From: Actinomycetes bacterium
GTDB taxonomy: Bacteria > Actinomycetota > Actinomycetes > Nanopelagicales > Nanopelagicaceae
Direction: 5' to 3'
Length of the DNA stretch: 64,000 bases
Assembly: GCA_025363635.1 (NCBI GenBank)
Contig: JANYDL010000040.1
Span: forward strand, 1 to 64,000
Shown: one piece after another, positions 1 through 64,000 of the stretch
How positions within the stretch are numbered: the stretch's first letter is position 1
Layout of the letters: the number at the start of each line of letters is the position of its first letter
Translations under genes and position numbers: made by a program
The notes under the pieces: model-generated
Seen by the model: the letters and a program-made list of their open reading frames with translations, nothing else
What the model was told of the DNA's origin: nothing
Database searches by the model: none

Positions 1-2016
1 GTTAATGGAACTAACGGCGCAACAGGTGCCACCGGAGCCACTGGTTCAACGGGAGCCAAGGGTGATACCGGAGCTCAAGGTCAACAAGGATTTACTGGAG
101 CCAAAGGTGACACCGGAGCAACTGGTGCTACCGGTGACCAAGGAATTCAAGGAATTCAAGGTTCAAAGGGTGACACCGGTGCTGCTGGAGCTAACGGCGC
201 AACCGGTGCCAAAGGTGATACCGGTGCCGCTGGAGTTAACGGAACTAACGGCGCAACCGGTGCCAAAGGTGATACCGGCGCAACCGGTGCCAAAGGTGAT
301 ACCGGCGCAACCGGTGCCAAAGGTGATACTGGTTCAACGGGTGCCAAAGGTGATACTGGATCAACGGGAGCGCAAGGTTTAACAGGTCAAACGGGTGACA
401 CTGGTGCAACTGGTGCTGCCGGTGCCCAAGGAATTCAAGGAATTCAAGGTTCAAAGGGTGATACCGGCGCAACTGGCGCTCAAGGTACGCAGGGTGCATC
501 AGGTGCAGCAGGTGCAGCAGGTGCAGCAGGTGCGACGGGAGTAACTGGAGCGACCGGCGTAAAAGGTGCCACTGGTGCAACTGGAAGTAACGGCGCGACC
601 GGTGCTCAGGGAACTCAAGGAATTACGGGCGCGACCGGTGCTCAAGGAACTCAAGGAATTACGGGCGCGACCGGCGCCCAAGGCGTGCAGGGTGCTCAAG
701 GAACTACGGGCGCGACTGGCGCCCAAGGCGTGCAGGGTATTCAAGGTATTCAAGGTATTCAAGGTTTGACAGGTCCCGCTGGACCCGCTGGACCCGCTGG
801 ATTAATTGGAAACACTGGTACTACCGGCGCAAGCGGCGCAACGGGCGTGGCAGGACCCAAAGGTGATACGGGTGCCGCTGGTGCGCAGGGTCCCGCTGGC
901 CTCTCGTGCGTAAACACGACCGGTAGTGGAACCAGCGCTGATGACCAGAAGAAACTCAAAGACGCTGAGGATTTGAAGGTCAGTGAACACGCGAAAGGTG
1001 ATAAGGCCACGCAGGATTATCAAAACGCTGACAACAATCGGATAACCACGGCTACGCTTGCAGCCACTTTGGCGCTAAGTCCAGCGGCTTCAAACTCAGA
1101 AAAATCAGCTGCCCAAGCAGCGGCTGACAATGCAAAGAAGACAATGGACGATTTAAAGAAAATTAAGGATGATGAAGACCTGAAGGTCGCAGATGCAGAC
1201 AAGAAAGCAAAGGATGCCGAAGATGCATATGGTGGCTCCTCCGGTAATTGCACGGGTGCTACAGGTGCACAGGGTCCAGTAGGAGCAACAGGCGCTGCCG
1301 GAACTACGGGATCCACGGGAGCGACCGGTGCAACTGGTCCTCAAGGGCTTGCTGGTCTGACAGGTGCTACCGGAGCTACGGGTCCCCAAGGCCTACAAGG
1401 CCTTCAGGGCCTTCAAGGACCACAAGGAACCGTAGGGCCTGCCGGTCCCGCAGGAACGCCAGGTACTGGCGGACCACAAGGTCAACAGGGATCCGTAGGT
1501 TTGACTGGACCAATCGGTGCAACTGGTGCAACGGGCGCTACTGGAGCCGTAGGTCCTATCGGTCCAATTGGAGCCACTGGCGCTACGGGAGCCGTAGGTC
1601 CGATCGGTCCAATTGGAGCGACTGGCGCTTCTGGGGCGCAAGGCATAAAAGGCGACACGGGAGCTCAAGGTCCAAAGGGTGATATCGGAATGACGGGTCC
1701 TATCGGTCCTCAAGGTGCTCAAGGTCCTATCGGTCCTATCGGTCCTCAAGGTGCTCAGGGTGCCCAAGGCTCTCAGGGTGCCCAAGGCTCTCAGGGTGCC
1801 CAAGGCTCTCAGGGTGCAAAGGGAGACGCTGGCGCTACTGGAGCCCAAGGTCCAAAAGGTGACGTTGGTCCCGCAGGCCCTGCGGCTCCATCTGGCACTG
1901 CAGTCTATGTTTGCGTAAAAGATGATGACGGCAGCATGTCATGGGGTGCATGCGATGGTTCAAAGGGCCACGAAACAAGTGGACATCACCAATATCAGGT
2001 TAAGGCAAACAGCTGA
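1..2016 (+). CDS. Collagen-like Gly-X-Y repeat protein (5' truncated by window)
   Basis: The frame is open from base 1 with no start, so the N-terminus lies upstream; 671 residues are visible. Residues 1 to about 300 are Gly-X-Y triplets rich in GAT, GAK and GDT. Residues about 303-417 form a non-collagen insert rich in Lys, Asp and Ala, probably helical or coiled-coil, with a Cys at each edge (codons at 907 and 1249). A second Gly-X-Y block runs to about residue 628. A 43-residue tail with two Cys (VCV and GAC) and a His-rich end follows. Proteins of this kind form triple-helical stalks on bacterial surfaces (family knowledge). The stop overlaps the next start by one base (TGATG), which suggests translational coupling to two membrane proteins. 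An internal GTG at 685 lies inside the repeat and is not the start. Surface location is inferred, because the signal peptide is not visible. Confidence 0.9.
250..357 (+). repeat. Four tandem 27-bp units coding nine-residue collagen repeats
   Basis: Units start at 250, 277, 304 and 331 and each encodes G-(A/S)-T-G-A-K-G-D-T. They are nearly identical at the DNA level, and a further copy of the unit starts at 196. This points to expansion by slippage or unequal recombination, so allele length may vary between strains. Confidence 0.85.
592..663 (+). repeat. Two tandem 36-bp collagen-coding units
   Basis: Units at 592 and 628 differ by a single base and encode [13 protein letters not shown] degenerate third copy follows at 664. 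They lie in the first Gly-X-Y domain. Confidence 0.8.
1759..1812 (+). repeat. Three tandem 18-bp units coding GAQGSQ
   Basis: Units at 1759, 1777 and 1795 are identical and encode Gly-Ala-Gln-Gly-Ser-Gln. They lie near the end of the second Gly-X-Y block of the collagen-like gene. Confidence 0.85.
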
Positions 2017-2801
2017 TGAGTGATCCGAAAACCACGGCTGGGCGCATCGAAGACGAGTTCCGCGCAAGAGAAAGTGTTCTGCGCCCCGAGGCATACGTCT
2101 TTGGACAAGCGGTCTCACCTGAATTTCATGCCGCTTTTGAAAAAGAGTATCGCCTGCACGTTCCTCATAGGAGCATGTGGTGGCGTTACCTTGGCGTAGC
2201 TTTAGTTACAGCGATTCTTACCTTTGCTATCACTTGGGCTATCGCGGCGTCGCGGCCAGTAACTTTGACTCTTGCATCCACTTCCGTTGGAATTGCTGCG
2301 ACGCCAAAGGTCTTCACGCAAACCACATCTTCATCGGGGTCAAGTACATCCACGGCCGCAGCAACGGCCAATAATTCCGGTGGAGCGGCTTTGACGGAAG
2401 CTCAATTGAAGGCAGAAGTGAGCGCGCTGGGTGGTGGAATTTACTGGGCCGGATCAGTAACTAATTCATTCTACACACTCAACCACATCAAGAGTGGTCA
2501 AGATTTTGTGAGATATTTACCTGAAGGGAAAGGACTGGGTGACGCTACTCAGAATTACCGAGTAATCGCCACGTATAGGGATCCCAACGCATTCACAACG
2601 GTGACCACGGCGGCGAAAATATCTCAAGGGGTAAGTTTTACAAATCCTGACGGTTCATTTATTTATTACGCAAAAGAGACACCTTCACACGTTTATCTTG
2701 TGATTAAGAATCTGCCTTACCAAATTGAAATTTTTGATCCAGTCCCGGGTTCGTCGCTCAAACTTGCTAAGACCCCAGGACTTATTAAGTCGGTAATCTA
2801 A
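2016..2801 (+). CDS. Single-pass membrane protein, unknown function
   Basis: I do not recognise this 261-residue protein. Residues 1-55 are charged and probably cytoplasmic. Residues about 58-78 form one hydrophobic membrane segment. A Ser/Thr-rich linker (about 92-122) leads to an exported domain of about 140 residues. The ATG at 2016 overlaps the stop of the collagen-like gene by one base, so the two are probably co-translated. It may anchor, assemble or modify the collagen-like protein (inference from position only). No catalytic motif is evident. Confidence 0.8.
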   Translation: MSDPKTTAGRIEDEFRARESVLRPEAYVFGQAVSPEFHAAFEKEYRLHVPHRSMWWRYLGVALVTAILTFAITWAIAASRPVTLTLASTSVGIAATPKVFTQTTSSSGSSTSTAAATANNSGGAALTEAQLKAEVSALGGGIYWAGSVTNSFYTLNHIKSGQDFVRYLPEGKGLGDATQNYRVIATYRDPNAFTTVTTAAKISQGVSFTNPDGSFIYYAKETPSHVYLVIKNLPYQIEIFDPVPGSSLKLAKTPGLIKSVI

Positions 2802-2840
2802 TGAAGATTTCTAAATCGACGAAAGTGAAAGGTGAATATC

Positions 2841-3653
2841 ATGGCTAACGAAAGAGAAACGGCTTTCAGGCTTCCGCAGTCAGAGACCAAAAAAGGTCAA
2901 ATGATGTTGATTTATTTACCAGAGGGCTCCGTGATCGTTGATCGAAATAACGTTGACATGAATGACACGATGCGTGCGGCGCACGATCCTTTCACCGCGG
3001 CGTCAATGGCCGGCCCTTCAATTTTTCAAAACGCCACACGTACGGTACATCCGGAGATGGTCACGGTCGACCCTGCATACGTCCCAAGCGGAATGGGTCG
3101 CGGAGAGCGTTTATATCTACGACGTAGACGCCGCATTAATTGGTTGCATGTAATTAATCTCCACTTCGCTAGTTACATTGCGATAGTGTCCGTAGTTCCA
3201 CTTTTACTTTCCGCTCTATTTGGCATTTCAATATTCACAGCTAAGTCGCACATCATCAATGGAAATATCCAGTCGGGGCAACTCTTGGTGGCCCATGAAA
3301 AGGCCGTTGCCCAACTTTCAAAGGGCGATCTCGTACTTTTTCGTAGTGCAACGAGTTGGAGATTATTGGTTAGGCAAGTTACAGACCTCACAACGACCGG
3401 AGCATCTACTACGATTTCAACTAATTCAGGTGCCAATACAGCGTTAACTGAGGTTTTCACGTTAGATAATTACGCGCAAGTTCGTTACGTAAGTAGCTAT
3501 ATTCCGTTCTTAGGCTTTGTCACTATGTTCTTCTCTTATCTTGGGGTCAAAGTACTCGTGGTGCTTGGCGTGCTCTTTGCCAACATTTTTGCTTTCTACC
3601 GCCGACGCATGGCTTTGCCGCGCGACGACAAAATGATTTATGTGTCAAGGTAA
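2841..3653 (+). CDS. Two-TM membrane protein with a possible degenerate signal-peptidase (S26B/SipW-like) fold
   Basis: The start is set at ATG 2841, which has an AAAGGTG ribosome site just upstream; an in-frame GTG at 2832 lies inside that site. The product has 270 residues. There is an N-terminal cytoplasmic region of about 100 residues ending in RRRRR (94-98), a membrane segment at about 108-134, an outer domain, and a second segment at about 221-252 followed by RRR. The outer domain reads like SipW-type signal peptidases (GQLLVAHEKA, then KGDLVLFRS, then a LLVRQVTD strand). However, the usual catalytic Ser motif is absent and the HR of the HRV strand is replaced by VR. This resemblance is by eye and tentative. 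It is the third gene of the collagen-like group. Confidence 0.6.
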   Translation: MANERETAFRLPQSETKKGQMMLIYLPEGSVIVDRNNVDMNDTMRAAHDPFTAASMAGPSIFQNATRTVHPEMVTVDPAYVPSGMGRGERLYLRRRRRINWLHVINLHFASYIAIVSVVPLLLSALFGISIFTAKSHIINGNIQSGQLLVAHEKAVAQLSKGDLVLFRSATSWRLLVRQVTDLTTTGASTTISTNSGANTALTEVFTLDNYAQVRYVSSYIPFLGFVTMFFSYLGVKVLVVLGVLFANIFAFYRRRMALPRDDKMIYVSR

Positions 3654-3943
3654 GTCTTAGAAAATTAATTGATCCAACCTAGTGGTATTTCTAAACGTTG
3701 GATGAGTAAGTTTTCATTTTCCATGTTGTCCTGAATTCATCCCTGCTCGTCGGCATACGTATGGTAATTTGCAAATAAGAACATACGTCCCGTGCGCTTA
3801 GCGAACTTATGCCGCATCAGGTTGTCCACCTGGACCATATTTACAATTTATTTGATTAGGGATATGAACCTGACTAGGGTTTCAAGGGTCGTAGGCGTAG
3901 AAATTGCGAGAGCTTTACGTTTCTTGGGAAAGGATGCGAAAAA
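3654..3943. other. 290-bp intergenic region with inverted repeat and promoter
   Basis: No gene is supported here. It holds a 7-bp inverted repeat (ATCCAAC at 3672-3678, GTTGGAT at 3697-3703) with an 18-base loop and no T-run, so a terminator role is doubtful. A candidate promoter for the downstream transporter lies at 3840-3868. Confidence 0.5.
3840..3868 (+). promoter_or_regulatory. Candidate promoter of the amino-acid ABC operon
   Basis: TTTACA at 3840-3845 and TATGAA at 3863-3868 are separated by 17 bases. The pair lies 76 bases before the ATPase start at 3944. Motif match only. Confidence 0.35.
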
Positions 3944-4744
3944 ATGTCCAGTCCGGTTAGCGCGCCAGATGCCTTGGCCCCAGATTTTTTGAAATTAGTT
4001 GGTGTATCAAAGACCTTCGGTAACCATCGGGTTCTAGACAAGATTGATTTAGCTGTCAGCGAAGGTGAAGTACTTGTCATTATTGGTCCAAGCGGATCTG
4101 GCAAGAGCACACTTCTTAGGTGCATCAATTTTATTGCCGCACCTGATGAGGGCGAAGTAATTTTTCAAGGGCATAGTTGGAAGGCCATGAGTTCGAAATA
4201 TAATTTTTTAGCCAACAGAAAATATGAGCAAAAATTAACGGTCTTGCGCAGCGAAATTGGCATGGTATTTCAAAATTTCAATGTTTTCCCACACATGACT
4301 GCCGCACAGAATGTCATGTTGGGCCTGACCAAGGTGAGAAAGCAAAGTAAAGATAATGCGCGGAAAGCAGCGGTTGAGGCTCTTAGCCAAGTAGGGCTTG
4401 CTGAAAAAGTTGATCAATATCCAGAAAAGTTATCGGGTGGCCAGAAGCAACGTGTCGCGATCGCACGTGCTCTCGCCTTGCAGCCGAAGGTGATGCTTTT
4501 TGATGAGGCCACTTCATCCCTTGATCCAGAATTAGTAAATGGGATTCTAGAAGAAATCCGAAGGTTAGCTAAAGCCGGAATGACGATGGTTGTGGTCACC
4601 CACGAAATGAATTTCGCATTTCAGGTTGCGCATCGCATTGTCTTTATGGATCAGGGTCGCATCGTCGAAATTGGGACTCCTGATCAGATTCGCAAAACGA
4701 CCGAACCACGGACTCGATCATTTCTTTCTGCCATATTGAACTAA
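3944..4744 (+). CDS. Polar amino-acid ABC transporter, ATP-binding protein
   Basis: A 266-residue GlnQ/HisP-type ATPase energises amino-acid import on the cytoplasmic face. Walker A GPSGSGKST is at residues 48-56. The signature is LSGGQKQRVAIARAL, Walker B is VMLFDEATSSLDPE and the switch His is in VVTHEM. About 20 extra residues lie before the Q-loop (around SKYNFLANRKYEQK), a variation seen in this subfamily. The ATG has an AAAGGA-like ribosome site. It is followed by two permeases and a binding protein. The substrate cannot be read from sequence. Confidence 0.93.
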   Translation: MSSPVSAPDALAPDFLKLVGVSKTFGNHRVLDKIDLAVSEGEVLVIIGPSGSGKSTLLRCINFIAAPDEGEVIFQGHSWKAMSSKYNFLANRKYEQKLTVLRSEIGMVFQNFNVFPHMTAAQNVMLGLTKVRKQSKDNARKAAVEALSQVGLAEKVDQYPEKLSGGQKQRVAIARALALQPKVMLFDEATSSLDPELVNGILEEIRRLAKAGMTMVVVTHEMNFAFQVAHRIVFMDQGRIVEIGTPDQIRKTTEPRTRSFLSAILN

Positions 4745-4750
4745 GGCCTG

Positions 4751-5428
4751 ATGATGAACTCGTATAAATTCGATTGGGCGGTAATCGATAAATATCTGCC
4801 AGAACTCCTAAAAGGTTTGTGGATCACGTTAGAGGTGTCCTTAGTTGGAATGGCAATCGCACTTATATTTGGATTGCTCTTGGCAATGGGAAGACTGAGT
4901 CCTTTGCGCCTTACCCGCTCTGTTGCGAATGGGATTACCCAAGTATTTCGTTCTATTCCTCTATTCGTGATGCTTTTCTGGGTCTATTACGGGCTTTCGC
5001 TTAAGTTTCATGTTCTTTTCACTGAGTTTCAAGCCGGTGCACTGGCATTGGGAATAACTGGCGGAGCATATATGGCGGAAGTTTTCCGCGGTGGATTGCT
5101 CGCAGTGGATCCGGGCCAGCGAGAAGCGGCTATGGCTATGGGTATTTCGAAAAGCACGACATTTTTCCACGTAATTTTTCCGCAAGCATTAAGGGTGGTT
5201 GTTCCCCCATCGGTTAACGTCTATGTCGGGCTACTCAAAGGAGCGACCATAGTCTCTGTTATTGGAGTCTCAGACATGATTTATGTGGCCCAATATGTTT
5301 CGCTTCAAACTTTTACGCCATTCGAGTTGTATTCAGTAGCAGGAATCGTCTTTGTCGCTCTTACGGTGTCGATCTCTGGATTCGCCTGGATGTTAGAACG
5401 TCGATTAGGAAGGGGGCGCAGTGAATAG
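4751..5428 (+). CDS. Amino-acid ABC transporter permease (HisM/GlnP family)
   Basis: A 225-residue inner-membrane permease with about five hydrophobic segments. It carries the EAA loop GQREAAMAMGISKS and the following FPQALRVVVPP that docks to the ATPase. ATGs occur at 4751 and 4754; AAGG at 4743-4746 gives slightly better spacing to 4754. The 3' end overlaps the next permease by 8 bases. The pair probably forms a heterodimeric channel. Confidence 0.9.
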   Translation: MMNSYKFDWAVIDKYLPELLKGLWITLEVSLVGMAIALIFGLLLAMGRLSPLRLTRSVANGITQVFRSIPLFVMLFWVYYGLSLKFHVLFTEFQAGALALGITGGAYMAEVFRGGLLAVDPGQREAAMAMGISKSTTFFHVIFPQALRVVVPPSVNVYVGLLKGATIVSVIGVSDMIYVAQYVSLQTFTPFELYSVAGIVFVALTVSISGFAWMLERRLGRGRSE

Positions 5429-6128
5429 CGCACAACCATTCTTTGATTTCACTTCCGTCTGGTCAAGTATGCCCATTCTCCTCAAAGGTTTCGCAATAGC
5501 AATGGCTTGTGCAACTGTGGCAATAATCATTGCCATACTTTTGGGACTAATTGTTGCGCTCATGCGACTATCGCGGGTAAAAATTTTGCGTTGGATTGCA
5601 TTTATTTATACGCAATTCTTTAGGGGTATACCTCTCTACGTTTTAATTATCTGGGTTTATTTTGGTTTAGCGATCGCTGCAGGAGTCAATCTTCCGGCAA
5701 TTCCTGCAGGAATTATTACCTTGGCGCTTCTAAATAGTGGCTATCTATCGGAAACTTTTAGGTCAGGTATTTTGGCGGTTAACAAAGGTCAGATAGAAGC
5801 AGGTATGGCGCTTGGTCTATCTCGTAGGAACGTCATGCTTCACATAGTGCTACCACAGGCATTTCGAGTAATAATTCCGCCTCTTGGAAATCAATATGTA
5901 GATGCAATCAAAGATACAGCAATACTTAGCATCATCGGTGTCCCAGAATTAATGCGTGAATCAAAAGCGTTAGCAAATCTTTACTATCGTCCTTTTGAGT
6001 TTTATACATTCGCTGGTCTGCTTTATCTGTTTGCAGTTCTTGTGGTGTCGCGAGGAGTAAGCGTCCTCGAGAAGAAGCTTTCTGCGCATAGCGCACAAAC
6101 CACCGTCATTATTGATGTTTTGAATTAA
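5421..6128 (+). CDS. Amino-acid ABC transporter permease, second subunit
   Basis: A 235-residue permease of the same family, paralogous to the gene before it. The EAA loop is GQIEAGMALGLSRR, followed by LPQAFRVIIPP. It starts at a GTG inside the previous gene, preceded by AGGAAGGGGG-type purines, which indicates coupled translation. The binding-protein gene follows after a 119-base gap with its own candidate promoter. Confidence 0.9.
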   Translation: MNSAQPFFDFTSVWSSMPILLKGFAIAMACATVAIIIAILLGLIVALMRLSRVKILRWIAFIYTQFFRGIPLYVLIIWVYFGLAIAAGVNLPAIPAGIITLALLNSGYLSETFRSGILAVNKGQIEAGMALGLSRRNVMLHIVLPQAFRVIIPPLGNQYVDAIKDTAILSIIGVPELMRESKALANLYYRPFEFYTFAGLLYLFAVLVVSRGVSVLEKKLSAHSAQTTVIIDVLN

Positions 6129-6164
6129 TTTTTTCAAAACGCATATTGTTTTTTTGTTCAATCA

Positions 6165-6194
6165 TTGACATTGCTCCTAGTAACGGTCTTAGAT
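6165..6194 (+). promoter_or_regulatory. Candidate promoter for the binding-protein gene
   Basis: TTGACA at 6165-6170 and TTAGAT at 6189-6194 are spaced by 18 bases. A separate promoter would explain higher expression of the binding protein than of the membrane subunits, which is usual for ABC importers. Confidence 0.45.
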
Positions 6195-6247
6195 TTCATT
6201 GACGGAATAAATCTGTTCAAGTTTTTTTCGATTCGCAAAGGAGTAAT

Positions 6248-7210
6248 ATGTCAAGGAACAAAAATGTAAATGACGGTGGAGAAGAAGCAGTTCTTACTGA
6301 TTCCTCAGTTACGGATCGCCGTAAATTTATTAAAAATGCAGGACTGGTACTTGGAGCAGGTGCAGTTTCGGCAATAGCAGCTCCTGCATTGGCTTCACCA
6401 GCACTGGCTGCGAAAATATCCCCAAGTTCCCCGGTGGTTAACGCAACTGGTAATTACAATTCCATTCTCGATAGAGTGTTGGCGACGAAAGAAATTAGTT
6501 TTGGTGTTGATTTAACTTTCGCTCCTCTGCAATTCAAGACTGCAAGCGGCGTCCCAACTGGATACATTGTTGATCTCGCCAAATCACTTGCGGCTTCGCT
6601 GGGAGCAACACCAAAGTGGGTTGAAATTCCTTTCGGTGATCTTTTTGCAGGTCAAGCAGCAGGAAAGTTCGATATGTCAGGTATCGCCGCTACCATCAAG
6701 CCTGAGCGCGCGCAGAAGGTTCTTTTCTCGGGCGCTCCAGCTTTTGTTGAGTCAAACGTTGTACTTCTCAAGCCTGGATACAAGATTTCATCGCTCTCGC
6801 AATTGAATAGTTCCTCCGTGACAATTGCCGTAGTTTTGGGGTCTTCCCAAGAGTCAGCAGCAATGCTTCTCTATCCAAAGGCAAAGCTCAAGAGGCTAGA
6901 TAACCAGGCAGCTCTGGCCGACGTAAGTGCAGGGCGCTCAAACGCCATGATCGTCGGTGAATTCTCCGTTGCAGATGCCATTAAGGCAACGCCAAAACTT
7001 ACTGTATTCAAGGGCAAGCCGGTCTTTGTCGATGAGAACAGTTTCTTCATGCCAGCGGGAGATTTTGCCATGAAGAATTATGTTGACACGTGGTTACGTT
7101 ACGAGACCTCGCATAACACTCTGGCTGGCCTGTGGGATAAGTATGTGGGCAATAGCGCACGCAAGTTGGGTTTGCAGTCAGTTTCTGTTCAGTCAAACTG
7201 GAGCGCATAG
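6248..7210 (+). CDS. Tat-exported amino-acid binding protein (SBP family 3)
   Basis: A 320-residue periplasmic-type binding protein of the ABC importer encoded just upstream. The N-terminus has a twin-arginine motif (TDRRKFIKNAG, Arg 24-25), a hydrophobic stretch at about 31-45 and a likely cleavage near ALAA at about residue 54. There is no lipobox Cys, so membrane attachment is not by lipidation. The mature part shows family-3 features: ISFGVDLTFAPLQF near the N-terminus and an ERAQKVLFS hinge region. The start has a CAAAGGAGT ribosome site. A Tat signal implies folding before export; the ligand is unknown. Confidence 0.9.
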   Translation: MSRNKNVNDGGEEAVLTDSSVTDRRKFIKNAGLVLGAGAVSAIAAPALASPALAAKISPSSPVVNATGNYNSILDRVLATKEISFGVDLTFAPLQFKTASGVPTGYIVDLAKSLAASLGATPKWVEIPFGDLFAGQAAGKFDMSGIAATIKPERAQKVLFSGAPAFVESNVVLLKPGYKISSLSQLNSSSVTIAVVLGSSQESAAMLLYPKAKLKRLDNQAALADVSAGRSNAMIVGEFSVADAIKATPKLTVFKGKPVFVDENSFFMPAGDFAMKNYVDTWLRYETSHNTLAGLWDKYVGNSARKLGLQSVSVQSNWSA

Positions 7211-7230
7211 TTTATTAAGGGGGCGGGATA

Positions 7231-7300
7231 CGGCGACCTTCGTTAACACCATGGCGAGGGTCGCCGGCCCATTTTATCGGCGCAATTCTTCGGTTTTTTT
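7231..7300 (+). terminator. Possible terminator after the ABC operon
   Basis: An 8-bp stem (CGGCGACC at 7231-7238 with GGTCGCCG at 7259-7266) has a 20-base loop. Seven T residues follow at 7294-7300 but do not directly abut the stem. The position after the binding-protein gene fits termination; the geometry is imperfect. Confidence 0.35.
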
Positions 7301-7370
7301 ATTTGAATGTCTCTGCCTTCAAGGAGAAGTTTAATTTTGGTCAGAGTATAGGAAAGTGGGTATCGAATAA

Positions 7371-7754
7371 GTGAAGAACAATGCACGACTTGTGAGATCG
7401 GATCTACTTTCAGTGATCTCTGAAGAGAGTAACGATTTAGTCATGCGCCAATTAGTTAGCCGAAAGGTCGATGGACCGGAAATTAGCATGACATGGGTTG
7501 CGATGGACGGTGAACACCGCCCACTGAAGACCGATGCAAGCATGCGCGTGTATTACATACTTGAGGGAGATTTCACTTTTGACTGCAATAATACAGATTT
7601 GATAAGTGCCGCTCAAGGCGATGTGGTTATCATTTACAAGTCCTGTGTTTATAGTTTTGCTGGCAAGGGAAAGTACTTAGTGATGAATGGACCAGCATTC
7701 CAAGACGGCGATGATATTTATATTGAGAAAAGAAAAGTCGGGGGAGCAGAGTGA
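7371..7754 (+). CDS. Small cupin-domain protein
   Basis: A 127-residue protein that appears to be a single cupin barrel. Recognisable pieces are YYILEGDFTFDCN (end of motif 1) and GDVVIIYKSCVYSFAGKGKYLVMNGPAF (motif 2 region, cited here only as a span). The usual metal-binding His residues are mostly absent, so it may bind a small molecule rather than a metal. It starts at GTG 7371 with a weak, distant ribosome site. Its stop overlaps the thiolase start by 4 bases (GTGA), so the two are co-translated. Function unknown. Confidence 0.7.
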   Translation: MKNNARLVRSDLLSVISEESNDLVMRQLVSRKVDGPEISMTWVAMDGEHRPLKTDASMRVYYILEGDFTFDCNNTDLISAAQGDVVIIYKSCVYSFAGKGKYLVMNGPAFQDGDDIYIEKRKVGGAE

Positions 7755-8932
7755 GTTCGAATTTAAATAGTCCTGTCATTGCAACTGCCATCCGTACGCC
7801 ATTCGGCAAGTATTTAGGAGGCTTATCTCAGGTCAGACCCGATGACCTTCTAAGTACATTGATAAAAGAATTAATGGGAGCAATAAAAGGGCTGCAACCT
7901 GAATCAATAGACGATGTCATTGTCGGAGATGCTAATCAAGCCGGAGATGACAACCGAAATGTTGCACGTATGTCCTTACTGTTAGCAGGACTCCCAGTTT
8001 CGGTTCCAGGAGTGACTGTAAATAGGTTGTGCGGATCAAGTGCAGAAGCGCTCATCCAGGCTTCGCGGTTGGTGCGATCTGGAGATGCCTCCATGGTTTT
8101 GGCTGGTGGGGTTGAGAGCATGAGTCGGGCGCCTTGGATAGTTGAAAGGTTAGGCGGCCCGGCGTCGGAAGTGCCCGTTTTTAATCAATCTACGGTGGGA
8201 TGGCGGTTAATAAACCCTGCGATGCCGTCAAAATGGACAAGTAGCTTAGGTCGGTGCGCAGAGGTTGTAGCTGAAAATTTTGGAATTAGTCGAGCCATGC
8301 AGGATGAGTGGGCGCTTCGCTCCCACTCATTGGCGGAGAGCGCTTGGAATTCTGGATTCCACTCTGAATGGGTCCTGCCGATCGCGGAGGTAAGAAAGGA
8401 TGAATCGATTCGTCCAGACACTTCGCTGGAGAAACTTTCCGGCCTCAAATCAGCGTTCTCTGAGAACGGAAGTGTTACTGCTGGCAATTCATCGCCTCTC
8501 AATGACGGGGCCACACTAACTTTAATTACAGATGGAGAAAGCGCATCCAGATTGAACTTGCTCCCGATTGGTTCGATAGTTTCTGCGCAAGTAGTTGGAA
8601 CGGAGCCGCATGAGTTCAGCATTGCGCCCGTTTATGCAATCCAAAAGCTATTAAAGAAACAGGGCTTGAGTATCAGTGACATTGATGTATGGGAAATAAA
8701 TGAGGCATTCGCTGCCATGGTGCTTTCCGTGCTTCACGAACTTCCGGAAATTGAGATTGCGAAGGTGAATGTGAACGGTGGAGCAATTGCTCTTGGTCAT
8801 CCGGTAGGGGCATCTGCGGCTCGCGCAGTGATCGACTGTGCTCGTCAATTGAAGCGACAGGGCGGCAGGTATGGAATTGCAGCTGCTTGCATTGGAGTTG
8901 GCCAAGGAATAGCGGTTCTCGTCCAAAATTAA
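7751..8932 (+). CDS. Thiolase, PcaF-like (3-oxoadipyl-CoA/acetyl-CoA acyltransferase)
   Basis: A 393-residue degradative thiolase that cleaves a 3-oxoacyl-CoA with CoA. The nucleophile is Cys94 in NRLCGSS. The C-terminal motifs INEAFAAM, GGAIALGHPVGASAAR and ACIGVGQG are intact. The segment ANQAGDDNRNVARM and the VGWRLINPAM stretch resemble PcaF/PaaJ beta-ketoadipyl-CoA thiolases more than acetoacetyl-CoA thiolases (recognition by eye). The GTG start overlaps the cupin stop. A two-subunit CoA-transferase at 21.5-23.1 kb could supply its substrate. The true acyl chain is uncertain. Confidence 0.85.
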   Translation: MSSNLNSPVIATAIRTPFGKYLGGLSQVRPDDLLSTLIKELMGAIKGLQPESIDDVIVGDANQAGDDNRNVARMSLLLAGLPVSVPGVTVNRLCGSSAEALIQASRLVRSGDASMVLAGGVESMSRAPWIVERLGGPASEVPVFNQSTVGWRLINPAMPSKWTSSLGRCAEVVAENFGISRAMQDEWALRSHSLAESAWNSGFHSEWVLPIAEVRKDESIRPDTSLEKLSGLKSAFSENGSVTAGNSSPLNDGATLTLITDGESASRLNLLPIGSIVSAQVVGTEPHEFSIAPVYAIQKLLKKQGLSISDIDVWEINEAFAAMVLSVLHELPEIEIAKVNVNGGAIALGHPVGASAARAVIDCARQLKRQGGRYGIAAACIGVGQGIAVLVQN

Positions 8933-8959
8933 CGACGAGGCAACGAACGCTGTAAGCAA

Positions 8960-9724
8960 CTATCGAATATATGTCGCTCCGTTTATATCCAGAGTGGAGC
9001 CTGACAGGTGTTTCTGTTTACCGGTCGCCAGAAATGCAACCATCTCTCCAATGTCACTTGGTGGAACCCATTCACCCATGGCCAGGGAAGCAGTGATCTT
9101 CTCTTCGCCTCCTTGAGTTATCGCGGAAGCGATAGACATCCCTGTGCGTACGACTCCAGGAGATATCAGGTATGCATAAATACCATCTTTCCCGTAGGCG
9201 CGTGCAATTGTCTTCACTAAAGCGGCAATCCCCGCTTTCGAAGCAGAATAGGCACCTAATTTCATATTTCCTGCGCCTCTCTGGGCGGCCCAACTCGAGA
9301 TTCCAATAATGTCTCCTCCACCTCGAGTGAGGAAATGATTTACAGCTTCTCTAATAAGAAATGCCGGGGCTGTTGTATTGACTTGAATAGCCGAATACCA
9401 GGCGGCCTCCCATGCTTCATCAGAGTCCGAGAAAGCTGCCTCCGGCATGATGGCTGCATTGGCTACGAGGACATCAATTCTGCCCTTCCAGTTCACAGCT
9501 TCGTTCCAAAGGCGTTTGGGTGCGGAGGGATCATTGAAGTCAGCATGAATGAGTAATTTTCTATCTTCAGGAATATCTTTCGTCGCTGTAAGTGCGCCAT
9601 CGTGATCGGTCCCATATTGCGCAACTAGGTAAGCACCTTCGCGTCCAAGAAGTTCGGTAGTCGCACATCCGATGCCCTTCGAAGAACCTGTAACAAGAAT
9701 TACTTTTTCAGTCAAAGTGCCCAT
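8960..9724 (-). CDS. Short-chain dehydrogenase/reductase (SDR)
   Basis: A 254-residue classical SDR. It has the cofactor motif TGSSKGIG near residue 14, the structural motif VANAA, catalytic Ser in GISSWAAQ and YSASK. It is a clear paralog of the SDR at 24053-24817: both share SSW, QRG, VPPSDIG and a DINGA(T/S)Y(I/V)R C-terminus. It ends convergently with the thiolase, 27 bases away, and is divergent from the fused oxidoreductase. AGGAAAGG precedes the ATG. Substrate unknown. Confidence 0.88.
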   Translation of the reverse strand: MGTLTEKVILVTGSSKGIGCATTELLGREGAYLVAQYGTDHDGALTATKDIPEDRKLLIHADFNDPSAPKRLWNEAVNWKGRIDVLVANAAIMPEAAFSDSDEAWEAAWYSAIQVNTTAPAFLIREAVNHFLTRGGGDIIGISSWAAQRGAGNMKLGAYSASKAGIAALVKTIARAYGKDGIYAYLISPGVVRTGMSIASAITQGGEEKITASLAMGEWVPPSDIGEMVAFLATGKQKHLSGSTLDINGATYIR

Positions 9725-9799
9725 CTCACATTACCTTTCCTAAAATTCGCAGTAGTTCCTGACCAGTTCCCTGGACAGTCTACGATAAGAGTTATCACG

Positions 9800-11569
9800 A
9801 TGAATTCACAACACATTGTTTCAGGAGGAATTTTGCGAAGTTCGTCTGAAGAAAGAAGAGAAAAGTCTTCTTCAATCGAATTTACTTTTAATGCCAAAAG
9901 AATATCGGCAAAAAATGGTGACTCCATCGCTTCGGCATTAATTCACTCTGGTATTTACGAGTTTAAGGAAAGCGCAGATAAAAGTAAACGAGGAATTTTC
10001 TGCGGAATGGGCGTTTGCAATGAATGTTTGGTTGACGTTGATGGTGAGGGAGAGAGACTCGCCTGTATGACTGCGGCTAAATCGAATCTTAATGTCAATC
10101 AACAAAGGGCATATCCACGTGTAGAAATTGAAAAATCTCATATGGAAGTCGATTTATTGCCAGAAACCGAAATCTCTCCGGATGTACTTGTTGTTGGTGG
10201 GGGACCGGCGGGGCTTACGTGCGCGAGCATCCTTGCTGAATCCGGATTAAACGTCGTCCTTCTTGACGAGAGAGCAAAGTTGGGCGGGCAATACTTCAAG
10301 CAACCATCAGATCCATTTCTCAATATTTACGACCTTGACCAACAATTTCGCGATGGACGTGCACTTATCGAAAGAGTTATGCAAAGCGGAGCGCGAATTC
10401 TCAGTGGCACCGCCGTATGGGGCGCATTTGGTTTCAACTATTTTATGGCAGCCAGTGCTGAACAGAGATGGATAATTCGAGCCAAACAACTGGTGCTCTC
10501 CACGGGAGCATATGAGAGAGCGCTCTTTGCCCCAGGATGGACCTTGCCAGGCGTCATGACGACAGGTGCGGCTCAGACTCTTTTACGTTCATACAATGTT
10601 CGACCGGGAGAGAGGACCTTTATCGCGGGGAATGGACCACTCAATATTCAAATGGCTGCCGAACTTGTAAGGGGTGGTGGCGAAGTCGAAGGGTTAGCAG
10701 AACTTGCAAATCCTTTTAAGTTAAAGAATCTGGCTGCATCCTTTGCGCTCTTCTGGTACTCACCATCAATGGTAGTTAAAGGAATTGGCTATTTCGTGAC
10801 TCTTCTGTGTGCAAAGGTTCCGATTTACTTCGGCCGAGTCATTAACGAATTCCATGGAGAATCACGGGTTGAAGAAATCTCTATTAGCAAGATTGATAAC
10901 GACGGATTTCCAATTAAAGATTCTTCAAAATCTATCAAAACCGACTCGGTTGCCATCGGGTACGGTTTTTTGTCTTCGAACGAAATCCCGCGTTCCCTCG
11001 GATGTAAGCACGAATATGACCAAAAATCAGAGAGTTATCGCGTCATCCGAGATGCATTCGGAGCAACATCACTTGAAGAGGTCTTTGTATTGGGAGATGG
11101 CGGTGGAATATTTGGCGCACAGGTCGCCCAATGCAGCGGCGTATTAGCCGCTTCCAAGATTCTTTCGATTTTAGGTCGTCGACCCTCGCTTGCGCTGAAT
11201 CGGGAAGTCCGGAATGCCCATAATCGATATGTTAGAAATCTGAATTTTCAAAAGTGGTTATGGCGCGTTTTTGATGCGCCGACAATAACGACGCAAGTTG
11301 CATCAGCAAAGACCGTTATTTGCCGCTGTCTCGGTATCACTCGCGAAGTAGTAGAAAATGGTTACTCGCAAGATGTCCTCACCACTGGTGCCCTAAAGCG
11401 CGTAACTCGAATTGGAATGGGAATGTGCCAAGGACGTTACTGTGGCGTTTTCACTCTACATTTAACCGAGGAAAAATCTGGTTCGATGCCAAATGAGTTT
11501 TCAGGTTTTGCCCCGCAAGTGCCGTACAAACCGACACCGATCGGCATCATCGCCCAAACTGAGTCATAG
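9800..11569 (+). CDS. Fused [2Fe-2S]-FAD-[2Fe-2S] oxidoreductase (HcnA-HcnB fusion type)
   Basis: A 589-residue protein with three parts. The N-terminal plant-type ferredoxin domain has Cys 68, 73, 76 and 89 (FCGMGVCNEC, then LACM). An FAD/NAD(P)-binding domain begins with VLVVGGGPAGLTCA at about residue 129. A C-terminal BFD-like [2Fe-2S] motif has Cys 508, 510, 543 and 548 (ICRC, then MCQGRYC). The separate proteins HcnA and HcnB, or the A subunits of opine oxidase and D-hydroxyproline or proline dehydrogenases, have this content. Such enzymes need a DAO-type catalytic subunit. The nearest unpaired one is at 35296-36462. Substrate unknown. Confidence 0.85.
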   Translation: MNSQHIVSGGILRSSSEERREKSSSIEFTFNAKRISAKNGDSIASALIHSGIYEFKESADKSKRGIFCGMGVCNECLVDVDGEGERLACMTAAKSNLNVNQQRAYPRVEIEKSHMEVDLLPETEISPDVLVVGGGPAGLTCASILAESGLNVVLLDERAKLGGQYFKQPSDPFLNIYDLDQQFRDGRALIERVMQSGARILSGTAVWGAFGFNYFMAASAEQRWIIRAKQLVLSTGAYERALFAPGWTLPGVMTTGAAQTLLRSYNVRPGERTFIAGNGPLNIQMAAELVRGGGEVEGLAELANPFKLKNLAASFALFWYSPSMVVKGIGYFVTLLCAKVPIYFGRVINEFHGESRVEEISISKIDNDGFPIKDSSKSIKTDSVAIGYGFLSSNEIPRSLGCKHEYDQKSESYRVIRDAFGATSLEEVFVLGDGGGIFGAQVAQCSGVLAASKILSILGRRPSLALNREVRNAHNRYVRNLNFQKWLWRVFDAPTITTQVASAKTVICRCLGITREVVENGYSQDVLTTGALKRVTRIGMGMCQGRYCGVFTLHLTEEKSGSMPNEFSGFAPQVPYKPTPIGIIAQTES

Positions 11570-11572
11570 TAG

Positions 11573-12448
11573 ATGTCTCGACGCGGACTCATTCTTTTTA
11601 TTGCAAATAGCGCTATTTGGGGTTTGCCATTTTGGCTCACAAAAGTCATATTGACCGAACTCAGTCCCAGCCTCATCGTCTTTCTTCGTGCAGGAATCGC
11701 AGCGGCTATCTTGGCTCCGCCTACTTGGCGTTCGGGCGCTTTGAAAAAAGCGTTGAGTCAATGGCCATGGGTCCTGCTTTTTGCCCTTGCTCAAATCGCA
11801 ATTCCATGGTGGCTTACTGGGACTGCGCAAAAATATCTTGAATCATCATTTACCGGTTTATTAATGACTGCTATTCCGATTATCGGATTGTTCTTCGCAT
11901 TTGTAGCGGGGGAGCCACAATTATTTACTAAGAGGGCCTCAGCCGGTCTGGCTATCGGAATATGTGGCGTTGTTCTATTGGTGGGTCTTGATGGCATTCA
12001 AACCCATCTGAATTGGGGAGCAATATCTCTTGTTCTCATTGCCACTTCGGGATTCGCTTATGCACCGAGAGTTGTTGCAAAACATCTACAAGAAGTTCCA
12101 TCGCTTGGGGCTGTTGCGCTCACAGTGATAATGACGGCGGGAATTTGGTCGGTGCCTGCTGCCTTCTCCCTTCCAAAACATTTTCCACGCCCATCCATAA
12201 TTATTGCAGTCCTCGTTATCGGGGTCGTTTGTACAGCTTTGGCATTTTGGAACTTCTTTGAACTTATTAAGGAAATTGGTCCTACAAAGAGCACCTACCT
12301 CGCCTTCACAAACCCTATGGTGGCCGTCCTTGTCGGAATAGTTTTTGCGCATGAGCCTTTGACGTTAGGTCTCGCGTGTAGTTTTCCGTTGATCATCACT
12401 GGAACGTATCTTTCAATTTCTGCCCGCTCAAGACAGAGCGCCACTTGA
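11573..12448 (+). CDS. EamA/DMT-family permease
   Basis: A 291-residue integral membrane protein with about ten hydrophobic segments in two repeated halves, as in the drug/metabolite transporter superfamily. The N-terminal LFIANSAIWGLPFWLTK and the later halves (LVLIATSGFAYAPR, AFTNPMVAVLVGIVFAHEPL) match EamA halves. It starts 3 bases after the upstream oxidoreductase stop, so it is probably co-transcribed and may export or import a metabolite of that pathway. Direction and substrate are unknown. Confidence 0.88.
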   Translation: MSRRGLILFIANSAIWGLPFWLTKVILTELSPSLIVFLRAGIAAAILAPPTWRSGALKKALSQWPWVLLFALAQIAIPWWLTGTAQKYLESSFTGLLMTAIPIIGLFFAFVAGEPQLFTKRASAGLAIGICGVVLLVGLDGIQTHLNWGAISLVLIATSGFAYAPRVVAKHLQEVPSLGAVALTVIMTAGIWSVPAAFSLPKHFPRPSIIIAVLVIGVVCTALAFWNFFELIKEIGPTKSTYLAFTNPMVAVLVGIVFAHEPLTLGLACSFPLIITGTYLSISARSRQSAT

Positions 12449-12511
12449 CGATCTATATGTTCATCTACCGCACAAATTGGTGAAAGTGATTCCATCACGA
12501 TTAACTCTCAT

Positions 12512-12540
12512 TTGACGGTCATGCCGAGTCTCTGTGTTAG
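12512..12540 (+). promoter_or_regulatory. Candidate promoter of the IclR-type regulator
   Basis: TTGACG at 12512-12517 and TGTTAG at 12535-12540 are spaced by 17 bases, about 50 bases before the start at 12590. Motif match only. Confidence 0.3.
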
Positions 12541-12589
12541 TGCTATTTTTACATGTCTGGATATTTAAGGAAAAGTGGAGGAACGTGAA

Positions 12590-13381
12590 GTGTCAGAAGA
12601 TCATGAGCGCAAACCGAGGGATTTCGTACAATCCTTAGATCGAGGATTTGCAGTTATTCGCGCGTTTAACGAACTCAACGTGAAACTCACTCTTTCCGAA
12701 GTAGCTCAACGTACGGGACTCACTCGAGCCACTGCAAGAAGATTCCTTTTGACATTGGAATCCATGCATTATGTTGGCAGTACTGGACGCGATTTCTTTT
12801 TACGTCCCAAAGTCTTAGAACTTGGGTATGCCTATTTATCTTCTGTTAGTCTCGTTTCGGTGGCTCAGAATCATTTGGAAGTTTTGACAAATGAATTGCG
12901 TGAATCCTGTTCGGCAAGCGTCTTGGAAGACGAGGAAATTATCTACATCTGTCGCGCAGCGGCAAACAGAATTATGTCCGTCAATCTTTCTGTAGGCGTG
13001 AGACTACCTGCATATTCATCTTCAATGGGGAAAGTACTACTTGCTGCATTGACCAAGAAAGAATTGGACGAGTATCTGGGTAAGTCGCTACGTCCCAAAT
13101 TGACTTCCCATACAGTTGTTGGAGCCAAGGAATTAATCAGTGTTTTGGATACGGTACGAGAACAAGGATGGGCGATTAATGATGAAGAACTCGAAGAGGG
13201 AGTTCGATCTGTTGCGGTGCCTGTTCGAGATCAATCGGGCAAAGTCATGGCCGCTATCAATGTGAGTGCACATGCAGCAAGAGTAACTGTTGAAATGCTC
13301 CTCAATGACTTCTTGCCGCAATTGAAGAAAACGGCATTTCTGATAGAAACCGATCTATCCGTAAATCTCCCTAAGAGCTAG
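12590..13381 (+). CDS. IclR-family transcriptional regulator (PcaR/PobR-like)
   Basis: Start chosen at GTG 12590 because GGAGG at 12577-12581 sits 8 bases upstream; an earlier in-frame GTG at 12575 overlaps that site. The product has 263 residues. An N-terminal winged helix (FAVIRAFNELN, then LSEVAQRTGLTRATARRFL) is followed by an IclR effector domain (MGKVLLAAL, then GWAINDEELEEGVRSVAVPV). It resembles regulators of aromatic and beta-ketoadipate catabolism. It ends on CTAG shared with the convergent aldehyde dehydrogenase stop. It probably controls the surrounding catabolic genes (inference). Confidence 0.9.
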   Translation: MSEDHERKPRDFVQSLDRGFAVIRAFNELNVKLTLSEVAQRTGLTRATARRFLLTLESMHYVGSTGRDFFLRPKVLELGYAYLSSVSLVSVAQNHLEVLTNELRESCSASVLEDEEIIYICRAAANRIMSVNLSVGVRLPAYSSSMGKVLLAALTKKELDEYLGKSLRPKLTSHTVVGAKELISVLDTVREQGWAINDEELEEGVRSVAVPVRDQSGKVMAAINVSAHAARVTVEMLLNDFLPQLKKTAFLIETDLSVNLPKS

Positions 13382-14859
13382 GACTTATCTGCAAGTCCAT
13401 CAATACAAAGATATTTGTATTCAAGGAATTCATCGATTCCGTGCATGGAGCCTTCTCGACCAACGCCAGATTCCTTAATTCCACCAAATGGCGCTCCTTC
13501 ATAGGAAATGAGACCAGTATTGATTCCTACAACTCCCGCTTCAAGTTTTTCTCCAACTCTCCAACTTCTTCCTAAATCTTGGGTAAAGAAATAAGCGGCG
13601 AGCCCAAAAGGGGTGTCATTAGCAAGTTGAATAACTTCGGCTTCAGTTTCAAATTTCACGATGCCTGCTACAGGGCCAAAGGTTTCTTCATTCCAGATGA
13701 GCATGTTTTGGTCGATCCCGGTAAGGATGGTTGGCTGAAAGAAAGTACCGCCCAATTCTCCTCGGGATCCACCGGAAATTACCTCGGCCCCTTTGAGAAC
13801 TGCATCCTCAATGTGGGATTCGACTTTTGCGACAGCACTTTCATTGATCAGAGGACCTTGGGTGGTGCCAGAATCGAGTCCGTTACCAACCTTGAGTTGC
13901 TCAACAACAGATTTCAATTTCGCATTGAAGCGATCGTAAATTCCGGATTGAACGAAAATGCGGTTGGCGCAAACACAAGTTTGTCCAGAATTTCTGAATT
14001 TTGATCCCATTACGCCTGCGACTGCCAAATCCAAATCCGCATCGTCGAAAACGATTAGCGGAGCGTTGCCACCCAATTCCATGGCAACTTTCTTGACAGT
14101 TCCGGCGCAAGCCGCCATGAGGATTTTACCAACCTCAGTCGAGCCCGTGAAACTGAGGGCTTTCACGATAGGGCTTGAAGTGATTTCATGCGCCACAACT
14201 TTTGGATTTCCAACAACTACATTTAGCACACCGTTCGGGATTCCTGCACGTTGCGCAAGTTCGGCCATCGCAAGCGCGGATAGGGGCGTATCGGTTGCTG
14301 GTTTGATAACCATGGAACACCCCGCCGCAAGAGCTGGAGCTGCTTTTCTTGCAATCATTGCCATAGGAAAATTCCAAGGAGTAATTGCGGCAGTCACGCC
14401 AATTGGTTGACGAATTGTCATCAATCTTCGACCTGCAACATTGGTCGGAATAGTCTCGCCATACACACGTTTTCCTTCTTCGGCATACCACTCAATGAAG
14501 CCGGCACCATAAATAATTTCTGCTTTCGCCTCCGCAAAAGGTTTTCCCTGTTCACTCGTCAAAATAGTTGCGAGGTCATCAGCGCTCTCAACTACCAAGT
14601 TAAACCAATTGCGTAAAATCTTTGCTCTTTCGATAACCGTAAGTGCTGACCAGACTTTAAATCCAATTTCTGCTTCAAGAATAGCTTTCTGAACATCCTC
14701 GGCCTCTGCCATAGCGACTGTAGCAATCACTTTTCCGTTTGCAGGGTTCTTAATTTCTTTTCGGACATTGCCGGCGCCGGCCAACCATTTTCCGCCGATG
14801 AGGAGTTGATCTTTAAGAAGCGTCTTGTCCGTCAGTTTCATCGAAGATTCATTAATCAT
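13378..14859 (-). CDS. NAD(P)-dependent aldehyde dehydrogenase, succinate-semialdehyde type
   Basis: A 493-residue aldehyde dehydrogenase. General base Glu261 is in MELGG and catalytic Cys295 is in SGQTCVC. The EQGKPFAEA and PIGVTAAITPWNFP stretches are typical of GabD-type succinate-semialdehyde or 2-oxoglutarate-semialdehyde dehydrogenases. It is divergent from a class III aminotransferase, which fits oxidation of a semialdehyde made by transamination of an omega-amino acid such as GABA. Alternatively it could serve a hydroxyproline-type route through 2-oxoglutarate semialdehyde, given the DapA and HcnABC homologues nearby. AAGGAAAAG precedes the ATG. Confidence 0.9.
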   Translation of the reverse strand: MINESSMKLTDKTLLKDQLLIGGKWLAGAGNVRKEIKNPANGKVIATVAMAEAEDVQKAILEAEIGFKVWSALTVIERAKILRNWFNLVVESADDLATILTSEQGKPFAEAKAEIIYGAGFIEWYAEEGKRVYGETIPTNVAGRRLMTIRQPIGVTAAITPWNFPMAMIARKAAPALAAGCSMVIKPATDTPLSALAMAELAQRAGIPNGVLNVVVGNPKVVAHEITSSPIVKALSFTGSTEVGKILMAACAGTVKKVAMELGGNAPLIVFDDADLDLAVAGVMGSKFRNSGQTCVCANRIFVQSGIYDRFNAKLKSVVEQLKVGNGLDSGTTQGPLINESAVAKVESHIEDAVLKGAEVISGGSRGELGGTFFQPTILTGIDQNMLIWNEETFGPVAGIVKFETEAEVIQLANDTPFGLAAYFFTQDLGRSWRVGEKLEAGVVGINTGLISYEGAPFGGIKESGVGREGSMHGIDEFLEYKYLCIDGLADKS

Positions 14860-14991
14860 TTCTTTTCCTTTTCTCGGCGAAAGAAGTCACTTTTTCCACA
14901 TTTTCCAGTGTAGACATCGTATCCTGCGCTCGATACATTGGAGTGGCTAAAGAATTCGCAATCCGAACAAATGGAAGGTGGAGCAATCACA

Positions 14992-16377
14992 ATGAGTAAT
15001 TCTCGGAATGAGGAATTAAAGAGTTTCGACCGGGATGCCTTCTTCCACCCATTCACGGCGCTCAAGTCTCATGAACAAACTGGACCAAAAATCTTTCACT
15101 CTGCGAAGGGTTCAACACTGACCGATGTGGATGGCAATAAGTATCTAGATGCACTTGCAGGATTGTGGTGCGTGAATATTGGGTATGGAAATGTTCGCAT
15201 GGCTGATGCTATGAAGGAACAAGTTGAGACTCTCAATTATTACCACTCTTTTGCGTCGATGGGCACTGAGGCTGCCGCGGAGTTGTCAGAAAGACTTATA
15301 CGTCGAGCGCCAGTTCCGATGTCGAAGGTTTTTTTTGGCAACAGTGGTTCTGATGCAAATGACACGCAGGCGAAAATTATTTGGTTTTACAATAACGCAC
15401 TTGGTCGTCCACTTAAGAAGAAGATTATTGCTAGAACTCGTGGATACCATGGGGTCACAGTTTTATCTGCTGGGTTGACAGGTCTCGACAATTTGCATAA
15501 TGGTTTTGATTTGCCGCTACCGATGATTCGACACACTCGAGCTCCACATCGACTCTGGGAAGCTGAGCCAGGTATGACTGATGAGGAATTTTCAGACGCT
15601 CTCGCAAAAGATCTTGAGGATTTGATTCTTAAAGAAGGTCCTGAAACAGTGGCTGCGTTTATTGCTGAGCCGCTTCAAGCCGCTGGTGGCGTTTTAGTTC
15701 CGCCAAAGGGATATTTTTCTGCAATCCAAGCGATCCTAGATAAATATGATGTCTTGCTGATTGCCGATGAAGTGGTTACAGGTTTTGGCCGTTTGGGTGT
15801 TGATTTTGGTACAACATTCTTCGGCATGAAACCTGATCTCATTACAGTGGCGAAAGGAATCACTTCGGCATATGTTCCATTGAGCGCATGCCTCGTCTCA
15901 GAAAAGATCTGGCGAGTGTTGGTTGATGCGGGCGACAAATTGGGCGTTTTTGGGCATGGATATACCTATTCGGCCCACCCACTTGCAACAAAAGCCGCCA
16001 TGACGAATTTGGACATTATTGATGAGGAGAGATTGATTGAGAGGGCTGCTACACGCGGACTTTACTTGCAAGAGAAAGTCAGATCCGTTTTTGCTGACCA
16101 TCCGCTTGTTGGTGAGGTTCGAGGCACAGGGTTGATTGCAGCAGTTGAATTCGTGGAATCCAGATCGCCACTGAAAGCCTTTCCTTCATCAGACAAAATC
16201 GGAATTCGCATTGCACGTCGTTCAATGGAGCTAGGCGTCATCACAAGAGCACTTCCTGCGGCCGACACCATCGCTTTTTCCCCTCCCTTCGTTGTCACCG
16301 AATCCGAGCTAGATGTAATGGTCGAAACCACCCGTAAAGCAACAGATCAAATTGCTGCAGAAATTGGACGGGGATAG
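14992..16377 (+). CDS. Class III aminotransferase (omega-amino acid type)
   Basis: Start chosen at ATG 14992, with GGTGGAG 8 bases upstream; the frame extends to 14938 without a good start. The product has 461 residues. PLP Lys288 lies in VAKGITS, and the LIADEVVTGFGRLG and GNSGSDANDTQ motifs are intact. The N-terminal FFHPFTALKSHEQTGP resembles beta-alanine, putrescine or taurine:pyruvate aminotransferases. It would convert an omega-amino group to an aldehyde, matching the divergent aldehyde dehydrogenase. It heads a run with the AcoX-like protein and GcvPA/GcvPB. Confidence 0.9.
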   Translation: MSNSRNEELKSFDRDAFFHPFTALKSHEQTGPKIFHSAKGSTLTDVDGNKYLDALAGLWCVNIGYGNVRMADAMKEQVETLNYYHSFASMGTEAAAELSERLIRRAPVPMSKVFFGNSGSDANDTQAKIIWFYNNALGRPLKKKIIARTRGYHGVTVLSAGLTGLDNLHNGFDLPLPMIRHTRAPHRLWEAEPGMTDEEFSDALAKDLEDLILKEGPETVAAFIAEPLQAAGGVLVPPKGYFSAIQAILDKYDVLLIADEVVTGFGRLGVDFGTTFFGMKPDLITVAKGITSAYVPLSACLVSEKIWRVLVDAGDKLGVFGHGYTYSAHPLATKAAMTNLDIIDEERLIERAATRGLYLQEKVRSVFADHPLVGEVRGTGLIAAVEFVESRSPLKAFPSSDKIGIRIARRSMELGVITRALPAADTIAFSPPFVVTESELDVMVETTRKATDQIAAEIGRG

Positions 16378-16384
16378 TTCTTTC

Positions 16385-17563
16385 GTGGGAAAAGATCTTT
16401 TCCGACTTGGGTTGATCATTAACCCGGTGGCAGGCATGGGCGGAAAAGTTGGTTTGCATGGAACAGATGGGGATTTGTACGAAAGAGCGATACAACTTGG
16501 TGCATCTCCCCTGGCCGCGGATCGAGCAGCTCAATCTCTCTTCTCGCTAAAAGAGATAAGTGAGAAGTTTGTTGTGCTCGCTCCACCAGGTGCGATGGGC
16601 TACGAAGTTTCTAAAATATTGGGATTTACAACAGAAAGCATTCCATCTCATCATCAGGGACGAACGAGCGCCACTGATACCCAAGAAGCGGTCAAATATA
16701 TGGTCCTATGTGGCGTACAACTCATCCTCTTTTCGGGGGGTGACGGGACTGCCAGGGATATTTATGAGGCGATCGGCGATCGAGTTCCGATCTTGGGAAT
16801 TCCAGCTGGAGTAAAAATGAGAAGTGGAGTATTCGCATATAGCCCAAATACGGCTGGCGAATTGGTCCGAAGTTTTATTCTGGACGCGAAGAAAGTCAAA
16901 GTGCATCAGGTCGAGATTCTCGACGTCGCACAGGAACATTCACTAGGGGAAAATTCAAACTCAACTTGGCAACCTAGTCGATTTTTTGGGATGGCTGCAG
17001 CACCTTATTCGAGAGAGTATTTACAAAGCGCGAAATCAATGTCAAGCGTTCAAGGTGATGTAGGTATAGATGAATTGGCGCAAGAGATTGCACAATCACT
17101 TAATCCATCTAGGCTATACCTTTTTGGCCCAGGGGCAACGACCCACAAAATCATTCAAATATTAGGGTTGGAAGGCTATGTCGGAGGTATTGATGCGGTT
17201 TTCAACCGACAACTTGTGGGGAAAGATCTAGGCGAACACGAGATACTCGAACTACTCACAAGGTTTGGAGAAGCAACTCTATTTTTAGGAGTTATCGGGG
17301 GACAGGGATTCTTACTTGGTCGTGGAAATCAGCAACTGAGTGCAAAAGTAATAGACCTCGTGTCGCCCAAGAATATCGTTTTACTTTCTAGTGCAGAAAA
17401 AATAGCTAAACTTTTTCCAGTTCACCTTCAAGTTGATCTTGGGGATCTCGAAATTGAAGCGCAACTGGAAGGATACAGAGAGGTTTTAGTCGCACCGGGT
17501 AGGAGTACGGTCTGTCGAGTTATAGTTCCAAAGAGAGTAGAAGCAAAAGAGGAAGCAGTATGA
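16385..17563 (+). CDS. AcoX-like protein of the ATP-NAD kinase family
   Basis: Start chosen at GTG 16385, with GGACGGGGA upstream; the frame could extend to 16352 inside the previous gene. The product has 392 residues. LGLIINPVAGMGG at the N-terminus and SGGDGTARDI followed by LGIPAGVKM are the diacylglycerol/NAD-kinase fold motifs, in the AcoX arrangement. AcoX proteins are found in acetoin and other catabolic operons and their role is not settled. Here it lies between an aminotransferase and a glycine-dehydrogenase-like pair. Phosphorylation of NAD or of a small metabolite is possible but unproven. Confidence 0.8.
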   Translation: MGKDLFRLGLIINPVAGMGGKVGLHGTDGDLYERAIQLGASPLAADRAAQSLFSLKEISEKFVVLAPPGAMGYEVSKILGFTTESIPSHHQGRTSATDTQEAVKYMVLCGVQLILFSGGDGTARDIYEAIGDRVPILGIPAGVKMRSGVFAYSPNTAGELVRSFILDAKKVKVHQVEILDVAQEHSLGENSNSTWQPSRFFGMAAAPYSREYLQSAKSMSSVQGDVGIDELAQEIAQSLNPSRLYLFGPGATTHKIIQILGLEGYVGGIDAVFNRQLVGKDLGEHEILELLTRFGEATLFLGVIGGQGFLLGRGNQQLSAKVIDLVSPKNIVLLSSAEKIAKLFPVHLQVDLGDLEIEAQLEGYREVLVAPGRSTVCRVIVPKRVEAKEEAV

Positions 17564-17579
17564 AGACGGAAAAGGAGAA

Positions 17580-19001
17580 ATGATGACCAAGGCGAGTCCG
17601 ACGGAACCCATTGCACATCCCTATATGGCGAATTCAAATGTGGGAAATTTTCAGCACATGATGAAGGTTGCGGGCGTTTCCAACGTCGAGGAATTGTTCG
17701 AACAAATTCCTCCAGACCATATAACGAAACGTGAATTTAACCTTGGTCCAGTCCTGAGCTCTGAATCATCACTGTATCGCCACATGAATGACATTTTGCG
17801 CAAAAGTACTAGTTGCGAAGATAGTCTCAATTTTCTTGGCGCTGGATGCTGGCAACATTATGTGCCAGCAATTTGTGATGAAATGGTCACAAGGGCTGAA
17901 TTCCTAACTCCCGTTTGGGGAACGCCTTCCTCGGATCATGGGAGAAGCCAAGCCTGGTTTGAATTTGCGAGCCAGCTAGGGGAACTAGTCGGCATGGAGT
18001 TTGTGGGTTTGCCCGTTTATAGTTTTGGTACAGCAGGTGGTCATGCAATTCGAATGGCGGTTAGGCTAACAAAACGTTTTAAAGTGCTTCTTCCACGCTC
18101 CCTTGATCCGGAGAGATTGGCAGTCATTAAGAGTTACTGCTCCCTTCCAGAGTTAGCGGGCTATATTGAAATAGTTTCCGTTGCAATAGAGGAAGCTAGC
18201 GGTCGAATCAATCTAGAAGACCTCAAGAAGAAGTTGGGGACCGATGTTGCGGCGGTTTACTTTGATAATCCTTCATATTTAGGAGTAGTTGAATCTGAAG
18301 CAAAAGAAGTTTCCAGATTAGCGCACGAATGTGGCGCTGAGGTAATCGTTGGAGTGGATCCCATTTCCTTGGGAATTCTTACTCCACCGAGCGAATATGG
18401 TGCTGATATTGTCGTTGGGACAACTCAACCGCTGGGCGTTCACATGAATTGTGGTGGAGGAGTCGGAGGATTTATTGCCACTCGTGACGAAGAGCGGTAC
18501 GCCAGAGAGTATCCGACTTTACAAGTGAGCTTGGCTTCAACATCCGTAGAAGGAGAAATGGCTTTTGGCTTAACGCTATTCGAGCAATCTTCTTATGGTT
18601 CACGTGAGCAGGGTAAGGATTGGACTGGCAACTCTGTTTATCTTTGGGCCATAGCAAATGCCGTCTATATGTCACTCATGGGACCGCAAGGATTTAGGGA
18701 CATCGGAACTTCAATTATAGAAAGAAGCCACTTTGCCGCTTCTAGGATTGATTCAATACCTGGACTGAAGGTTCTTTGGGCAGAAGGCTTCTTTAAAGAA
18801 TTTATTGTGAATTTTGATAAATCTACCCTTGATGTTGAAGTGATCAATGGCCGACTGAGAAAACTCGGAATATTCGGAGGCAAAGATTTGACTTCTGATT
18901 TTCCTGAGCTAGGAAAGTCAGCCTTGTATTGCGTCACCGAAATTCATACGGAAGAAGATATTGATCGACTTGTCCAAGCTCTTGAGGAGGCAGTCAAATG
19001 A
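17580..19001 (+). CDS. gcvPA: Glycine dehydrogenase (decarboxylating) subunit 1-like
   Basis: A 473-residue homologue of the N-terminal half of the P-protein (GcvPA). It has the typical FNLGPVLSSES region, a FLGAGCWQHYVPA variant of the family's GAG-xx-HYVP motif, and GTTQPLGVHMNCGGGVGGFIA. GcvPA has no PLP lysine itself and pairs with GcvPB, which follows with a 4-base overlap. AAAAGGAG precedes the start. No gcvH or gcvT is present in the window, so this pair may serve a role other than the housekeeping glycine cleavage system or use an unlinked H-protein. Confidence 0.85.
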   Translation: MMTKASPTEPIAHPYMANSNVGNFQHMMKVAGVSNVEELFEQIPPDHITKREFNLGPVLSSESSLYRHMNDILRKSTSCEDSLNFLGAGCWQHYVPAICDEMVTRAEFLTPVWGTPSSDHGRSQAWFEFASQLGELVGMEFVGLPVYSFGTAGGHAIRMAVRLTKRFKVLLPRSLDPERLAVIKSYCSLPELAGYIEIVSVAIEEASGRINLEDLKKKLGTDVAAVYFDNPSYLGVVESEAKEVSRLAHECGAEVIVGVDPISLGILTPPSEYGADIVVGTTQPLGVHMNCGGGVGGFIATRDEERYAREYPTLQVSLASTSVEGEMAFGLTLFEQSSYGSREQGKDWTGNSVYLWAIANAVYMSLMGPQGFRDIGTSIIERSHFAASRIDSIPGLKVLWAEGFFKEFIVNFDKSTLDVEVINGRLRKLGIFGGKDLTSDFPELGKSALYCVTEIHTEEDIDRLVQALEEAVK

Positions 19002-20557
19002 GCCCTTCGAAAATGAAGAATTATCGAGCAGCTTCATGGGATGAACCTTTAGTTATGCAGATGGGCTCGGAAGGGCGAAGAGGAGCAATTTTGCCTTCAA
19101 CTGAGCCTGGAATAGTGGAAGTTGTTGGCAAGGGAATAAACCTTGTTTCACCCTCCATGCGTAGAGATCGACTTCCTATTCTTCCGGAATTGTCTGAATT
19201 TGAAGTGGAAAGGCATTACATCCATTTGTCTCAGCAGACCATGGGAATGATGGGAGTTAGTCTTTTCGGAACCTGCACGATGAAATACAACCCTCGGGTC
19301 AGCGAAAACTTGGTGTACCAACCCTTTATTTCGCAGTTACATCCTTTGCAACATGAAGATACCTTGCAGGGAGTTTTGGAAATCGTTTATCGCTTTGATG
19401 AGTTACTTCGCGAACTTTCCGGTATGAGTAAATTTGTATTTCAAGCCGGTGGTGGTGCGGATGCGGCTTACACGCAGACATGCATCACTCGTGCATATCA
19501 TGCATCTCGAGGTCAACTTGGCCAACGCAATGAAATTATTACCACCGCCCAAGCTCACCCTTCCAGTCCCGCGACCGCTGCAGCGGCTGGGTTCAAAGTA
19601 ATTACCTTGCCGCTTGAAGCGGATGGTTATGCCTCGGTGGAGGCGCTACGTGCCGTCGTTTCTTCGAGGACAGCCGCTTTAATGGTGAACAATCCTGATG
19701 ACATCGGAATTTACAACCCACACATCAAAGAATGGGTCGATATTGTTCACGAAGCTGGTGGTCTTTGTTTCTATGACCATGCTAATTTCAACGGTCTTAT
19801 GACGAGAGTGCGCGCGGCAGAGTTGGGTTTTGATGCCTGCATGTTCATGTTGCACAAGACTTTTGGGGGGCCAAAAGGTGGCGGGGGACCTGCCGTTGGC
19901 GCTTATGGATGCACCGAGGCGCTCGTGCCATTTTTGCCTGGGCCACTTATTAAGAAAGATGCGAATGGAAAATTCGTTCTTGAGAAGGAAGGACCATTGA
20001 GTATTGGAAGAGTGCGAGAGTTCTGGGGCAATGTGCCGGTCGTTATTCGCGCATACGCGTGGACTAGAGCGATGGGTGCTGAAGGACTTAGAGACGCAGC
20101 CAATATCTCAGTACTAGCGAATAATTACATGGAGAAGCGCCTGCTGGAGATTCCTGGCGTGACAAAAGGATTGCCTGAACTCACAAAACGTCGTCTGGAA
20201 ATGACTCGATACTCATTGGGTGAGCTCACCGCTGAAACGGGAGTCTCAACCTTAGACGTCCAAAATCGCATGACTGACTTCGGAGTTGATGCATATTGGC
20301 TGAGTCATGAACCATGGTTTATTCCAGAACCTTTTACTCCAGAGGCGGGCGAATTGTGGTCAGTGGAAGATATCGATTACTGGATAGATGTATTAGCCCA
20401 TGTTTGCCAAGAGGCACGTGATACTCCGGAAATTGTAAAATCCTCACCGCATAATCAGGTGGTTCATAAAATGGATGGATCTGGCCTTAACGATCCTTCG
20501 AAATGGGCTACAACATGGCGCGCATATTTGCGTAAATATCCAGATCGCACGAGATAA
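18998..20557 (+). CDS. gcvPB: Glycine dehydrogenase (decarboxylating) subunit 2-like
   Basis: A 519-residue GcvPB homologue. PLP-binding Lys287 is in MLHKTFGGPKGGGGP; the common form reads NLHKTFSTPHGGGGP, so the flanks deviate. MGVSLFGTCTMKYNPR and ALMVNNPDDIGIY match the family. The ATGA overlap with gcvPA indicates co-translation as an alpha-beta pair. It would decarboxylate glycine or a related amino acid and pass the aminomethyl group to a lipoyl carrier. The partner carrier is not encoded here. A dehydrogenase gene follows 2 bases later. Confidence 0.87.
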   Translation: MSPSKMKNYRAASWDEPLVMQMGSEGRRGAILPSTEPGIVEVVGKGINLVSPSMRRDRLPILPELSEFEVERHYIHLSQQTMGMMGVSLFGTCTMKYNPRVSENLVYQPFISQLHPLQHEDTLQGVLEIVYRFDELLRELSGMSKFVFQAGGGADAAYTQTCITRAYHASRGQLGQRNEIITTAQAHPSSPATAAAAGFKVITLPLEADGYASVEALRAVVSSRTAALMVNNPDDIGIYNPHIKEWVDIVHEAGGLCFYDHANFNGLMTRVRAAELGFDACMFMLHKTFGGPKGGGGPAVGAYGCTEALVPFLPGPLIKKDANGKFVLEKEGPLSIGRVREFWGNVPVVIRAYAWTRAMGAEGLRDAANISVLANNYMEKRLLEIPGVTKGLPELTKRRLEMTRYSLGELTAETGVSTLDVQNRMTDFGVDAYWLSHEPWFIPEPFTPEAGELWSVEDIDYWIDVLAHVCQEARDTPEIVKSSPHNQVVHKMDGSGLNDPSKWATTWRAYLRKYPDRTR

Positions 20558-20559
20558 AT

Positions 20560-21510
20560 ATGTTTGATACGTACGCTGTCATTGGTTCGGGAAGCATCGG
20601 AAATGCCTGGGCAATTGTTTTTGCTCGAGCTGGAAAACAGGTGCGACTTTTCGATATTGCAAAAGAACGGCTCGAACTGGCTCGCACGGATATTTTGTCA
20701 AGACTAGAACTGTTAAAGAGGCATGGTCTACTTGCAGAAGAAATTTCCGCGGTGGTCGATCGAATTGATTATTTTGATACTCTTGAAGGTGCCGTTTTGG
20801 GGGCAGATTATGTGCAGGAGTGTGCCCCTGAAAAACTTGAGTTGAAGTGCGAAATTTTTCAAAATCTTGATGCCTTGACTGAAACTCATGTCGTGTTAGC
20901 GAGTTCGTCGTCGGCAATTACGACCAGTCAATTTGCAACGAATACGAAAAACAATATGCGCTGCCTTATTGTTCATCCAGGCAACCCTCCATACCTTCTG
21001 CCCGTGGCAGAAGTAGTCCCTGCGCCGTTTACAGATCCCCAAATCGTTGATACCGTAATGGAAAATCTGCGAAATGTTGGAATGAGTCCAGTTTTGGTGA
21101 AATCAGAGACGGAAGGATTTGTTTTCAATCGACTACAAGGCGCAATTTTACGCGAGGCATATTGCTTGGTCCGAGATGGAGTTGTGAGTGCTTCCGATAT
21201 CGATCGAATCGTTACTCAAGGATTGGCTCGACGATGGACCGTCATCGGGCCTTTTGCCACGAGTGCTCTAAATGTCCAAGGCGGCATAAAGGCGCACGTC
21301 TCACGGATGGGTGCAGCTTACGCAAGCATGGGCGCATTGCGCGGTCAAAATGATCCCTGGACGGCTGAACTAGTTGAGAAAGTTTCAGATGATATAGATC
21401 AACTATTCCGGGTCGATGAATGGCATGAGAATGTCTTGAAGCGAGATGAAGCCCTCCTCGAACTCACAAAACTTATCGAAAATAACTCTGCCTTTGATAT
21501 GGGTTATTAA
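20560..21510 (+). CDS. 3-hydroxyacyl-CoA dehydrogenase-like (lambda-crystallin / L-carnitine dehydrogenase family)
   Basis: A 316-residue NAD-dependent dehydrogenase with the Rossmann motif IGSGSIGNAWA at the N-terminus. HPGNPPYLLPVAEVVPAP and SETEGFVFNRLQGA match the family. The IGPFATSALN region resembles CRYL1 (L-gulonate 3-dehydrogenase) and L-carnitine dehydrogenases rather than FadB-type enzymes. The substrate is thus a 3-hydroxy acid or its trimethylammonium analogue (inference). It closes the gcvPA-gcvPB run and ends 18 bases before the convergent CoA-transferase genes. Confidence 0.82.
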   Translation: MFDTYAVIGSGSIGNAWAIVFARAGKQVRLFDIAKERLELARTDILSRLELLKRHGLLAEEISAVVDRIDYFDTLEGAVLGADYVQECAPEKLELKCEIFQNLDALTETHVVLASSSSAITTSQFATNTKNNMRCLIVHPGNPPYLLPVAEVVPAPFTDPQIVDTVMENLRNVGMSPVLVKSETEGFVFNRLQGAILREAYCLVRDGVVSASDIDRIVTQGLARRWTVIGPFATSALNVQGGIKAHVSRMGAAYASMGALRGQNDPWTAELVEKVSDDIDQLFRVDEWHENVLKRDEALLELTKLIENNSAFDMGY

Positions 21511-21528
21511 AAACTTGACGAAGAACTC

Positions 21529-22314
21529 TTAAGTGTGTGCGTTAGAAGTGGTGTTGAGGGTTCGAAGAATTTCAAGTTCTCTTTCAGTTGGGGGTTGAGT
21601 AACTTTTAAATTATCTGAAATTTTAAGGGCCCAACCCGTAGACCTAAGTGCATGTTCTACTGTCACGTTTACATGAATTTGAGTAAGTACCAGTTCGCAT
21701 GAGTCTGGGTCTGGTTCCAGAATACCGATATCGGTGATGACGTTCCTTGGACCTTTACCAGTGAGTCCATATTCTTTCCGCGACCCAGGTCCCTTTCCAA
21801 AGCCACAGGAAGTAATGAAATCGATCTTTTCCAAAAAAGTGCGCGTACTTTGACGACAGATGATAGTTGTGTAGATGCAAGCTCCTGCAATCTCCGTAGC
21901 TCCGCCAGCACCCGGAAGCCGTACTTTCGGATTGTCGTACGATGAACCAATAATTGTCGTGTTGATATTTCCAAATTTATCGATTTGTGCGGCCCCTAAG
22001 AAGCCGATCTTAATTCGACCGGCTTGGAGCCAATAGTTGAAAATTTCTGGAATGCTGACGACCGTTAACGCAGTTTGTGCCAACTCGCCATCTCCGATTG
22101 AAAGGGGTAATTGAGATGGATTGGTATCGATGGTTCCCGACTCGTAGATGAGAGTAAGTCCCGGTGCGTGGGTGGCTTTAGCAAGAATTGCGGCAGTGCT
22201 GGGAATTCCGATTCCAACAAAACACGTGTCCGTATTGGTCAGTGATCGAGCTGCTGAGACCGTCATCATCTCATCAGCGGACCAGGCCATTTCAGCAATT
22301 TGATCTGTGCTCAC
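21529..22314 (-). CDS. CoA-transferase subunit B (GctB/CatJ-like)
   Basis: A 261-residue beta subunit of a family I CoA-transferase. LIYESGTID carries the likely catalytic Glu, and IKIGFLGAAQIDKFGNINTT and GAGGATEIA are typical of glutaconate and 3-oxoadipate CoA-transferase B subunits. It follows subunit A with a 4-base GTGA overlap. The enzyme would activate a dicarboxylic or keto acid using acetyl- or succinyl-CoA. The PcaF-like thiolase at 7.8 kb could cleave the product. Confidence 0.88.
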   Translation of the reverse strand: MSTDQIAEMAWSADEMMTVSAARSLTNTDTCFVGIGIPSTAAILAKATHAPGLTLIYESGTIDTNPSQLPLSIGDGELAQTALTVVSIPEIFNYWLQAGRIKIGFLGAAQIDKFGNINTTIIGSSYDNPKVRLPGAGGATEIAGACIYTTIICRQSTRTFLEKIDFITSCGFGKGPGSRKEYGLTGKGPRNVITDIGILEPDPDSCELVLTQIHVNVTVEHALRSTGWALKISDNLKVTQPPTERELEILRTLNTTSNAHT

Positions 22315-23132
22315 GATTGAACTACGTCCACCGGAGAATTGAGTACTTCCTTATCAAGCCACGCTACAAAAGTCTCCCTCTCTTTGCTGATAATATTCCA
22401 GGCAATGTATGCGTCATTATCTCTTTCGTAATAGTCCAAAGCATACGAAGGGGCTGATCCTTTCGGGCAGATGCAGATCGCAGAAATAACGAATGCTGGG
22501 ATTATCGCAGAGTTCATTTTTGGTTCAAAAGATTCAACTATCTCTTCAACAGTGACGATTACTTTCTTGGCGGCGAGTGCGGCTTCTTTTTGAATTCCAG
22601 TGATTCCCCACAGCAATACATTTCCGTTGCGATCCGCTTGCTGTGCGTGAATAATGGTCACATCGGGATTGATAGCCTTAACGGCTGCTAGACGCTCTCC
22701 GGTAAAGGGACAGTCGATAATCTTTACATTCTCCGTGTGATCAAGCAGATCTGAACCTTGGTATCCGCGAAGAATCGCGAATGGCAATCCCGACGCTCCT
22801 GCTAAATAGCGATTCGCAAGTCCAGCGTGAGTGTGTTCTTCAATCTCTAACGGACGGGGCCAAGAATTTTCTATTGCATCTCTAAAACGATGCAGAGAGC
22901 CCACACCAGGGTTTCCTCCCCACGAGAAAACAAGCTTTGAGGCGCATCCTGCTCCAATCATTCGATCATAAATCAAATCGGGAGTCATCCGAATAAGTGT
23001 CAAATCCTTAATTCCCTGTCGGATTATTTCGTCGGCAGCACTAAACGGAATGAGATGAGTGAAACCTTCCATGGCAACTGACTCGCCATCGTGAACCAAA
23101 TCCTTTATAGCGTCTGAGAGAGTGCGAATCAC
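22311..23132 (-). CDS. CoA-transferase subunit A (GctA/CatI-like)
   Basis: A 273-residue alpha subunit. It has the VHDGESVAMEGFTHLIPFSAADEI N-terminal region (cited as a span), the SWGGNPGVGSLHRFRDA motif and a DVTIIHAQQADRNGNVLLWG stretch. It starts at a GTG with AAAGG upstream and is divergent from the SDR at 23287. Together with subunit B it forms the usual heteromer. Specificity cannot be set from sequence. Confidence 0.88.
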   Translation of the reverse strand: MIRTLSDAIKDLVHDGESVAMEGFTHLIPFSAADEIIRQGIKDLTLIRMTPDLIYDRMIGAGCASKLVFSWGGNPGVGSLHRFRDAIENSWPRPLEIEEHTHAGLANRYLAGASGLPFAILRGYQGSDLLDHTENVKIIDCPFTGERLAAVKAINPDVTIIHAQQADRNGNVLLWGITGIQKEAALAAKKVIVTVEEIVESFEPKMNSAIIPAFVISAICICPKGSAPSYALDYYERDNDAYIAWNIISKERETFVAWLDKEVLNSPVDVVQS

Positions 23133-23286
23133 GTTGCGAAAAATACCTTTCCCTTTGCAAAGCCATAGTGCTGAGTAAGTTACTTCCTTAAGCGTTCATT
23201 GGTAGTTGGAATATAACTGATATATGTTGCCTAGGAAAGTTATTTCTCACACAATATGCTTAGCGAAGATATCTTTGGAGGTGCGG

Positions 23287-24039
23287 ATGGCGAACATTAT
23301 TTTTGATGGCAAATCAGTAATTATTACTGGCGGATCATCGGGCCTTGGCGAAGGCATGGTTAATTCTTTTGGTGAAGTTGGTGCTAAGGGAATTATTTTT
23401 GACCAAAAACCCCCATCCGTATTGAAGAATGGGTGGATATTTATTGACTGTGATGTTACGGATGAAGATTCGGTCAAAGAGGCGTTTGAAAGGATTCCGC
23501 AGAATTTCAAACCCGTTGATTTTTTGATTGCGAATGCGGGCATTGTTCCGTCTTGGGCCTCCATCGCGGATACAACTACTGAGGCGTGGGACAAAGTTAT
23601 GGCCGTAAATGGCAGAGGACTTTTTTTGACACTCAAATATGGTTCCCCGCACCTTCGTTGCCCTGGCGGATCGATTGTTGTAACTGCATCTATTAATGCC
23701 TGGAAAGGAGATGCAAATATCGTTCCATATGTTGCAAGCAAACATGCAGCCCTAGGCATCGTCCGTTCTGCCGCGATGGATCTAGGGAAACTCGGAATTC
23801 GAGTAAATGCAATTGGACCTGGGCCAATAGCGACGGAAGCGCTGTTGTCGAGGATTGAAGAGAGAGGGAAGAATTCGCAACTTTCAGTGGATAGTGCGCT
23901 TGAACTACTTAGTAAACAGACCGCCCTTGGTAGGCTCGCAACTATCGAAGATGTTGCAAATGTAACGCTCTTCCTCTGCAGCGATTTGGCTAGAGGAGTA
24001 ACTGGTCAGATCGTAAATGTAGATGCAGGATTACTTTAG
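23287..24039 (+). CDS. Short-chain dehydrogenase/reductase
   Basis: Start chosen at ATG 23287, preceded by GGAGGTGCGG; the frame is open to 23224 but without a ribosome site. The product has 250 residues. TGGSSGLGEG is the cofactor loop, IANAG follows, and Tyr-X3-Lys is in PYVASKHAALG. The C-terminus LFLCSDLARGVTGQIVNVDAG is typical. It lies 13 bases before a second SDR, so the two form an operon. Substrate unknown. Confidence 0.88.
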   Translation: MANIIFDGKSVIITGGSSGLGEGMVNSFGEVGAKGIIFDQKPPSVLKNGWIFIDCDVTDEDSVKEAFERIPQNFKPVDFLIANAGIVPSWASIADTTTEAWDKVMAVNGRGLFLTLKYGSPHLRCPGGSIVVTASINAWKGDANIVPYVASKHAALGIVRSAAMDLGKLGIRVNAIGPGPIATEALLSRIEERGKNSQLSVDSALELLSKQTALGRLATIEDVANVTLFLCSDLARGVTGQIVNVDAGLL

Positions 24040-24052
24040 GAAAGGCTTGCGA

Positions 24053-24817
24053 ATGTACGACTTGACTGGCAAGAGTGTCTTGGTGACTGGCGCCTCACGA
24101 GGAATAGGTGCTGCGACTGCAAAAGCCGTAGGGGAAGCGGGAGCAGTCGTCATCTCTCATTTTGGAACATATCGAGCAGGAGCTGAAGAAGCCCTCGCTG
24201 GCGTCCCGAAAGAACGGAAACACTTTTTGGCAGCCGATCTGTCACAGCCTGGATCCGGGCGCGCCCTCTTTCGCGCTGCGTTAGCCGTGGTTCCAAGAAT
24301 CGACATACTCGTTAATAATGCGGCGATAAATGTAGAAACTCCTTTTGAAGGTTCAGATGAAACTTGGGATGCCAACTGGGATGAAACAATGCAGGTCAAC
24401 GTTTTTGAGGCAGCAAATATTATTCGAGAATCTGTTCGACATTTTCTTCCAAGTGGAGGTGGAGTGATAATTTCAATGTCGAGCTGGTCCGGACAACGAG
24501 GCTCCGCGATTCCAGAGTTGTCGGCATATGCTGCGTCGAAAGCGGCGATTAAAGCAGTTACACAAACCATTGCCCAGAATTATGCCAAGCAGGGTATTTT
24601 GGCATATGTAATCTCGCCTGGAATTGTGAAGACAAGAATGGCTGAAGCCGCAGCAATTCAACGTGGAGGCGAAGATAAATTGAAAGGCGCTCTCGTCTTG
24701 GGGGAATTGGTTCCTCCATCCGATATTGGAGATCTGGTAGTTTTCCTTGCTTCTGGACGCAGTCGCCATTTGACTGGCGCCACCATCGATATAAATGGTG
24801 CATCGTACGTGCGTTAA
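24053..24817 (+). CDS. Short-chain dehydrogenase/reductase, paralog of 8960-9724
   Basis: Start chosen at ATG 24053 with AGGAAAGG upstream; the frame opens earlier at 24023 inside the previous gene. The product has 254 residues, the same length as the SDR at 8960-9724. It has TGASRGIG, NNAA, SMSSWSGQRG and YAASK. It shares SSW-x-x-QRG, VISPGIVKT, VPPSDIG and DINGASYVR with that paralog, so one probably arose by duplication within this catabolic block. Confidence 0.88.
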   Translation: MYDLTGKSVLVTGASRGIGAATAKAVGEAGAVVISHFGTYRAGAEEALAGVPKERKHFLAADLSQPGSGRALFRAALAVVPRIDILVNNAAINVETPFEGSDETWDANWDETMQVNVFEAANIIRESVRHFLPSGGGVIISMSSWSGQRGSAIPELSAYAASKAAIKAVTQTIAQNYAKQGILAYVISPGIVKTRMAEAAAIQRGGEDKLKGALVLGELVPPSDIGDLVVFLASGRSRHLTGATIDINGASYVR

Positions 24818-24824
24818 AAGTGAA

Positions 24825-25295
24825 TTAACTCTTCTTACGTTCCACGGGATGCATAATTTCGCGATGAAAGTTTTGGGTGGCAACGGCACGAAGCTTTAGG
24901 GTTGATATTTTCCAAATGCCGGCATCTTTGCGAAACGTGTGTGAATATTGTCCCCAGAGATAACCAATCTCAGGTTTTGAGTAATAGCTGTGCCAGGCAT
25001 ATACATAAGACGAACTGTGTGCGTTTTCTTCGTTGTCCAATTCGATAATCAAGTTTGACAAGTGATGGCTGGTCGCAATGAAAGTCCCGGCAAGCCCTTT
25101 AGAAATCGAATTTATTATTGTATCTAGCCCAACAAGCAATGGGACTTCTGGTCCATAATCTACTTCAGCATCTTTGGTAAATAGGGTCCGCAATCCGTTG
25201 ACGTCGTTTGAGTCAAAGAAATAGCAGTAGCGTTTGAGTTGGTCGCCAATTTCAATGTGTGCCATCAATTTCTGCAACGCTGCAGAATCGTTCAT
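24825..25295 (-). CDS. SnoaL/NTF2-like small protein
   Basis: Start chosen at ATG 25295, with GAAGGG on the minus strand 8 bases upstream; the frame extends to 25328. The product has 156 residues. The sequence IEIGDQLKRYCYFFDSNDVN, then LFTKDAEVDYGP and later HTFRKDAGIWKISTLKL, is the usual SnoaL-like (NTF2-fold) pattern. Members include hydratases, isomerases and non-catalytic proteins. It ends 7 bases from the convergent SDR and has a 220-base AT-rich promoter region upstream shared with the next transporter. Function unknown. Confidence 0.75.
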   Translation of the reverse strand: MNDSAALQKLMAHIEIGDQLKRYCYFFDSNDVNGLRTLFTKDAEVDYGPEVPLLVGLDTIINSISKGLAGTFIATSHHLSNLIIELDNEENAHSSSYVYAWHSYYSKPEIGYLWGQYSHTFRKDAGIWKISTLKLRAVATQNFHREIMHPVERKKS

Positions 25296-25516
25296 GCGCA
25301 GATCCCTTCGACAACTCAAGTGTTTCACGAGTCCAGCATCAAATACAGAGGGTGCGCATACCGAACCCTATTAAATAGGTGTTTTTGACTATGAAAATTT
25401 ATAGCGAAGTTTTGACTTTCTTGAAATTATAATTTTTCGTTATCAAATCCTTATTTAAATGTCGCTAGAACATCCTTGACTTTCATGTAGATGTACCAGA
25501 ATGATGAGCCATCACG

Positions 25517-26347
25517 GTGAAACAAGTTCGCAATGTGAACATGGAAGGCGAGACATTCACGCGCATGATGACTTCAGGTTCGGTTGAGCCACGTGATTCA
25601 GTGTTGCTCGAATTGAATAGCATTCATAAATCCTTTGGTACGAAAGAAGTCTTGCATGGTGTTGATCTCGTCGTTAAGAAGGGAGAGCACGTTGTAATTT
25701 TTGGTCCTTCCGGCTCTGGAAAATCAACGATGCTGCGAAGTATTAATCTCTTGGAAGAGCCAGATTCAGGTTCGATAAAGGTGCTTGGCACCGAATACGG
25801 TCCCGGCGTCCAAGGGGAGGCGCGGGTAAAAAGGGGAAAGCCTCTAGAACTGCGTCGTTATGTGGGAATGGTGTTTCAACAATTCAATCTTTTTCCGCAT
25901 TTGTCCGCTCTGCATAACATCGCTTTACCACTCCGGGCAACTAAGAAAATTGCGCTGCATGATGCAGAAGAGCGCGCCGCTGCGGAGTTGGAGAGTGTAG
26001 GACTTCTTCCTTGGGCTGCAAGTTTTCCAAGTCAGCTATCAGGTGGACAGCAACAACGAGTGGCAATTGCGCGCGCGCTGAGTTTGGATCCAAAAGTCAT
26101 GCTCTTTGACGAACCAACATCTGCCCTTGATCCAGAACTTGTTGGGGAAGTCTTGGCAGTAATGCGCAAGCTCGCTCAATCAGGCATGACAATGGTTGTC
26201 GTAACCCATGAGATGAATTTTGCTCGGGAAATTGGGGACCGAAACGTCTTCATGGAAGACGGCTATGTTGTAGCAAGTGGCGGGCGAGATTTCTTTGACA
26301 ATTGCACAAATGAACGGGCCCAACGTTTTATCGGATCGGTGCTTTAA
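25517..26347 (+). CDS. Amino-acid ABC transporter ATPase (second system)
   Basis: A 276-residue GlnQ-type ATPase. Walker A GPSGSGKST is at residues 63-71, the signature is LSGGQQQRVAIARAL, Walker B VMLFDEPTSALDPE and the switch VVTHEM. GTG 25517 has no clear ribosome site, and the first 27 residues are not conserved in the family; a start at ATG 25541 or 25565 is possible. The permease ATG follows directly after the stop. A candidate -35 element TTGACT lies at about 25477 but no convincing -10 was found. Confidence 0.9.
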   Translation: MKQVRNVNMEGETFTRMMTSGSVEPRDSVLLELNSIHKSFGTKEVLHGVDLVVKKGEHVVIFGPSGSGKSTMLRSINLLEEPDSGSIKVLGTEYGPGVQGEARVKRGKPLELRRYVGMVFQQFNLFPHLSALHNIALPLRATKKIALHDAEERAAAELESVGLLPWAASFPSQLSGGQQQRVAIARALSLDPKVMLFDEPTSALDPELVGEVLAVMRKLAQSGMTMVVVTHEMNFAREIGDRNVFMEDGYVVASGGRDFFDNCTNERAQRFIGSVL

Positions 26348-27097
26348 ATGAACACCAGCGGTGTAAATTTTCGGTGGTCGCTCATCTGGGAGAATCGAGT
26401 TATTCTCCTTAAAGGACTTGGTACTGCCATCGCTGTCTCAATCACAGCTCTCATCATTTCCCTTGTAATCGGACTCATATTGGCGCTAGCGCGAATGAGC
26501 ACGAAGCGGGCTGTGTCCATGATTGCCTCTTCGTATGTAAACGTCTTTCGCGGGATTCCCGCTTTGGTTAGCGTCATATGGGTTTATTTCGGCTGGTCAT
26601 TACTTTTCGGACATAATTTCACTGTTTATCAAGCAGGCGTCATTGCCTTGACTCTGCTCTATTCAGCATTCTTCTGCGAGATTTATCGAGCGGCCCTAAT
26701 TGCAGTTCCAAAAGGTCAGCGAGAGGCCGGATTAGCACTAGGCATGACCAGACTTCGAATTTTCGTCTCAGTCATCATGCCGCAGGCAACAAAAATTGCG
26801 ATTCCAAATATTGGAAGTATGTACATCGGCATGGTTAAAGACACCTCCACCTTCGCAGTTGTCGGGTTAGTTGAGGTCGTCCGTGTCACACAGAATTTAA
26901 ACTCGATCAATTTTCAGCCATTCGTTCTTTATACGGCTGCGGCGGTTCTCTACGTGCTACTCGCATTTATAGTGGACTTTATCTTCAGGGCGATTGAAAA
27001 AAACTTATCATCTCCTCCTAGCGGAACTCTTTCGAATGTTTTGACAAAACGACGCAGAGAGCGGATTCAATCTTTGATCGCGAAAAAGGAGCAATAA
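26348..27097 (+). CDS. Amino-acid ABC transporter permease (second system)
   Basis: A 249-residue HisM/GlnP-type permease with about five membrane segments. The EAA loop is GQREAGLALGMTRLRIFVSV, followed by MPQATKIAIPN. It starts directly after the ATPase stop. Only one permease is encoded here, unlike the first system, so it probably works as a homodimer. A basic tail (KRRRERIQSLIAKKEQ) extends into the cytoplasm. Confidence 0.9.
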   Translation: MNTSGVNFRWSLIWENRVILLKGLGTAIAVSITALIISLVIGLILALARMSTKRAVSMIASSYVNVFRGIPALVSVIWVYFGWSLLFGHNFTVYQAGVIALTLLYSAFFCEIYRAALIAVPKGQREAGLALGMTRLRIFVSVIMPQATKIAIPNIGSMYIGMVKDTSTFAVVGLVEVVRVTQNLNSINFQPFVLYTAAAVLYVLLAFIVDFIFRAIEKNLSSPPSGTLSNVLTKRRRERIQSLIAKKEQ

Positions 27098-27204
27098 AGA
27101 TTCATGAAGCGACACCAGAGAGAGCAAGAAAAGATGAAGAGAGTTCCTGTCGGCGTACCGACGCGAAGACAGGTTCAACTACTAAAGGGATGAAAGGGTT
27201 ACAC

Positions 27205-28047
27205 ATGAAGAAATCGCATATCGGCTGGAAAGTAGGTCTAGCTGTAGCTTCGATGTTAGTTGTCGCAGTACCAGCGGCCTCCACCGCCGCTACCCCTGCA
27301 CGTGCCGCTGCCAATCCACTCCATCTGGTAACTCCAGGGAAATTGGTTGTCGGCATGACGTTGCAATTCAAGCCACAGATGTACCTAGATGCAAATAACA
27401 AGCCAGCTGGTTACGACGTTGAATTAGTAACGTTGCTAGCCAAGCAGCTCAAACTTCAACTCGTCATTAAGAATATGGACTTCGCTGGACTAATTCCTGG
27501 ACTCGTCTCAAAACAATTTGACCTCGTATCAGTTGGATTGACGAACACTCCTGTCCGCGCCAAGTCGATCACGTTCACTCGTGAATACATGCCATATGCG
27601 ACCGTGCTGGTTGCTAAGGCTGGATCAACCGTGCCTGCCACATTCGAGGCGTGGAATGTCGCAGGTAAGAAGATCACGGCACTTCAAGGTTCAACAGCGG
27701 CAAAGTTAGTGACATCAACTTTCCCAAAGGCGACTTTGGTTGAGTTCCCTGATCAATCTGCTGCCTTCCTAGAAGTTGCATCTGGTCGTGCAGACGGAAT
27801 CGTTGTAGAGGCAAACTTGGCTGGAGACTATGAGAAGTCAAACCCAGGTCAGCTTGCAAACGTGGCTCTTCCTAAATTGATTGATGTCGGTTACGGCTCA
27901 TGGGCAGTCCAATTGGGAAATACCGTATTGAAGAATCGACTCAATGTTTGGCTCTGCTCGCAGCAAACCAACGGCACGCTTGCCAAGCTCCATCTCAAGA
28001 CGATGGGCTACAAGCTTCCTGCTCTACCTGCTACCTGCAAGAAGTAG
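27205..28047 (+). CDS. Amino-acid binding protein (SBP family 3), Sec-exported
   Basis: Start chosen at ATG 27205, which has GAAAGGG at a normal distance; ATG 27190 abuts its only possible site. The product has 280 residues. A basic start (MKKSHIGWK), a hydrophobic core and AAS-T/ARA-A sites near residues 26-34 form a Sec signal peptide. The mature part shows KLVVGMTLQFKPQMYLDA and PVRAKSITFTREYMPYATV, typical of family 3. No lipobox is present. It completes the ABC system of the two genes before it and ends before a strong hairpin. Confidence 0.9.
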   Translation: MKKSHIGWKVGLAVASMLVVAVPAASTAATPARAAANPLHLVTPGKLVVGMTLQFKPQMYLDANNKPAGYDVELVTLLAKQLKLQLVIKNMDFAGLIPGLVSKQFDLVSVGLTNTPVRAKSITFTREYMPYATVLVAKAGSTVPATFEAWNVAGKKITALQGSTAAKLVTSTFPKATLVEFPDQSAAFLEVASGRADGIVVEANLAGDYEKSNPGQLANVALPKLIDVGYGSWAVQLGNTVLKNRLNVWLCSQQTNGTLAKLHLKTMGYKLPALPATCKK

Positions 28048-28078
28048 TTAAACCGGTTCGAGAATAGAAAGCATGTGG

Positions 28079-28113
28079 CGGCGGGCAGAGGAACAACTTT
28101 CCTTTGCCCGCCG
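28079..28113 (+). terminator. Strong hairpin after the binding-protein gene
   Basis: A 14-bp stem with one G-T pair (CGGCGGGCAGAGGA at 28079-28092 with TCCTTTGCCCGCCG at 28100-28113) has a 7-base loop. There is no long T-run, only ATCATTT, so it may be a terminator or an RNA-stabilising element. It lies between the transporter and the next oxidoreductase. Confidence 0.6.
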
Positions 28114-28163
28114 TATCATTTCCGCATGAGGAGCCTTGGACCAAATTTCGGAGAGTGCAGGGT

Positions 28164-29615
28164 ATGAAGATCAGCGAGAGTGACGAAACACGATTTGATC
28201 TGGCTATCGTCGGAGGCGGTCCGGCGGGTTTAGTTGCTGCCGCAGAAGCAGCGAGCCATGGACTTTCTGTGGCATTGATAGATGAACGTGTAACTTTCGG
28301 GGGTCAAATTTTCAAACAAGTTGGAGTTGGATTCTCCATAGTAAATGAATTCGCATTGAGTGCGGAGCAACAACGCGGCGCGAACTTAATTCGATCGATA
28401 GAAAATCCATTGATTTTCAAATTAACTTCTACAACCGTGCTTGCAATCGAAGACAGCGCCATCCTGGTGGTGGAGAGTGGGCACGCCGCAAGCAGAATTG
28501 AATTCAAGCGATTATTGATTGCACCGGGCGCGTATGACCGACCAGTTGCATTTCCGGGCTGGACCCTTCCTGGCGTAATTACTGCGGGCGGAGCACAAAC
28601 TCTGGTAAAGACGCAGCGAGTCTCGCCGGGAGAACGGATTCTTTTCGCGGGAAGTGGACCGCTCGCCCTGGCTTTTCCAGCTCAAATGAAGAGTTACGGC
28701 GCTAACGTGGTGTTGACATTAGAGTCTGGGAGGCGACCTCGAGCCACAGATCTGCCTGCGTTACTTGGCGCTATCCCTGGAAATATTCACCTGCTAAAGG
28801 ACGCGGCTAAATACCGTTGGGAACTCATCAAGCACCGGGTTCCCATGCGCTATCAAAGAATGATTATTGGCGTGGGCGGAGAAAGTAAAGTCGAATACGC
28901 AGTACATGCCAAGGTGGATAGAAATTGGCATCCAATTGCGGGGACTGAAGAGAGGATTGAAGTTGACACCGTGTGCGTTGGATATGGTTTCTTTCCTTCC
29001 ACGGAGTTATTTAGGCTCGCAGGGTGCTCTCTGACTTATAAAGAGAATTTAGGTGGATTTTGTGTCGACGTTGATGCTTGGGGCCAGACATCGGTCGAGA
29101 ATATTTTCGCCGCAGGAGATGGCGCTGGCGTAGAAGGTGTTTACGTTGCAACATTGCAGGCAAAATTGGCTGCGATAAAAATTGCTGAGGAATTAGGGAA
29201 AGTCAGTTCTTCTAGTGCAGTTGATCTGGCTTCTGAAAGTCGTGAAGGAATTCGTCGGAAAAGAAAATTTCAACAGTTTCTATTTCGTATGTATTCAGTG
29301 GGAGTGGGCATTTACGAAATATGTGACGCCGAAACAACAATCTGTCGTTGCGAAAGTATTAAGAAAGAGAAAATAGATCGTGCTATAGATACCACATCAG
29401 ATGTGTCCGTTGTAAAGGCGCTTACACGTGCTGGTATGGGTTTGTGTCAAGGCAGAAATTGTCAACGTCAAATTGCATCTTTGATATCTCAGCGTCATGG
29501 AGTCGATATTGCCGATGTCCCCTTGGCGACTCCACGTTTTCCCGTGAAGCCGGTCTCACTTGGTTCCATTGCGGATGAAACCGTAAAAGAAGAAAAGTAT
29601 TTCATTGAAGCCTGA
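28164..29615 (+). CDS. FAD oxidoreductase with C-terminal [2Fe-2S] (HcnB / amine dehydrogenase alpha-like)
   Basis: Start chosen at ATG 28164 with GGAGAG 8 bases upstream; the frame is open to 28104, but that lies inside the hairpin. The product has 483 residues. FAD motif AIVGGGPAGLVAAAEAA is near the N-terminus, and GWTLPGVITAGGAQTL is typical of HcnB/OoxA. The C-terminal BFD-like motif has ICRC and LCQGRNC. It overlaps the DAO-type subunit by 11 bases, and an HcnA-type ferredoxin lies at 32794. The three resemble D-hydroxyproline or proline dehydrogenase, opine oxidase or HCN synthase complexes; context favours amino-acid or imino-acid oxidation. Confidence 0.85.
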   Translation: MKISESDETRFDLAIVGGGPAGLVAAAEAASHGLSVALIDERVTFGGQIFKQVGVGFSIVNEFALSAEQQRGANLIRSIENPLIFKLTSTTVLAIEDSAILVVESGHAASRIEFKRLLIAPGAYDRPVAFPGWTLPGVITAGGAQTLVKTQRVSPGERILFAGSGPLALAFPAQMKSYGANVVLTLESGRRPRATDLPALLGAIPGNIHLLKDAAKYRWELIKHRVPMRYQRMIIGVGGESKVEYAVHAKVDRNWHPIAGTEERIEVDTVCVGYGFFPSTELFRLAGCSLTYKENLGGFCVDVDAWGQTSVENIFAAGDGAGVEGVYVATLQAKLAAIKIAEELGKVSSSSAVDLASESREGIRRKRKFQQFLFRMYSVGVGIYEICDAETTICRCESIKKEKIDRAIDTTSDVSVVKALTRAGMGLCQGRNCQRQIASLISQRHGVDIADVPLATPRFPVKPVSLGSIADETVKEEKYFIEA

Positions 29616-30834
29616 CTCAAGTGAGGCGCGAAAGATCGTATCTCTGATTCCGCAATCTTCTTTGGAAGAAAAGGTGCCGCATGAAGTGGACGTGGTCGTC
29701 ATCGGTGGCGGTTTGCTCGGATCGGCTCTGTCATATTATTTATCAATCCAAGGGGTCGAGGTACTTCTCCTAGAGCGAGGCGAACTCAATCGAGAAGCCT
29801 CGGGCACCAATGCAGGTAGTTTTCACTTTCAAATCGCATTACATCAATTGACAGCAAACTCATCTGAGGCAGAGGAAGCGAGACTCTTTGGTGAAGTAAA
29901 ACTCCAGTTGGATGCTGCTCGGCTTTGGGCCGAATTAGAAAAGGAATTGAGCGCAGATTTGGGAGTTCATACCACTGGTGGACTCATGGTTGCTGAAACA
30001 AAAGAGGAATTGCAAGTATTACGAGACAAACAAAGAATTGAAGAGATGGCTGGACTTGAAACCCATGTACTAACTGGTTCTGAGATGCTTGATTTTGCGC
30101 CCTATCTATCCAACTCATTGTCTGGTATCGCTTATTGCCCACAAGAAGGCCATGCAAATCCCCTCATAGTTGGGCCGATTTATGCTGCCAGAGCGTATGA
30201 AAACGGCGCTCAAGTGAGGACACATTGTCCAGTGGAGTCAATTGAAATTATGGGGACCTCAGTCCCACATAGATTCGCGGTCAGGACGCCATCAGGAATT
30301 ATACGATGCCGCAGAATTGTCGATGCTGCGGGAGCATGGACATCGGAAGTTTCCTCGATGGTAGGGCTTCGACTGCCCATGGGGCTGGAAGGTTTGCATG
30401 TTAATGTTACCGAGCCTCATGAGCACTTTCTCAATCCAATGGTGCAGCACATAGGGAAACGATTGACTTTAAAACAGACCTCGAATGACACCTTCATCAT
30501 CGGCGGAGGTTGGCCGGCAAGAAGGGAAAATTATCCGACTCGTTATTCAAATTATTGGGATAGTGCCGCTGGAAATATTGCAATTGCAGTGCGCGTTCTT
30601 CCCATCCTGAAAGAGGTGAAGTTAGTTCGGACATGGGCAGGGATTTGGGCATATACCAAAGACTTTGCGCCCATTGTTGGAGAATCTGCGATTATTCCCG
30701 GTTTTCATGTGGCGATGGCTCCCACTGGATTCACTCTAGGGCCCATGGTTGCAAAACTCTTAGCGGAATCAATGACATCCCGCTCTCCGAATAGACTAAT
30801 TCCAGCAGCATATTCGACCGATCGAGGAATGTAA
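29605..30834 (+). CDS. DAO-family FAD oxidoreductase (HcnC / catalytic beta subunit-like)
   Basis: A 409-residue D-amino-acid-oxidase-fold flavoprotein. The FAD motif VVVIGGGLLGSALSYYLS is at about residue 29 and REASGTNAGSFHFQ corresponds to the flavin-contact segment. The GLHVNVTEP, FIIGGGWPAR and WAGIWAYTKDFAPIVGE blocks are typical of the family. It starts at TTG 29605 inside the previous gene, so translation is coupled. It should be the substrate-oxidising subunit of a heteromeric amine dehydrogenase with the genes at 28164 and 32794. The protein at 35296 is a clear paralog. Confidence 0.85.
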   Translation: MKPDSSEARKIVSLIPQSSLEEKVPHEVDVVVIGGGLLGSALSYYLSIQGVEVLLLERGELNREASGTNAGSFHFQIALHQLTANSSEAEEARLFGEVKLQLDAARLWAELEKELSADLGVHTTGGLMVAETKEELQVLRDKQRIEEMAGLETHVLTGSEMLDFAPYLSNSLSGIAYCPQEGHANPLIVGPIYAARAYENGAQVRTHCPVESIEIMGTSVPHRFAVRTPSGIIRCRRIVDAAGAWTSEVSSMVGLRLPMGLEGLHVNVTEPHEHFLNPMVQHIGKRLTLKQTSNDTFIIGGGWPARRENYPTRYSNYWDSAAGNIAIAVRVLPILKEVKLVRTWAGIWAYTKDFAPIVGESAIIPGFHVAMAPTGFTLGPMVAKLLAESMTSRSPNRLIPAAYSTDRGM

Positions 30835-30887
30835 AAATGTTTTTTTGTGAATATTCATATTCCGTCAAGGGCTAGAGGAGAAGAAGA

Positions 30888-31823
30888 ATGGATAGAAGTT
30901 CCGTTGATTGGCGCGGCTATTGGCCAGCATGTCCCACGCCATTCAAAGAAAATGGCGATGTGGATTTTGATTCTCTCGCAGAGATTGTCGATTGGTATCT
31001 GAAGGAAAATATGCACGGTCTTTTTGTGCTCGGTACAACCGGTGAATGGTTTTCGCAAAATGCCGAAGAAAGAAATGCAGTTGCTGAAGCGGTTATCAAA
31101 CAGGTAGGTGGACGCATACCTGTAGTTGTGGGTGTTACGACTTTCACTGCAAAAGATTCCGCCATATTGGGAGAGTATGCAATGTCAGTGGGAGCCTCGG
31201 GCATATGTTCTTCAGCACCTGCCTACGCGAAAACCTTGCCAGATGAGACAGTGGCTTATTTTCAAGACTTATCTCGCATGGTTCCTGCGCCACTGATGAT
31301 TTACAACTGGCCACATGGCACAAACATAGAAATAGAGGGAGATCTTGCTCAGAGAATCGCTGACCTCGAGTGTGTAGTAGCGATAAAGGACAGCACCGCT
31401 AACGCGGAGCAATTTAAGGCAACCACCACCAGTCTCATTGATCAAGTGCGCATTTTCGGCAATTTCATGACCACTGGCGGTCTGGACGTTCTGGAAGAGA
31501 TTGGCGGAGATGGCACCATCGGAGGAGGTTCAATCTTTGGAGCTGCTGATCCTAAGTTTTGGGAAGACTTTTGGGCTGGCGACAAAGCAAGCGTTAGAGA
31601 GAGTGCGCTAGCGACAGATAAATTACTTTCAAGTTTATGGGGAGCTGGCGGTTGGCGCGGTCTATACGGTTCTTATCAAAGTCAATTGAAGGCAATCATG
31701 AATTTGATGGGCTTGCCGGGAGGTACCGTTCGCCCACCTCGCCTACCGTTAATAGATCCAATCAGCTTGGCTAAGATAGAAAAAGCGCTTATTGAATCCA
31801 ATGTACCGCTTCATCGAAAATAG
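30888..31823 (+). CDS. DapA/NanA-family lyase or deaminase (copy 1)
   Basis: A 311-residue class I aldolase-fold protein. Schiff-base Lys167 is in AIKDST, Tyr139 in MIYNWP and the GTTGEWFS loop at 49-56. Family members include dihydrodipicolinate synthase, N-acetylneuraminate lyase, and the deaminase of 1-pyrroline-4-hydroxy-2-carboxylate. Position right after HcnB/HcnC-like subunits is the arrangement of trans-4-hydroxyproline catabolic clusters, which suggests the deaminase role (inference). No hydroxyproline epimerase is present in the window. GAGGAGAAG precedes the ATG. Confidence 0.82.
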   Translation: MDRSSVDWRGYWPACPTPFKENGDVDFDSLAEIVDWYLKENMHGLFVLGTTGEWFSQNAEERNAVAEAVIKQVGGRIPVVVGVTTFTAKDSAILGEYAMSVGASGICSSAPAYAKTLPDETVAYFQDLSRMVPAPLMIYNWPHGTNIEIEGDLAQRIADLECVVAIKDSTANAEQFKATTTSLIDQVRIFGNFMTTGGLDVLEEIGGDGTIGGGSIFGAADPKFWEDFWAGDKASVRESALATDKLLSSLWGAGGWRGLYGSYQSQLKAIMNLMGLPGGTVRPPRLPLIDPISLAKIEKALIESNVPLHRK

Positions 31824-31847
31824 AATGTAGATCTTAGGGAGACGCAG

Positions 31848-32789
31848 ATGTTTAGTGGAGTTGATCACGCAGGAATCGGCGTAGCAGATATGGAAACTGC
31901 TTTTGAATATTGGATTGAAAAGTTAGGTTTTACTGAAGTCTTCTTTGATTACACAGGACCTGTCCCAGGACTAGAAGAAATTACCAAGACAAACGGTGTA
32001 CGTGCGCGAATCGTCATGCTTGGAAATAGATTTACGACACGACTTGGACCTGGAAAGGTCAAGCTAGTACAGAGACTGGACGGGGATGGCGCGCCGCCGC
32101 TGCCCGCAGCAATTGGGTACGGGGAGGTGGGGTTGGCTGAAGTTTGCCTTCACACCCTTCACACCAAAAAGATTTATCGACAACTTGTTGATGAGTACGG
32201 TTGTCGATCTCTGATGGATGTCATCGAAGGTGCAGTAGTTGGCCCTAATAATATTTCTCTCGATATTGGCTATCTCGCGGATCCATGGGGCGGAAAAGTC
32301 GAGCTTATTGATTGGACAGGGCTATGGACCGCGCGGCCAGGAAAACCTCGAATTGAGGGTGTCAACCACGTAGCCTTTGGCGTCCACGACATGCGGACAA
32401 CCAATGATTTTTACCGTCAATTAGGTTTCGTAGATCAAATATTTGAATCAACTGAATTCTTCACGCCCATGGCTCCTTGGTATCAAGAAGGAAGGCCGCT
32501 TCCCGGCCATCACATGACACTTTTCATGGCGGGGCAAGGAGCTGGAATTGAACCAGTACGACTTACGCCGCTGTATGAAGATTGTCGCGGTGAGTGGGGA
32601 CATGTCGGACCCATGGATTTTGGTATTGGCGTTCCAAATTTGACGCGAGCATGTAAAAAATTACGATCTTTGGGTATTGAAATGCACAGTGACCCACAAG
32701 TGCTTGATGTGGGGAGTTCGCTCTTTAAGTATGTGTATTTTAAGGATCCAGATGATCAATATGTTTCTTTGGTTGAAACTTCTTATTGA
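31848..32789 (+). CDS. Two-domain VOC (glyoxalase / HPPD-like) dioxygenase-type protein
   Basis: A 313-residue protein with two vicinal-oxygen-chelate modules. The first begins GVDHAGIGVADMETAFEYW and the second EGVNHVAFGVHDMRTTNDFY. Each starts with the metal-ligand His and ends with a Glu-bearing strand (VELIDW and VSLVET). The order resembles 4-hydroxyphenylpyruvate dioxygenase and extradiol dioxygenases but is shorter. It sits 24 bases after the DapA-like gene with GGGAGACGCAG upstream. Substrate unknown. Confidence 0.75.
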   Translation: MFSGVDHAGIGVADMETAFEYWIEKLGFTEVFFDYTGPVPGLEEITKTNGVRARIVMLGNRFTTRLGPGKVKLVQRLDGDGAPPLPAAIGYGEVGLAEVCLHTLHTKKIYRQLVDEYGCRSLMDVIEGAVVGPNNISLDIGYLADPWGGKVELIDWTGLWTARPGKPRIEGVNHVAFGVHDMRTTNDFYRQLGFVDQIFESTEFFTPMAPWYQEGRPLPGHHMTLFMAGQGAGIEPVRLTPLYEDCRGEWGHVGPMDFGIGVPNLTRACKKLRSLGIEMHSDPQVLDVGSSLFKYVYFKDPDDQYVSLVETSY

Positions 32790-32793
32790 ACAG

Positions 32794-33111
32794 CTACCGG
32801 TGAGAGGCCTTGAGCCCTTCCTGAGTGGAAATCTTCATTCCATCTTTTAGCCATGTCATGCACGCTCGAGTGTTGGGAATTTCATTAATCACGACGAGAC
32901 AATCAAAACAGATTCCCATCCCGCAATAGATACCTCGTGGCTCGCCCTCTGGTGTTGTGCGCATTGCAGACAATTTTTCTGCAGCGAAGAGAGCGGCCAC
33001 AGTTTCACCTTCATACGCTGTATGCAACTTTCCATTCACTTCAACCTGTATCTGCTTTCCTCTCACGATGTTTTTGTCGAGTGGAAGTCTGCCGGAAGTA
33101 GATTTTGTCAT
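32794..33111 (-). CDS. [2Fe-2S] ferredoxin-like subunit (HcnA-like)
   Basis: A 105-residue protein starting at ATG 33111; GTG 33117 is an alternative start. The cysteines are in IYCGMGICFDC and a later RACM, the plant-type ferredoxin pattern used by HcnA and the small subunits of proline, hydroxyproline and opine dehydrogenases. It lies on the opposite strand, 2 kb from the HcnB/HcnC-like pair, with a convergent VOC gene between. It should pass electrons between the flavin subunits (family knowledge). Confidence 0.85.
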   Translation of the reverse strand: MTKSTSGRLPLDKNIVRGKQIQVEVNGKLHTAYEGETVAALFAAEKLSAMRTTPEGEPRGIYCGMGICFDCLVVINEIPNTRACMTWLKDGMKISTQEGLKASHR

Positions 33112-33173
33112 TTTCACATTGTGTCAAAGCAGTAGAATTATGACAAGCAAGATCAGAATTATGAGGAGATGTA

Positions 33174-34262
33174 ATGTCAATATCCATGTTCGATAATCTG
33201 AATATCAGGGGCGTCAATTTTCCCAATCGCATTTGGGTGAGCCCAATGTGTCAGTACTCCTCTGACGATGGTTTGGTTGGCGATTGGCATAGAGTGCATC
33301 TGGGCGCGCTCGCAAGTGGAGGTGCTGGATTGCTCTTCGTTGAAGCGACGGCGGTTGTTCCACACGGAAGAATTTCGTTAGCTTGTCCTGGAATTTGGGA
33401 TGATGAACATGCAGAAGCATTTCGTCCAATTGTGGAATTCTCACATTCCATGCGCGTTCCAATTGCTATGCAACTGGCTCACGCAGGACGAAAAGGTTCG
33501 ACCATGTCACCTTGGGATGATCACGTCATCGCTTCACATGAGGAAGGTGGATGGGTGACGGATGCACCTAGTGCGTTGAGTTATGGGAATTTTCCAGTTC
33601 CACACCAATTGACCAAGTTTGAAATCGCGGATCTCCGTCAAAGTTTTGTCGATGCAGGCTTGCGTGCACTCAAGGTTGGCTTTGACGTTTTGGAACTTCA
33701 TGCCGCTCATGGATATCTGTTTCACCAATTCATGTCTCCACTGTCTAATGAACGTACCGACGAATATGGAGTAAGTTTTGAAGGACGCACCCGGTTCCTT
33801 CTGGAAACTGCCCAAGCGCTCAGAGCAGCAATCCCAGATTCAGTTCCACTCTTTGTACGCATTTCGGCGACCGATTGGGTGGAAGGCGGATGGGCGATAG
33901 AAGATTCCGTACTGCTTTCAACAGAATTGCGGGAGGTGGGCGTGGATCTCATAGATGTTTCCACGGGTGGGTTGGTGGATTACGCGAAAATCCCGGTAGC
34001 TCCTGGATATCAAGTCCCGTTTGCCGAGAGAATCAAGAGTGAGGCGGGAATTTTAACATCAGCGGTTGGGCTCATCATTGAACCTGGACAGGCGGAGCAG
34101 ATTGTCGCATCTGGAAAAGCTGATGCCGTGATGCTTGCACGTGCGATGCTTCGAAATCCTCATTGGCCAATGTGGGCAGCTGAAGAATTAGGTGTTCGAA
34201 TTCCTTGGCAACCTCAATTCGAAAGGGCTCGAAAACTCGCCCCTCGACCATCTCCGCAGTAA
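33174..34262 (+). CDS. Old yellow enzyme, YqjM/NamA type
   Basis: A 362-residue FMN-dependent ene-reductase. Cys26 in SPMCQYS is the hallmark of the YqjM subclass. QLAHAGRKGS, LHAAHGYLFHQFMSP and SNERTDEYG are intact. NAD(P)H-dependent reduction of an activated alkene is the family reaction. N-methylproline demethylases belong to a longer OYE class, and this protein lacks the second domain. It is divergent from the ferredoxin with only 62 bases between the starts. GAGGAG precedes the ATG. Confidence 0.88.
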   Translation: MSISMFDNLNIRGVNFPNRIWVSPMCQYSSDDGLVGDWHRVHLGALASGGAGLLFVEATAVVPHGRISLACPGIWDDEHAEAFRPIVEFSHSMRVPIAMQLAHAGRKGSTMSPWDDHVIASHEEGGWVTDAPSALSYGNFPVPHQLTKFEIADLRQSFVDAGLRALKVGFDVLELHAAHGYLFHQFMSPLSNERTDEYGVSFEGRTRFLLETAQALRAAIPDSVPLFVRISATDWVEGGWAIEDSVLLSTELREVGVDLIDVSTGGLVDYAKIPVAPGYQVPFAERIKSEAGILTSAVGLIIEPGQAEQIVASGKADAVMLARAMLRNPHWPMWAAEELGVRIPWQPQFERARKLAPRPSPQ

Positions 34263-34300
34263 ATCGACGGCATAGCTAGAGGAATAGAGAAACTTTCTGG

Positions 34301-35233
34301 TTACAAAGCGAGTTGGGTCATCAGAGCATCCAATTCGGCCATAAGGACCTTTATTTTTTCAACCCTCTGGATTCCTTCCTGTCCAAGTTCGGCAAAAGTT
34401 GTTAAAGGCGGTCGAACATCACCCACTGGATGACCAGTTACAGCGGCGAGCGCCTTGGAATAGCACTGATGCCCGTAGGTGGGATGTCCTTCAGCAATGA
34501 TGTGATCAATCTTGTCGATCATCCTTTGGACTTTGCGAGCGTCATCAACTCTTCCCGAATCAAGTAGGTTGCAAATCTCCGAAGATGCATGTGGGATGTA
34601 ATTTCCGTAGGGGTTCACGTAACCAATAGCACCTAATAGATAGGAATCAACGACTCTTTCGCCCGCAAAAACGCGGACCAAACCATCTGAAGCTTCAATT
34701 ACGTCTCTAACGCGTGCGACATCCGTACTCGCTTCCTTGATGTAACGAATCTGTTCGAATGCTCGGGCGATTTTTGCGACGAGCACTGCAGGTAAATCGA
34801 CATTGGAGGTGAAGGGATTGTTGTAAATCATGATTGGAAGTTGCACCGCTTGGCAAATTGCCTTGTAGTAATTGAATACTTCTTCGTGGGTGGGGGTGTA
34901 GTAGTAAGGAGGAAGAATCATGAGTCCATCCGCACCCAACTCCTGCGCTTCTTGACTGTACCGAACCGCGTTAGTGGTATAGGCATTCATCGTTCCAACT
35001 AGCACAGGGATTCTCTTGTTGATGTGCTTCACGCTTGTATCAACCACAAGGCGACGTTCTTCATCAGTGAGTGCCAAGAATTCACCAGTGGTCCCGAGCA
35101 TGATGACACCGGGAACACCAACTTCGATTTGCCAATCTAGAAAAGATTTTAGAGCGTCGACATCAACACTCTTGCCTCCCTCAGTAAACGGCGTGACAAG
35201 AACGGAATAACTTCCTCTAAAATCACTTTTCAT
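34301..35233 (-). CDS. DapA/NanA-family lyase or deaminase (copy 2)
   Basis: A 310-residue protein with Schiff-base Lys166 (YIKEAST), Tyr137 (MIYNNP) and GTTGEFLAL. It is closer to typical DapA-like proteins than copy 1 in the YNNPFTSN segment. It is divergent from a DAO-type oxidase at 35296, the same pairing as copy 1 with the oxidase at 29605. This suggests two parallel imino-acid routes (inference). GAGGG lies before the ATG. A housekeeping lysine-pathway role is unlikely in this context. Confidence 0.82.
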   Translation of the reverse strand: MKSDFRGSYSVLVTPFTEGGKSVDVDALKSFLDWQIEVGVPGVIMLGTTGEFLALTDEERRLVVDTSVKHINKRIPVLVGTMNAYTTNAVRYSQEAQELGADGLMILPPYYYTPTHEEVFNYYKAICQAVQLPIMIYNNPFTSNVDLPAVLVAKIARAFEQIRYIKEASTDVARVRDVIEASDGLVRVFAGERVVDSYLLGAIGYVNPYGNYIPHASSEICNLLDSGRVDDARKVQRMIDKIDHIIAEGHPTYGHQCYSKALAAVTGHPVGDVRPPLTTFAELGQEGIQRVEKIKVLMAELDALMTQLAL

Positions 35234-35274
35234 TTTCCCTCTGCCATCTCAAGAGTCTCTTTGTGCCTTAACCT

Positions 35275-35280
35275 TATAAT
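35275..35280 (+). promoter_or_regulatory. Candidate -10 element for a near-leaderless transcript
   Basis: TATAAT ends 15 bases before the GTG start at 35296. Initiation about 7 bases downstream would leave an mRNA leader of fewer than about 9 bases, and no ribosome site is visible. No good -35 was found. Confidence 0.35.
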
Positions 35281-35295
35281 GCTATTCTGCGTTTC

Positions 35296-36462
35296 GTGAC
35301 TGTTAATATTCCTAATATTTCACATCGCGAATTTGAAAATATTGTTGTTGGTGGCGGCATTTCGGGTGCGGCAGCGGCGTATTACCTTGCGAAATCTGGC
35401 GGTCAATGTGCGCTTATCGAACAATTCGATCTCAACACTCAAGCATCTGGAAGAAATGCGGGAAGTCTTCATGGACAAATTCAATACGAGGGGTTTCATC
35501 AACTCGGAGAAACGTGGGCGAGAGATTTTTTGCCAGCCCTGAAGTTTTTAGCAGATTCTTTAGAAATCTGGAAAGGGGTTTCTGCAGAACTTGGCGTTGA
35601 TCTTGAGGTGGTTCAAAATGGTGGATTGATGATCGCTGAATCAAAAGCTGAATTTGCCGCCTTGAAAAAAAAGGTTGAGCTAGAAAGAACTTTAGGGATT
35701 GATGCCCAACTTTTATCGATGAAGGAAGTTCTTGAGAAAGCACCATACATTTCAACAAAGATGCTAGGAGGTGCATTCTCGCCGATCGAAGGTAAGGCTA
35801 ATCCACTATTGGCAGCTCCAGCGTTTGCAAGTGCTGCGCGAACGCACGGAGCGCAAGTTATTACTGGAGTAAAAGTTGAGAGTATTGAACGTCAAAATGA
35901 GATGTATCTTCTACACACGGCATCAGGAGAATTTTATTGCCGCAATCTAGTTATTACGGCGAACGCAGGAATTAACTACCTGACACAACAATTTGGAATT
36001 GAATTTCCAATCTCGAACGATCCAGTGCAGGTGAGTGTTTCTGAAATGATCGCTCCGATGGTGAAGCATTTGGTCTATTTCACGGGCGAAAAACTTACAT
36101 TTAAACAGGCAAAGTCAGGTTCATTACTTATTGGCGGAGGGTGGCCGGCCAAGGTTGGGCCAGATGGCAAAGCAGTGTTCAATCCTGAATCATTCAGAGC
36201 AAATATGCGTGTCGCCCTCAAAGTGGTACCCAGTATCTCTAAAGTCCGCATCATCAGAACGTGGATCGGAACTGGCAATGGAACACCGGATCACCGCCCT
36301 TTGATTGGGGAAGTTTCAGGTTATAAAGGACTATATATAGGTATGTTTCCTTACATGGGGTTTACCGCAGGCCCGCTTCTCGGAAGGACTCTTGCAAACC
36401 TCATTTTGAATGCTGACGCGGAGCGGGATCTGACTCCTTTTGCCCTTTCTCGATTCGGCTAG
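35296..36462 (+). CDS. DAO-family FAD oxidoreductase (HcnC-like, second copy)
   Basis: A 388-residue flavoprotein with the FAD motif IVVGGGISGAAAAYYLA at about residue 16 and QASGRNAGSLHGQ. The GSLLIGGGWPAKVGPD and RTWIGTGNGTPDHRPLIGE blocks parallel those of the paralog at 29605. It has no adjacent A or B subunit; the fused A-B protein at 9800 lacks a C subunit and is a possible partner. It starts at GTG with no clear ribosome site. Confidence 0.83.
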   Translation: MTVNIPNISHREFENIVVGGGISGAAAAYYLAKSGGQCALIEQFDLNTQASGRNAGSLHGQIQYEGFHQLGETWARDFLPALKFLADSLEIWKGVSAELGVDLEVVQNGGLMIAESKAEFAALKKKVELERTLGIDAQLLSMKEVLEKAPYISTKMLGGAFSPIEGKANPLLAAPAFASAARTHGAQVITGVKVESIERQNEMYLLHTASGEFYCRNLVITANAGINYLTQQFGIEFPISNDPVQVSVSEMIAPMVKHLVYFTGEKLTFKQAKSGSLLIGGGWPAKVGPDGKAVFNPESFRANMRVALKVVPSISKVRIIRTWIGTGNGTPDHRPLIGEVSGYKGLYIGMFPYMGFTAGPLLGRTLANLILNADAERDLTPFALSRFG

Positions 36463-36505
36463 AAAAGCCAAGTTTCCCCTCTTCAATTGGCCAATGTAAC
36501 GAAAT

Positions 36506-36538
36506 GTTAACTTAACCGGTGTGCCACGTTCACTTAAG
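36506..36538 (+). promoter_or_regulatory. PHO-box-like repeat (candidate PhoP site)
   Basis: GTTAACTTAAC at 36506-36516 and GTTCACTTAAG at 36528-36538 start exactly 22 bases apart, twice the 11-base period of actinobacterial PhoP boxes whose core is GTTCACC. The middle unit (36517-36527) matches poorly. The site lies 100-130 bases before an ABC operon that runs into a metallophosphoesterase gene, which fits phosphate control. Confidence 0.4.
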
Positions 36539-36637
36539 TGTTGGACATATCACTGTTTTTAGAGAAGGCTTCAGCTAAGAAATACGAAGGGCCAGAAACC
36601 TGGTCTTTCTCGATTTAACTTTAGGAAAGGTTACTAA

Positions 36638-37831
36638 GTGTCGAAGAAACTTAGAGTTCTATCCGGAGCTATTGGCATGGTGTTGGCAACAACTGCTCTT
36701 GCAATGTTGCCAGCAAACGCTGCCGTTGATCCTTCAAGGGCAACTTCTGCTGCTAGCTTTGGTGGACTTGATAACTTGATCAAGGCTGCAAAGAAGGAAG
36801 GCACACTCAACCTCATTGCGACACCTCGCGATTGGGCAAACTATGGCGATGCCATGGACATTATGACAAAGGCTTTTGGAATTAAGATCGTTAGTGATAA
36901 TCCAGATGGTTCTTCTGCTCAAGAGATTGAAGCAATCAAGACCACAAAAAATATGGCGAAGATGCCAGATGTAGTCGACATCGGACTTTCTCATGTTTCT
37001 GAAGCTTCAGGATTGTTCGCTAACTATCGCGTCCAGAACTGGGGAGATATCCCACGTCAGTGGAAGGACACAAATGGCAACTGGTACGGGGCATACACCG
37101 GATCAATTGCAATGTGCTACGACTCTTCAGTCTCACCAGCGCCAACATCTATCGCAAGCCTTGATAACCTTGCATATAAGAACATGTTTGCAATTCAAGG
37201 CGACCCAACTGCTGCTCAGCAAGCACTGATTTCAGTATTTGCCGTAGCCGTTGCCAAAGGTGGAAGCGTTAAGAACATCCAACCTGGCATTGACTTCTTC
37301 CATAATTTGAAGTCAAAAGGTATTTTCGTACCGGTCGTTGCAAATGCCAGTGCATTCGCATCTGGGTCGTTCAAGATCAGCCTTACATGGGATTACAACG
37401 CACCAGGCTTTATCGCACAGGCTGCTTCAATTGGCAAGACGGTTAAGTGCACATACCCATCGGACGCAAACGTTGCTGGAACTCCATACGTTCTGGCAAT
37501 CAACAAGACCGCTCCACACCCTGCAGCCGCTCGTCTCTGGGAAGAACTTATGTTCTCTGAGGTCAACGGCAAGTTGGCAGCTGATCTAACTGCTGCTGAT
37601 TTGGCACTCAAGCCATCTGCCTTGTTTGCACTCGTTATGGGCGGTCAGAATGTCTATGTCAGTGGCGGCGCAAGTGCAATCACTGGTCCAGCCATGGACG
37701 CAAAGAAGACCAAAGTTGCACCACCAAAGGTCTTGACGGTTCCTGCCAACCTTCCAAGCTCAGTTCTACCTACTTTGGCCCAACAAAGGGTTGCTTCATC
37801 TCTGTTGAAAACAGCCTGGCCAAAGATCTAA
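36638..37831 (+). CDS. Extracellular solute-binding protein, PotD/FbpA-like
   Basis: A 397-residue binding protein of a PotABCD-type importer. The signal peptide is residues 1-28 (basic start, LATTALAMLPANA then AVDPS). The mature part begins IKAAKKEGTLNLIATPRDWANYG, a pattern of family-1 and iron/polyamine/phosphonate binding proteins. The GTG start has GGAAAGG 7 bases upstream. Two permeases and an ATPase follow. The neighbouring phosphoesterase and PHO-like box suggest a phosphorus-containing ligand such as a phosphodiester or aminoethylphosphonate (inference). Confidence 0.87.
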   Translation: MSKKLRVLSGAIGMVLATTALAMLPANAAVDPSRATSAASFGGLDNLIKAAKKEGTLNLIATPRDWANYGDAMDIMTKAFGIKIVSDNPDGSSAQEIEAIKTTKNMAKMPDVVDIGLSHVSEASGLFANYRVQNWGDIPRQWKDTNGNWYGAYTGSIAMCYDSSVSPAPTSIASLDNLAYKNMFAIQGDPTAAQQALISVFAVAVAKGGSVKNIQPGIDFFHNLKSKGIFVPVVANASAFASGSFKISLTWDYNAPGFIAQAASIGKTVKCTYPSDANVAGTPYVLAINKTAPHPAAARLWEELMFSEVNGKLAADLTAADLALKPSALFALVMGGQNVYVSGGASAITGPAMDAKKTKVAPPKVLTVPANLPSSVLPTLAQQRVASSLLKTAWPKI

Positions 37832-37842
37832 GGACCTAGTCC

Positions 37843-38751
37843 TTGTCACAAGCAGTGACGCAACGGACCGGCACCCTTAAACAGGGTGCCGGTCCGCTTG
37901 CATACTTAAGTCGTGGGAGTACTTTTAAATCTCTCATTCCCTTGATGCCTTTCTTGGCATTCGTCGCATACTTCTTGGTCTTTCCACTCACATTTATCAT
38001 CAGAGATGCATTCCTAAGCAATGATGGAAAATTCACTTTAGATAATTTTGCTGAGAGCTTTAAAGGCGTCTACGGCCACTCGTTCGCCGTTTCAATTCGC
38101 CTGTCATTTATTTCAGCAATGATCGGCGCTGTGGCTGGAGCGCTCATCGCAAGTGCGGTAGTCAAGACGGGAACGAGAAGTCGGAGAGCAATCGCTGCGA
38201 CTTCGTCCGTTTTTGCAAACACTGGCGGAGTACCGCTTGCGTTTATGTTTCTTGCTGGATTCGGCACTGAAGGTTTGGTCACCAAGGCCTTGAAAGCGGT
38301 TGGCTGGAATTTATATTCAGGCTCATTCACCCTGTTTTCCGAGACCGGGATCATACTCGTATATTGCTTCTTCCAAATTCCTTTGATGGTACTTATTTTT
38401 TCTCCTGCGCTAGAAAATATTAAACCAGAATGGCGCGAGGCGAGTGATTCATTAGGTGGAGGAAGGTTCTCCTACTTCTCGCGCATTTCCGTTCCACTAC
38501 TCTTTCCGGCATTTCTTTCAACAACTCTTCTTCTTTTTGCAAATGCTTTTTCAGCATACGCGACGGCGCGGGCAATGACTGCCGGAACCCTTCCTTTGAT
38601 GCCCCTACTTATCGGCAACCTAGTGGATGGCAACGTCCTGGCTAATCAGGAGCATTTAGGTCACGCTTTGGCGGTCTGCATGATCGGTGTCTCAATGATC
38701 GTTATGGGTATTTACCTTCTTGTTCTAAAGTTTTCAAAGGCAAAGCCTTGA
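37843..38751 (+). CDS. ABC transporter permease (PotB-like)
   Basis: A 302-residue inner-membrane permease with about six hydrophobic segments (first at LMPFLAFVAYFLVFPLTFII). The EAA-type loop is EWREASDSLGGGRFSYFSRI, then SVPLLFPAFLSTTLL. It starts at TTG 37843 with AAGGA at about 37829 upstream. A strong hairpin lies over codons 8-18. A downstream start at ATG within LMPFLAF would cut the first membrane segment and is less likely. The stop overlaps the next permease (4 bases). Confidence 0.88.
   Translation: MSQAVTQRTGTLKQGAGPLAYLSRGSTFKSLIPLMPFLAFVAYFLVFPLTFIIRDAFLSNDGKFTLDNFAESFKGVYGHSFAVSIRLSFISAMIGAVAGALIASAVVKTGTRSRRAIAATSSVFANTGGVPLAFMFLAGFGTEGLVTKALKAVGWNLYSGSFTLFSETGIILVYCFFQIPLMVLIFSPALENIKPEWREASDSLGGGRFSYFSRISVPLLFPAFLSTTLLLFANAFSAYATARAMTAGTLPLMPLLIGNLVDGNVLANQEHLGHALAVCMIGVSMIVMGIYLLVLKFSKAKP
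37864..37896 (+). other. Perfect 13-bp stem-loop at the binding protein/permease boundary
   Basis: CGGACCGGCACCC at 37864-37876 pairs fully with 37884-37896 across a 7-base loop (TTAAACA). It is 33 bases after the binding-protein stop, falls within the first codons of the permease frame, and has no T-run. Such hairpins often protect the upstream mRNA and lower downstream expression. Confidence 0.75.
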
Positions 38752-39527
38752 AAAAGAAATTAACCTCCGTTAACTATCTCGTGTTGCTTGCCGCATCGGC
38801 TTTCTTTATCTTTCCTCTAATCGCCGCTTTTGAGTTTTCCCTACGTGTAAATAAGGGCAAGTCCCATGGATTTGAAAATTTCCGTTGGGTCTTCCAACAA
38901 GGAGGTTTTAAGACCAATCTGGGTGTGTCATTCAGGTTGGCGCTCCTTACCGCGGTTGCGGTTCTGGTGCTGATGGTTCCAACTGTCGTATACCTCCACC
39001 TTGGCGGAGGTAGATGGAAAAGAATGATTGAATTCATTTGCTTAGTGCCACTTGTGGTGCCGGTGATCTCCTTCGCACTTGGAGTCGGGACTGCTTTCCC
39101 AGTATTTCTCCAGTCGACCGTGTATGAGCTTTCTTTCCTGTACGTAATCGTCTCATTGCCCTACACGTACAGGGCGTTGGATGTGGGGCTATCTTCAATT
39201 CCCCTGATGACACTCGTCGAAGCTTCTCGCGCCTCAGGGGCTTCGATGCGTCAAACCTTGCTTTTCGTGATCATCCCGACGATCAGAAGTGCCGTGAATG
39301 GAGCAGTCTTCTTGGCCATTGCATTGTCGTTGGGCGAATTTACCCTTGCCGTGCTACTACATTGGGATACTTTCCCAACTTGGATCGCAAATATTTCACA
39401 AGGTCATATCTTGAATGCAATCGCGCTCTCCGTAGTTTCATTGGTAGGTGCCTGGTTAGTTGTTCTTGTCATGGCTGTAGCACCAAAATCACTTCGTTCA
39501 AATAAAACACAGGAGGCCACATCGTGA
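38748..39527 (+). CDS. ABC transporter permease (PotC-like)
   Basis: A 259-residue permease, second channel subunit. The EAA loop is LVEASRASGASMRQTLLFVI, then IPTIRSAVNGAV. It starts at a TTG overlapping the previous stop and ends with ATCGTGA overlapping the ATPase start by 4 bases. About six membrane segments are visible. Confidence 0.88.
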   Translation: MKKKLTSVNYLVLLAASAFFIFPLIAAFEFSLRVNKGKSHGFENFRWVFQQGGFKTNLGVSFRLALLTAVAVLVLMVPTVVYLHLGGGRWKRMIEFICLVPLVVPVISFALGVGTAFPVFLQSTVYELSFLYVIVSLPYTYRALDVGLSSIPLMTLVEASRASGASMRQTLLFVIIPTIRSAVNGAVFLAIALSLGEFTLAVLLHWDTFPTWIANISQGHILNAIALSVVSLVGAWLVVLVMAVAPKSLRSNKTQEATS

Positions 39528-40591
39528 CCGAGCAGAATCGCGTATCAGTTCAGCTTCAAGGACTTCGAAAAGTCTATGGAGATGCGGTTGCGCTCGAGAA
39601 TTTCAGTCTCGACATAGCCCCTGGCGAGCTCGTGGCGCTGCTTGGTCCTTCAGGCTGCGGGAAGACCACGGCGCTTCGAATTCTTGCTGGATTGGACACC
39701 GATCACACCGGTCAGATTATTATTAACGGGAAAGACATTGCTGGGACTCCCGCGAATAAGCGAAATATGGGAATGGTTTTTCAGGCATATTCGCTTTTCC
39801 CAACGATGTCTGTCCTTGAAAACGTTGCTTACGGTCTGCGCGTAAGGAAAGTTGATAAGGCGAAGCGTGATGCACGTGCGCAACAGCTCTTAGATTTAGT
39901 TGGGCTCGGCGCAATGGGCAAGCGTCTTGCGCATCAATTATCTGGTGGACAACAACAACGCGTAGCACTTGCGCGTGCACTTGCGATTCAACCAAACGTT
40001 CTGCTTCTTGATGAGCCTCTTTCCGCGTTGGATGCACAGGTTCGCACACAACTTCGCGATGAAATCAAGAGAATTCAGACCGAGGTGGGTACCACTACCC
40101 TATTCGTAACTCATGATCAAGAAGAGGCGATGGCAATTGCAGATCGCGTGGGAGTTATGCGGCATGGTGTTCTAGAACAATGCGCTCCTCCGCAGGAGGT
40201 TTACCTCAATCCCGCTAACGTCAAAGTAGCGAAATTTGTTGGTGCGATGAATTCACTGCCAGCCGAAGTAACTTCTCCCACAACTCTTCGCATCTACGGT
40301 CAAACTGTGAATTTGCGAGTAGGAGAGGGCGGAACCCCAACGTCAAAGGCAGGTATGGCCCTGATTCGACCTGAGCAGTTGACTCTCACCCACGGAGATG
40401 GTTCTGGCCCAGCGAGTGCGACCATCACCAACCTGACATTTCTTGGCCCTCTTACACGAATCTCAGTGCGGATGACGGGGGATAGCAGCGTTCTCTTTAT
40501 TGCAATGCCCAGCGCCATAGCGCTTGATTTTCCGACGGGCTCTACCGTCAATGTTGAAATTCGAGCGACATCAGTTCTTTTGGATTTTTAG
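39524..40591 (+). CDS. ABC transporter ATPase (PotA/FbpC-like)
   Basis: A 355-residue ATPase. Walker A GPSGCGKTT is at residues 41-49, the signature LSGGQQQRVALARAL, Walker B VLLLDEPLSALDAQ and the switch VTHDQEEAM. The C-terminal third is a TOBE-type domain (MALIRPEQLTL, then ISVRMTGDSSVLFIAM). It completes the importer with the three genes before it. The last 21 bases overlap the convergent phosphoesterase gene. Confidence 0.92.
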   Translation: MTEQNRVSVQLQGLRKVYGDAVALENFSLDIAPGELVALLGPSGCGKTTALRILAGLDTDHTGQIIINGKDIAGTPANKRNMGMVFQAYSLFPTMSVLENVAYGLRVRKVDKAKRDARAQQLLDLVGLGAMGKRLAHQLSGGQQQRVALARALAIQPNVLLLDEPLSALDAQVRTQLRDEIKRIQTEVGTTTLFVTHDQEEAMAIADRVGVMRHGVLEQCAPPQEVYLNPANVKVAKFVGAMNSLPAEVTSPTTLRIYGQTVNLRVGEGGTPTSKAGMALIRPEQLTLTHGDGSGPASATITNLTFLGPLTRISVRMTGDSSVLFIAMPSAIALDFPTGSTVNVEIRATSVLLDF

Positions 40592-42127
40592 AACTACATT
40601 TCTTTCGTCGACCGAACCTTCCGCCCATTCAAATGGGTGTTTAGAACCGAGTTCTTCGCGCTTTTGCCATACATTTGCGCTCAGTGTTCGAGATAGGGCT
40701 GCAATCCCGATCGGAGTTTGAGTCTCTTCGTAGCGAGCAGGTCCGGCATGGTCGATAACGGTTAGCCCAATGTAGATGTTGCCGTCTTCGCCCCGTACTA
40801 CTTCAACTGTGCGACTTTGTTGGGGCCAATCAATGTGTGAAGCGGTTTCGACCTGCCAGAATCCTTTGACTCCAACTTCTGAACCGATCCATTCAACGTG
40901 ATGTCGATGTTCGTGACCTGCTAACCACAAAATGACTTGCGGATAGCGCAAGAGCATCTCAGTAATTTCCTCAATGCAGACACGAAGTTGATCTGGAGAA
41001 TAATCATTAAACATTTTTGAGAGGGGGTGATGCGAGGCAAGTACTATGGGAAGTTGCGTGCTCTTGATTTGTTCTTCAAGCCAGACGAATTGCTTTTTAT
41101 CAAGAGATCCTTGCCAACCGCCAAATTGGTTTACTGAATCTAAAACTATTAGCCGCACGGCACCGATATCGGTGGAGTAATACATTGTTTTGCTTTCCAC
41201 ATTACTTTTCGAAAAACCGTGTCCTTCGGGTTTCCCCGGCGATTCAAGATGGCGGGCTGCGTAATTGCCGCGATCCAACGCTCGGCGTTGAATATCGGGA
41301 GTAACTTCCACAAATGGAGCATCACTCTCCGTCGGAAAATCAGCAGGTCCGATTTCGTTAAAGGCTGCCAAGGTATCGGTCAGCGATAAAGTTGATGGCA
41401 GCCCTTCGTAGCGACGGTTGCCCATCATTTCTTGTTTGATACTTTCATTCGCTGTCACAGTTCCTTGAATAAGGGCATCGTGATTTCCATGTACCGCATA
41501 CCAAGGAAGGTTGAGTCCTGTAGCTGTAAATGGCGCGCGACATAAATCCAATAATTTAGGGATGACGGGATAACCGTAAAGGGCGCGAGGTTCATCATCT
41601 TCGCAACCCGCAGGCGTGCCATGAGGATGCCAATACTTAACGTCGTAATGATCAACCCCGTCATCGGATACGCCTTCATATCGATCAATTGCTCCAGAGT
41701 CTGGGCGTACCTCCAACCCATCGAGAAGAGCTAAATACCAACTCACCTCATTTTCTTGTGCGTTATCGGTTGTATCACCCGTCACGATTGCCCCGTGCAT
41801 TGAGTGACCTGAAAGTGGCCCCTTTTCAATGCGATTGAGAGAGGTGACCATCGCCTCAACAACATGAGGCGTGAGCATGGAATGTGGGCGGTATGTCCCT
41901 ATAGTTCCCACTACATCCCTAATCGGGCTCGTCGGATCGGCCCAACGATCTAAATATTCAGGTCGTAATGGAGATTGCGCATCGCACACGTGGAGATCTG
42001 AAAGGTGGTGAAGCAGGAGCAAAGGTTGGCTATGAGACGGAAATTCCGCGCCAATATGCGCCGCGTTCGCGACCTCTTCAAGATCGCGCCACCCGTGCGC
42101 ATTGGGCAGGCCGCGCTTAAATGACAT
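40571..42127 (-). CDS. Metallophosphoesterase, actinobacterial PPA1498-type family
   Basis: A 518-residue calcineurin-like phosphoesterase. Metal motifs in order are HLSDLHVCD, TGDTTDN, GNHD, ASHHPLS and GHEHRHH. The overall layout (RPEYLDRWADPTSP near the N-terminus) matches a family known mainly from Propionibacterium and relatives. No signal peptide is seen, but the N-terminus (MSFKRGLPNAHGWRD) lacks a ribosome site and might start elsewhere. It is convergent with the ABC importer, which may supply its phosphoester substrate (inference). Confidence 0.87.
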   Translation of the reverse strand: MSFKRGLPNAHGWRDLEEVANAAHIGAEFPSHSQPLLLLHHLSDLHVCDAQSPLRPEYLDRWADPTSPIRDVVGTIGTYRPHSMLTPHVVEAMVTSLNRIEKGPLSGHSMHGAIVTGDTTDNAQENEVSWYLALLDGLEVRPDSGAIDRYEGVSDDGVDHYDVKYWHPHGTPAGCEDDEPRALYGYPVIPKLLDLCRAPFTATGLNLPWYAVHGNHDALIQGTVTANESIKQEMMGNRRYEGLPSTLSLTDTLAAFNEIGPADFPTESDAPFVEVTPDIQRRALDRGNYAARHLESPGKPEGHGFSKSNVESKTMYYSTDIGAVRLIVLDSVNQFGGWQGSLDKKQFVWLEEQIKSTQLPIVLASHHPLSKMFNDYSPDQLRVCIEEITEMLLRYPQVILWLAGHEHRHHVEWIGSEVGVKGFWQVETASHIDWPQQSRTVEVVRGEDGNIYIGLTVIDHAGPARYEETQTPIGIAALSRTLSANVWQKREELGSKHPFEWAEGSVDERNVVLKIQKN

Positions 42128-42164
42128 ACCCGAACTCTAGGGCGAGAGCTCTTAGACTGGGCTT

Positions 42165-42797
42165 ATGAAGATTGATGTTTGGTCTGATGTCGTCTGTCCT
42201 TGGTGTTATATAGGTTGGACCAGACTGAAGAAGGCGGTTGCCGCCTCACCGTACTCCGATGAGATCACTATTCGCCACAGAGCATTTCAATTGCAGCCAG
42301 ATATCGGCGAAGTCCTGCCCACCGCCGAACTCCTCGCCACTAAATATCGAACAACTCCAGAAAATATTGCCCAGATGCAAGCAAACGTCTGCAAGATTGC
42401 CGATGGGGAAGGCCTTTGTTATCAGCTAGAGGGGACGCTCTCGGGCAATACCGAAGATGCCCACCGCCTTCTTTTGTGGTCAGAGGGTTATGGAAAGCAA
42501 GAAGAACTTCTTGCTGGGATGTTTTCGGGATACTTTGAAAAATCTATGCCCCTTTTCTCCCATGCGAATTTGTTAGCGATCACGGATCGAGTCGGTTTGG
42601 ATCGAAATGCGGCTCTGACTCTTCTTGATTCGAGCCTTTTTCACGCAGAAGTCCAGAATGATGCTCACACTGCAGCGAGTTTAGGTGCCTCCGGGGTGCC
42701 ATTCTTTCTTCTCGATCATCGATACGGGATTTCGGGGGCGCAAAACCAAGAAGTTTTCGAACAAGTGCTGGAAGAGGCGTGGAGAACTCAGAGTTAG
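42165..42797 (+). CDS. DsbA-family oxidoreductase, FrnE-like
   Basis: A 210-residue thioredoxin-fold protein with Cys11-Pro-Trp-Cys14 in VVCPWCYIG. It has the helical insertion of the DsbA/2-hydroxychromene-2-carboxylate isomerase group, and ASGVPFFLLDHRYGISGAQ is the cis-Pro loop and C-terminal signature. It has no signal peptide and is probably cytosolic, like FrnE. It is divergent from the phosphoesterase with 37 bases between the starts. Role probably thiol/disulfide exchange or glutathione-type isomerisation. Confidence 0.87.
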   Translation: MKIDVWSDVVCPWCYIGWTRLKKAVAASPYSDEITIRHRAFQLQPDIGEVLPTAELLATKYRTTPENIAQMQANVCKIADGEGLCYQLEGTLSGNTEDAHRLLLWSEGYGKQEELLAGMFSGYFEKSMPLFSHANLLAITDRVGLDRNAALTLLDSSLFHAEVQNDAHTAASLGASGVPFFLLDHRYGISGAQNQEVFEQVLEEAWRTQS

Positions 42798-42832
42798 AAA
42801 GCCCTCGCCTTATGTATCTATAACGAGGCTAC

Positions 42833-42842
42833 TGATATATCA
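42833..42842. promoter_or_regulatory. Short palindrome before the GntR gene
   Basis: TGATATATCA is a perfect 10-bp palindrome ending 8 bases before the ATG at 42851. GntR-family regulators often bind AT-centred palindromes in their own promoter. It is too short to be sure. Confidence 0.3.
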
Positions 42843-42850
42843 TCGATCCT

Positions 42851-43513
42851 ATGTCCGTGTCGGTGCTCTCTAAGCCAGGAAATGACTTCTCACAATCCGA
42901 ACTGGCTTACTCGCAGATTCGCGCAATGATCGTTTCCTTGAAATTACTTCCCGGTTCTCTCATCAATGAGGCTGAGTTGATGGAGACCCTCAACCTAGGC
43001 AGGACTCCTATTCGAGAAGCCCTCCGTGCGCTCGCAAATGAAAAGTTGGTCGAAGTCTATCCGCGTCGAGGAATGTTTGTGACGAGCGTCGATGCTCAAA
43101 ATCTTTCTGCACTTTCCGAAGTGAGATCAGTCCTTGAAATTAAGGCTGCGGGTTTGGCGGCCACACGCTCTACATCTGCAGAGAAATTAGTCACGATAAA
43201 ACTGATCGCAGAGATTGATGCCATTCAGGGAGAGCCAAATATGACCAATCTTATTCATCTTGATCAGAAGATTCATCGTCACATTTATCAATGCACCCAC
43301 AACACTTTTTTAGAATCTTCGCTTGAACAGTATTACGCACATGCATTGCGGATTTGGTTCCTCGCACTTGACCGCGTAGAAGATCTTTCTGAGGCAGTGA
43401 AAGAACATCGTGCACTTTTAGAAGCGATCAGTAATGGTGATTCTGTGGCGGCTGCGAAAGCAATGCGAGATCACGTTGAAGGTTTTGAATCCAACATTAG
43501 AAAAAGTCTCTAA
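42851..43513 (+). CDS. GntR-family regulator, FadR/FCD subgroup
   Basis: A 220-residue regulator. The N-terminal winged helix includes INEAELMETLNLGRTPIREA and YPRRGMFV. The C-terminal all-helical FCD ligand domain (SEVRSVLEIKAAGLAA, then KEHRALLEAISNGD) often binds carboxylates through a metal. It is the first gene of the run that continues with dimethylglycine dehydrogenase 17 bases later, so it probably controls that operon (inference). Confidence 0.9.
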   Translation: MSVSVLSKPGNDFSQSELAYSQIRAMIVSLKLLPGSLINEAELMETLNLGRTPIREALRALANEKLVEVYPRRGMFVTSVDAQNLSALSEVRSVLEIKAAGLAATRSTSAEKLVTIKLIAEIDAIQGEPNMTNLIHLDQKIHRHIYQCTHNTFLESSLEQYYAHALRIWFLALDRVEDLSEAVKEHRALLEAISNGDSVAAAKAMRDHVEGFESNIRKSL

Positions 43514-43530
43514 CAACCAAACGCACGAGA

Positions 43531-46062
43531 ATGGAACGGGTAATGAGTACAGTGCCAAGCAAGGCAAAGGCAGTTGTTATAGGTGCCGGAATTGTTGGAA
43601 ATAGTATTGCTTACCATTTGGCGCGTTTAGGGTGGCGCGATCTTGTGCAGATAGATAAAGGTCCTTTGCCAAATCCTGGTGGCTCTACAGGACATGCATC
43701 AAATTTCATATTTCCTGTCGACCACTCAAAGGAGATGACGGCGATTACCGCCGATAGCGTGCGTCAATATAAGGAGTTGGGAACTTTTACAGAATGCGGT
43801 GGTATTGAAGTAGCTCGAACTCCGGAACGAATGCAAGAACTCACCCGTCGAATTTCATCTGGAAAATCATGGGGAGTGACAAACTCTCGATTGGTTACCC
43901 CTGCAGAGATTAAAGAGTTGGTCCCCTATATTGATGAAACGGTAATTGTTGGCGGTTTTTATACACCCGGCGTTGGCGTCGTAGATTCACTCCGCGCAGG
44001 TACCCTGATGCGTGAAAAGGCGGTCGAGATGGGCGCGCTACTGACATTTGCAAATATTGAGGTGCTCGGAATGGATGTTGAGAATGGACGTATAAAGCGA
44101 GTACGCACTGATCACGGGGATATCGAAGCGGAGTATGTCGTAATCGCTACAGGTTGCTGGAGCCCTCGGTTGGCGAAGATGGCTGGCGCATCAATTCCAT
44201 TGACTCCAGCAGTGCATCAGATGAAAGATATCGGTCCTGTCCCATTTTTTGCCAATAGCAGAGGCGATATTGAATGGCCGATTATTCGCGACATGGATAC
44301 CAATATGTATGAGCGCCAACATGGCACTGGACTTGAAGTGGGCTCGTATGCCCACCGTCCAATCCTCTACACGCCCGAAGACATTCCATCCAATGCCACT
44401 GCTGCCCTTTCTCCAACAGAGTTCCCGTTCACCCAAGCTGATTTCGATATCCAAGATGAGCATTCGTTGGAATTGATGCCGGAAATTATTGGCGATGAAA
44501 ACGTTCGCGAGAAATATGCAATTAATGGAATTCTCTCTCTCACTCCTGACGGAATGCCCATTCTTGGAGAGACTTCTGAGGTAAAGGGCCTATGGGCAGC
44601 ATCGGCAGTTTGGGTGAAGGAAGGCCCCGGCACTGGAAAGAGTGTTGCTGAGTGGATGGTGCTAGGTGAATCCGAAATTGATCTTCACTCATCCGATATT
44701 GCACGATTTCATGAACACCAAAAAACGTCATTTCATATTAAGGCACGCACCGCAGAAGGATTTAATAAGACCTACGGAATCGTGCATCCGTCAGAACAAT
44801 ATGAAAGCAATCGCAATGTACGGCTTTCGCCTTTCTATGATCGTGAAAAATCTTTGGATGCCGTTTTCTTTGAAACCGCGGGGTGGGAGCGTCCATTCTG
44901 GTATGAATCTAATGCGTCATTGCTAGTCAAGTTTGGTGAGGCGGTTATGCCTCGTACTTCTGAATGGGAGTCTCGTTGGTGGTCTCCTATCATCAATGCC
45001 GAACATTTACAGATGCGTGAAACAGCCGGAATAGTAGATCTCAGCGCCTTCGCGCTTTTTGATATCACTGGCCCATCCGCACTTGCCGTTGTGCAAAAAG
45101 TTGCCGTCCGGCAAATGGATGTAGCGGTCGGCCGAGTTGTTTATACTCCCGTACTTTCTCTCAATGGTGGCTTCAGGTCTGACCTCACCATAATGCGTTT
45201 AGGTAAAGATTATTTCCGAGTTGTCACTGGCGGGGCGCACGGAATGGCTGACAAGAAGTGGTTCGCAGATCAACTTCCGATAGATGGTTCAGCTCAAATA
45301 GTTGATCTCACTTCTGCGTTTACGACGATTGGCGTTTGGGGGCCAAACGCGCGAAATATTCTTGCGTCGATTACGGACGATGATGTTTCTCACGAGGCTT
45401 TTAAGTTCAGCACATGTAAAGTCATCGAAATTGGCACATTGCGAGTACTTGCCTCTCGAATTTCCTATGTGGGTGATCTCGGATGGGAGTTCTATATCCC
45501 GATTGAGCAAGGTGCAAAGTTGTGGGATGCCCTGTGGGAGGCTGGAAAGAAACATGAACTCATCCCAGTAGGTATTGGCGTTTATGGAACCACGGGACGC
45601 TTAGAAAAGAGTTATCGTGCTTACGGCGCAGAGCTTGAAACTGAATACAACGTAGTTGAGGCGGGTATGCAAACTCCAAAATTAAAGGAGCAGGATTTCA
45701 TCGGGAAGGAAGCACATGTTCGCCATCGTGCGCAAAAGCCGGTAACAACTTTGTGTTCTCTAACTGTTGATGATCACACTTCCTCATCTGGCGAGAAGCG
45801 CTATATGTTGGGAAGGGAGCCAATTCTGACCCTCGAGGGCGCACCTGTAATTGACTCTCATGGGCGAGGATCGTACGTAACGAGCGCCGGATCTGCTCCA
45901 TCTCTTGGTAAACACCTTCTTATGAGTTATATCCCAACCGACTTTGCGGTTGTCGGAGCAAAGTTCTTGGTGGAGTATTTAGGAGAGCAATATCCGGTCA
46001 CAGTCGCGGGCGTAGGTTCGACTCCCCTCTTTGATCCAGAGAACGGACGGATTCTTAGCTGA
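43531..46062 (+). CDS. Dimethylglycine dehydrogenase (FAD-GcvT fusion)
   Basis: An 843-residue two-part enzyme. Residues about 12-400 form a DAO-type FAD domain (VVIGAGIVGNSIAYHLA). His55 in GSTGHASNF is at the place of the flavin-linking His of mammalian dimethylglycine and sarcosine dehydrogenases. Residues about 430-840 form GcvT and GcvT-C domains (WWSPIINAEHLQMRETAGIVDLS as a span), which transfer the released C1 unit to THF as methylene-THF. EtfB and EtfA follow directly and are the expected electron acceptors. Dimethylglycine is the product of the MtgB-type methyltransferase at 60.6 kb, so the two steps join. Sarcosine dehydrogenase is the main alternative. A start at ATG 43543 is possible. 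Confidence 0.88.
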   Translation: MERVMSTVPSKAKAVVIGAGIVGNSIAYHLARLGWRDLVQIDKGPLPNPGGSTGHASNFIFPVDHSKEMTAITADSVRQYKELGTFTECGGIEVARTPERMQELTRRISSGKSWGVTNSRLVTPAEIKELVPYIDETVIVGGFYTPGVGVVDSLRAGTLMREKAVEMGALLTFANIEVLGMDVENGRIKRVRTDHGDIEAEYVVIATGCWSPRLAKMAGASIPLTPAVHQMKDIGPVPFFANSRGDIEWPIIRDMDTNMYERQHGTGLEVGSYAHRPILYTPEDIPSNATAALSPTEFPFTQADFDIQDEHSLELMPEIIGDENVREKYAINGILSLTPDGMPILGETSEVKGLWAASAVWVKEGPGTGKSVAEWMVLGESEIDLHSSDIARFHEHQKTSFHIKARTAEGFNKTYGIVHPSEQYESNRNVRLSPFYDREKSLDAVFFETAGWERPFWYESNASLLVKFGEAVMPRTSEWESRWWSPIINAEHLQMRETAGIVDLSAFALFDITGPSALAVVQKVAVRQMDVAVGRVVYTPVLSLNGGFRSDLTIMRLGKDYFRVVTGGAHGMADKKWFADQLPIDGSAQIVDLTSAFTTIGVWGPNARNILASITDDDVSHEAFKFSTCKVIEIGTLRVLASRISYVGDLGWEFYIPIEQGAKLWDALWEAGKKHELIPVGIGVYGTTGRLEKSYRAYGAELETEYNVVEAGMQTPKLKEQDFIGKEAHVRHRAQKPVTTLCSLTVDDHTSSSGEKRYMLGREPILTLEGAPVIDSHGRGSYVTSAGSAPSLGKHLLMSYIPTDFAVVGAKFLVEYLGEQYPVTVAGVGSTPLFDPENGRILS

Positions 46063-46820
46063 TGAATGTACTTGTTTGTTTAAAGAGAGTCCCTTTAGCC
46101 GGAAGCACTTTCTTACTCACACCGGATTCGACGGAGATCGATACAAAACATTTGGGTTTTGGCATCAGTCCGCATGAGGAGAATGCGGTTGAAGCCGGTG
46201 TACAACTGATTGAACAAATGGGTGGCGCACTCACCCTACTTACTCTCGGTCCTACCGAGGCGGAAGAACAACTTCGATCACAACTTGCTATCGGTGCATC
46301 TCGGGCGATTTTAGTGGAGACTGAAGGGGAAGATTGGGATCCGCAAGCGACAGCTGCTGCACTTGTAGAAGCGATAAAGGCCGAAGAAACACAATTTGAT
46401 CTCTTACTCTTTGGAGCAGAATCTGCAGATAGCGCTGGATATCAAATACATATCCGGATTGCCCACGCGCTTGGACTTCCAATAGTCACGAACGTGAAGA
46501 GCATGAAGATTGCAAATGGAATTGCTGAATGTGAGCGAGTTGCAGGAACTTCACGTGAAATTTATCAAACTCCCCTTCCCGCAGTCATCACCGTGCGAGA
46601 TGGCTTAAATATTCCTAGGTATCCCTCAGTGCCAGGACGCATTCAAGCACGCAAGAAACCAATAGATCATAAGAAACCAACTCCACGTGTTCCAAAATTG
46701 GAGAAAGTCTCTTTAAGCATTGCTCCATCCAATACAGCAGGGGCTCAAATCCTTGGTAAGGGAGCAGAAGCTGTACCAGCGCTTGTTGAAGTTCTTAAGG
46801 CGATTGGAATACTCGCATGA
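46062..46820 (+). CDS. etfB: Electron transfer flavoprotein beta subunit
   Basis: A 252-residue EtfB. The sequence ISPHEENAVEAGVQL, TLLTLGPTEAEEQLRSQLAIGASRAILVE and LPAVITVRDGLNIPRYPS is typical; the first span holds the AMP-binding region. The ATG overlaps the dehydrogenase stop by one base (TGATG). It accepts electrons from the flavin dehydrogenase before it and passes them to an ETF-quinone oxidoreductase, which is not encoded in the window. Confidence 0.93.
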   Translation: MNVLVCLKRVPLAGSTFLLTPDSTEIDTKHLGFGISPHEENAVEAGVQLIEQMGGALTLLTLGPTEAEEQLRSQLAIGASRAILVETEGEDWDPQATAAALVEAIKAEETQFDLLLFGAESADSAGYQIHIRIAHALGLPIVTNVKSMKIANGIAECERVAGTSREIYQTPLPAVITVRDGLNIPRYPSVPGRIQARKKPIDHKKPTPRVPKLEKVSLSIAPSNTAGAQILGKGAEAVPALVEVLKAIGILA

Positions 46821-47782
46821 TCCTTGTGCTGATAGATCACGATCTAGGCGAAATCGACCCACTTTCTCTTCGCGCACTAACTGCCGCACGTAAACTTTCA
46901 GAAGAGGTAGAGGCGGTCGTAATCGGTGAAGCTGGTCGTAGTGTGGCTGACATCGTAGGCAATTACGGCGCCAAGGTTCTCCATGTTGCAACACACGCTG
47001 AACTCACCGATTACACGCCGGCGGCAAGTGGCCGGGCCCTGGTGCAACTCATTGAAAAGCTGGCGCCTCAAGCCCTCCTGGCCGTAGGTTCACCGCGTGG
47101 AAATGAGCAATTAGCTCATGTTGCAACCATGATGGATCTACCGATGGCTTCGGAGTGCAGCGAAATCACATTCGGAAAACCGCATTCAGTTGTTCGTGCT
47201 CGTTGGGCCGCCAATCTATTTGAAGATGCCCTTGTTCATTCCGATCTGTTGATTGCTACTGTTTTAGCATTCTCGGTTGAACCAGAACTTGCACCCGGTG
47301 AAACAAAGGCAAAGGTCGAAGTTTTCATGGTTGAACTTTCCTCCGCCGACCTACGAGTTAAGGTTCTGAGCCGAGGTGGGGATACAGGTCGAGGGGGAGT
47401 AACCCTGGCAGATGCAAAGGTAATTGTCTCTGGTGGTCGCGGAGTGGGAGGACCAGAGGGATTTGCCGCGCTAGAAGAATTAGCCGACTTACTCGAAGGT
47501 ACCGTTGGTTGTTCGAGAGTTGTTACTAGTGCGGGTTGGCGACCCCATGCTGAACAGGTTGGTCAAACAGGTACAAAAGTCGCACCTGATCTCTATATCG
47601 CTGCAGGTATTAGTGGAGCAATGCAACATATCGCCGGTTGTAAGAACAGTAAGAATATTGTTGTCATAAATACCGATCCTGAAGCGCCCATCATGGCCTA
47701 TGCAGATTACGCGATTATTGGGGATTTACATCAAGTGATTCCAGCACTCACAGCAGCTATCAAAGAGATGAAGGGTAAGTAA
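46817..47782 (+). CDS. etfA: Electron transfer flavoprotein alpha subunit
   Basis: A 321-residue EtfA overlapping etfB by 4 bases (ATGA). The C-terminal FAD domain is intact: [48 protein letters not shown], and [11 protein letters not shown] then ADYAIIGD. The FAD domain has no bifurcation-type neighbours, so ordinary electron transfer from dimethylglycine dehydrogenase is the likely role. Confidence 0.93.
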
Positions 47783-47783
47783 A

Positions 47784-49448
47784 TTGTCCGATATCGAAAT
47801 TGCTCAAGCAGCAACAATGAAACCTATTCAAGAAATTGGAGCGATGCTTGGCATCGAATCAACGCATCTGGAGCCCTACGGTCATTTTAAGGCAAAGGTA
47901 TCTCTTCAATATTTGGATTCACTTACGCCCAGGAAAAATAGCAAACTCATTCTGGTTACCGCGATTAGTCCGACACCTGCGGGCGAAGGTAAAACTACAA
48001 CCACAGTGGGATTGGGCGATGCGTTGCGGGTTATTGGAAAAGACGCAATGTTGGCACTGCGCGAACCTTCACTTGGTCCCGTCTTCGGTATGAAAGGTGG
48101 TGCGGCAGGTGGTGGATATGCGCAAGTTGTACCTATGGAGGACATCAACCTCCATTTCACAGGTGATTTTAATGCGATAGCACTAGCTAATAATCTTCTG
48201 GCAGCACTTCTTGATAATCATATTCATCATGGAAACGCCCTTGGAATTGATGTGCGACGTATTGCTTGGAAACGTGTAGTAGATATGAACGACCGTGCTC
48301 TGCGAGATATCGTCGTCTCACTAGGTGGCGTCGGTAACGGGTATCCACGACAAGATGGTTTCGATATCGTGGTCGCTTCGGAAATTATGGCCATTTTTTG
48401 TCTAGCGACGTCGCTAGAAGATCTCAAGGAACGAATGGGCAAGATCGTAGTTGCGTACGCACGCGATAAGAAGCCCATCTTGGCAAGTGATCTCAATGCA
48501 CATGGCGCGATGACTGTAATTCTTAAGGATGCTTTTCAACCCAACCTCGTCCAGACGCTAGAGAATACGCCGGCATTTGTTCATGGTGGCCCATTTGCGA
48601 ATATCGCTCATGGGTGTAACTCGGTAGTAGCCACTACGTCTGCAATGAAATTGGCCGATTATGTGGTGACAGAGGCTGGCTTTGGAGCAGACCTGGGGGC
48701 TGAAAAATTCATTGACATCAAGTGTCGAAAATCTGGCCTGCGTCCTTCAGCATGCGTATTAGTTGCAACAATTAGAGCGCTGAAATATCACGGTGGGGCG
48801 GATCTCAAATCTATTACGGAAGAAAATCTTGGTGCTCTCGAAGCGGGAATAGTCAACCTCGAAAAGCACGTTGCCAATATTCGCGATGTTTACAACATCC
48901 CTCTCGTTGTATCGATCAATCACTTCACTAGCGATACCGAGGCAGAAGTTAAGTTGCTTCGCAGCAAAGTCGAAGCAATGGGCGTCAAAATTGTCTTGGC
49001 AACGCATTGGGCTAATGGCGGAAACGGAGCGGTAGATCTTGCACATGCCGTGGTGGATCTGTGCGAACAACCCAGCGAAGTTACTTTTGTGTATCCCGAT
49101 GATGCGACTTTGCTAGAAAAAATCACATTGATCGCCCATCGCATTTATGGTGCTAGCGAAGTAACTGCAGACAGCAAAGTGCGAACACGAATAAGAGAAT
49201 TACAAGAGAGTGGATATGGTCATTTCCCCGTGTGCGTGGCGAAAACACAGTATTCCTTCTCTACTGATGCTGCGCTGCGGGGAGCACCAACAGGGCATTC
49301 CATCAATATTCGCGAGGTGCGCCTATCTGCCGGTGCTGAGTTCATCGTGATGGTATGCGGCGAGGTTATGACAATGCCCGGATTGCCGAAGATTCCATCG
49401 GCCGAACGTATCGATTTCATTGATGGCAAAGTGGTCGGACTTTTTTGA
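47784..49448 (+). CDS. fhs: Formate--tetrahydrofolate ligase
   Basis: A 554-residue Fhs. The ATP-binding loop [11 protein letters not shown] is at residues 63-73, followed by [20 protein letters not shown] and [10 protein letters not shown]. The reaction is formate + THF + ATP to 10-formyl-THF. In this operon, before formate dehydrogenase, the reverse direction is expected, making ATP from 10-formyl-THF (inference). TTG start 1 base after etfA, with GAAGGG 8 bases upstream. FolD, needed to supply formyl-THF, is not in the window. Confidence 0.95.
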
Positions 49449-49873
49449 TGTCTTATGTACCGTGGTCAAAGGATGAGGCTTCACGACTCCTTTCTCAAAC
49501 GAGCGTTCAACCTGGACCCGTCCTCATCTCGCTTCAAGCAATACAAACTTTCTTTGGATATGTTCCTGATGCTGCGATCGGACTCATTGCTCTGGCCTGC
49601 AATGTAACGCGCGCAGAGGTCCACGGAGTTTTGACTTTTTATAGCGATTTACGTACAGCACCTCCACCAACGCATCATGTTCGCGTATGCGTCGCGGAAG
49701 CATGCCAATCTGTCGGGTCCCGCGCCCTCGAGGAAGGCCTACGAGATGCAGGACTTGGATATGAGCAAGCCTTCTGCTTTGGCAATTGCGCACTCGGTCC
49801 TGCAGTGAATATCAATAGCAAACTCATGGGTCGGGCCAGCGTCGATTCCGTCATGAAAGAGATGAACGAGTGA
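49448..49873 (+). CDS. fdsG: NAD-dependent formate dehydrogenase gamma subunit (NuoE-like)
   Basis: A 141-residue thioredoxin-like [2Fe-2S] protein. The four Cys are in VCVAEACQS and CFGNCALGP. LISLQAIQTFFGYVPDAAI and VLTFYSDLR match NuoE/FdsG. The ATG overlaps the fhs stop by one base. It carries electrons between the flavin subunit and the Mo/W subunit of the FdsGBA complex. Order fdsG-fdsB-fdsA is that of known NAD-linked enzymes. Confidence 0.9.
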   Translation: MSYVPWSKDEASRLLSQTSVQPGPVLISLQAIQTFFGYVPDAAIGLIALACNVTRAEVHGVLTFYSDLRTAPPPTHHVRVCVAEACQSVGSRALEEGLRDAGLGYEQAFCFGNCALGPAVNINSKLMGRASVDSVMKEMNE

Positions 49874-51423
49874 AGACCTATACGGTATATGTACCGTCGG
49901 ATTCGGCCTCCCGATCTGTAGGTGCGGAAGCGGTAGCAGAGCGAATTGAATTTGAAGCGCTCAAGCGCAAAGTGCACGTCATTCTTGTTCGTAACGGAAC
50001 ACGTGGTGCTCTCTGGCTCGAACCACTTGTTGAAGTTGAAACTGAATTGGGTCGAACTGCGTACGGTCCCGTTTGCGTATATGACGTACCTTCTTTATTT
50101 GACGCCCATTTCTATGAAGGTGCCACACACAGACTTTCACTTGGCTTGACCGACAATATTGAATGGCTGAGGAGCCAAGATCGAGTGACCTTTGCTCGAG
50201 TTGGAATTACCGATCCGCTTTCACTTCGTGATTATGAAGAACATGGCGGCTTCACAGGGCTTCGCAAGGCTCTAAAGATGGAACCGATGGAAATTATTTA
50301 CGAACTCTCATCCTCAGGGTTGCGTGGCAGGGGCGGAGCTGGATTTCCTGCTGGAATCAAGTGGCGAACGGTTCTCCAATCTGGCTCGGAAAAGAAGTAC
50401 GTGTGTTGCAACGCAGATGAGGGGGATAGCGGCACCTTCGCCGATCGCATCCTCATGGAAGGTGACCCATTCACGCTTCTAGAAGGCATGACAATTGCTG
50501 GTATCACCGTTGGCGCAGATGAAGGCGTTATATATATACGCTCCGAATACCCAGATGCCATTAAAACTATGGAACGAGCAATCCTTATTGCTCGGGAGAA
50601 AGGTTGGCTGGGTCAGAATGTATTGGGCAGTAGTCATGCATTTAATATTCGCATTCGAAGTGGCGCAGGCTCTTATGTGTGCGGCGAAGAAACTGCAATG
50701 TTGGAAAGCATCGAGGGCAAAAGAGGAGTTGTACGTTCCAAGCCACCACTTCCCGCGATTGAAGGACTCTTCGGAAAACCAACAATCATTAATAACGTTT
50801 TAACACTTTCGAGTGTTCCAGCAATCATTGCTGATGGGTCAGATAGTTATCAGAAACGTGGAGTGGGTCGATCCCTCGGTACGCAAGTTTTTCAACTAGC
50901 AGGAAATGTATCGCGTGGGGGAATCGTCGAACTTGGCTTTGGTGTCACTTTAGATTCGCTCGTGAACGAATACGGCGGAGGAACGCGGACTGGACGACCA
51001 GTAAAAGCAGTTCAGGTGGGCGGGCCTTTGGGTGCCTACTTTCCACCTTCCTCTTTTAATATTTCCATGGATTACGAATCTCTTCTTGAAGCCGGTGGAA
51101 TGCTAGGCCACGGCGGTATTGTCGTCTTCGATGATTCCGTAGACATGCTTGAGCAAGCAAAGTTTGCAATGGAATTCTGTGCGGAAGAATCCTGCGGAAA
51201 GTGCACTCCTTGCCGCTTAGGTTCGACGCGTGGAGCTGAGTTACTAGGGCTTATGGCAGGCGGAATCAATATTGAAGGAAATAAGAAGATCCTTTTGGAT
51301 ATATGCGAAGTAATGACGGATGGCTCCCTCTGCGCAATGGGTGGCTTAACCCCTTTGCCTGTGAAGAGCGCGATGTTACATTTTGAGTCAGAATTTTCTT
51401 CGAAGAAGGGAGAACTTCGATGA
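49870..51423 (+). CDS. fdsB: NAD-dependent formate dehydrogenase beta subunit (NuoF-like)
   Basis: A 517-residue FMN and NAD-binding subunit. An N-terminal thioredoxin-like part of about 130 residues precedes GLRGRGGAGFPAG (NADH site), CNADEGDSGTFADR and GAGSYVCGEETA (FMN site), and SCGKCTPCRLG with a later SLC for the [4Fe-4S] cluster. The GTG start overlaps fdsG by 4 bases. It reduces NAD+ with electrons from formate. Confidence 0.93.
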   Translation: MKTYTVYVPSDSASRSVGAEAVAERIEFEALKRKVHVILVRNGTRGALWLEPLVEVETELGRTAYGPVCVYDVPSLFDAHFYEGATHRLSLGLTDNIEWLRSQDRVTFARVGITDPLSLRDYEEHGGFTGLRKALKMEPMEIIYELSSSGLRGRGGAGFPAGIKWRTVLQSGSEKKYVCCNADEGDSGTFADRILMEGDPFTLLEGMTIAGITVGADEGVIYIRSEYPDAIKTMERAILIAREKGWLGQNVLGSSHAFNIRIRSGAGSYVCGEETAMLESIEGKRGVVRSKPPLPAIEGLFGKPTIINNVLTLSSVPAIIADGSDSYQKRGVGRSLGTQVFQLAGNVSRGGIVELGFGVTLDSLVNEYGGGTRTGRPVKAVQVGGPLGAYFPPSSFNISMDYESLLEAGGMLGHGGIVVFDDSVDMLEQAKFAMEFCAEESCGKCTPCRLGSTRGAELLGLMAGGINIEGNKKILLDICEVMTDGSLCAMGGLTPLPVKSAMLHFESEFSSKKGELR

Positions 51424-54413
51424 CACTCTTGATAGAACCTGACTACGGGACACCAGCGAGCAAGAGAGATGAAAAGGTAACTGTAGATATAGACGGGAAG
51501 AAGTTAACGATTCCTGCCGACACCTCAATCATGAGGGCCGCCTCTATGGCAGGAATCTCCATTCCAAAATTGTGTGCGACCGACCGGCTTAAGGCCTTCG
51601 GTTCATGCAGATTATGTGTAGTTGAAATTGAGGGACGAAATGGGACTCCTTCATCATGTACGACGCCCGTGGCCGAAGGCATGAAGGTAAAGACCCAGAC
51701 TCCTCGTATCGATCGAATTCGACAAGGAGTGATGGAGTTGTATCTCTCCGACCATCCTGCGGAATGTGCGGTAGGAGATGAGTGTGAAGTTCATGCAATG
51801 GCAACTCGTGTCGGGCTCAAAAGCGTTCGTTATGCAGGTCAGACACATCTGGCGATCGCTAAAGATGAATCTAATCCGTATTTTACATTTGATTCGACAG
51901 AGTGCATCGTCTGTAATCGATGTGTACGCGCCTGTGATGAGGTCCAGGGAACATTTGCGCTAACGATTGAAAATCGTGGCTTTGAAGCGAGAGTCTCCGC
52001 TTCGGGTACCTCATTTATTGAAAGCGAATGTGTCTCTTGTGGTGCCTGCGTTCAGGCTTGCCCAACAGGGGCTCTTACTGAAAAAACGCTTCTAACGATT
52101 GGTGCACCGACGAGAACCGTTCTCACAACCTGTGCCTACTGTGGCGTCGGCTGTACCTTCAAGGCTGAAATGCGCGGAAATGAATTGGTTCGAATGGTTC
52201 CGTTCAAAGATGGGGGAGCAAACGCAGGACATTCCTGCGTGAAAGGCAGATTCGCATGGGGATATGCGACCCATGACGATCGAATCACAATGCCGATGGT
52301 AAGAGAGAAAATCACAGATCCTTGGAGGCAGACCTCCTGGGAGGAGGCAATTGCTTACGCAGCGAGATCGCTAAAAGGGATTCAGAAAAAACATGGCATA
52401 AAGAGCATCGGCGGTATAACTTCCTCCCGTTGCACCAATGAAGAGGTATATGTCGTACAAAAAATGATTCGCGCAGCATTTGGCAATAACAACGTTGATA
52501 CGTGCGCTCGCGTTTGTCATTCACCAACCGGGTATGGTTTGAACCAAACTTTTGGAACGTCGGCAGGGACGCAAGACTTTGAATCTATTGAACACTCGGA
52601 CGTCATTCTCTTAATTGGTGCCAATCCGACCGCCGCTCATCCTGTCTTTGCTTCTCGAATGAAACAAGTCCTTCGTAAAGGCGCTCAACTCATCGTCGTA
52701 GATCCCCGTGCCATAGAACTCGTTAAAACTCCACATATTGAATCAACCTTCCATCTCCAACTATTGCCTGGGACGAATGTCGCAATTATCAACGCACTTG
52801 CGCATGTCATAGCCGAAGAGGGCTATATCGACCGTGAATTTGTCAACGCTCGTTGTGACATGAAGTCATTTTCTGCTTGGGAAGAGTTCATTCGCTTGCC
52901 AAGCAACAGTCCAGAGGCGCTCGAATCGGTAACGCGTGTTCCCGCGGAGAAAGTACGTGAAGCTGCGCGTCTTTACGCCAGTGCAAATAACGCTGCCATT
53001 TATTATGGCCTAGGCGTAACAGAACATAGCCAGGGCTCAACAATGGTGATGGGCATTGCAAATTTAGCGATGGCCACGGGAAATATAGGGCGTCCAGGTG
53101 TCGGAGTAAATCCACTCCGAGGCCAAAATAACGTCCAAGGATCTTGCGATATGGGTTCTTTTCCTCACGAACTACCTGGGTATCGACATATCTCAAATCC
53201 TCTGACGCGTGAGATTTTTGAAAAGATTTGGGGCAGAACCATTAGTGCTGAACCGGGACTTCGAATTCCTAACATGTTTGATGCAGCCATGAATGGAGAT
53301 TTCAAAGGGATTTATATACAAGGAGAAGACATTGCCCAATCTGATCCTAATATTTCGCACGTGCACGCAGCTCTTGGCGCCATGGAAATGGTGATTGTGC
53401 AGGATTTATTCCTCAACGAGACTTCAAAATTTGCCCATGTTTTTCTCCCCGGCACTTCGTTCTTGGAAAAAGACGGAACTTTCACGAACGCCGAACGAAG
53501 GATTAATCGTGTTCGCCCGGTTATGCCTTCTCGCACTGGAAAGTCAGAATGGGAAGTTACGTGTGATCTTGCGCGGGCAATGGGTTATGAAATGAATTTC
53601 GAATCAGGTGCTTCCATCATGGATGAAATTGCTGCGACGACACCGACCTTTGCGGGTGTTTCTTTCGCAAAGCTAGATGAAGCCGGCAGTTTGCAGTGGC
53701 CCTGCAACGATGCAGAACCAGAGGGAACACCCATCATGCACGTCGATCACTTTGTGAGAGGTGAAGGTCGGTTCATGGAGACCCCCTTTGTGCCTACGGA
53801 TGAAAAGGCGACAAGAAAATTTCCTTTATTGCTGACAACGGGACGCATCTTGAGTCAGTACAACGTGGGTGCTCAAACAAGACGAACTGCAAATGTGATT
53901 TGGCATGCAGAAGATATTCTTGATATCCACGAATCAGATGCGGAAATGCGCGGGATTACCGATGGTTCTTGGGTGCGTCTTTCTAGTCGAGTAGGAGAGA
54001 CCGTTCTTAAAGCACGCATTACCGATGAAGTACCTGCTGGAGTGGTCTATACAACTTTTCATTTTCCTGAAAGTGGGGCCAACATCATCACAACCGATTA
54101 TTCAGATTGGGCAACGAATTGTCCCGAATACAAGGTGACTGCCGTTGAGATTGCTCCAAGTCTGCAAGGGCCGACGACTCTTCATCTGCAAGGTGCCCAT
54201 GGTGATGTTCAACTCGAATCAATTATTCGTATGGCAAATCAAATAGCCGCAAATGTGCCCACGCACGCTGCTCCCGAGTTAGCGATTGCTCATCATTTTG
54301 TGCAGTTCTGGTCTCCAGAAATGCGAGAGCGCCTACACAATGAGGTAGATAAGTCCAGGCTGTCGGCCTTGGTTCTCAAAGCGCTGGAATTGGAATCTAG
54401 TCCAGCAAAGTAA
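51420..54413 (+). CDS. fdsA: NAD-dependent formate dehydrogenase alpha subunit (Mo/W-bis-MGD)
   Basis: A 997-residue catalytic subunit. An N-terminal [2Fe-2S] domain has Cys 52, 63, 66 and 80. A NuoG-like motif follows (His112, Cys116, Cys122). Two ferredoxin clusters come next (ECIVCNRCVRACD and ECVSCGACVQACP), then a TCAYCGVGC cluster and the molybdopterin domains. The active-site Cys366 followed by His367 is in CARVCHSP, so this is a Cys, not selenocysteine, enzyme. It oxidises formate to CO2. The His-ligated cluster motif lacks one Cys compared with the usual H-x3-C-x2-C-x5-C. The 3' end overlaps the convergent DUF1638 gene by 17 bases. No fdhD-like maturation gene is nearby. Confidence 0.93.
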   Translation: MTLLIEPDYGTPASKRDEKVTVDIDGKKLTIPADTSIMRAASMAGISIPKLCATDRLKAFGSCRLCVVEIEGRNGTPSSCTTPVAEGMKVKTQTPRIDRIRQGVMELYLSDHPAECAVGDECEVHAMATRVGLKSVRYAGQTHLAIAKDESNPYFTFDSTECIVCNRCVRACDEVQGTFALTIENRGFEARVSASGTSFIESECVSCGACVQACPTGALTEKTLLTIGAPTRTVLTTCAYCGVGCTFKAEMRGNELVRMVPFKDGGANAGHSCVKGRFAWGYATHDDRITMPMVREKITDPWRQTSWEEAIAYAARSLKGIQKKHGIKSIGGITSSRCTNEEVYVVQKMIRAAFGNNNVDTCARVCHSPTGYGLNQTFGTSAGTQDFESIEHSDVILLIGANPTAAHPVFASRMKQVLRKGAQLIVVDPRAIELVKTPHIESTFHLQLLPGTNVAIINALAHVIAEEGYIDREFVNARCDMKSFSAWEEFIRLPSNSPEALESVTRVPAEKVREAARLYASANNAAIYYGLGVTEHSQGSTMVMGIANLAMATGNIGRPGVGVNPLRGQNNVQGSCDMGSFPHELPGYRHISNPLTREIFEKIWGRTISAEPGLRIPNMFDAAMNGDFKGIYIQGEDIAQSDPNISHVHAALGAMEMVIVQDLFLNETSKFAHVFLPGTSFLEKDGTFTNAERRINRVRPVMPSRTGKSEWEVTCDLARAMGYEMNFESGASIMDEIAATTPTFAGVSFAKLDEAGSLQWPCNDAEPEGTPIMHVDHFVRGEGRFMETPFVPTDEKATRKFPLLLTTGRILSQYNVGAQTRRTANVIWHAEDILDIHESDAEMRGITDGSWVRLSSRVGETVLKARITDEVPAGVVYTTFHFPESGANIITTDYSDWATNCPEYKVTAVEIAPSLQGPTTLHLQGAHGDVQLESIIRMANQIAANVPTHAAPELAIAHHFVQFWSPEMRERLHNEVDKSRLSALVLKALELESSPAK

Positions 54414-55029
54414 GTATTTCTCTTTCAAGATTCTCTTCGCCAACGAGAATGGAAGTGAGAGGGAGGCCGATAAGGGCAGCAGCATTTTGAGCAAGTTCCT
54501 CTAATTCTAGAGATGGGTTTTGAGACAGCCAAAGCACCTGAGAATAGTTCTTAAAATAATCGTCGCGAAGTTCTGGATAGCGATCAAGACCTAGCTGGAC
54601 AATCACGTTTTGATAAAAAGTTCGTGCGAGAAAATCGGTGAGTAGGTAAGTCCCAGCATCTTTCTTCATGATGTCCGCAATTTCGTTCTTGCCGGCAAAA
54701 ACGTCATAGCAATGGTTGCCGCCCAAGCGAAAAACCCCATATCGGACCAACACTTCATCCAAGGCCCCGTAAGTTCCACAGTCGGAGTAAGCCACTCCAA
54801 TCTTTTCGAATTTTCCTTGAATTTCTGCAAGGACCTTTTCGACCTCGATGGAAATTTCTTTGGGGCTGTTGTGAAGCAAAGATGGCAAGGAGAAGACCTG
54901 TACCGCCATACCACGATTTGCGACAATTTTCTCAATATGAAAGGAGAGAGCCCCACAGGAAATAATGGCCCTGCCCGCGATGCGGATTGAACTACCGGGG
55001 GAAGGCAAGGCGTTCCACAAACTTGTCAT
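54397..55029 (-). CDS. DUF1638-type protein
   Basis: Start tentatively at ATG 55029, overlapping the gene before it by 38 bases; the conserved part begins IAGRAIISCGALS just downstream and no start lies closer than a TTG. The product has about 210 residues. VAYSDCGTYGALDEVL, RLGGNHCYDVFAG and GTYLLTDFLARTFYQNV match my recollection of DUF1638, whose members often sit beside corrinoid methyltransferase genes. Conserved Cys in SCGALS, DCGTYG and NHCYD could bind a metal. Last gene of the corrinoid operon. Molecular function unknown. Confidence 0.75.
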   Translation of the reverse strand: MTSLWNALPSPGSSIRIAGRAIISCGALSFHIEKIVANRGMAVQVFSLPSLLHNSPKEISIEVEKVLAEIQGKFEKIGVAYSDCGTYGALDEVLVRYGVFRLGGNHCYDVFAGKNEIADIMKKDAGTYLLTDFLARTFYQNVIVQLGLDRYPELRDDYFKNYSQVLWLSQNPSLELEELAQNAAALIGLPLTSILVGEENLEREILTLLD

Positions 55030-56812
55030 TGAAATCTGCTCTGTCAGAGAGCTCGACGTAGGCAATCTCATCGAGAAGTGCAGTGGCACCGTGACGTTCT
55101 TGTGCTGAGAGCAGAACCATTTTCGCTCCCTCTCCCGCAACATTGCCGGCTGAGACAATTCTCATCACCGAAATCTTCGGCACTAGCCCAATCTTGATTG
55201 CAGAAGATGGCGAGAGATAAGAACCAAATGAGCCGGCTAAGAGGACTTGCTGGATATCTCTTTCTTCCAGATTGAATTCTTCTAGTAAAAGTGCCCAACC
55301 CGTGGCGATTGCAGCCTTGGCAAATTGCAATTCACGTACATCTCTTTGCGTTAAGAAGATGGAATCATCGAGATTACCTTCTTCAGAGCCCCAGTCTAGT
55401 ACGAAGATTCGTTCACCTTCTCTGTGGCACAGTCGGGAAGCGAGTGAGGGAGCGACGGATTGTGCAACATCATCTGTGACGAAACGTCCGCTATGGTCGA
55501 GTAGTCCAATCTGCACAAGGACTGCACAAGCATCGACCAATCCTGATCCGCAAATACCAATTGCCGGTGAATCTTCGATCGTGCCTATCACTAGTACACC
55601 ATCGACAATTTTCACTGTTTCAATCGCGCCCGATGCTGCACGTACTCCGCACTTTATAGATGCAGCCTCAAATGCAGGACCAGCGGGGGCTGCGGTAGCC
55701 AAGATCTTCGTGCCATCACCGAGAATAATTTCACAATTTGTGCCAACATCAATAAATAGACGTAGTCGCTTGTCGCGGTCCATGCCAGATGCCAGGGCTC
55801 CCGCGATGATATCGCCCCCCACATAGGCGCCAAGGGAGGGAAGAATGATTGCCTTTGCTTGAGGATGGAGATCTAATCCAAGTTCAGTGGCCGAAACATC
55901 GGGAAATTCTGCGCTCGCCATTATGAAGGGAGCGACACCGAGTGGCTCCGGATCTACACCCAAGAGTAGTTGGACCATTGTTGCGTTGCCTGCAAGAGCG
56001 ACTTCATACACGTGAAGTGGATTGATGTTGGCTTCTTCGCAGACTTCTCGCGTCAATTGGGCCAAGGTGTCTTGAGCAAGCACGCGCAATCGACCTAAGG
56101 CGCTAGGGTCTAGCATCGTTGCACTTATTCTCGTGATTACATCAGCGCCAAAAGGTTGTTGTTTGTTAAGCATAGATTTGACTGCAAGAGGTGTACCTGC
56201 ATTTAAATCCAAGAGAGTCGCCACGACCGTAGTGGTTCCTAAATCGTAAGCAATTCCATAACGTGAAGATGTTGTGTCACCAGCTTCAATGCCGATGAAT
56301 TCTTGATCAATGAAAACAGCGGTGACTTTGAAATGAGATGCTCGCAACATGGTAGGTAAATCGCGAATAGCAGGTAGCGAAAAAAAAGCCTGTATATCTT
56401 CTACGGCATCGAGCACTCGTACTATGTCGGTCCGTTGATCGTGCAAGGTTGGTTCCTCGAGTTCGATGTATCGTTTTTGTACAGCCGGACGAAGGATGAC
56501 CTGTCTTCCAACCCCCACGGTGGCGGCTTTTGGCCGAGTGGTAAGAGCCGGCACACGCATGGAAATATCTGAAGTGGTTCGCACCAAACATGCCAGTCGC
56601 CAGCCGTCAACAATGTCACTTTGCGTGAATGCTCTCAAATCTAGTTTTGCTGGAGGAACATCTCCAGTCGTTATTTGAATCTTGCATTTCTTACATGTTC
56701 CATATCCTCCGCAGGTGGAATCTATTGCGATGCCGTTCCAAGAAGCTGCATCAAATGCGCTCACGCCGGTCGGAACCGTGATGATCTTTTCGATACTGCT
56801 TGAACCATCCAA
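54992..56812 (-). CDS. Corrinoid activation protein (RACo/RamA-like, DUF4445/ASKHA)
   Basis: A protein of at least 606 residues. The N-terminal [2Fe-2S] domain has Cys 34, 40, 43 and 75 (STCGGYGTCKKC, then RLACL). A linker leads to an actin-like ATPase fold (GIAYDLGTTTVVATLLDLN, FIDVGTNCEIILG, GICGSGLVDA, VLLAGSFGSYL). Such proteins reduce oxidised Co(II) corrinoid back to Co(I) at the cost of ATP. TTG 56812 is the first usual start, yet the likely first strand (GRVKLSITSLELDG) begins upstream in frame back to a stop near 56929, and that stretch has no ATG, GTG or TTG. A rare start (CTG, ATT or ATC) is possible. Confidence 0.88.
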   Translation of the reverse strand: MDGSSSIEKIITVPTGVSAFDAASWNGIAIDSTCGGYGTCKKCKIQITTGDVPPAKLDLRAFTQSDIVDGWRLACLVRTTSDISMRVPALTTRPKAATVGVGRQVILRPAVQKRYIELEEPTLHDQRTDIVRVLDAVEDIQAFFSLPAIRDLPTMLRASHFKVTAVFIDQEFIGIEAGDTTSSRYGIAYDLGTTTVVATLLDLNAGTPLAVKSMLNKQQPFGADVITRISATMLDPSALGRLRVLAQDTLAQLTREVCEEANINPLHVYEVALAGNATMVQLLLGVDPEPLGVAPFIMASAEFPDVSATELGLDLHPQAKAIILPSLGAYVGGDIIAGALASGMDRDKRLRLFIDVGTNCEIILGDGTKILATAAPAGPAFEAASIKCGVRAASGAIETVKIVDGVLVIGTIEDSPAIGICGSGLVDACAVLVQIGLLDHSGRFVTDDVAQSVAPSLASRLCHREGERIFVLDWGSEEGNLDDSIFLTQRDVRELQFAKAAIATGWALLLEEFNLEERDIQQVLLAGSFGSYLSPSSAIKIGLVPKISVMRIVSAGNVAGEGAKMVLLSAQERHGATALLDEIAYVELSDRADFNDKFVERLAFPR

Positions 56813-56897
56813 TTCCAGGGAAGTAATGGAAAGCTTTACTCGACCTGTGCCATCATGATCGGGAACAATCGGATCGAAAGCCTTTTCGCGCGCGATG

Positions 56898-57773
56898 CTA
56901 AGCCCCTGACTCTGCAGCAGCTTTGGCTGCTTCTAGAGCACGGAAGCGACTGATCCAATTCCCACCCCAAGGATCCAGGCCGAGCAATAAATCGGTCGCA
57001 CGTACTGCTTCGACAATGTTCGCAGTTCTGGCATCCATCACCGCGCTCGTTAGTCCATGTGACATAGCCGCAGGTAGGAAGGCCGCGTTAACTGCATGTC
57101 GATATGGCAGTCCGAATGAAACATTCGAAGCACCGAGAGTCATATTTAGCCCCCATTTTTCGCGAATCAAATAAATGGTTTCGAGTGTAATTTTTACCGC
57201 CTCAGGATCGGCCCCTACCGTCATCGCTAGAGGGTCGATGACAAGATCCTCGAGCGGAATTCCATATTTCTCAACTGTTCTCACGATCTTTTCCGTGATC
57301 ACCATTCGTTCTGCCGCTGTCGCAGGAATTCCCGTTGCATCATTGGGCAATGCGATGATGACTGCTCCATGTTGCTTGATCAGAGGAAGGATGAGTTCCA
57401 TCCGCTCTTCTTCGCCAGTGACGCTATTTACTAAGGCTTTACCCTGATATGTCTCTAGACCCACTTGAAGCGCTTCAATGATTGATGAATCAATGCAGAT
57501 CGGAAGATCCGTTAGGGATTGGATTTCTTTTATGGCTCTGCCGAGAAGTGCTGGCTCGTCCGTGAGGGGGACCCCCATGTTCACGTCCAGCACATCTGCC
57601 CCGCCATTGACTTGTTGCTCAATGTCAATCGCTAATTGAGATAGATCGTTTGCTCGCAGTTGCGCTTGAAATTTCTTACGTCCTGTTGGGTTGATTCGCT
57701 CACCGATAATGCAAAATGGTTGATCATGCCCAATCGTGACTGTTTTGGTGGCGGACTTCAGAACGGTATGCAT
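56898..57773 (-). CDS. mtgA: Methyl-THF / methylcorrinoid methyltransferase (pterin-binding, MtgA-like)
   Basis: A 291-residue TIM-barrel pterin-binding protein of the MeTr/AcsE/MtgA group. FCIIGERINPTGRKKF, ADVLDVNMGVP, PICIDSS and LGASNVSFGLPYR are the pterin-site motifs. In glycine-betaine demethylation MtgA moves the methyl group from the corrinoid protein to THF. It lies between metF and the corrinoid activator with all other parts present, which supports that direction here. AGGAG lies 7 bases before the ATG. Dihydropteroate synthase is excluded by the GERINPTG and SNVSFGLP motifs. Confidence 0.9.
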   Translation of the reverse strand: MHTVLKSATKTVTIGHDQPFCIIGERINPTGRKKFQAQLRANDLSQLAIDIEQQVNGGADVLDVNMGVPLTDEPALLGRAIKEIQSLTDLPICIDSSIIEALQVGLETYQGKALVNSVTGEEERMELILPLIKQHGAVIIALPNDATGIPATAAERMVITEKIVRTVEKYGIPLEDLVIDPLAMTVGADPEAVKITLETIYLIREKWGLNMTLGASNVSFGLPYRHAVNAAFLPAAMSHGLTSAVMDARTANIVEAVRATDLLLGLDPWGGNWISRFRALEAAKAAAESGA

Positions 57774-57792
57774 TGAGGGCTCCTAAGTGGGT

Positions 57793-58701
57793 TCATGGTT
57801 GCAACTTCTGACGCGGTGTTCTTCCAAGATCTCGCATAAGTCTTTCTAAGGTGTCGTCGTGGCGAAAGTCAGCGATGTGAAGTCCTCGAACATTGGGTTG
57901 AGCAAGTGCATGTAAAGATTGTTCCAGAGTTAATCGGTATGCGGCCTCGCCCTGATCAGAACTTCCCTCAACTCGGTCAATTAGTTCTTGGGGTATATCG
58001 ATTCCCGGAACTTTCTCATTCATAAATTTCATGCCTCGTGATCCGTTGAGAAGTACCACGGTCGGGAGTAGATGCATTTTGGGAACTAGTGTTGCAACGC
58101 CAGAGCAAAACTTTTCTAAGCGGTCTTGATGAAAGCAAATCTGCAATTGAAGAAATTTGGCTCCTGCACGAAACTTTTTGAGAGTTCTCTCGACTCGATA
58201 ATCAAAAGGTGGAGCTCCAGCATTTTCTACTGCTCCAATGTAAAACTGGGGTGCGGGCGAGATTTTACGACCGGAAAGGTAGGTGCCATGTGAAAGCGAT
58301 GAAGCCACGCTTATTGCTTGAGGAGCGTCAAGATCAAAGACTCGACGAGATTCAGGTTCATCTCCTGCAGTCACATCATCGCCGGTCAGAAGAGAAAGAT
58401 TTTCAATTCCATGCAGCGCCGCTCCCATCATGTCTGCTTGAATCGCCAGTCGGTTTTTATCACGACAGACAATCTGCATAATGGGTTCTAAGCCTTGCTC
58501 TTTAATCGCTATAGCCACGGCCATATTAGAAGCATGAGCGTGAGCGGCTGGGTTATCTGTTGCATTAACTGCGTCAAACCAAGGCGAAAGTCGTTGCGCA
58601 GTTGCGATCACCTTCTCCATTCCTGCGCCATCGATCGTCGCAAATTCTGAGGTGTATACATGCCTCGAATCTCCCTCTAGTAATTCTTGAAGACGAGACA
58701 C
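57793..58701 (-). CDS. metF: Methylenetetrahydrofolate reductase
   Basis: A 302-residue MetF TIM-barrel enzyme. YTSEFATIDGAGMEKVIA, VNATDNPAAHAHASNMAVA and SLLTGDDVTAGDEPESRRVFDLD are typical, as is QLQICFHQDRLEKF near the flavin and pterin sites. It starts at a GTG 2 bases after metV. Housekeeping MetF reduces methylene-THF; here, with a betaine methyltransferase supplying methyl-THF, oxidation to methylene-THF is expected (inference). Confidence 0.9.
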   Translation of the reverse strand: MSRLQELLEGDSRHVYTSEFATIDGAGMEKVIATAQRLSPWFDAVNATDNPAAHAHASNMAVAIAIKEQGLEPIMQIVCRDKNRLAIQADMMGAALHGIENLSLLTGDDVTAGDEPESRRVFDLDAPQAISVASSLSHGTYLSGRKISPAPQFYIGAVENAGAPPFDYRVERTLKKFRAGAKFLQLQICFHQDRLEKFCSGVATLVPKMHLLPTVVLLNGSRGMKFMNEKVPGIDIPQELIDRVEGSSDQGEAAYRLTLEQSLHALAQPNVRGLHIADFRHDDTLERLMRDLGRTPRQKLQP

Positions 58702-58703
58702 TT

Positions 58704-59087
58704 TTACTCACCAACACACTGATCTGCGATGTTCCAACCTGCTGGCACTTGTCGATCTCGGCGAGTGACCAGATTGATCCACGAAGAAGTTCCTTTAAGT
58801 CGCATATCCACTGGAGGGCGCAGTTCGTTGTAGTGATCCCGCCATGCCTGGGGAAGTGGAAGCGATTCTTTTCGCTCGTAAGCCTTAGCCCAGACGCACT
58901 GCATCTCAGGATTGACTTCGCAATTGCCGTCTTCTCGTACCCCGCCGCATGGACCGTTTCGAAGAGTTTTTGGACATGTCATTGGGCAAGTCATTCCTGT
59001 TGAATGCAATACGCATTGCCCGCACATTCTGCAATCCCAAATGGGTTGTTTGATCGCGTGTTCAATTATTGGAAGGAGTTTTGGCAT
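58704..59087 (-). CDS. metV: MetV-like Cys-rich partner of MetF
   Basis: A 127-residue protein with many cysteines: DCRMCGQCVLHSTGMTCPMT, CPKTLRNGPCGGVREDGNCE and MQCVWAKAYER. This is the methylene-THF reductase C-terminal (MetV) family, known from acetogens as a partner of MetF that carries an iron-sulfur cluster or Zn. It is placed directly before metF. Its presence suggests a MetVF complex that uses an electron partner other than NAD(P)H alone. Confidence 0.88.
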   Translation of the reverse strand: MPKLLPIIEHAIKQPIWDCRMCGQCVLHSTGMTCPMTCPKTLRNGPCGGVREDGNCEVNPEMQCVWAKAYERKESLPLPQAWRDHYNELRPPVDMRLKGTSSWINLVTRRDRQVPAGWNIADQCVGE

Positions 59088-59094
59088 CTATGTG

Positions 59095-59754
59095 TTAGAC
59101 CGAAGCGCGCTGTTTCTTAATTAATTCTTTAGCCAACCGCACAGCTGTTGATGCATCCGCCGCGTAACCATCAGCACCGACCGCATCGGCATATTCCTGT
59201 GTTACAGGAGCACCGCCCACCATAATGATGAGTCCTTCTCTCAGTCCCGCTTTCGTTATTTCATGGATATTCACTTTAAACATTGGCATTGTGGTTGTAA
59301 GAAATGCGGACATTCCAAGAATGTCTGGCTTATGTTCTGCAATTGCGGCTACAAATTTCTCGGGAGCAACCTGCACCCCCAAATCAATGACATTAAATCC
59401 AGCGCCTTCGAGCATAATATTGACTAGATTCTTCCCAATATCGTGAACGTCACCCTTAACGGTGCCCATCACAAACGTTCCCACGGTTTCTGCCCCAGTA
59501 TCAGCAAGGAGTGGTCGTAGAACATTGAGAGCACCTGCCATTGCTTTTCCGGCGATTAACATTTCTGGAACGAAGTAGTCGCCTCGTTCAAAACGAGACC
59601 CAACTTCTTCCAGTGAAGGAATAAGAGCCTCAAAAAGTATTGTGTCTGGACCCATGCCAGAAGCAAGCGCCTCTTGAGTAAGTGCTAGAACTCTAGGCGC
59701 ATTGCCGAGAAGAGTTTCGTCATAGAGTCCTTTGATAATTTCATCATGCGTCAT
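59095..59754 (-). CDS. mtgC: Corrinoid (B12-binding) methyl carrier protein, MtgC/MtbC-like
   Basis: A 219-residue protein. An N-terminal helical cap (DEIIKGLYDETLLGNAPRVL, then EALIPSLEEVGSRFERGDYF) is followed by a cobalamin-binding Rossmann domain. Asp102-x-His104-x-x-Gly107 in GDVHDIGKN holds the axial cobalt ligand His104. MVGGAPVTQEYADAVGADGY is the nucleotide-tail region. It accepts a methyl group from the MttB-family protein and gives it to MtgA. It overlaps the IclR stop by 4 bases (ATGA). Confidence 0.93.
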   Translation of the reverse strand: MTHDEIIKGLYDETLLGNAPRVLALTQEALASGMGPDTILFEALIPSLEEVGSRFERGDYFVPEMLIAGKAMAGALNVLRPLLADTGAETVGTFVMGTVKGDVHDIGKNLVNIMLEGAGFNVIDLGVQVAPEKFVAAIAEHKPDILGMSAFLTTTMPMFKVNIHEITKAGLREGLIIMVGGAPVTQEYADAVGADGYAADASTAVRLAKELIKKQRASV

Positions 59755-60518
59755 GCTGCGCCCACCTTTTTCTCATCATCGGTATGTGCTCGATCAATTT
59801 CCGAGATAATCAAATTGCCTATCTCTCTAAATTGTTTTGCGGTAAGACGTGGAGAAGGCGCTGAAATTGAAATGGAACCTAGGATCATTCCATCCGTCTC
59901 CCTTATTGGAGCCGCAATCGCCACCAAACCTTCTTCTAATTCATCATCGATCGTGGCATAACCTTGACGACGTACTACTTCTAGTTCTTCAAGTAGTCGC
60001 GCGCGAGAGGTAATACTTTTTGGTGCGCGTTTTTCCAATTTACCAGCCGGAATTTTTACCGCGCCATAGGCAAGGAGCACCTTGCCTAATGCCGAACAGT
60101 GGTAGGGAACGTTTGCACCAATCCAATTGGTAGCGCCCAATAAATAGCGACCATCTACTTGGTCGATGAGTTCGACAAAACCATTTCCTGCAATAGCGAG
60201 ATTGGCTGTCTCGCCTGTTTTCTTCGCTAGGGATTCGAGTATCGGTCTCATCCGTGTGACAAGATCTAGTTCTTGATTTCTCTGCCTCGCAAATCGATTG
60301 ATCACCGGACCTGAAAAGTAGGCACCTGTCTTATCTCGCTTGATCAACCCCTGTCGTTCAAGCGCTGCGAGAAGTCTGGATGTTGTGCTCTTGGGTAATT
60401 CGTGAGCGCTCGATAACTGGCTCAATAGTGGCGGATGATCCGCTTCTAAAATGTGAATGAGAAGTGAGCTAGCTCGATCAATAGCTTGAACACCACTAGG
60501 GACCGATTCCTTCGCCAA
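59751..60518 (-). CDS. IclR-family regulator of the corrinoid operon
   Basis: Start chosen at TTG 60518, with GGAGG 7 bases upstream on the minus strand; an earlier in-frame TTG at 60536 precedes that site. The product has 255 residues. Winged helix: LSSAHELPKSTTSRLLAALE. Effector domain: ALGKVLLAYGA, then YATIDDELEEGLVAIAAPI. It is first in the operon with the corrinoid genes and divergent from the methyltransferase gene. A perfect palindrome lies between them. Its ligand may be betaine or a product of it (inference). Confidence 0.9.
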   Translation of the reverse strand: MAKESVPSGVQAIDRASSLLIHILEADHPPLLSQLSSAHELPKSTTSRLLAALERQGLIKRDKTGAYFSGPVINRFARQRNQELDLVTRMRPILESLAKKTGETANLAIAGNGFVELIDQVDGRYLLGATNWIGANVPYHCSALGKVLLAYGAVKIPAGKLEKRAPKSITSRARLLEELEVVRRQGYATIDDELEEGLVAIAAPIRETDGMILGSISISAPSPRLTAKQFREIGNLIISEIDRAHTDDEKKVGAA

Positions 60519-60541
60519 GACAGGACCTCCGCTCAATTCGC

Positions 60542-60566
60542 AAGTGTTCCATAATATGGAACACTT
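60542..60566. promoter_or_regulatory. Perfect palindromic operator, probable IclR site
   Basis: Arms AAGTGTTCCAT (60542-60552) and ATGGAACACTT (60556-60566) are perfect inverted repeats around AAT. The TTCCA/TGGAA arms resemble known IclR-family operators. A TATTCT -10-like element at 60584-60589 would put the -35 in the right arm, so binding could control the methyltransferase promoter as well as the regulator's own. Confidence 0.8.
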
Positions 60567-60624
60567 GTTCCACGTTCTTAGCGTATTCTCGGAACCGTCT
60601 CAGGTCAATACATCGGAGGTCCAT

Positions 60625-62064
60625 GTGTTTAAGAATCGAATGCCTCGTTACGAGATTATGAGCGAGGAATCCATGTCGGTGCTCGACGCGGGCTGGCGTC
60701 GTATTGTTTCTGAAATTGGAATCGAGTTCATGAGCCCATGGGCGCTAGAAGTTCTGCGCGAAGCTGGTCAAACCGTAGAGGGCGACAACGTCAAGTTTGA
60801 CCCGGATTGGATTGTTAAACAGATTGCGAAAGCGCCGCAGGAATTTGATCTGCGTGCACGCAATCCACAGCACAATGTCCATATTGGTGGCGACTCAATG
60901 GTATTCGGCGGGGTATATGGACCGCCTTTCGTCCGCGAAGGAAGTGTGCGACGCGATGCAACTTTTCAAGACTATGAGAATTTTTGCAAACTTGCACAAT
61001 CATTTGACGCCCTCGACAGCGTCGGTGGAGTGGTCTGCGAGCCAAATGATCTCTCACTAGATTCTCGTCACCTCGACATGGCATTTGCAGCGGCCACGTT
61101 GACTGACAAGTTCTTCATGGGAAATGTTGTCACCGCTGAGAATGCAAAAGACGTCATTCGAATGGCTGAAATTCTTCACGGAGGTCGATCAGCGATAGAG
61201 GAAACTCCCGCTTTGATATCTCTCATCAATTGCAATTCTCCCCTTCGCTGGGATGATCGCATGTTGGATTCGCTACGTGAATATGCGATGGCTGGACAAC
61301 CGGTGGTTGTCACTCCGTTTTTGCTGATGGGCGCAATGAGTCCAGTGACAATTCCTTCGACGCTCGCTCAACAAATTGCCGAGGCTCTTTCGGGTATCGC
61401 GTTGGTACAACTCTTGCGACCCGGTGTGCCGGTCGTATTCGGTTCATTTCTTTCAAATATCGATATGCAATCTGGATCCCCTCAATTTGGAACACCTGAA
61501 TCAGGAATTGGACTTCTCTGCACGGGTCAAATCGCTCGTCATTTCAAGTTGCCTTTTAGAGGAGGCGGAGGTCTCAATTCATCGCAGACCGTAGATGCTC
61601 AATCTGCATATCAAACGATGATGACGATGATGCCCACATTTTTAGCAGGTACAAACTGGGTGATGCACACAGCTGGTTGGTTAGAAGGCGGACTCGTCTC
61701 CTCATATGACAAATTCATTCTGGACGTTGAGATTTTGCAATCGTTGATGGTGGAATTTACGCCCCTAGAATTTACCGAGTCTTCATTGGCCTTCGATGCT
61801 CACCTTGAGGTTGGACACGGTGGGCATTTCCTAGGTGCCGCTCACACGATGGATCGATTCCGCGATTGCTTCTATCGCCCCTTCCTCACAAATAGCGATA
61901 ATTATGAGCGCTGGACGCGGCTTGGTGCACGAGATACGAGAGCACGTGCTGAGGAGATTTGGAAGAAGAAATTGGAAGATTACGTCCTGCCCGAGATGGA
62001 CCCACAAATTTTAGGTGAATTGACTGAATTTGTCTCCATGCGGAAGAGTCAACTCGATGGTTAG
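60625..62064 (+). CDS. mtgB: MttB-family methyltransferase, non-pyrrolysine (glycine betaine MtgB type)
   Basis: Start chosen at GTG 60625, which has GGAGGT 4 bases upstream; the frame is open to 60544, inside the operator. The product has 479 residues with no in-frame stop, so it needs no pyrrolysine. MPRYEIMSEESM, LDAGWRRIVSEIGIEFM and the later MDRFRDCFYRPFLTN match the family. MtgB in Desulfitobacterium moves a methyl of glycine betaine to a corrinoid protein. The neighbours here (corrinoid protein, MtgA, activator, dimethylglycine dehydrogenase, ProV-like ATPase) favour glycine betaine over trimethylamine, proline betaine or carnitine, which homologues also use. Confidence 0.9.
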   Translation: MFKNRMPRYEIMSEESMSVLDAGWRRIVSEIGIEFMSPWALEVLREAGQTVEGDNVKFDPDWIVKQIAKAPQEFDLRARNPQHNVHIGGDSMVFGGVYGPPFVREGSVRRDATFQDYENFCKLAQSFDALDSVGGVVCEPNDLSLDSRHLDMAFAAATLTDKFFMGNVVTAENAKDVIRMAEILHGGRSAIEETPALISLINCNSPLRWDDRMLDSLREYAMAGQPVVVTPFLLMGAMSPVTIPSTLAQQIAEALSGIALVQLLRPGVPVVFGSFLSNIDMQSGSPQFGTPESGIGLLCTGQIARHFKLPFRGGGGLNSSQTVDAQSAYQTMMTMMPTFLAGTNWVMHTAGWLEGGLVSSYDKFILDVEILQSLMVEFTPLEFTESSLAFDAHLEVGHGGHFLGAAHTMDRFRDCFYRPFLTNSDNYERWTRLGARDTRARAEEIWKKKLEDYVLPEMDPQILGELTEFVSMRKSQLDG

Positions 62065-62088
62065 CGCGCAATGAGCGTGGGAAGTTTG

Positions 62089-63582
62089 ATGGCTGCGACT
62101 TTGTTTATCGACGGGAAGTGGAGAGCATCGTCTGCTGGCCGAATCCACGAAGTGAGAAGTCCTCATGATGGCTCTCTCGTCACAACCGTTGACGAAGCTA
62201 GCGCGGCCGATGTCGAAGACGCGATAGATGCGGCGAGAAAATCATTTGATTCGGGAGTTTTTGCTTGCTGGAGTTGGAGAGAAAGAAGTGAATTAGTCGG
62301 AAGAATTGCAGATTTACTTGAACGTGATGCCAAACTCATCGCCAAAAAAGAAAGTGACGATACAGGGAAACGTTTAATAGAGGCAGAATACGATGTCGCC
62401 GATGTGGTTGCTACCTTTCGACATTTTGCCGCCCTTGGTGAAAAACATGACGATCATATAGTCGATGTTGGTTTAGCACATGTAACGAGTCGAATCGTTA
62501 GTGAACCTATTGGCGTTTGCTCGCTTATTGGTCCTTGGAATTACCCACTATTGCAAATTGCTTGGAAAGTTGCGCCCGCCTTGGTTGCTGGCTGTTCATT
62601 CATTCTTAAGCCGAGTGAGTTGACTCCAGAAAGTGCGATTCACTTGATGCAGCTCGTTGAGGAGGCCGGAACTCCACTTGGTGTGGCTAATCTAATTCTT
62701 GGACCGGGATCTGTTGTCGGGTACGCGCTCACCACAGATCCGCGCATTGACATGGTTTCATTTACTGGGGGATTGAGTACGGGTAAAACGATTATGGTCG
62801 GTGCTGCGCCCACGATAAAGAGATTAGCTCTCGAGCTCGGCGGAAAAAATCCACATATTATTTTTGCTGATGCTGATCTTGAGGCCGCAATTGATAACGC
62901 AGTTACCGGTGCCTTCCTGCACTCGGGCCAAGTTTGTTCTGCGGGTACACGGTTGATTGTTGAGCGTTCAGTTCACGATCAGGTAGTTTCAGAGATAGTG
63001 AGAAGAGCAAAGGAAATTCGATTAGGCGGACCCGAAGATTTGAGCGCCGAAACTGGTCCATTGATTAGTCAAAGCCATTTCAAGAGCGTCGAAAATTACG
63101 TGGCAAAAGGTGTAGCAGAAGGTGCTCGACTGCTGGTTGGCGGGGTGCGTGCGAATCGAGAAGACCTCGTCAATGGTTGGTATTTCTTGCCCACCGTGTT
63201 CGATGGATGCACGACGGATATGTATTGCGTACAAGAAGAATCATTTGGACCGATTATGACGGTGGAAGTTTTTGATTCAGAAAGAGAAGCGATCGCTCTA
63301 GGAAACGACACAATTTTTGGTCTCTCAGGAGGTGTATGGAGTCGCGACCTCGAAAAAGCTGCACGCGTTGCAGCCGGCCTTCGACACGGAACGATCTGGG
63401 TGAATGACTATGGTCCATATCGTCCTGCGGCCGAATGGGGCGGCTATAAACAATCGGGTAATGGTCGGGAACTTGGATCCCACGGTTTATCCGAATACCT
63501 TGAAATAAAGCATATTTGGACCAACAATTCACCTAGTAAATCAGGTTGGTTTCATGATTCATCAGGGGGAGATGTCCAATGA
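62089..63582 (+). CDS. Aldehyde dehydrogenase, betaine-aldehyde type
   Basis: Start chosen at ATG 62089 with GGGAAG 5 bases upstream; ATG 62071 has no ribosome site. The product has 497 residues. Glu249 in LELGG and Cys283 in SGQVCSAG are the catalytic pair; [17 protein letters not shown] is the cofactor region. The [13 protein letters not shown] start and [18 protein letters not shown] end fit betaine aldehyde dehydrogenases. It would turn betaine aldehyde (from choline) into glycine betaine for the methyltransferase 24 bases upstream. 4-Trimethylaminobutyraldehyde dehydrogenase is an alternative. Confidence 0.85.
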
Positions 63583-64000
63583 GCACCCTCGAGCCTATGA
63601 TCTCCGTGCGCAACTTATGGAAGGTCTTTGGTTCGAACCCTGAAGGAGTAATTGGATCCTCTGATGCACAACTTTCTCGAACCCAGCTGCGAGCAAAGAC
63701 TGGCAACACCATTGCCGTCCGGGATGTTTCCTTCGATGTAGCACCTGGGGAAGTTTTCGTGGTGATGGGGCTTTCGGGATCTGGAAAATCAACTCTTGTC
63801 CGATGCATGACCCGTTTGATTGAACCGACTCGTGGCGAACTAAGACTTCAAGGTGAAGACATTGTGAAGGCAGACGCCAGGAGGCTTCGTGAACTTCGCA
63901 GAACACGTTTTTCGATGGTCTTTCAACATTTCGGCCTATTGCCACACCGTCAAGTGATAGACAACATTGCTTATAGTTTAGAAATAAACGGAGTAGGGAA
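63579..64000 (+). CDS. Quaternary-amine ABC transporter ATPase, ProV/OpuAA-like (3' truncated by window)
   Basis: The frame runs off the window with 140 residues visible. Walker [10 protein letters not shown] is at residues 64-72 and the Q-loop is [12 protein letters not shown]. An N-terminal stretch before the ATPase core (WKVFG...) and [23 protein letters not shown] are typical of glycine-betaine/proline transport ATPases. The ATG overlaps the aldehyde dehydrogenase stop by 4 bases, so uptake and breakdown are co-expressed. The CBS part expected at the C-terminus and the permease lie outside. Confidence 0.9.

What the first reader, a model, noticed from the sequence alone, without database searches (positions are those of the whole stretch)
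2841..3653. Possible inactive signal-peptidase-like protein
The outer domain between two TM segments has the GD-LVLF and strand pattern of SipW-type peptidases but no visible catalytic Ser or His. A dead peptidase fold could act as a chaperone or anchor for the collagen-like protein.
Basis: inference. Interest (0 to 1): 0.5.

Follow-up and report, generated by a model that had tools for sequence, protein, structure and literature searches.

The report
Dead signal peptidase beside bacterial collagen
A membrane protein built like an enzyme that trims secreted proteins, but with its cutting residues gone, is kept as the third gene of a collagen-like gene cluster in several small actinobacteria, and probably works as a holder or assembly helper instead of a cutter.

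Summary
Window 2841-3653 encodes a 270-aa two-TM protein whose outer domain is homologous to ER-type (S26B, SipW/Sec11) signal peptidases: TIGR02228 E 1.8e-6, hhalign probability 99.7 against SipW of sister genomes, Foldseek top hits human SEC11C/A. Its catalytic residues are gone. In one clade (support 100/100) His and Asp are lost in 11 of 11 members and Ser in 10 of 11; the 21 SipW rows compared keep all three. Decay is unlikely: collagen-like gene, membrane protein P2 and dead peptidase stand in this order in 9 of 11 loci, window included, in two genera, and these 9 collagens share a C-terminal tail. The nearest precedent is streptococcal SipA, a dead signal peptidase needed for pilus assembly (PMC4049620, abstract and passages). 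A chaperone or anchor role is likely but untested. Against strict dependence: one genome has a tail-type collagen before the same downstream transporter without P2 or the dead peptidase, and related tails occur with P2 alone. P2 looks like the core partner.

The parts
2841..3653 (+). Catalytically dead S26B (SipW/Sec11-like) signal peptidase paralogue, 270 aa, two TM segments
2889..2942 (+). Cytoplasmic N-terminal motif KKGQMMLIYLPEGSVIVD (residues 17-34), the best conserved stretch of most of the dead clade; not seen in the 16 SipW rows
   Evidence: 13 of residues 18-35 invariant in the 6 rows; divergent in L036 and cut in L034; looser in the second genus
3141..3221 (+). First TM helix (residues 101-127)
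3222..3509 (+). Outer S24/S26-like beta domain (residues 128-223)
3252..3254 (+). Codon of Ile138, in the column of the catalytic Ser of SipW
3372..3374 (+). Codon of Arg178, in the column of the catalytic His; Arg in 7 of 8 same-genus members, Gly in one, Ile/Val in the three of the second genus
3429..3431 (+). Codon of Gly197, in the column of the catalytic Asp (KGDAN)
3510..3614 (+). Second TM helix (residues 224-258 of the model)
2016..2801 (+). P2: 261-aa membrane protein (one TM, outer domain), start codon overlapping the collagen stop codon by one base; recurring neighbour of collagen-like genes
1..2016 (+). Collagen-like protein (Pfam Collagen E 2.8e-77), frame open from base 1, cut by the contig start
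1903..2013 (+). C-terminal tail of the collagen-like protein (C..G..WG.C), shared by the 9 cassettes

Best explanation
Shown: the protein is a relative of the ER-type signal peptidase SipW in a clade that lacks the Ser-His-Asp set, with a predicted fold that is kept and, in most members, a conserved cytoplasmic N-terminal motif; it is the third gene of a collagen-like / P2 / dead-peptidase cassette. Inferred: all three act together at the membrane. The collagen-like precursor is exported by Sec and its ordinary signal peptide is removed by the housekeeping signal peptidase I, of which the genome has a family match. Its C-terminal tail is then held by the membrane partners P2 and the dead peptidase, whose former substrate cleft or outer sheet binds a strand of the client without cutting. 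This holds, registers or anchors the collagen-like chains at the cell surface while they trimerise, much as SipA supports pilus assembly in streptococci.
For: S26B homology; 4 of 8 members match TIGR02228 at E <= 1; hhalign; fold. Catalytic columns: 0 of 11 have His, 0 of 11 Asp, 1 of 11 Ser (L040, in a run of serines); 18 of 18 SipW rows and 3 of 3 added keep all three. One clade, support 100/100. Maintained gene: open frames in 11 of 11 (229-360 aa with read-through to the previous stop; L034 cut by a contig edge); dN/dS 0.15-0.31 in the 6 of 28 pairs where it could be computed (synonymous sites near saturation). Gene order collagen-P2-dead peptidase in 9 of 11 loci, genera g1 and g16. Tail in 9 of 9 cassette collagens. 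In 296 family genomes no tail match outside those 9 reached E 1e-12; the next is 1.7e-5 (the 9 built the model and match by construction). Signal peptides look ordinary in the 5 of 9 collagens seen from the start, and no tail holds a TM (by eye). Housekeeping signal peptidase I match at G000:C20, E 5.7e-40. Precedent: SipA.
Against: No binding, export or localisation evidence exists. G003 has a tail-type collagen gene directly upstream of what looks by eye like the window's downstream ABC transporter, without P2 or dead peptidase between (L137), so that collagen is kept without them there. G310 and G338 have collagen-like genes with a related tail and a P2-like gene but no dead peptidase next in line (L138, L140). 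Other P2-like genes stand beside collagen-like genes with different tails. One dead copy (L036 in G014) has neither partner beside it. The strongest conservation in genus g1 is in the cytoplasmic N-terminus, which a purely external binding role does not explain. In SipA a mutation meant to block the cleft did not stop pilus polymerisation (PMC4049620, passage), which weakens the idea that the cleft is what works.
Confidence: 0.5

Rival explanations
1. The protein mainly works on the inside: a membrane-spanning signalling or docking protein whose dead outer domain senses the collagen-like protein and whose conserved N-terminal motif acts on a cytoplasmic partner (regulator or translocon).
For: The N-terminal motif is the most conserved stretch in most genus-g1 members, variable linkers follow it, and it is not seen in the 16 SipW rows. 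In the second genus response-regulator-like ORFs (label by eye) lie beside 2 of 3 cassettes (L122, L124).
Against: The motif is looser in the second genus, divergent in L036, and gave no family match in the window protein. By eye, no one regulator is shared by the 9 cassettes in the ORF tables.
Confidence: 0.2
2. P2 alone serves the collagen-like protein; the dead peptidase is a dispensable passenger of the operon, or is being lost.
For: P2-like genes accompany collagen-like genes without the dead peptidase; G003 lacks P2 and the peptidase after its tail-type collagen; the peptidase changes faster than P2 (32-35% against 46-53% identity to the window's proteins in the same five loci).
Against: Open frames in 11 of 11, gene order kept in 9 of 11 loci across two genera, dN/dS well below 1 where it could be computed (near saturation).
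Confidence: 0.15
3. It is still a peptidase, using other residues.
For: One member (L040) has Ser in the nucleophile column and Glu in the Asp column; Arg fills the His column in 7 of 8 same-genus members.
Against: The three columns vary between members (Ser column I V H H S L H A Y Y Y; Asp column G G T T E T T G K R R), so no replacement set is conserved. Arg is a very poor general base (general knowledge).
Confidence: 0.06
4. It is a decoy or inhibitor that binds SipW substrates or an active SipW.
For: Three of three second-genus cassette genomes also carry a SipW over the family cut-off.
Against: Seven of seven genus-g1 genomes with the dead gene, the window's own included, show no SipW over the cut-off (some are incomplete, G014 83%). 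It sits with collagen and P2, not with the TasA-like ORFs (label by eye) seen beside active SipW genes.
Confidence: 0.05

Closest known systems
SipA of Streptococcus pyogenes (signal-peptidase-like pilus assembly protein, PDB 4n31; PMC4049620, abstract and passages seen)
   Same: Signal peptidase fold without the catalytic residues, encoded with the parts of a surface polymer; aligns to model residues 128-223 with Z 8.4, 85 residues, 2.5 A
   Different: SipA is a relative of Ser-Lys SPase I with Asp48/Gly85 instead (PMC4049620); this one is nearest the ER-type SipW models, has a second TM and a conserved cytoplasmic N-terminus, and goes with a collagen-like protein and P2. Whether sortases or pilins lie near was not searched for.
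SipW / TIGR02228 ER-type signal peptidase (S26B)
   Same: Homologous domain and TM arrangement
   Different: No Ser-His-Asp set; scores below both curated cut-offs; different gene neighbours
Human SEC11A/SEC11C
   Same: Best Foldseek matches, probability 1.00, E 4.6e-3 and 2.8e-3
   Different: Active subunits of the signal peptidase complex (general knowledge); distant likeness, 18% identity

Membership tests
S26B signal peptidase (SipW, TIGR02228) | Catalytic Ser in S-x-S-M-x-P | tested here: not met
   Ile138; 10 of 11 clade members lack Ser in this column
S26B signal peptidase (SipW, TIGR02228) | Catalytic His (HR) | tested here: not met
   Arg178; 0 of 11 have His
S26B signal peptidase (SipW, TIGR02228) | Asp of KGDAN | tested here: not met
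   Gly197; 0 of 11 have Asp
S26B signal peptidase (SipW, TIGR02228) | Score over the curated family cut-off | tested here: not met
   27.9 of 51.85 bits; NF046067 29.7 of 190 bits
S26B signal peptidase (SipW, TIGR02228) | Homologous domain (common descent) | tested here: met
   E 1.8e-6 / 4.2e-7; hhalign probability 99.7 over 145 columns
S24/S26 peptidase fold | Fold of the outer domain | tested here: met
   SEC11C/A are the two top Foldseek hits (E 2.8e-3 and 4.6e-3; none of 700 reached 0.001); SEC11C Z 8.8, LexA C-domain Z 8.6, SipA Z 8.4. Caveats: eIF5A/EF-P domains score as high (Z 9.4) over some 62 inner residues, the tool gives 7-8 as a typical best Z for models without a clear match, mean pLDDT is 62 and the alignment had 5 rows. 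The sequence homology carries more weight than the model.
SipA-like dead signal peptidase | Signal peptidase fold with catalytic residues replaced | tested here: met
SipA-like dead signal peptidase | Derived from P-type (Ser-Lys) SPase I | tested here: not met
   The window protein matches the ER-type models only; one of 8 clade members also matches TIGR02227 (bacterial SPase I) at E 0.019. No P-type rows were put in a tree.
SipA-like dead signal peptidase | Required for assembly of a surface polymer | not testable with these tools
   Needs a deletion
SipA-like dead signal peptidase | Intact peptide-binding cleft | not tested
   The model was not inspected residue by residue

The most novel reading that the evidence does not exclude
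A new kind of collagen assembly device: an ER-type signal peptidase that lost catalysis and now captures the C-terminal strand of a bacterial collagen (the conserved WG-x-C ... tail) in its former substrate cleft, together with P2, so that three chains are held in register and anchored at the membrane while they fold.
Probability: 0.2. Interest if true: 0.75.

Novelty: new variant of a known kind. Interest (0 to 1): 0.5.

Why it matters
How bacterial collagen-like proteins without an LPXTG or TM anchor are held on the surface and brought into register is poorly understood (general knowledge). A linked, conserved membrane pair gives named parts to test. It would also be an ER-type counterpart to SipA, suggesting that signal peptidases have been turned into assembly factors more than once.

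Tried and rejected
A PDB sequence search with the dead-clade profile found no relative (best E 0.4, an unrelated protein). Pfam found no S24/S26 match for the window protein; one of eight clade members gave a weak PF10502 match, E 0.057. Viral contigs: none.

Replacement of SipW by the dead form: within genus g1, 0 of 7 genomes with the dead gene and 12 of 14 others have a SipW over cut-off (shared ancestry not corrected for), but 3 of 3 second-genus cassette genomes have both, so mutual exclusion is not a rule.

A relation between the YLPEG motif of the dead peptidase and the RYLPxG stretch of P2: hhalign gave probability 2.5% over another region; rejected. My shuffle test for it timed out.

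The P2 model is poor (mean pLDDT 50) and its fold search found nothing reliable (weak hint 3v7b). P2 has no PDB sequence relative at E <= 1 and no convincing Pfam match (best E 0.0018, ABC2_membrane_3, in 2 of 9 members).

Rows dropped: the first tree held four rows translated from the wrong strand or frame (L021, L023, L070, L073); I dropped them and rebuilt. Of the hits I left out the 49-residue match L053:3554-4375; a further SipW-like frame, L049:12300-12893, was not a hit and was not aligned. In the family search (50 of 296 genomes with a match) I examined the 20 loci given plus G014's second copy (11 dead, 10 with the active motif); the weaker hits of other genomes were not all examined, so further dead members may exist. 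The neighbour table was cut in the middle (L046-L048 not fully seen). The motif script missed L113 because it required Pro; direct translation showed Ser, His and Asp kept.

Papers: searches (open-licence PMC only). None of the listed titles and abstract starts describes a dead signal peptidase with a collagen-like protein. PMC4049620: outline, abstract and passages seen. PMC10269814: passages only; they do not name SipW's catalytic residues. All others: search listing only.

Full report
What is there. The finding lies near the start of contig C14 of a 1.85 Mb genome whose relatives with the same cassette are MAGs named Actinomycetes or Actinomycetota bacterium, one with 'groundwater' in its isolate name. 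Three genes run in one direction: a collagen-like gene cut by the contig start (1-2016; Pfam Collagen E 2.8e-77), P2 (2016-2801), whose start codon overlaps the collagen stop codon by one base, and the gene in question (2841-3653), 39 bases after P2 and behind a GAAAGGTG stretch. An ABC transporter ATPase and permeases follow from 3944 (by eye).

It is a signal peptidase relative. The domain between the two TM segments matches SipW (NF046067, E 4.2e-7) and TIGR02228 (E 1.8e-6), below their cut-offs. Four of eight clade members match TIGR02228 at E <= 1. The profile of eight members aligns with a profile of fourteen SipW homologues at probability 99.7, E 1.4e-25, over 145 columns. AlphaFold2 with a five-row alignment gave mean pLDDT 62 and pTM 0.40, with block means of 65-91 over residues 131-240. 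The top two Foldseek PDB hits are SEC11C and SEC11A, E 2.8e-3 and 4.6e-3, probability 1.00; no hit reached E 0.001. VIA-align gives SEC11C Z 8.8 (135 residues, 5.4 A), LexA C-domain Z 8.6 and SipA Z 8.4; eIF5A and EF-P domains reach Z 9.4 but over only some 62 residues of the inner sheet, and rows within 1 Z are tied.

It is dead. I aligned 11 members of this clade with 21 SipW rows (18 read out, 3). The 21 SipW rows keep Ser, His and Asp. In the clade the Ser column reads I V H H S L H A Y Y Y, the His column R R R R R G R R I I V, the Asp column G G T T E T T G K R R, in the order window, L034, L037, L038, L040, L039, L035, L036, L122, L123, L124. The only Ser (L040) stands in a serine run. 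The clade has support 100/100; the root is a midpoint, and the tree cannot say how often catalysis was lost before the clade. That these columns are catalytic in SipW is recalled knowledge. In the phylum-wide sample 28 of 396 genomes had a match; the nine loci given besides the window's (L113-L121) all keep the catalytic residues (8, L113), the other matches were not examined.

It is maintained. Eleven of eleven frames are open (one cut by a contig edge). dN/dS could be computed for 6 of 28 pairs of eight dead members (0.15-0.31) and for 5 of 15 pairs of six P2 proteins (0.07-0.25), but synonymous sites are near saturation, so only the direction should be trusted.

The cassette. Collagen-like, P2 and dead peptidase stand adjacent in this order in the window, L035, L037, L038, L039 and L040 and, in another genus, L122, L123 and L124: 9 of 11 loci. 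Of the other two, L034 ends at a contig edge inside the gene, and L036 is a lone second copy in G014 without partners. All nine collagens end in a tail with invariant C-G-W-G-C positions. In 296 family genomes the tail profile gave nine matches at E <= 1e-12, the nine cassettes from which it was built; six weaker ones followed (E 1.7e-5 to 0.044), of which G003, G310 and G338 are collagen-like, G010 is not, and G040 and G224 were not looked at. Collagens beside P2-like genes L083 and L085, and one about 2.5 kb from an active SipW (L050), have other tails.

Results against a simple story. In G003 a tail-type collagen stands directly before what looks by eye like the same ABC transporter that follows the window's cassette, with no P2 or peptidase between (L137); its frame runs to the end of the locus, apparently the contig edge. 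In G310 and G338 a collagen-like gene with a related tail is followed by a P2-like gene and then another protein. P2-like genes also neighbour collagen-like genes elsewhere in the window's genome (L083, L084) and in another genus (L085). P2 is thus the more general collagen partner and the dead peptidase an addition to one branch. Active SipW genes sit instead beside TasA/camelysin-like ORFs (that label is my reading of the sequences). In genus g1, dead gene and SipW over the cut-off do not co-occur (0 of 7, against 12 of 14 without the dead gene); in the second genus they do (3 of 3).

How it probably works. Shown: predicted membrane protein, outer peptidase domain without catalytic residues, conserved gene partners. 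Inferred: the collagen-like chain is exported by Sec (ordinary-looking signal peptides in the 5 of 9 homologues seen from the start, by eye) and trimmed by the housekeeping signal peptidase I (family match). Having no membrane anchor of its own at the C-terminus, it is held by P2 and the dead peptidase during assembly. SipA of Streptococcus pyogenes lacks catalytic Ser and Lys, keeps the cleft and is essential for pilus polymerisation (PMC4049620; abstract and passages). In that paper a mutation expected to block the cleft had no effect on polymerisation, so the cleft itself need not be the working surface. The conserved cytoplasmic motif is not explained by this model and keeps a signalling or docking rival alive.

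Novelty. Dead signal peptidases are known (SipA). An ER-type one, with two TMs, in a collagen-like/P2 cassette was not found in my searches of open-licence papers; subscription papers were not searched. I file it as a new variant of a known kind.

Noticed in passing
L137 (G003 contig 78) 387-1719: A tail-type collagen fragment lies directly upstream of what looks like the ABC transporter that follows the window's cassette, with P2 and the dead peptidase absent: a natural comparison for their absence.
   Followed up: partly
L035:10324-10944, L037:8128-8745, L050:2531-3133: A methyltransferase-like ORF (YWRNRYAKGQNSGSGSYG; the label is my reading) follows two cassettes and also neighbours a collagen-like gene in another genus; it might modify collagen or a glycan.
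   Followed up: no
L083, L084 (window genome contigs 63 and 16), L085: Further collagen-like genes with P2-like neighbours; P2-like genes form a family with 8 matches in the window's genome.
   Followed up: partly
L041, L043, L044, L045, L051: Active SipW genes of sister genomes lie beside TasA/camelysin-like ORFs and paired regulator-like ORFs (labels by eye).
   Followed up: no
L138, L140: Collagen-like protein with a related tail, then a P2-like protein with a lysine/alanine-rich N-terminus, without dead peptidase next in line: a possible simpler form of the system.
   Followed up: no
window 2889-2942: The conserved N-terminal cytoplasmic motif of the dead peptidase matched no Pfam or NCBIfam family.
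   Followed up: partly

Follow-up and report, generated by a model that had tools for sequence, protein, structure and literature searches.

The window, i.e., the whole stretch of 64,000 nucleotides analyzed from a genome of the Nanopelagicaceae, carries near its end two divergent operons that encode parts of one pathway. The minus-strand operon opens with iclR (59751–60521), an IclR-family regulator by its Pfam matches to HTH_IclR (39.6 bits, cut-off 22) and IclR_C (116.1 bits, cut-off 24), which begins with a TTG after GGAGG where relatives have ATG. The second gene of the operon codes for an MtgC-like corrinoid protein (59095–59754; best NCBIfam family MtgC, at a score below the cut-off), and the remainder codes for a DUF5981 protein, an MTHFR-like protein, a pterin-binding methyltransferase and a RACo-like corrinoid activase (54992–59087), in an order kept in relatives. 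The activase gene is followed by a DUF1638 gene (54397–55158), and a similar protein also follows the activase in the more distant locus L127.

On the plus strand lies mtgB (60625–62064), which starts with GTG after GGAGG or with ATG at 60640 and codes for an MtgB-like methyltransferase of the MttB superfamily. The GTG at 60544, where the listed open reading frame begins, was rejected as the start: it lies inside the predicted operator, and GTG 60625, where relatives align, is preferred. The protein is a member of the MTTB family (611 bits in Pfam) with an open frame under table 11, without pyrrolysine, and matches the glycine betaine methyltransferase of PDB 9yce at E 8e-120; this match and the neighboring genes suggest that it acts on glycine betaine. 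Downstream on the same strand come a betaine-aldehyde-dehydrogenase-like gene and the start of a ProV-like ABC ATPase (62071–63998), and further along what look like genes for a ProVWX-like transporter and for an enzyme resembling choline dehydrogenase, the last ones being named by eye from translations. One genome (G014, locus L067) has a second IclR paralogue, 34% identical, between mtgB and the aldehyde dehydrogenase gene (8245–8940). Elsewhere, the window codes for a collagen-like Gly-X-Y repeat protein (685–2016) and a second IclR-family regulator (at 12575), in whose preceding 135 bases there is no GTTCC/GGAAC dyad.

The palindrome and the three-box site

Between the divergent start codons, TTG 60521 (minus) for iclR and GTG 60625 or ATG 60640 (plus) for mtgB, sits a palindrome, as a sequence-only reading of this DNA had proposed. 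That reading described it as spanning 25 bp at 60542–60566 (AAGTGTTCCATAATATGGAACACTT), with 11-nt arms and a 3-base center; these letters are indeed palindromic with no mismatch, but the extent was understated, because the outer two center bases pair and one extra outside base also pairs. The full feature is a perfect 27-bp palindrome at 60541–60567, with 13-nt arms around a 1-nt center (A): CAAGTGTTCCATA-A-TATGGAACACTTG, i.e., CAAGTGTTCCATAATATGGAACACTTG. No other perfect palindrome with a spacer of 0–3 nt in the window has arms >9 nt. In 100 dinucleotide-preserving shuffles of the window, the longest arm was 12, so that 0/100 equaled the 13-nt palindrome, and arms of at least 11 with a spacer of at most 3 appeared at a mean of 0.11 per shuffle. 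A search for copies at many unrelated loci, which by the same reading would have spoken against it, returned this copy only: the 19-mer core is single-copy at up to 3 mismatches in the whole 1,851,636-base (1.85-Mb) genome, and the sampled family genomes without the cluster have no near-exact copies of the site. A second inverted repeat (60523–60538 and 60607–60622) is present because iclR and mtgB carry a near-identical ribosome-binding stretch (GGAGGTCC) on opposite strands.

The palindrome makes up two thirds of a larger conserved unit, a predicted three-box operator, GTTCCA-N5-TGGAAC-N4-GTTCCA, at 60546–60572. Its boxes alternate in direction: box 1, GTTCCA (60546–60551, plus); box 2, inverted and reading TGGAAC on the plus strand (60557–60562, minus); and box 3, GTTCCA (60567–60572, plus), which repeats box 1 in the same direction 21 bp, or two helical turns, away. 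Box 2 is common to two dyads, whose centers at 60554 (boxes 1–2) and 60564.5 (boxes 2–3) lie 10.5 bp, i.e., one helical turn, apart. For the IclR family, a group 1 consensus GKTYCRYW3-4RYGRAMC and a group 2 consensus TGRAACAN1-2TGTTYCA have been published, and three-box sites are on record for PcaU, PobR and HmgR, with predictions covering 32 orthologous groups (PMC8222616). Boxes 1–2 (60546–60562, GTTCCATAATATGGAAC, parsed as GTTCCAT-AAT-ATGGAAC) conform to the former and boxes 2–3 (60557–60572, TGGAACACTTGTTCCA, parsed as TGGAACA-CT-TGTTCCA) to the latter. By the published consensus, the predicted site is thus an IclR-type operator with the "three alternating boxes" architecture. The IclR-type operator suggested earlier is upheld by this consensus and by the way in which the site tracks iclR; the palindrome is, however, not the whole site, and box 3 had been missed.

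Conservation and the association with iclR

Among 201 sampled genomes of the family, 39 have an IclR orthologue (54–100% identity). In all 39 loci iclR is divergent to mtgB, and the order of the corrinoid and C1 genes is the same as far as the contigs reach. Boxes 2 and 3 are invariant in the aligned intergenic stretches (39/39), above the palindrome's left arm, and box 1 is exact in about 32–33 of the 39. The box columns hold a mean of 1.95 bits of information versus 0.60 elsewhere in these loci, the remaining intergenic region being largely scrambled. Arms >10 nt occur in 1 of the 39 aligned loci, namely that of the source genome, whose long symmetry is owed to a chance complementarity between the N4 linker and the bases to the left of box 1; long perfect symmetry is not kept in relatives. 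This pattern indicates that selection keeps the three boxes and not the long palindrome.

The same site recurs in 15 further family loci from the order search and in the contig-edge locus G020. At no more than one mismatch, it is present in 38 of the 39 iclR genomes and in G020, all with the mtg cluster, the exception among the 39 being G004, with a site at 3 mismatches. The 161 sampled family genomes without iclR and a site-bearing mtgB have no site closer than 3 mismatches; matches at 3 mismatches appear in 13 of them and none in the rest. The three-box site, as defined by its sequence, hence co-occurs with the neighboring iclR across genomes.

Beyond the family, IclR homologues of 41–54% identity retain the box 2–3 dyad together with the recognition helix LPKST[TA]SR: all three boxes are found in L120 and L127, and the box 2–3 dyad in L121 and L126 and in L125 and L128. 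Loci L122–L124, with homologues of 40–41% identity and the helix VHKATASR, have no such site. Of particular bearing is L126 (genome G406), wherein iclR, mtgC, the methyltransferase, the activase and mtgB all lie on one strand, with mtgB downstream of iclR, an upstream gene in the same direction and no divergent gene. Its site is a two-box one: box 1 is degenerate and the box 2–3 dyad is kept, 7 nt after TTGACG-N17-TAGAAT. In this one locus, the dyad is retained without a divergent mtgB and therefore follows iclR rather than mtgB, as would be expected under autoregulation. By the same token, control of mtgB in L126 need not use a divergent promoter, and conservation of the site alone is thus no proof of mtgB control.

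A wider regulon was considered and set aside, about half of the other inspected pattern matches in cluster-bearing relatives falling inside coding frames. In L133 (G149:C2:3696), L134, L135 and L136, a cysteine-synthase-like gene is closely preceded by box-like palindromes (GTTCCACTTTATGGAAC and weaker); this site was not counted as part of the regulon because the exact 17-mer is also found in G143, which has no iclR match.

Predicted promoters and the proposed mode of control

For iclR, a predicted -10 element TACGCT (60580–60585, minus; TACNCT in 38/39 loci) stands 17 nt from a predicted -35 element TTGACC (60603–60608, minus; TTGAC or TTGC at 17–18 nt in nearly all loci). The predicted start site lies near 60573, on the border of box 3, which begins seven bases after the -10. 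For mtgB, the predicted -10 is TATTCT (60584–60589, plus; TAT..T in 39/39 loci), with a predicted start near 60596; no -35 hexamer is visible in any of the 39 loci, and the position that one would occupy lies between boxes 2 and 3. The two -10 hexamers overlap with a TA common to both (AGCGTATTCT), and the predicted divergent starts (60573 minus, 60596 plus) are 23 bp apart. Counted from the predicted mtgB start, the operator spans approximately positions -51 to -25, and the distance from box to -10 is fixed at 8 nt across the 39 loci, with 7 in one clade. A simple sigma-70 promoter scan returned no element above threshold, and the promoter elements therefore rest on conservation.

From the sequence of the site, its conservation, its tie to iclR and its position relative to these promoter-like elements, we infer, with a probability of roughly 0.8, that the adjacent IclR uses the palindrome within a three-box operator, and that from this one site IclR would both repress its own operon and control mtgB. 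A dimer on boxes 2–3, with its dyad over the predicted iclR start, would block transcription of the iclR operon; given that all lineages in which the site was found have this dyad where iclR transcription is predicted to begin, autorepression is the best-supported step. Boxes 1–2 would form a second dyad, using box 2 in common. With the operator lying over the mtgB -35 region, the same IclR most likely also sets mtgB expression, either by blocking polymerase or by activating from upstream, and a metabolite of betaine breakdown presumably alters its binding. The earlier suggestion that one site could act on both strands at once agrees with this geometry: one bound protein would touch the predicted promoters of both divergent operons, and the entire pathway could be governed from one site.

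Two forms of this control may be distinguished. In the first, possible at somewhat less than even odds, IclR would be a dual regulator like PcaU, the ligand-bound protein activating the -35-less mtgB promoter while repressing iclR. This form is favored by the three-box sites reported for PcaU, PobR and HmgR, of which PcaU requires the third box for binding (PMC8222616), and by an mtgB promoter that is without a visible -35 in any locus and yet has its -10 in 39/39, at a fixed distance from the boxes. However, the fixed distance is also seen in L126, with no divergent mtgB, and so may reflect the iclR side alone; moreover, sequence cannot tell repression from activation, which leaves the sign of control at mtgB unreadable from it. 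In the second form, equally probable and in line with the earlier suggestion, IclR would be a pure repressor that covers both promoters when free and, on meeting its ligand, frees both operons together. The operator's span over the iclR start site and the mtgB -35 region, and the shared pathway of the two operons, fit such joint release, but taken alone it accounts neither for the missing -35 of mtgB nor for the retention of three boxes, and not two, in divergent loci.

A further elaboration, which we regard as unlikely, is a toggle: dimers on boxes 2–3 (iclR silenced) and on boxes 1–2 (mtgB governed) would be mutually exclusive via box 2, over mutually exclusive -10 elements. If true, one site would set the ratio of two half-pathways instead of switching them jointly. 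Use of the site by a regulator other than the adjacent IclR is quite improbable: the exact IclR consensus, the co-occurrence with the adjacent iclR gene, the dyad kept beside iclR in L126 without a divergent mtgB and the match in recognition helix all argue against it. Least credible is an RNA element in the iclR leader (attenuator, terminator or riboswitch). The operator would be transcribed into the 5' leader of iclR, where it could pair, but comparison with Rfam gave no match at E values up to 1, the region has no terminator-like stem with a T-run, and there are 0 compensatory changes at pairs of invariant box columns, in which each base is conserved individually, as it would be in a protein site.

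With control of both operons assigned to the adjacent IclR, corrinoid-dependent betaine demethylation in lake and related actinobacteria gains a predicted regulator and a predicted exact operator; no published IclR-type regulator of this process was found in the literature searched.

Relation to known systems

The overlapping -10-like elements on both strands would place the intergenic region with the bidirectional promoters, a class defined by divergent starts 7–25 bp apart. It resembles those described by Warman et al. (2026, PMC12825309) in its TA-sharing -10 pair and its 23-bp start spacing, one of the common spacings of 10, 18 and 23 bp (PMC12825309), and differs from them in that the starts here are predicted, not mapped, and the host is an actinobacterium. 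The genes themselves parallel the aerobic MtgBCD system of betaine demethylation (PMC12478193), with which they have in common the MttB-family methyltransferase, corrinoid protein, methyltransferase, MTHFR paralogue and reactivation module. In contrast to that system, the cluster here is actinobacterial, and one of its operons opens with iclR; IclR is not mentioned in the text of PMC12478193.

As for the regulator, its best-scoring curated families in NCBIfam are BhcR and PcaR/PcaU/PobR, and membership was rejected for both (136.2 bits versus a cut-off of 350, and 116.4 bits versus 284.75, respectively). The closest parallel to its predicted operator is seen in the three-box operators of the IclR family (Suvorova and Gelfand 2021, PMC8222616), i.e., those of PcaU, PobR and HmgR, with the same type of half-site, the same alternation of boxes, one pair of group 1 and the other of group 2, and a position close upstream of start codons. 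The half-site here is GTTCCA as against GTTCGA in PcaU, and the pathway encoded alongside is that of corrinoid-dependent betaine demethylation as against that of aromatics, neither betaine nor methyltransferase being mentioned in the main text of PMC8222616. The same boxes in two orientations, with boxes 2–3 kept when the divergent gene is lost, would offer a natural test of the alternative dimerization proposed for the IclR family. Thus, the type of site is one already known, whereas its probable target pathway, betaine demethylation, is new.
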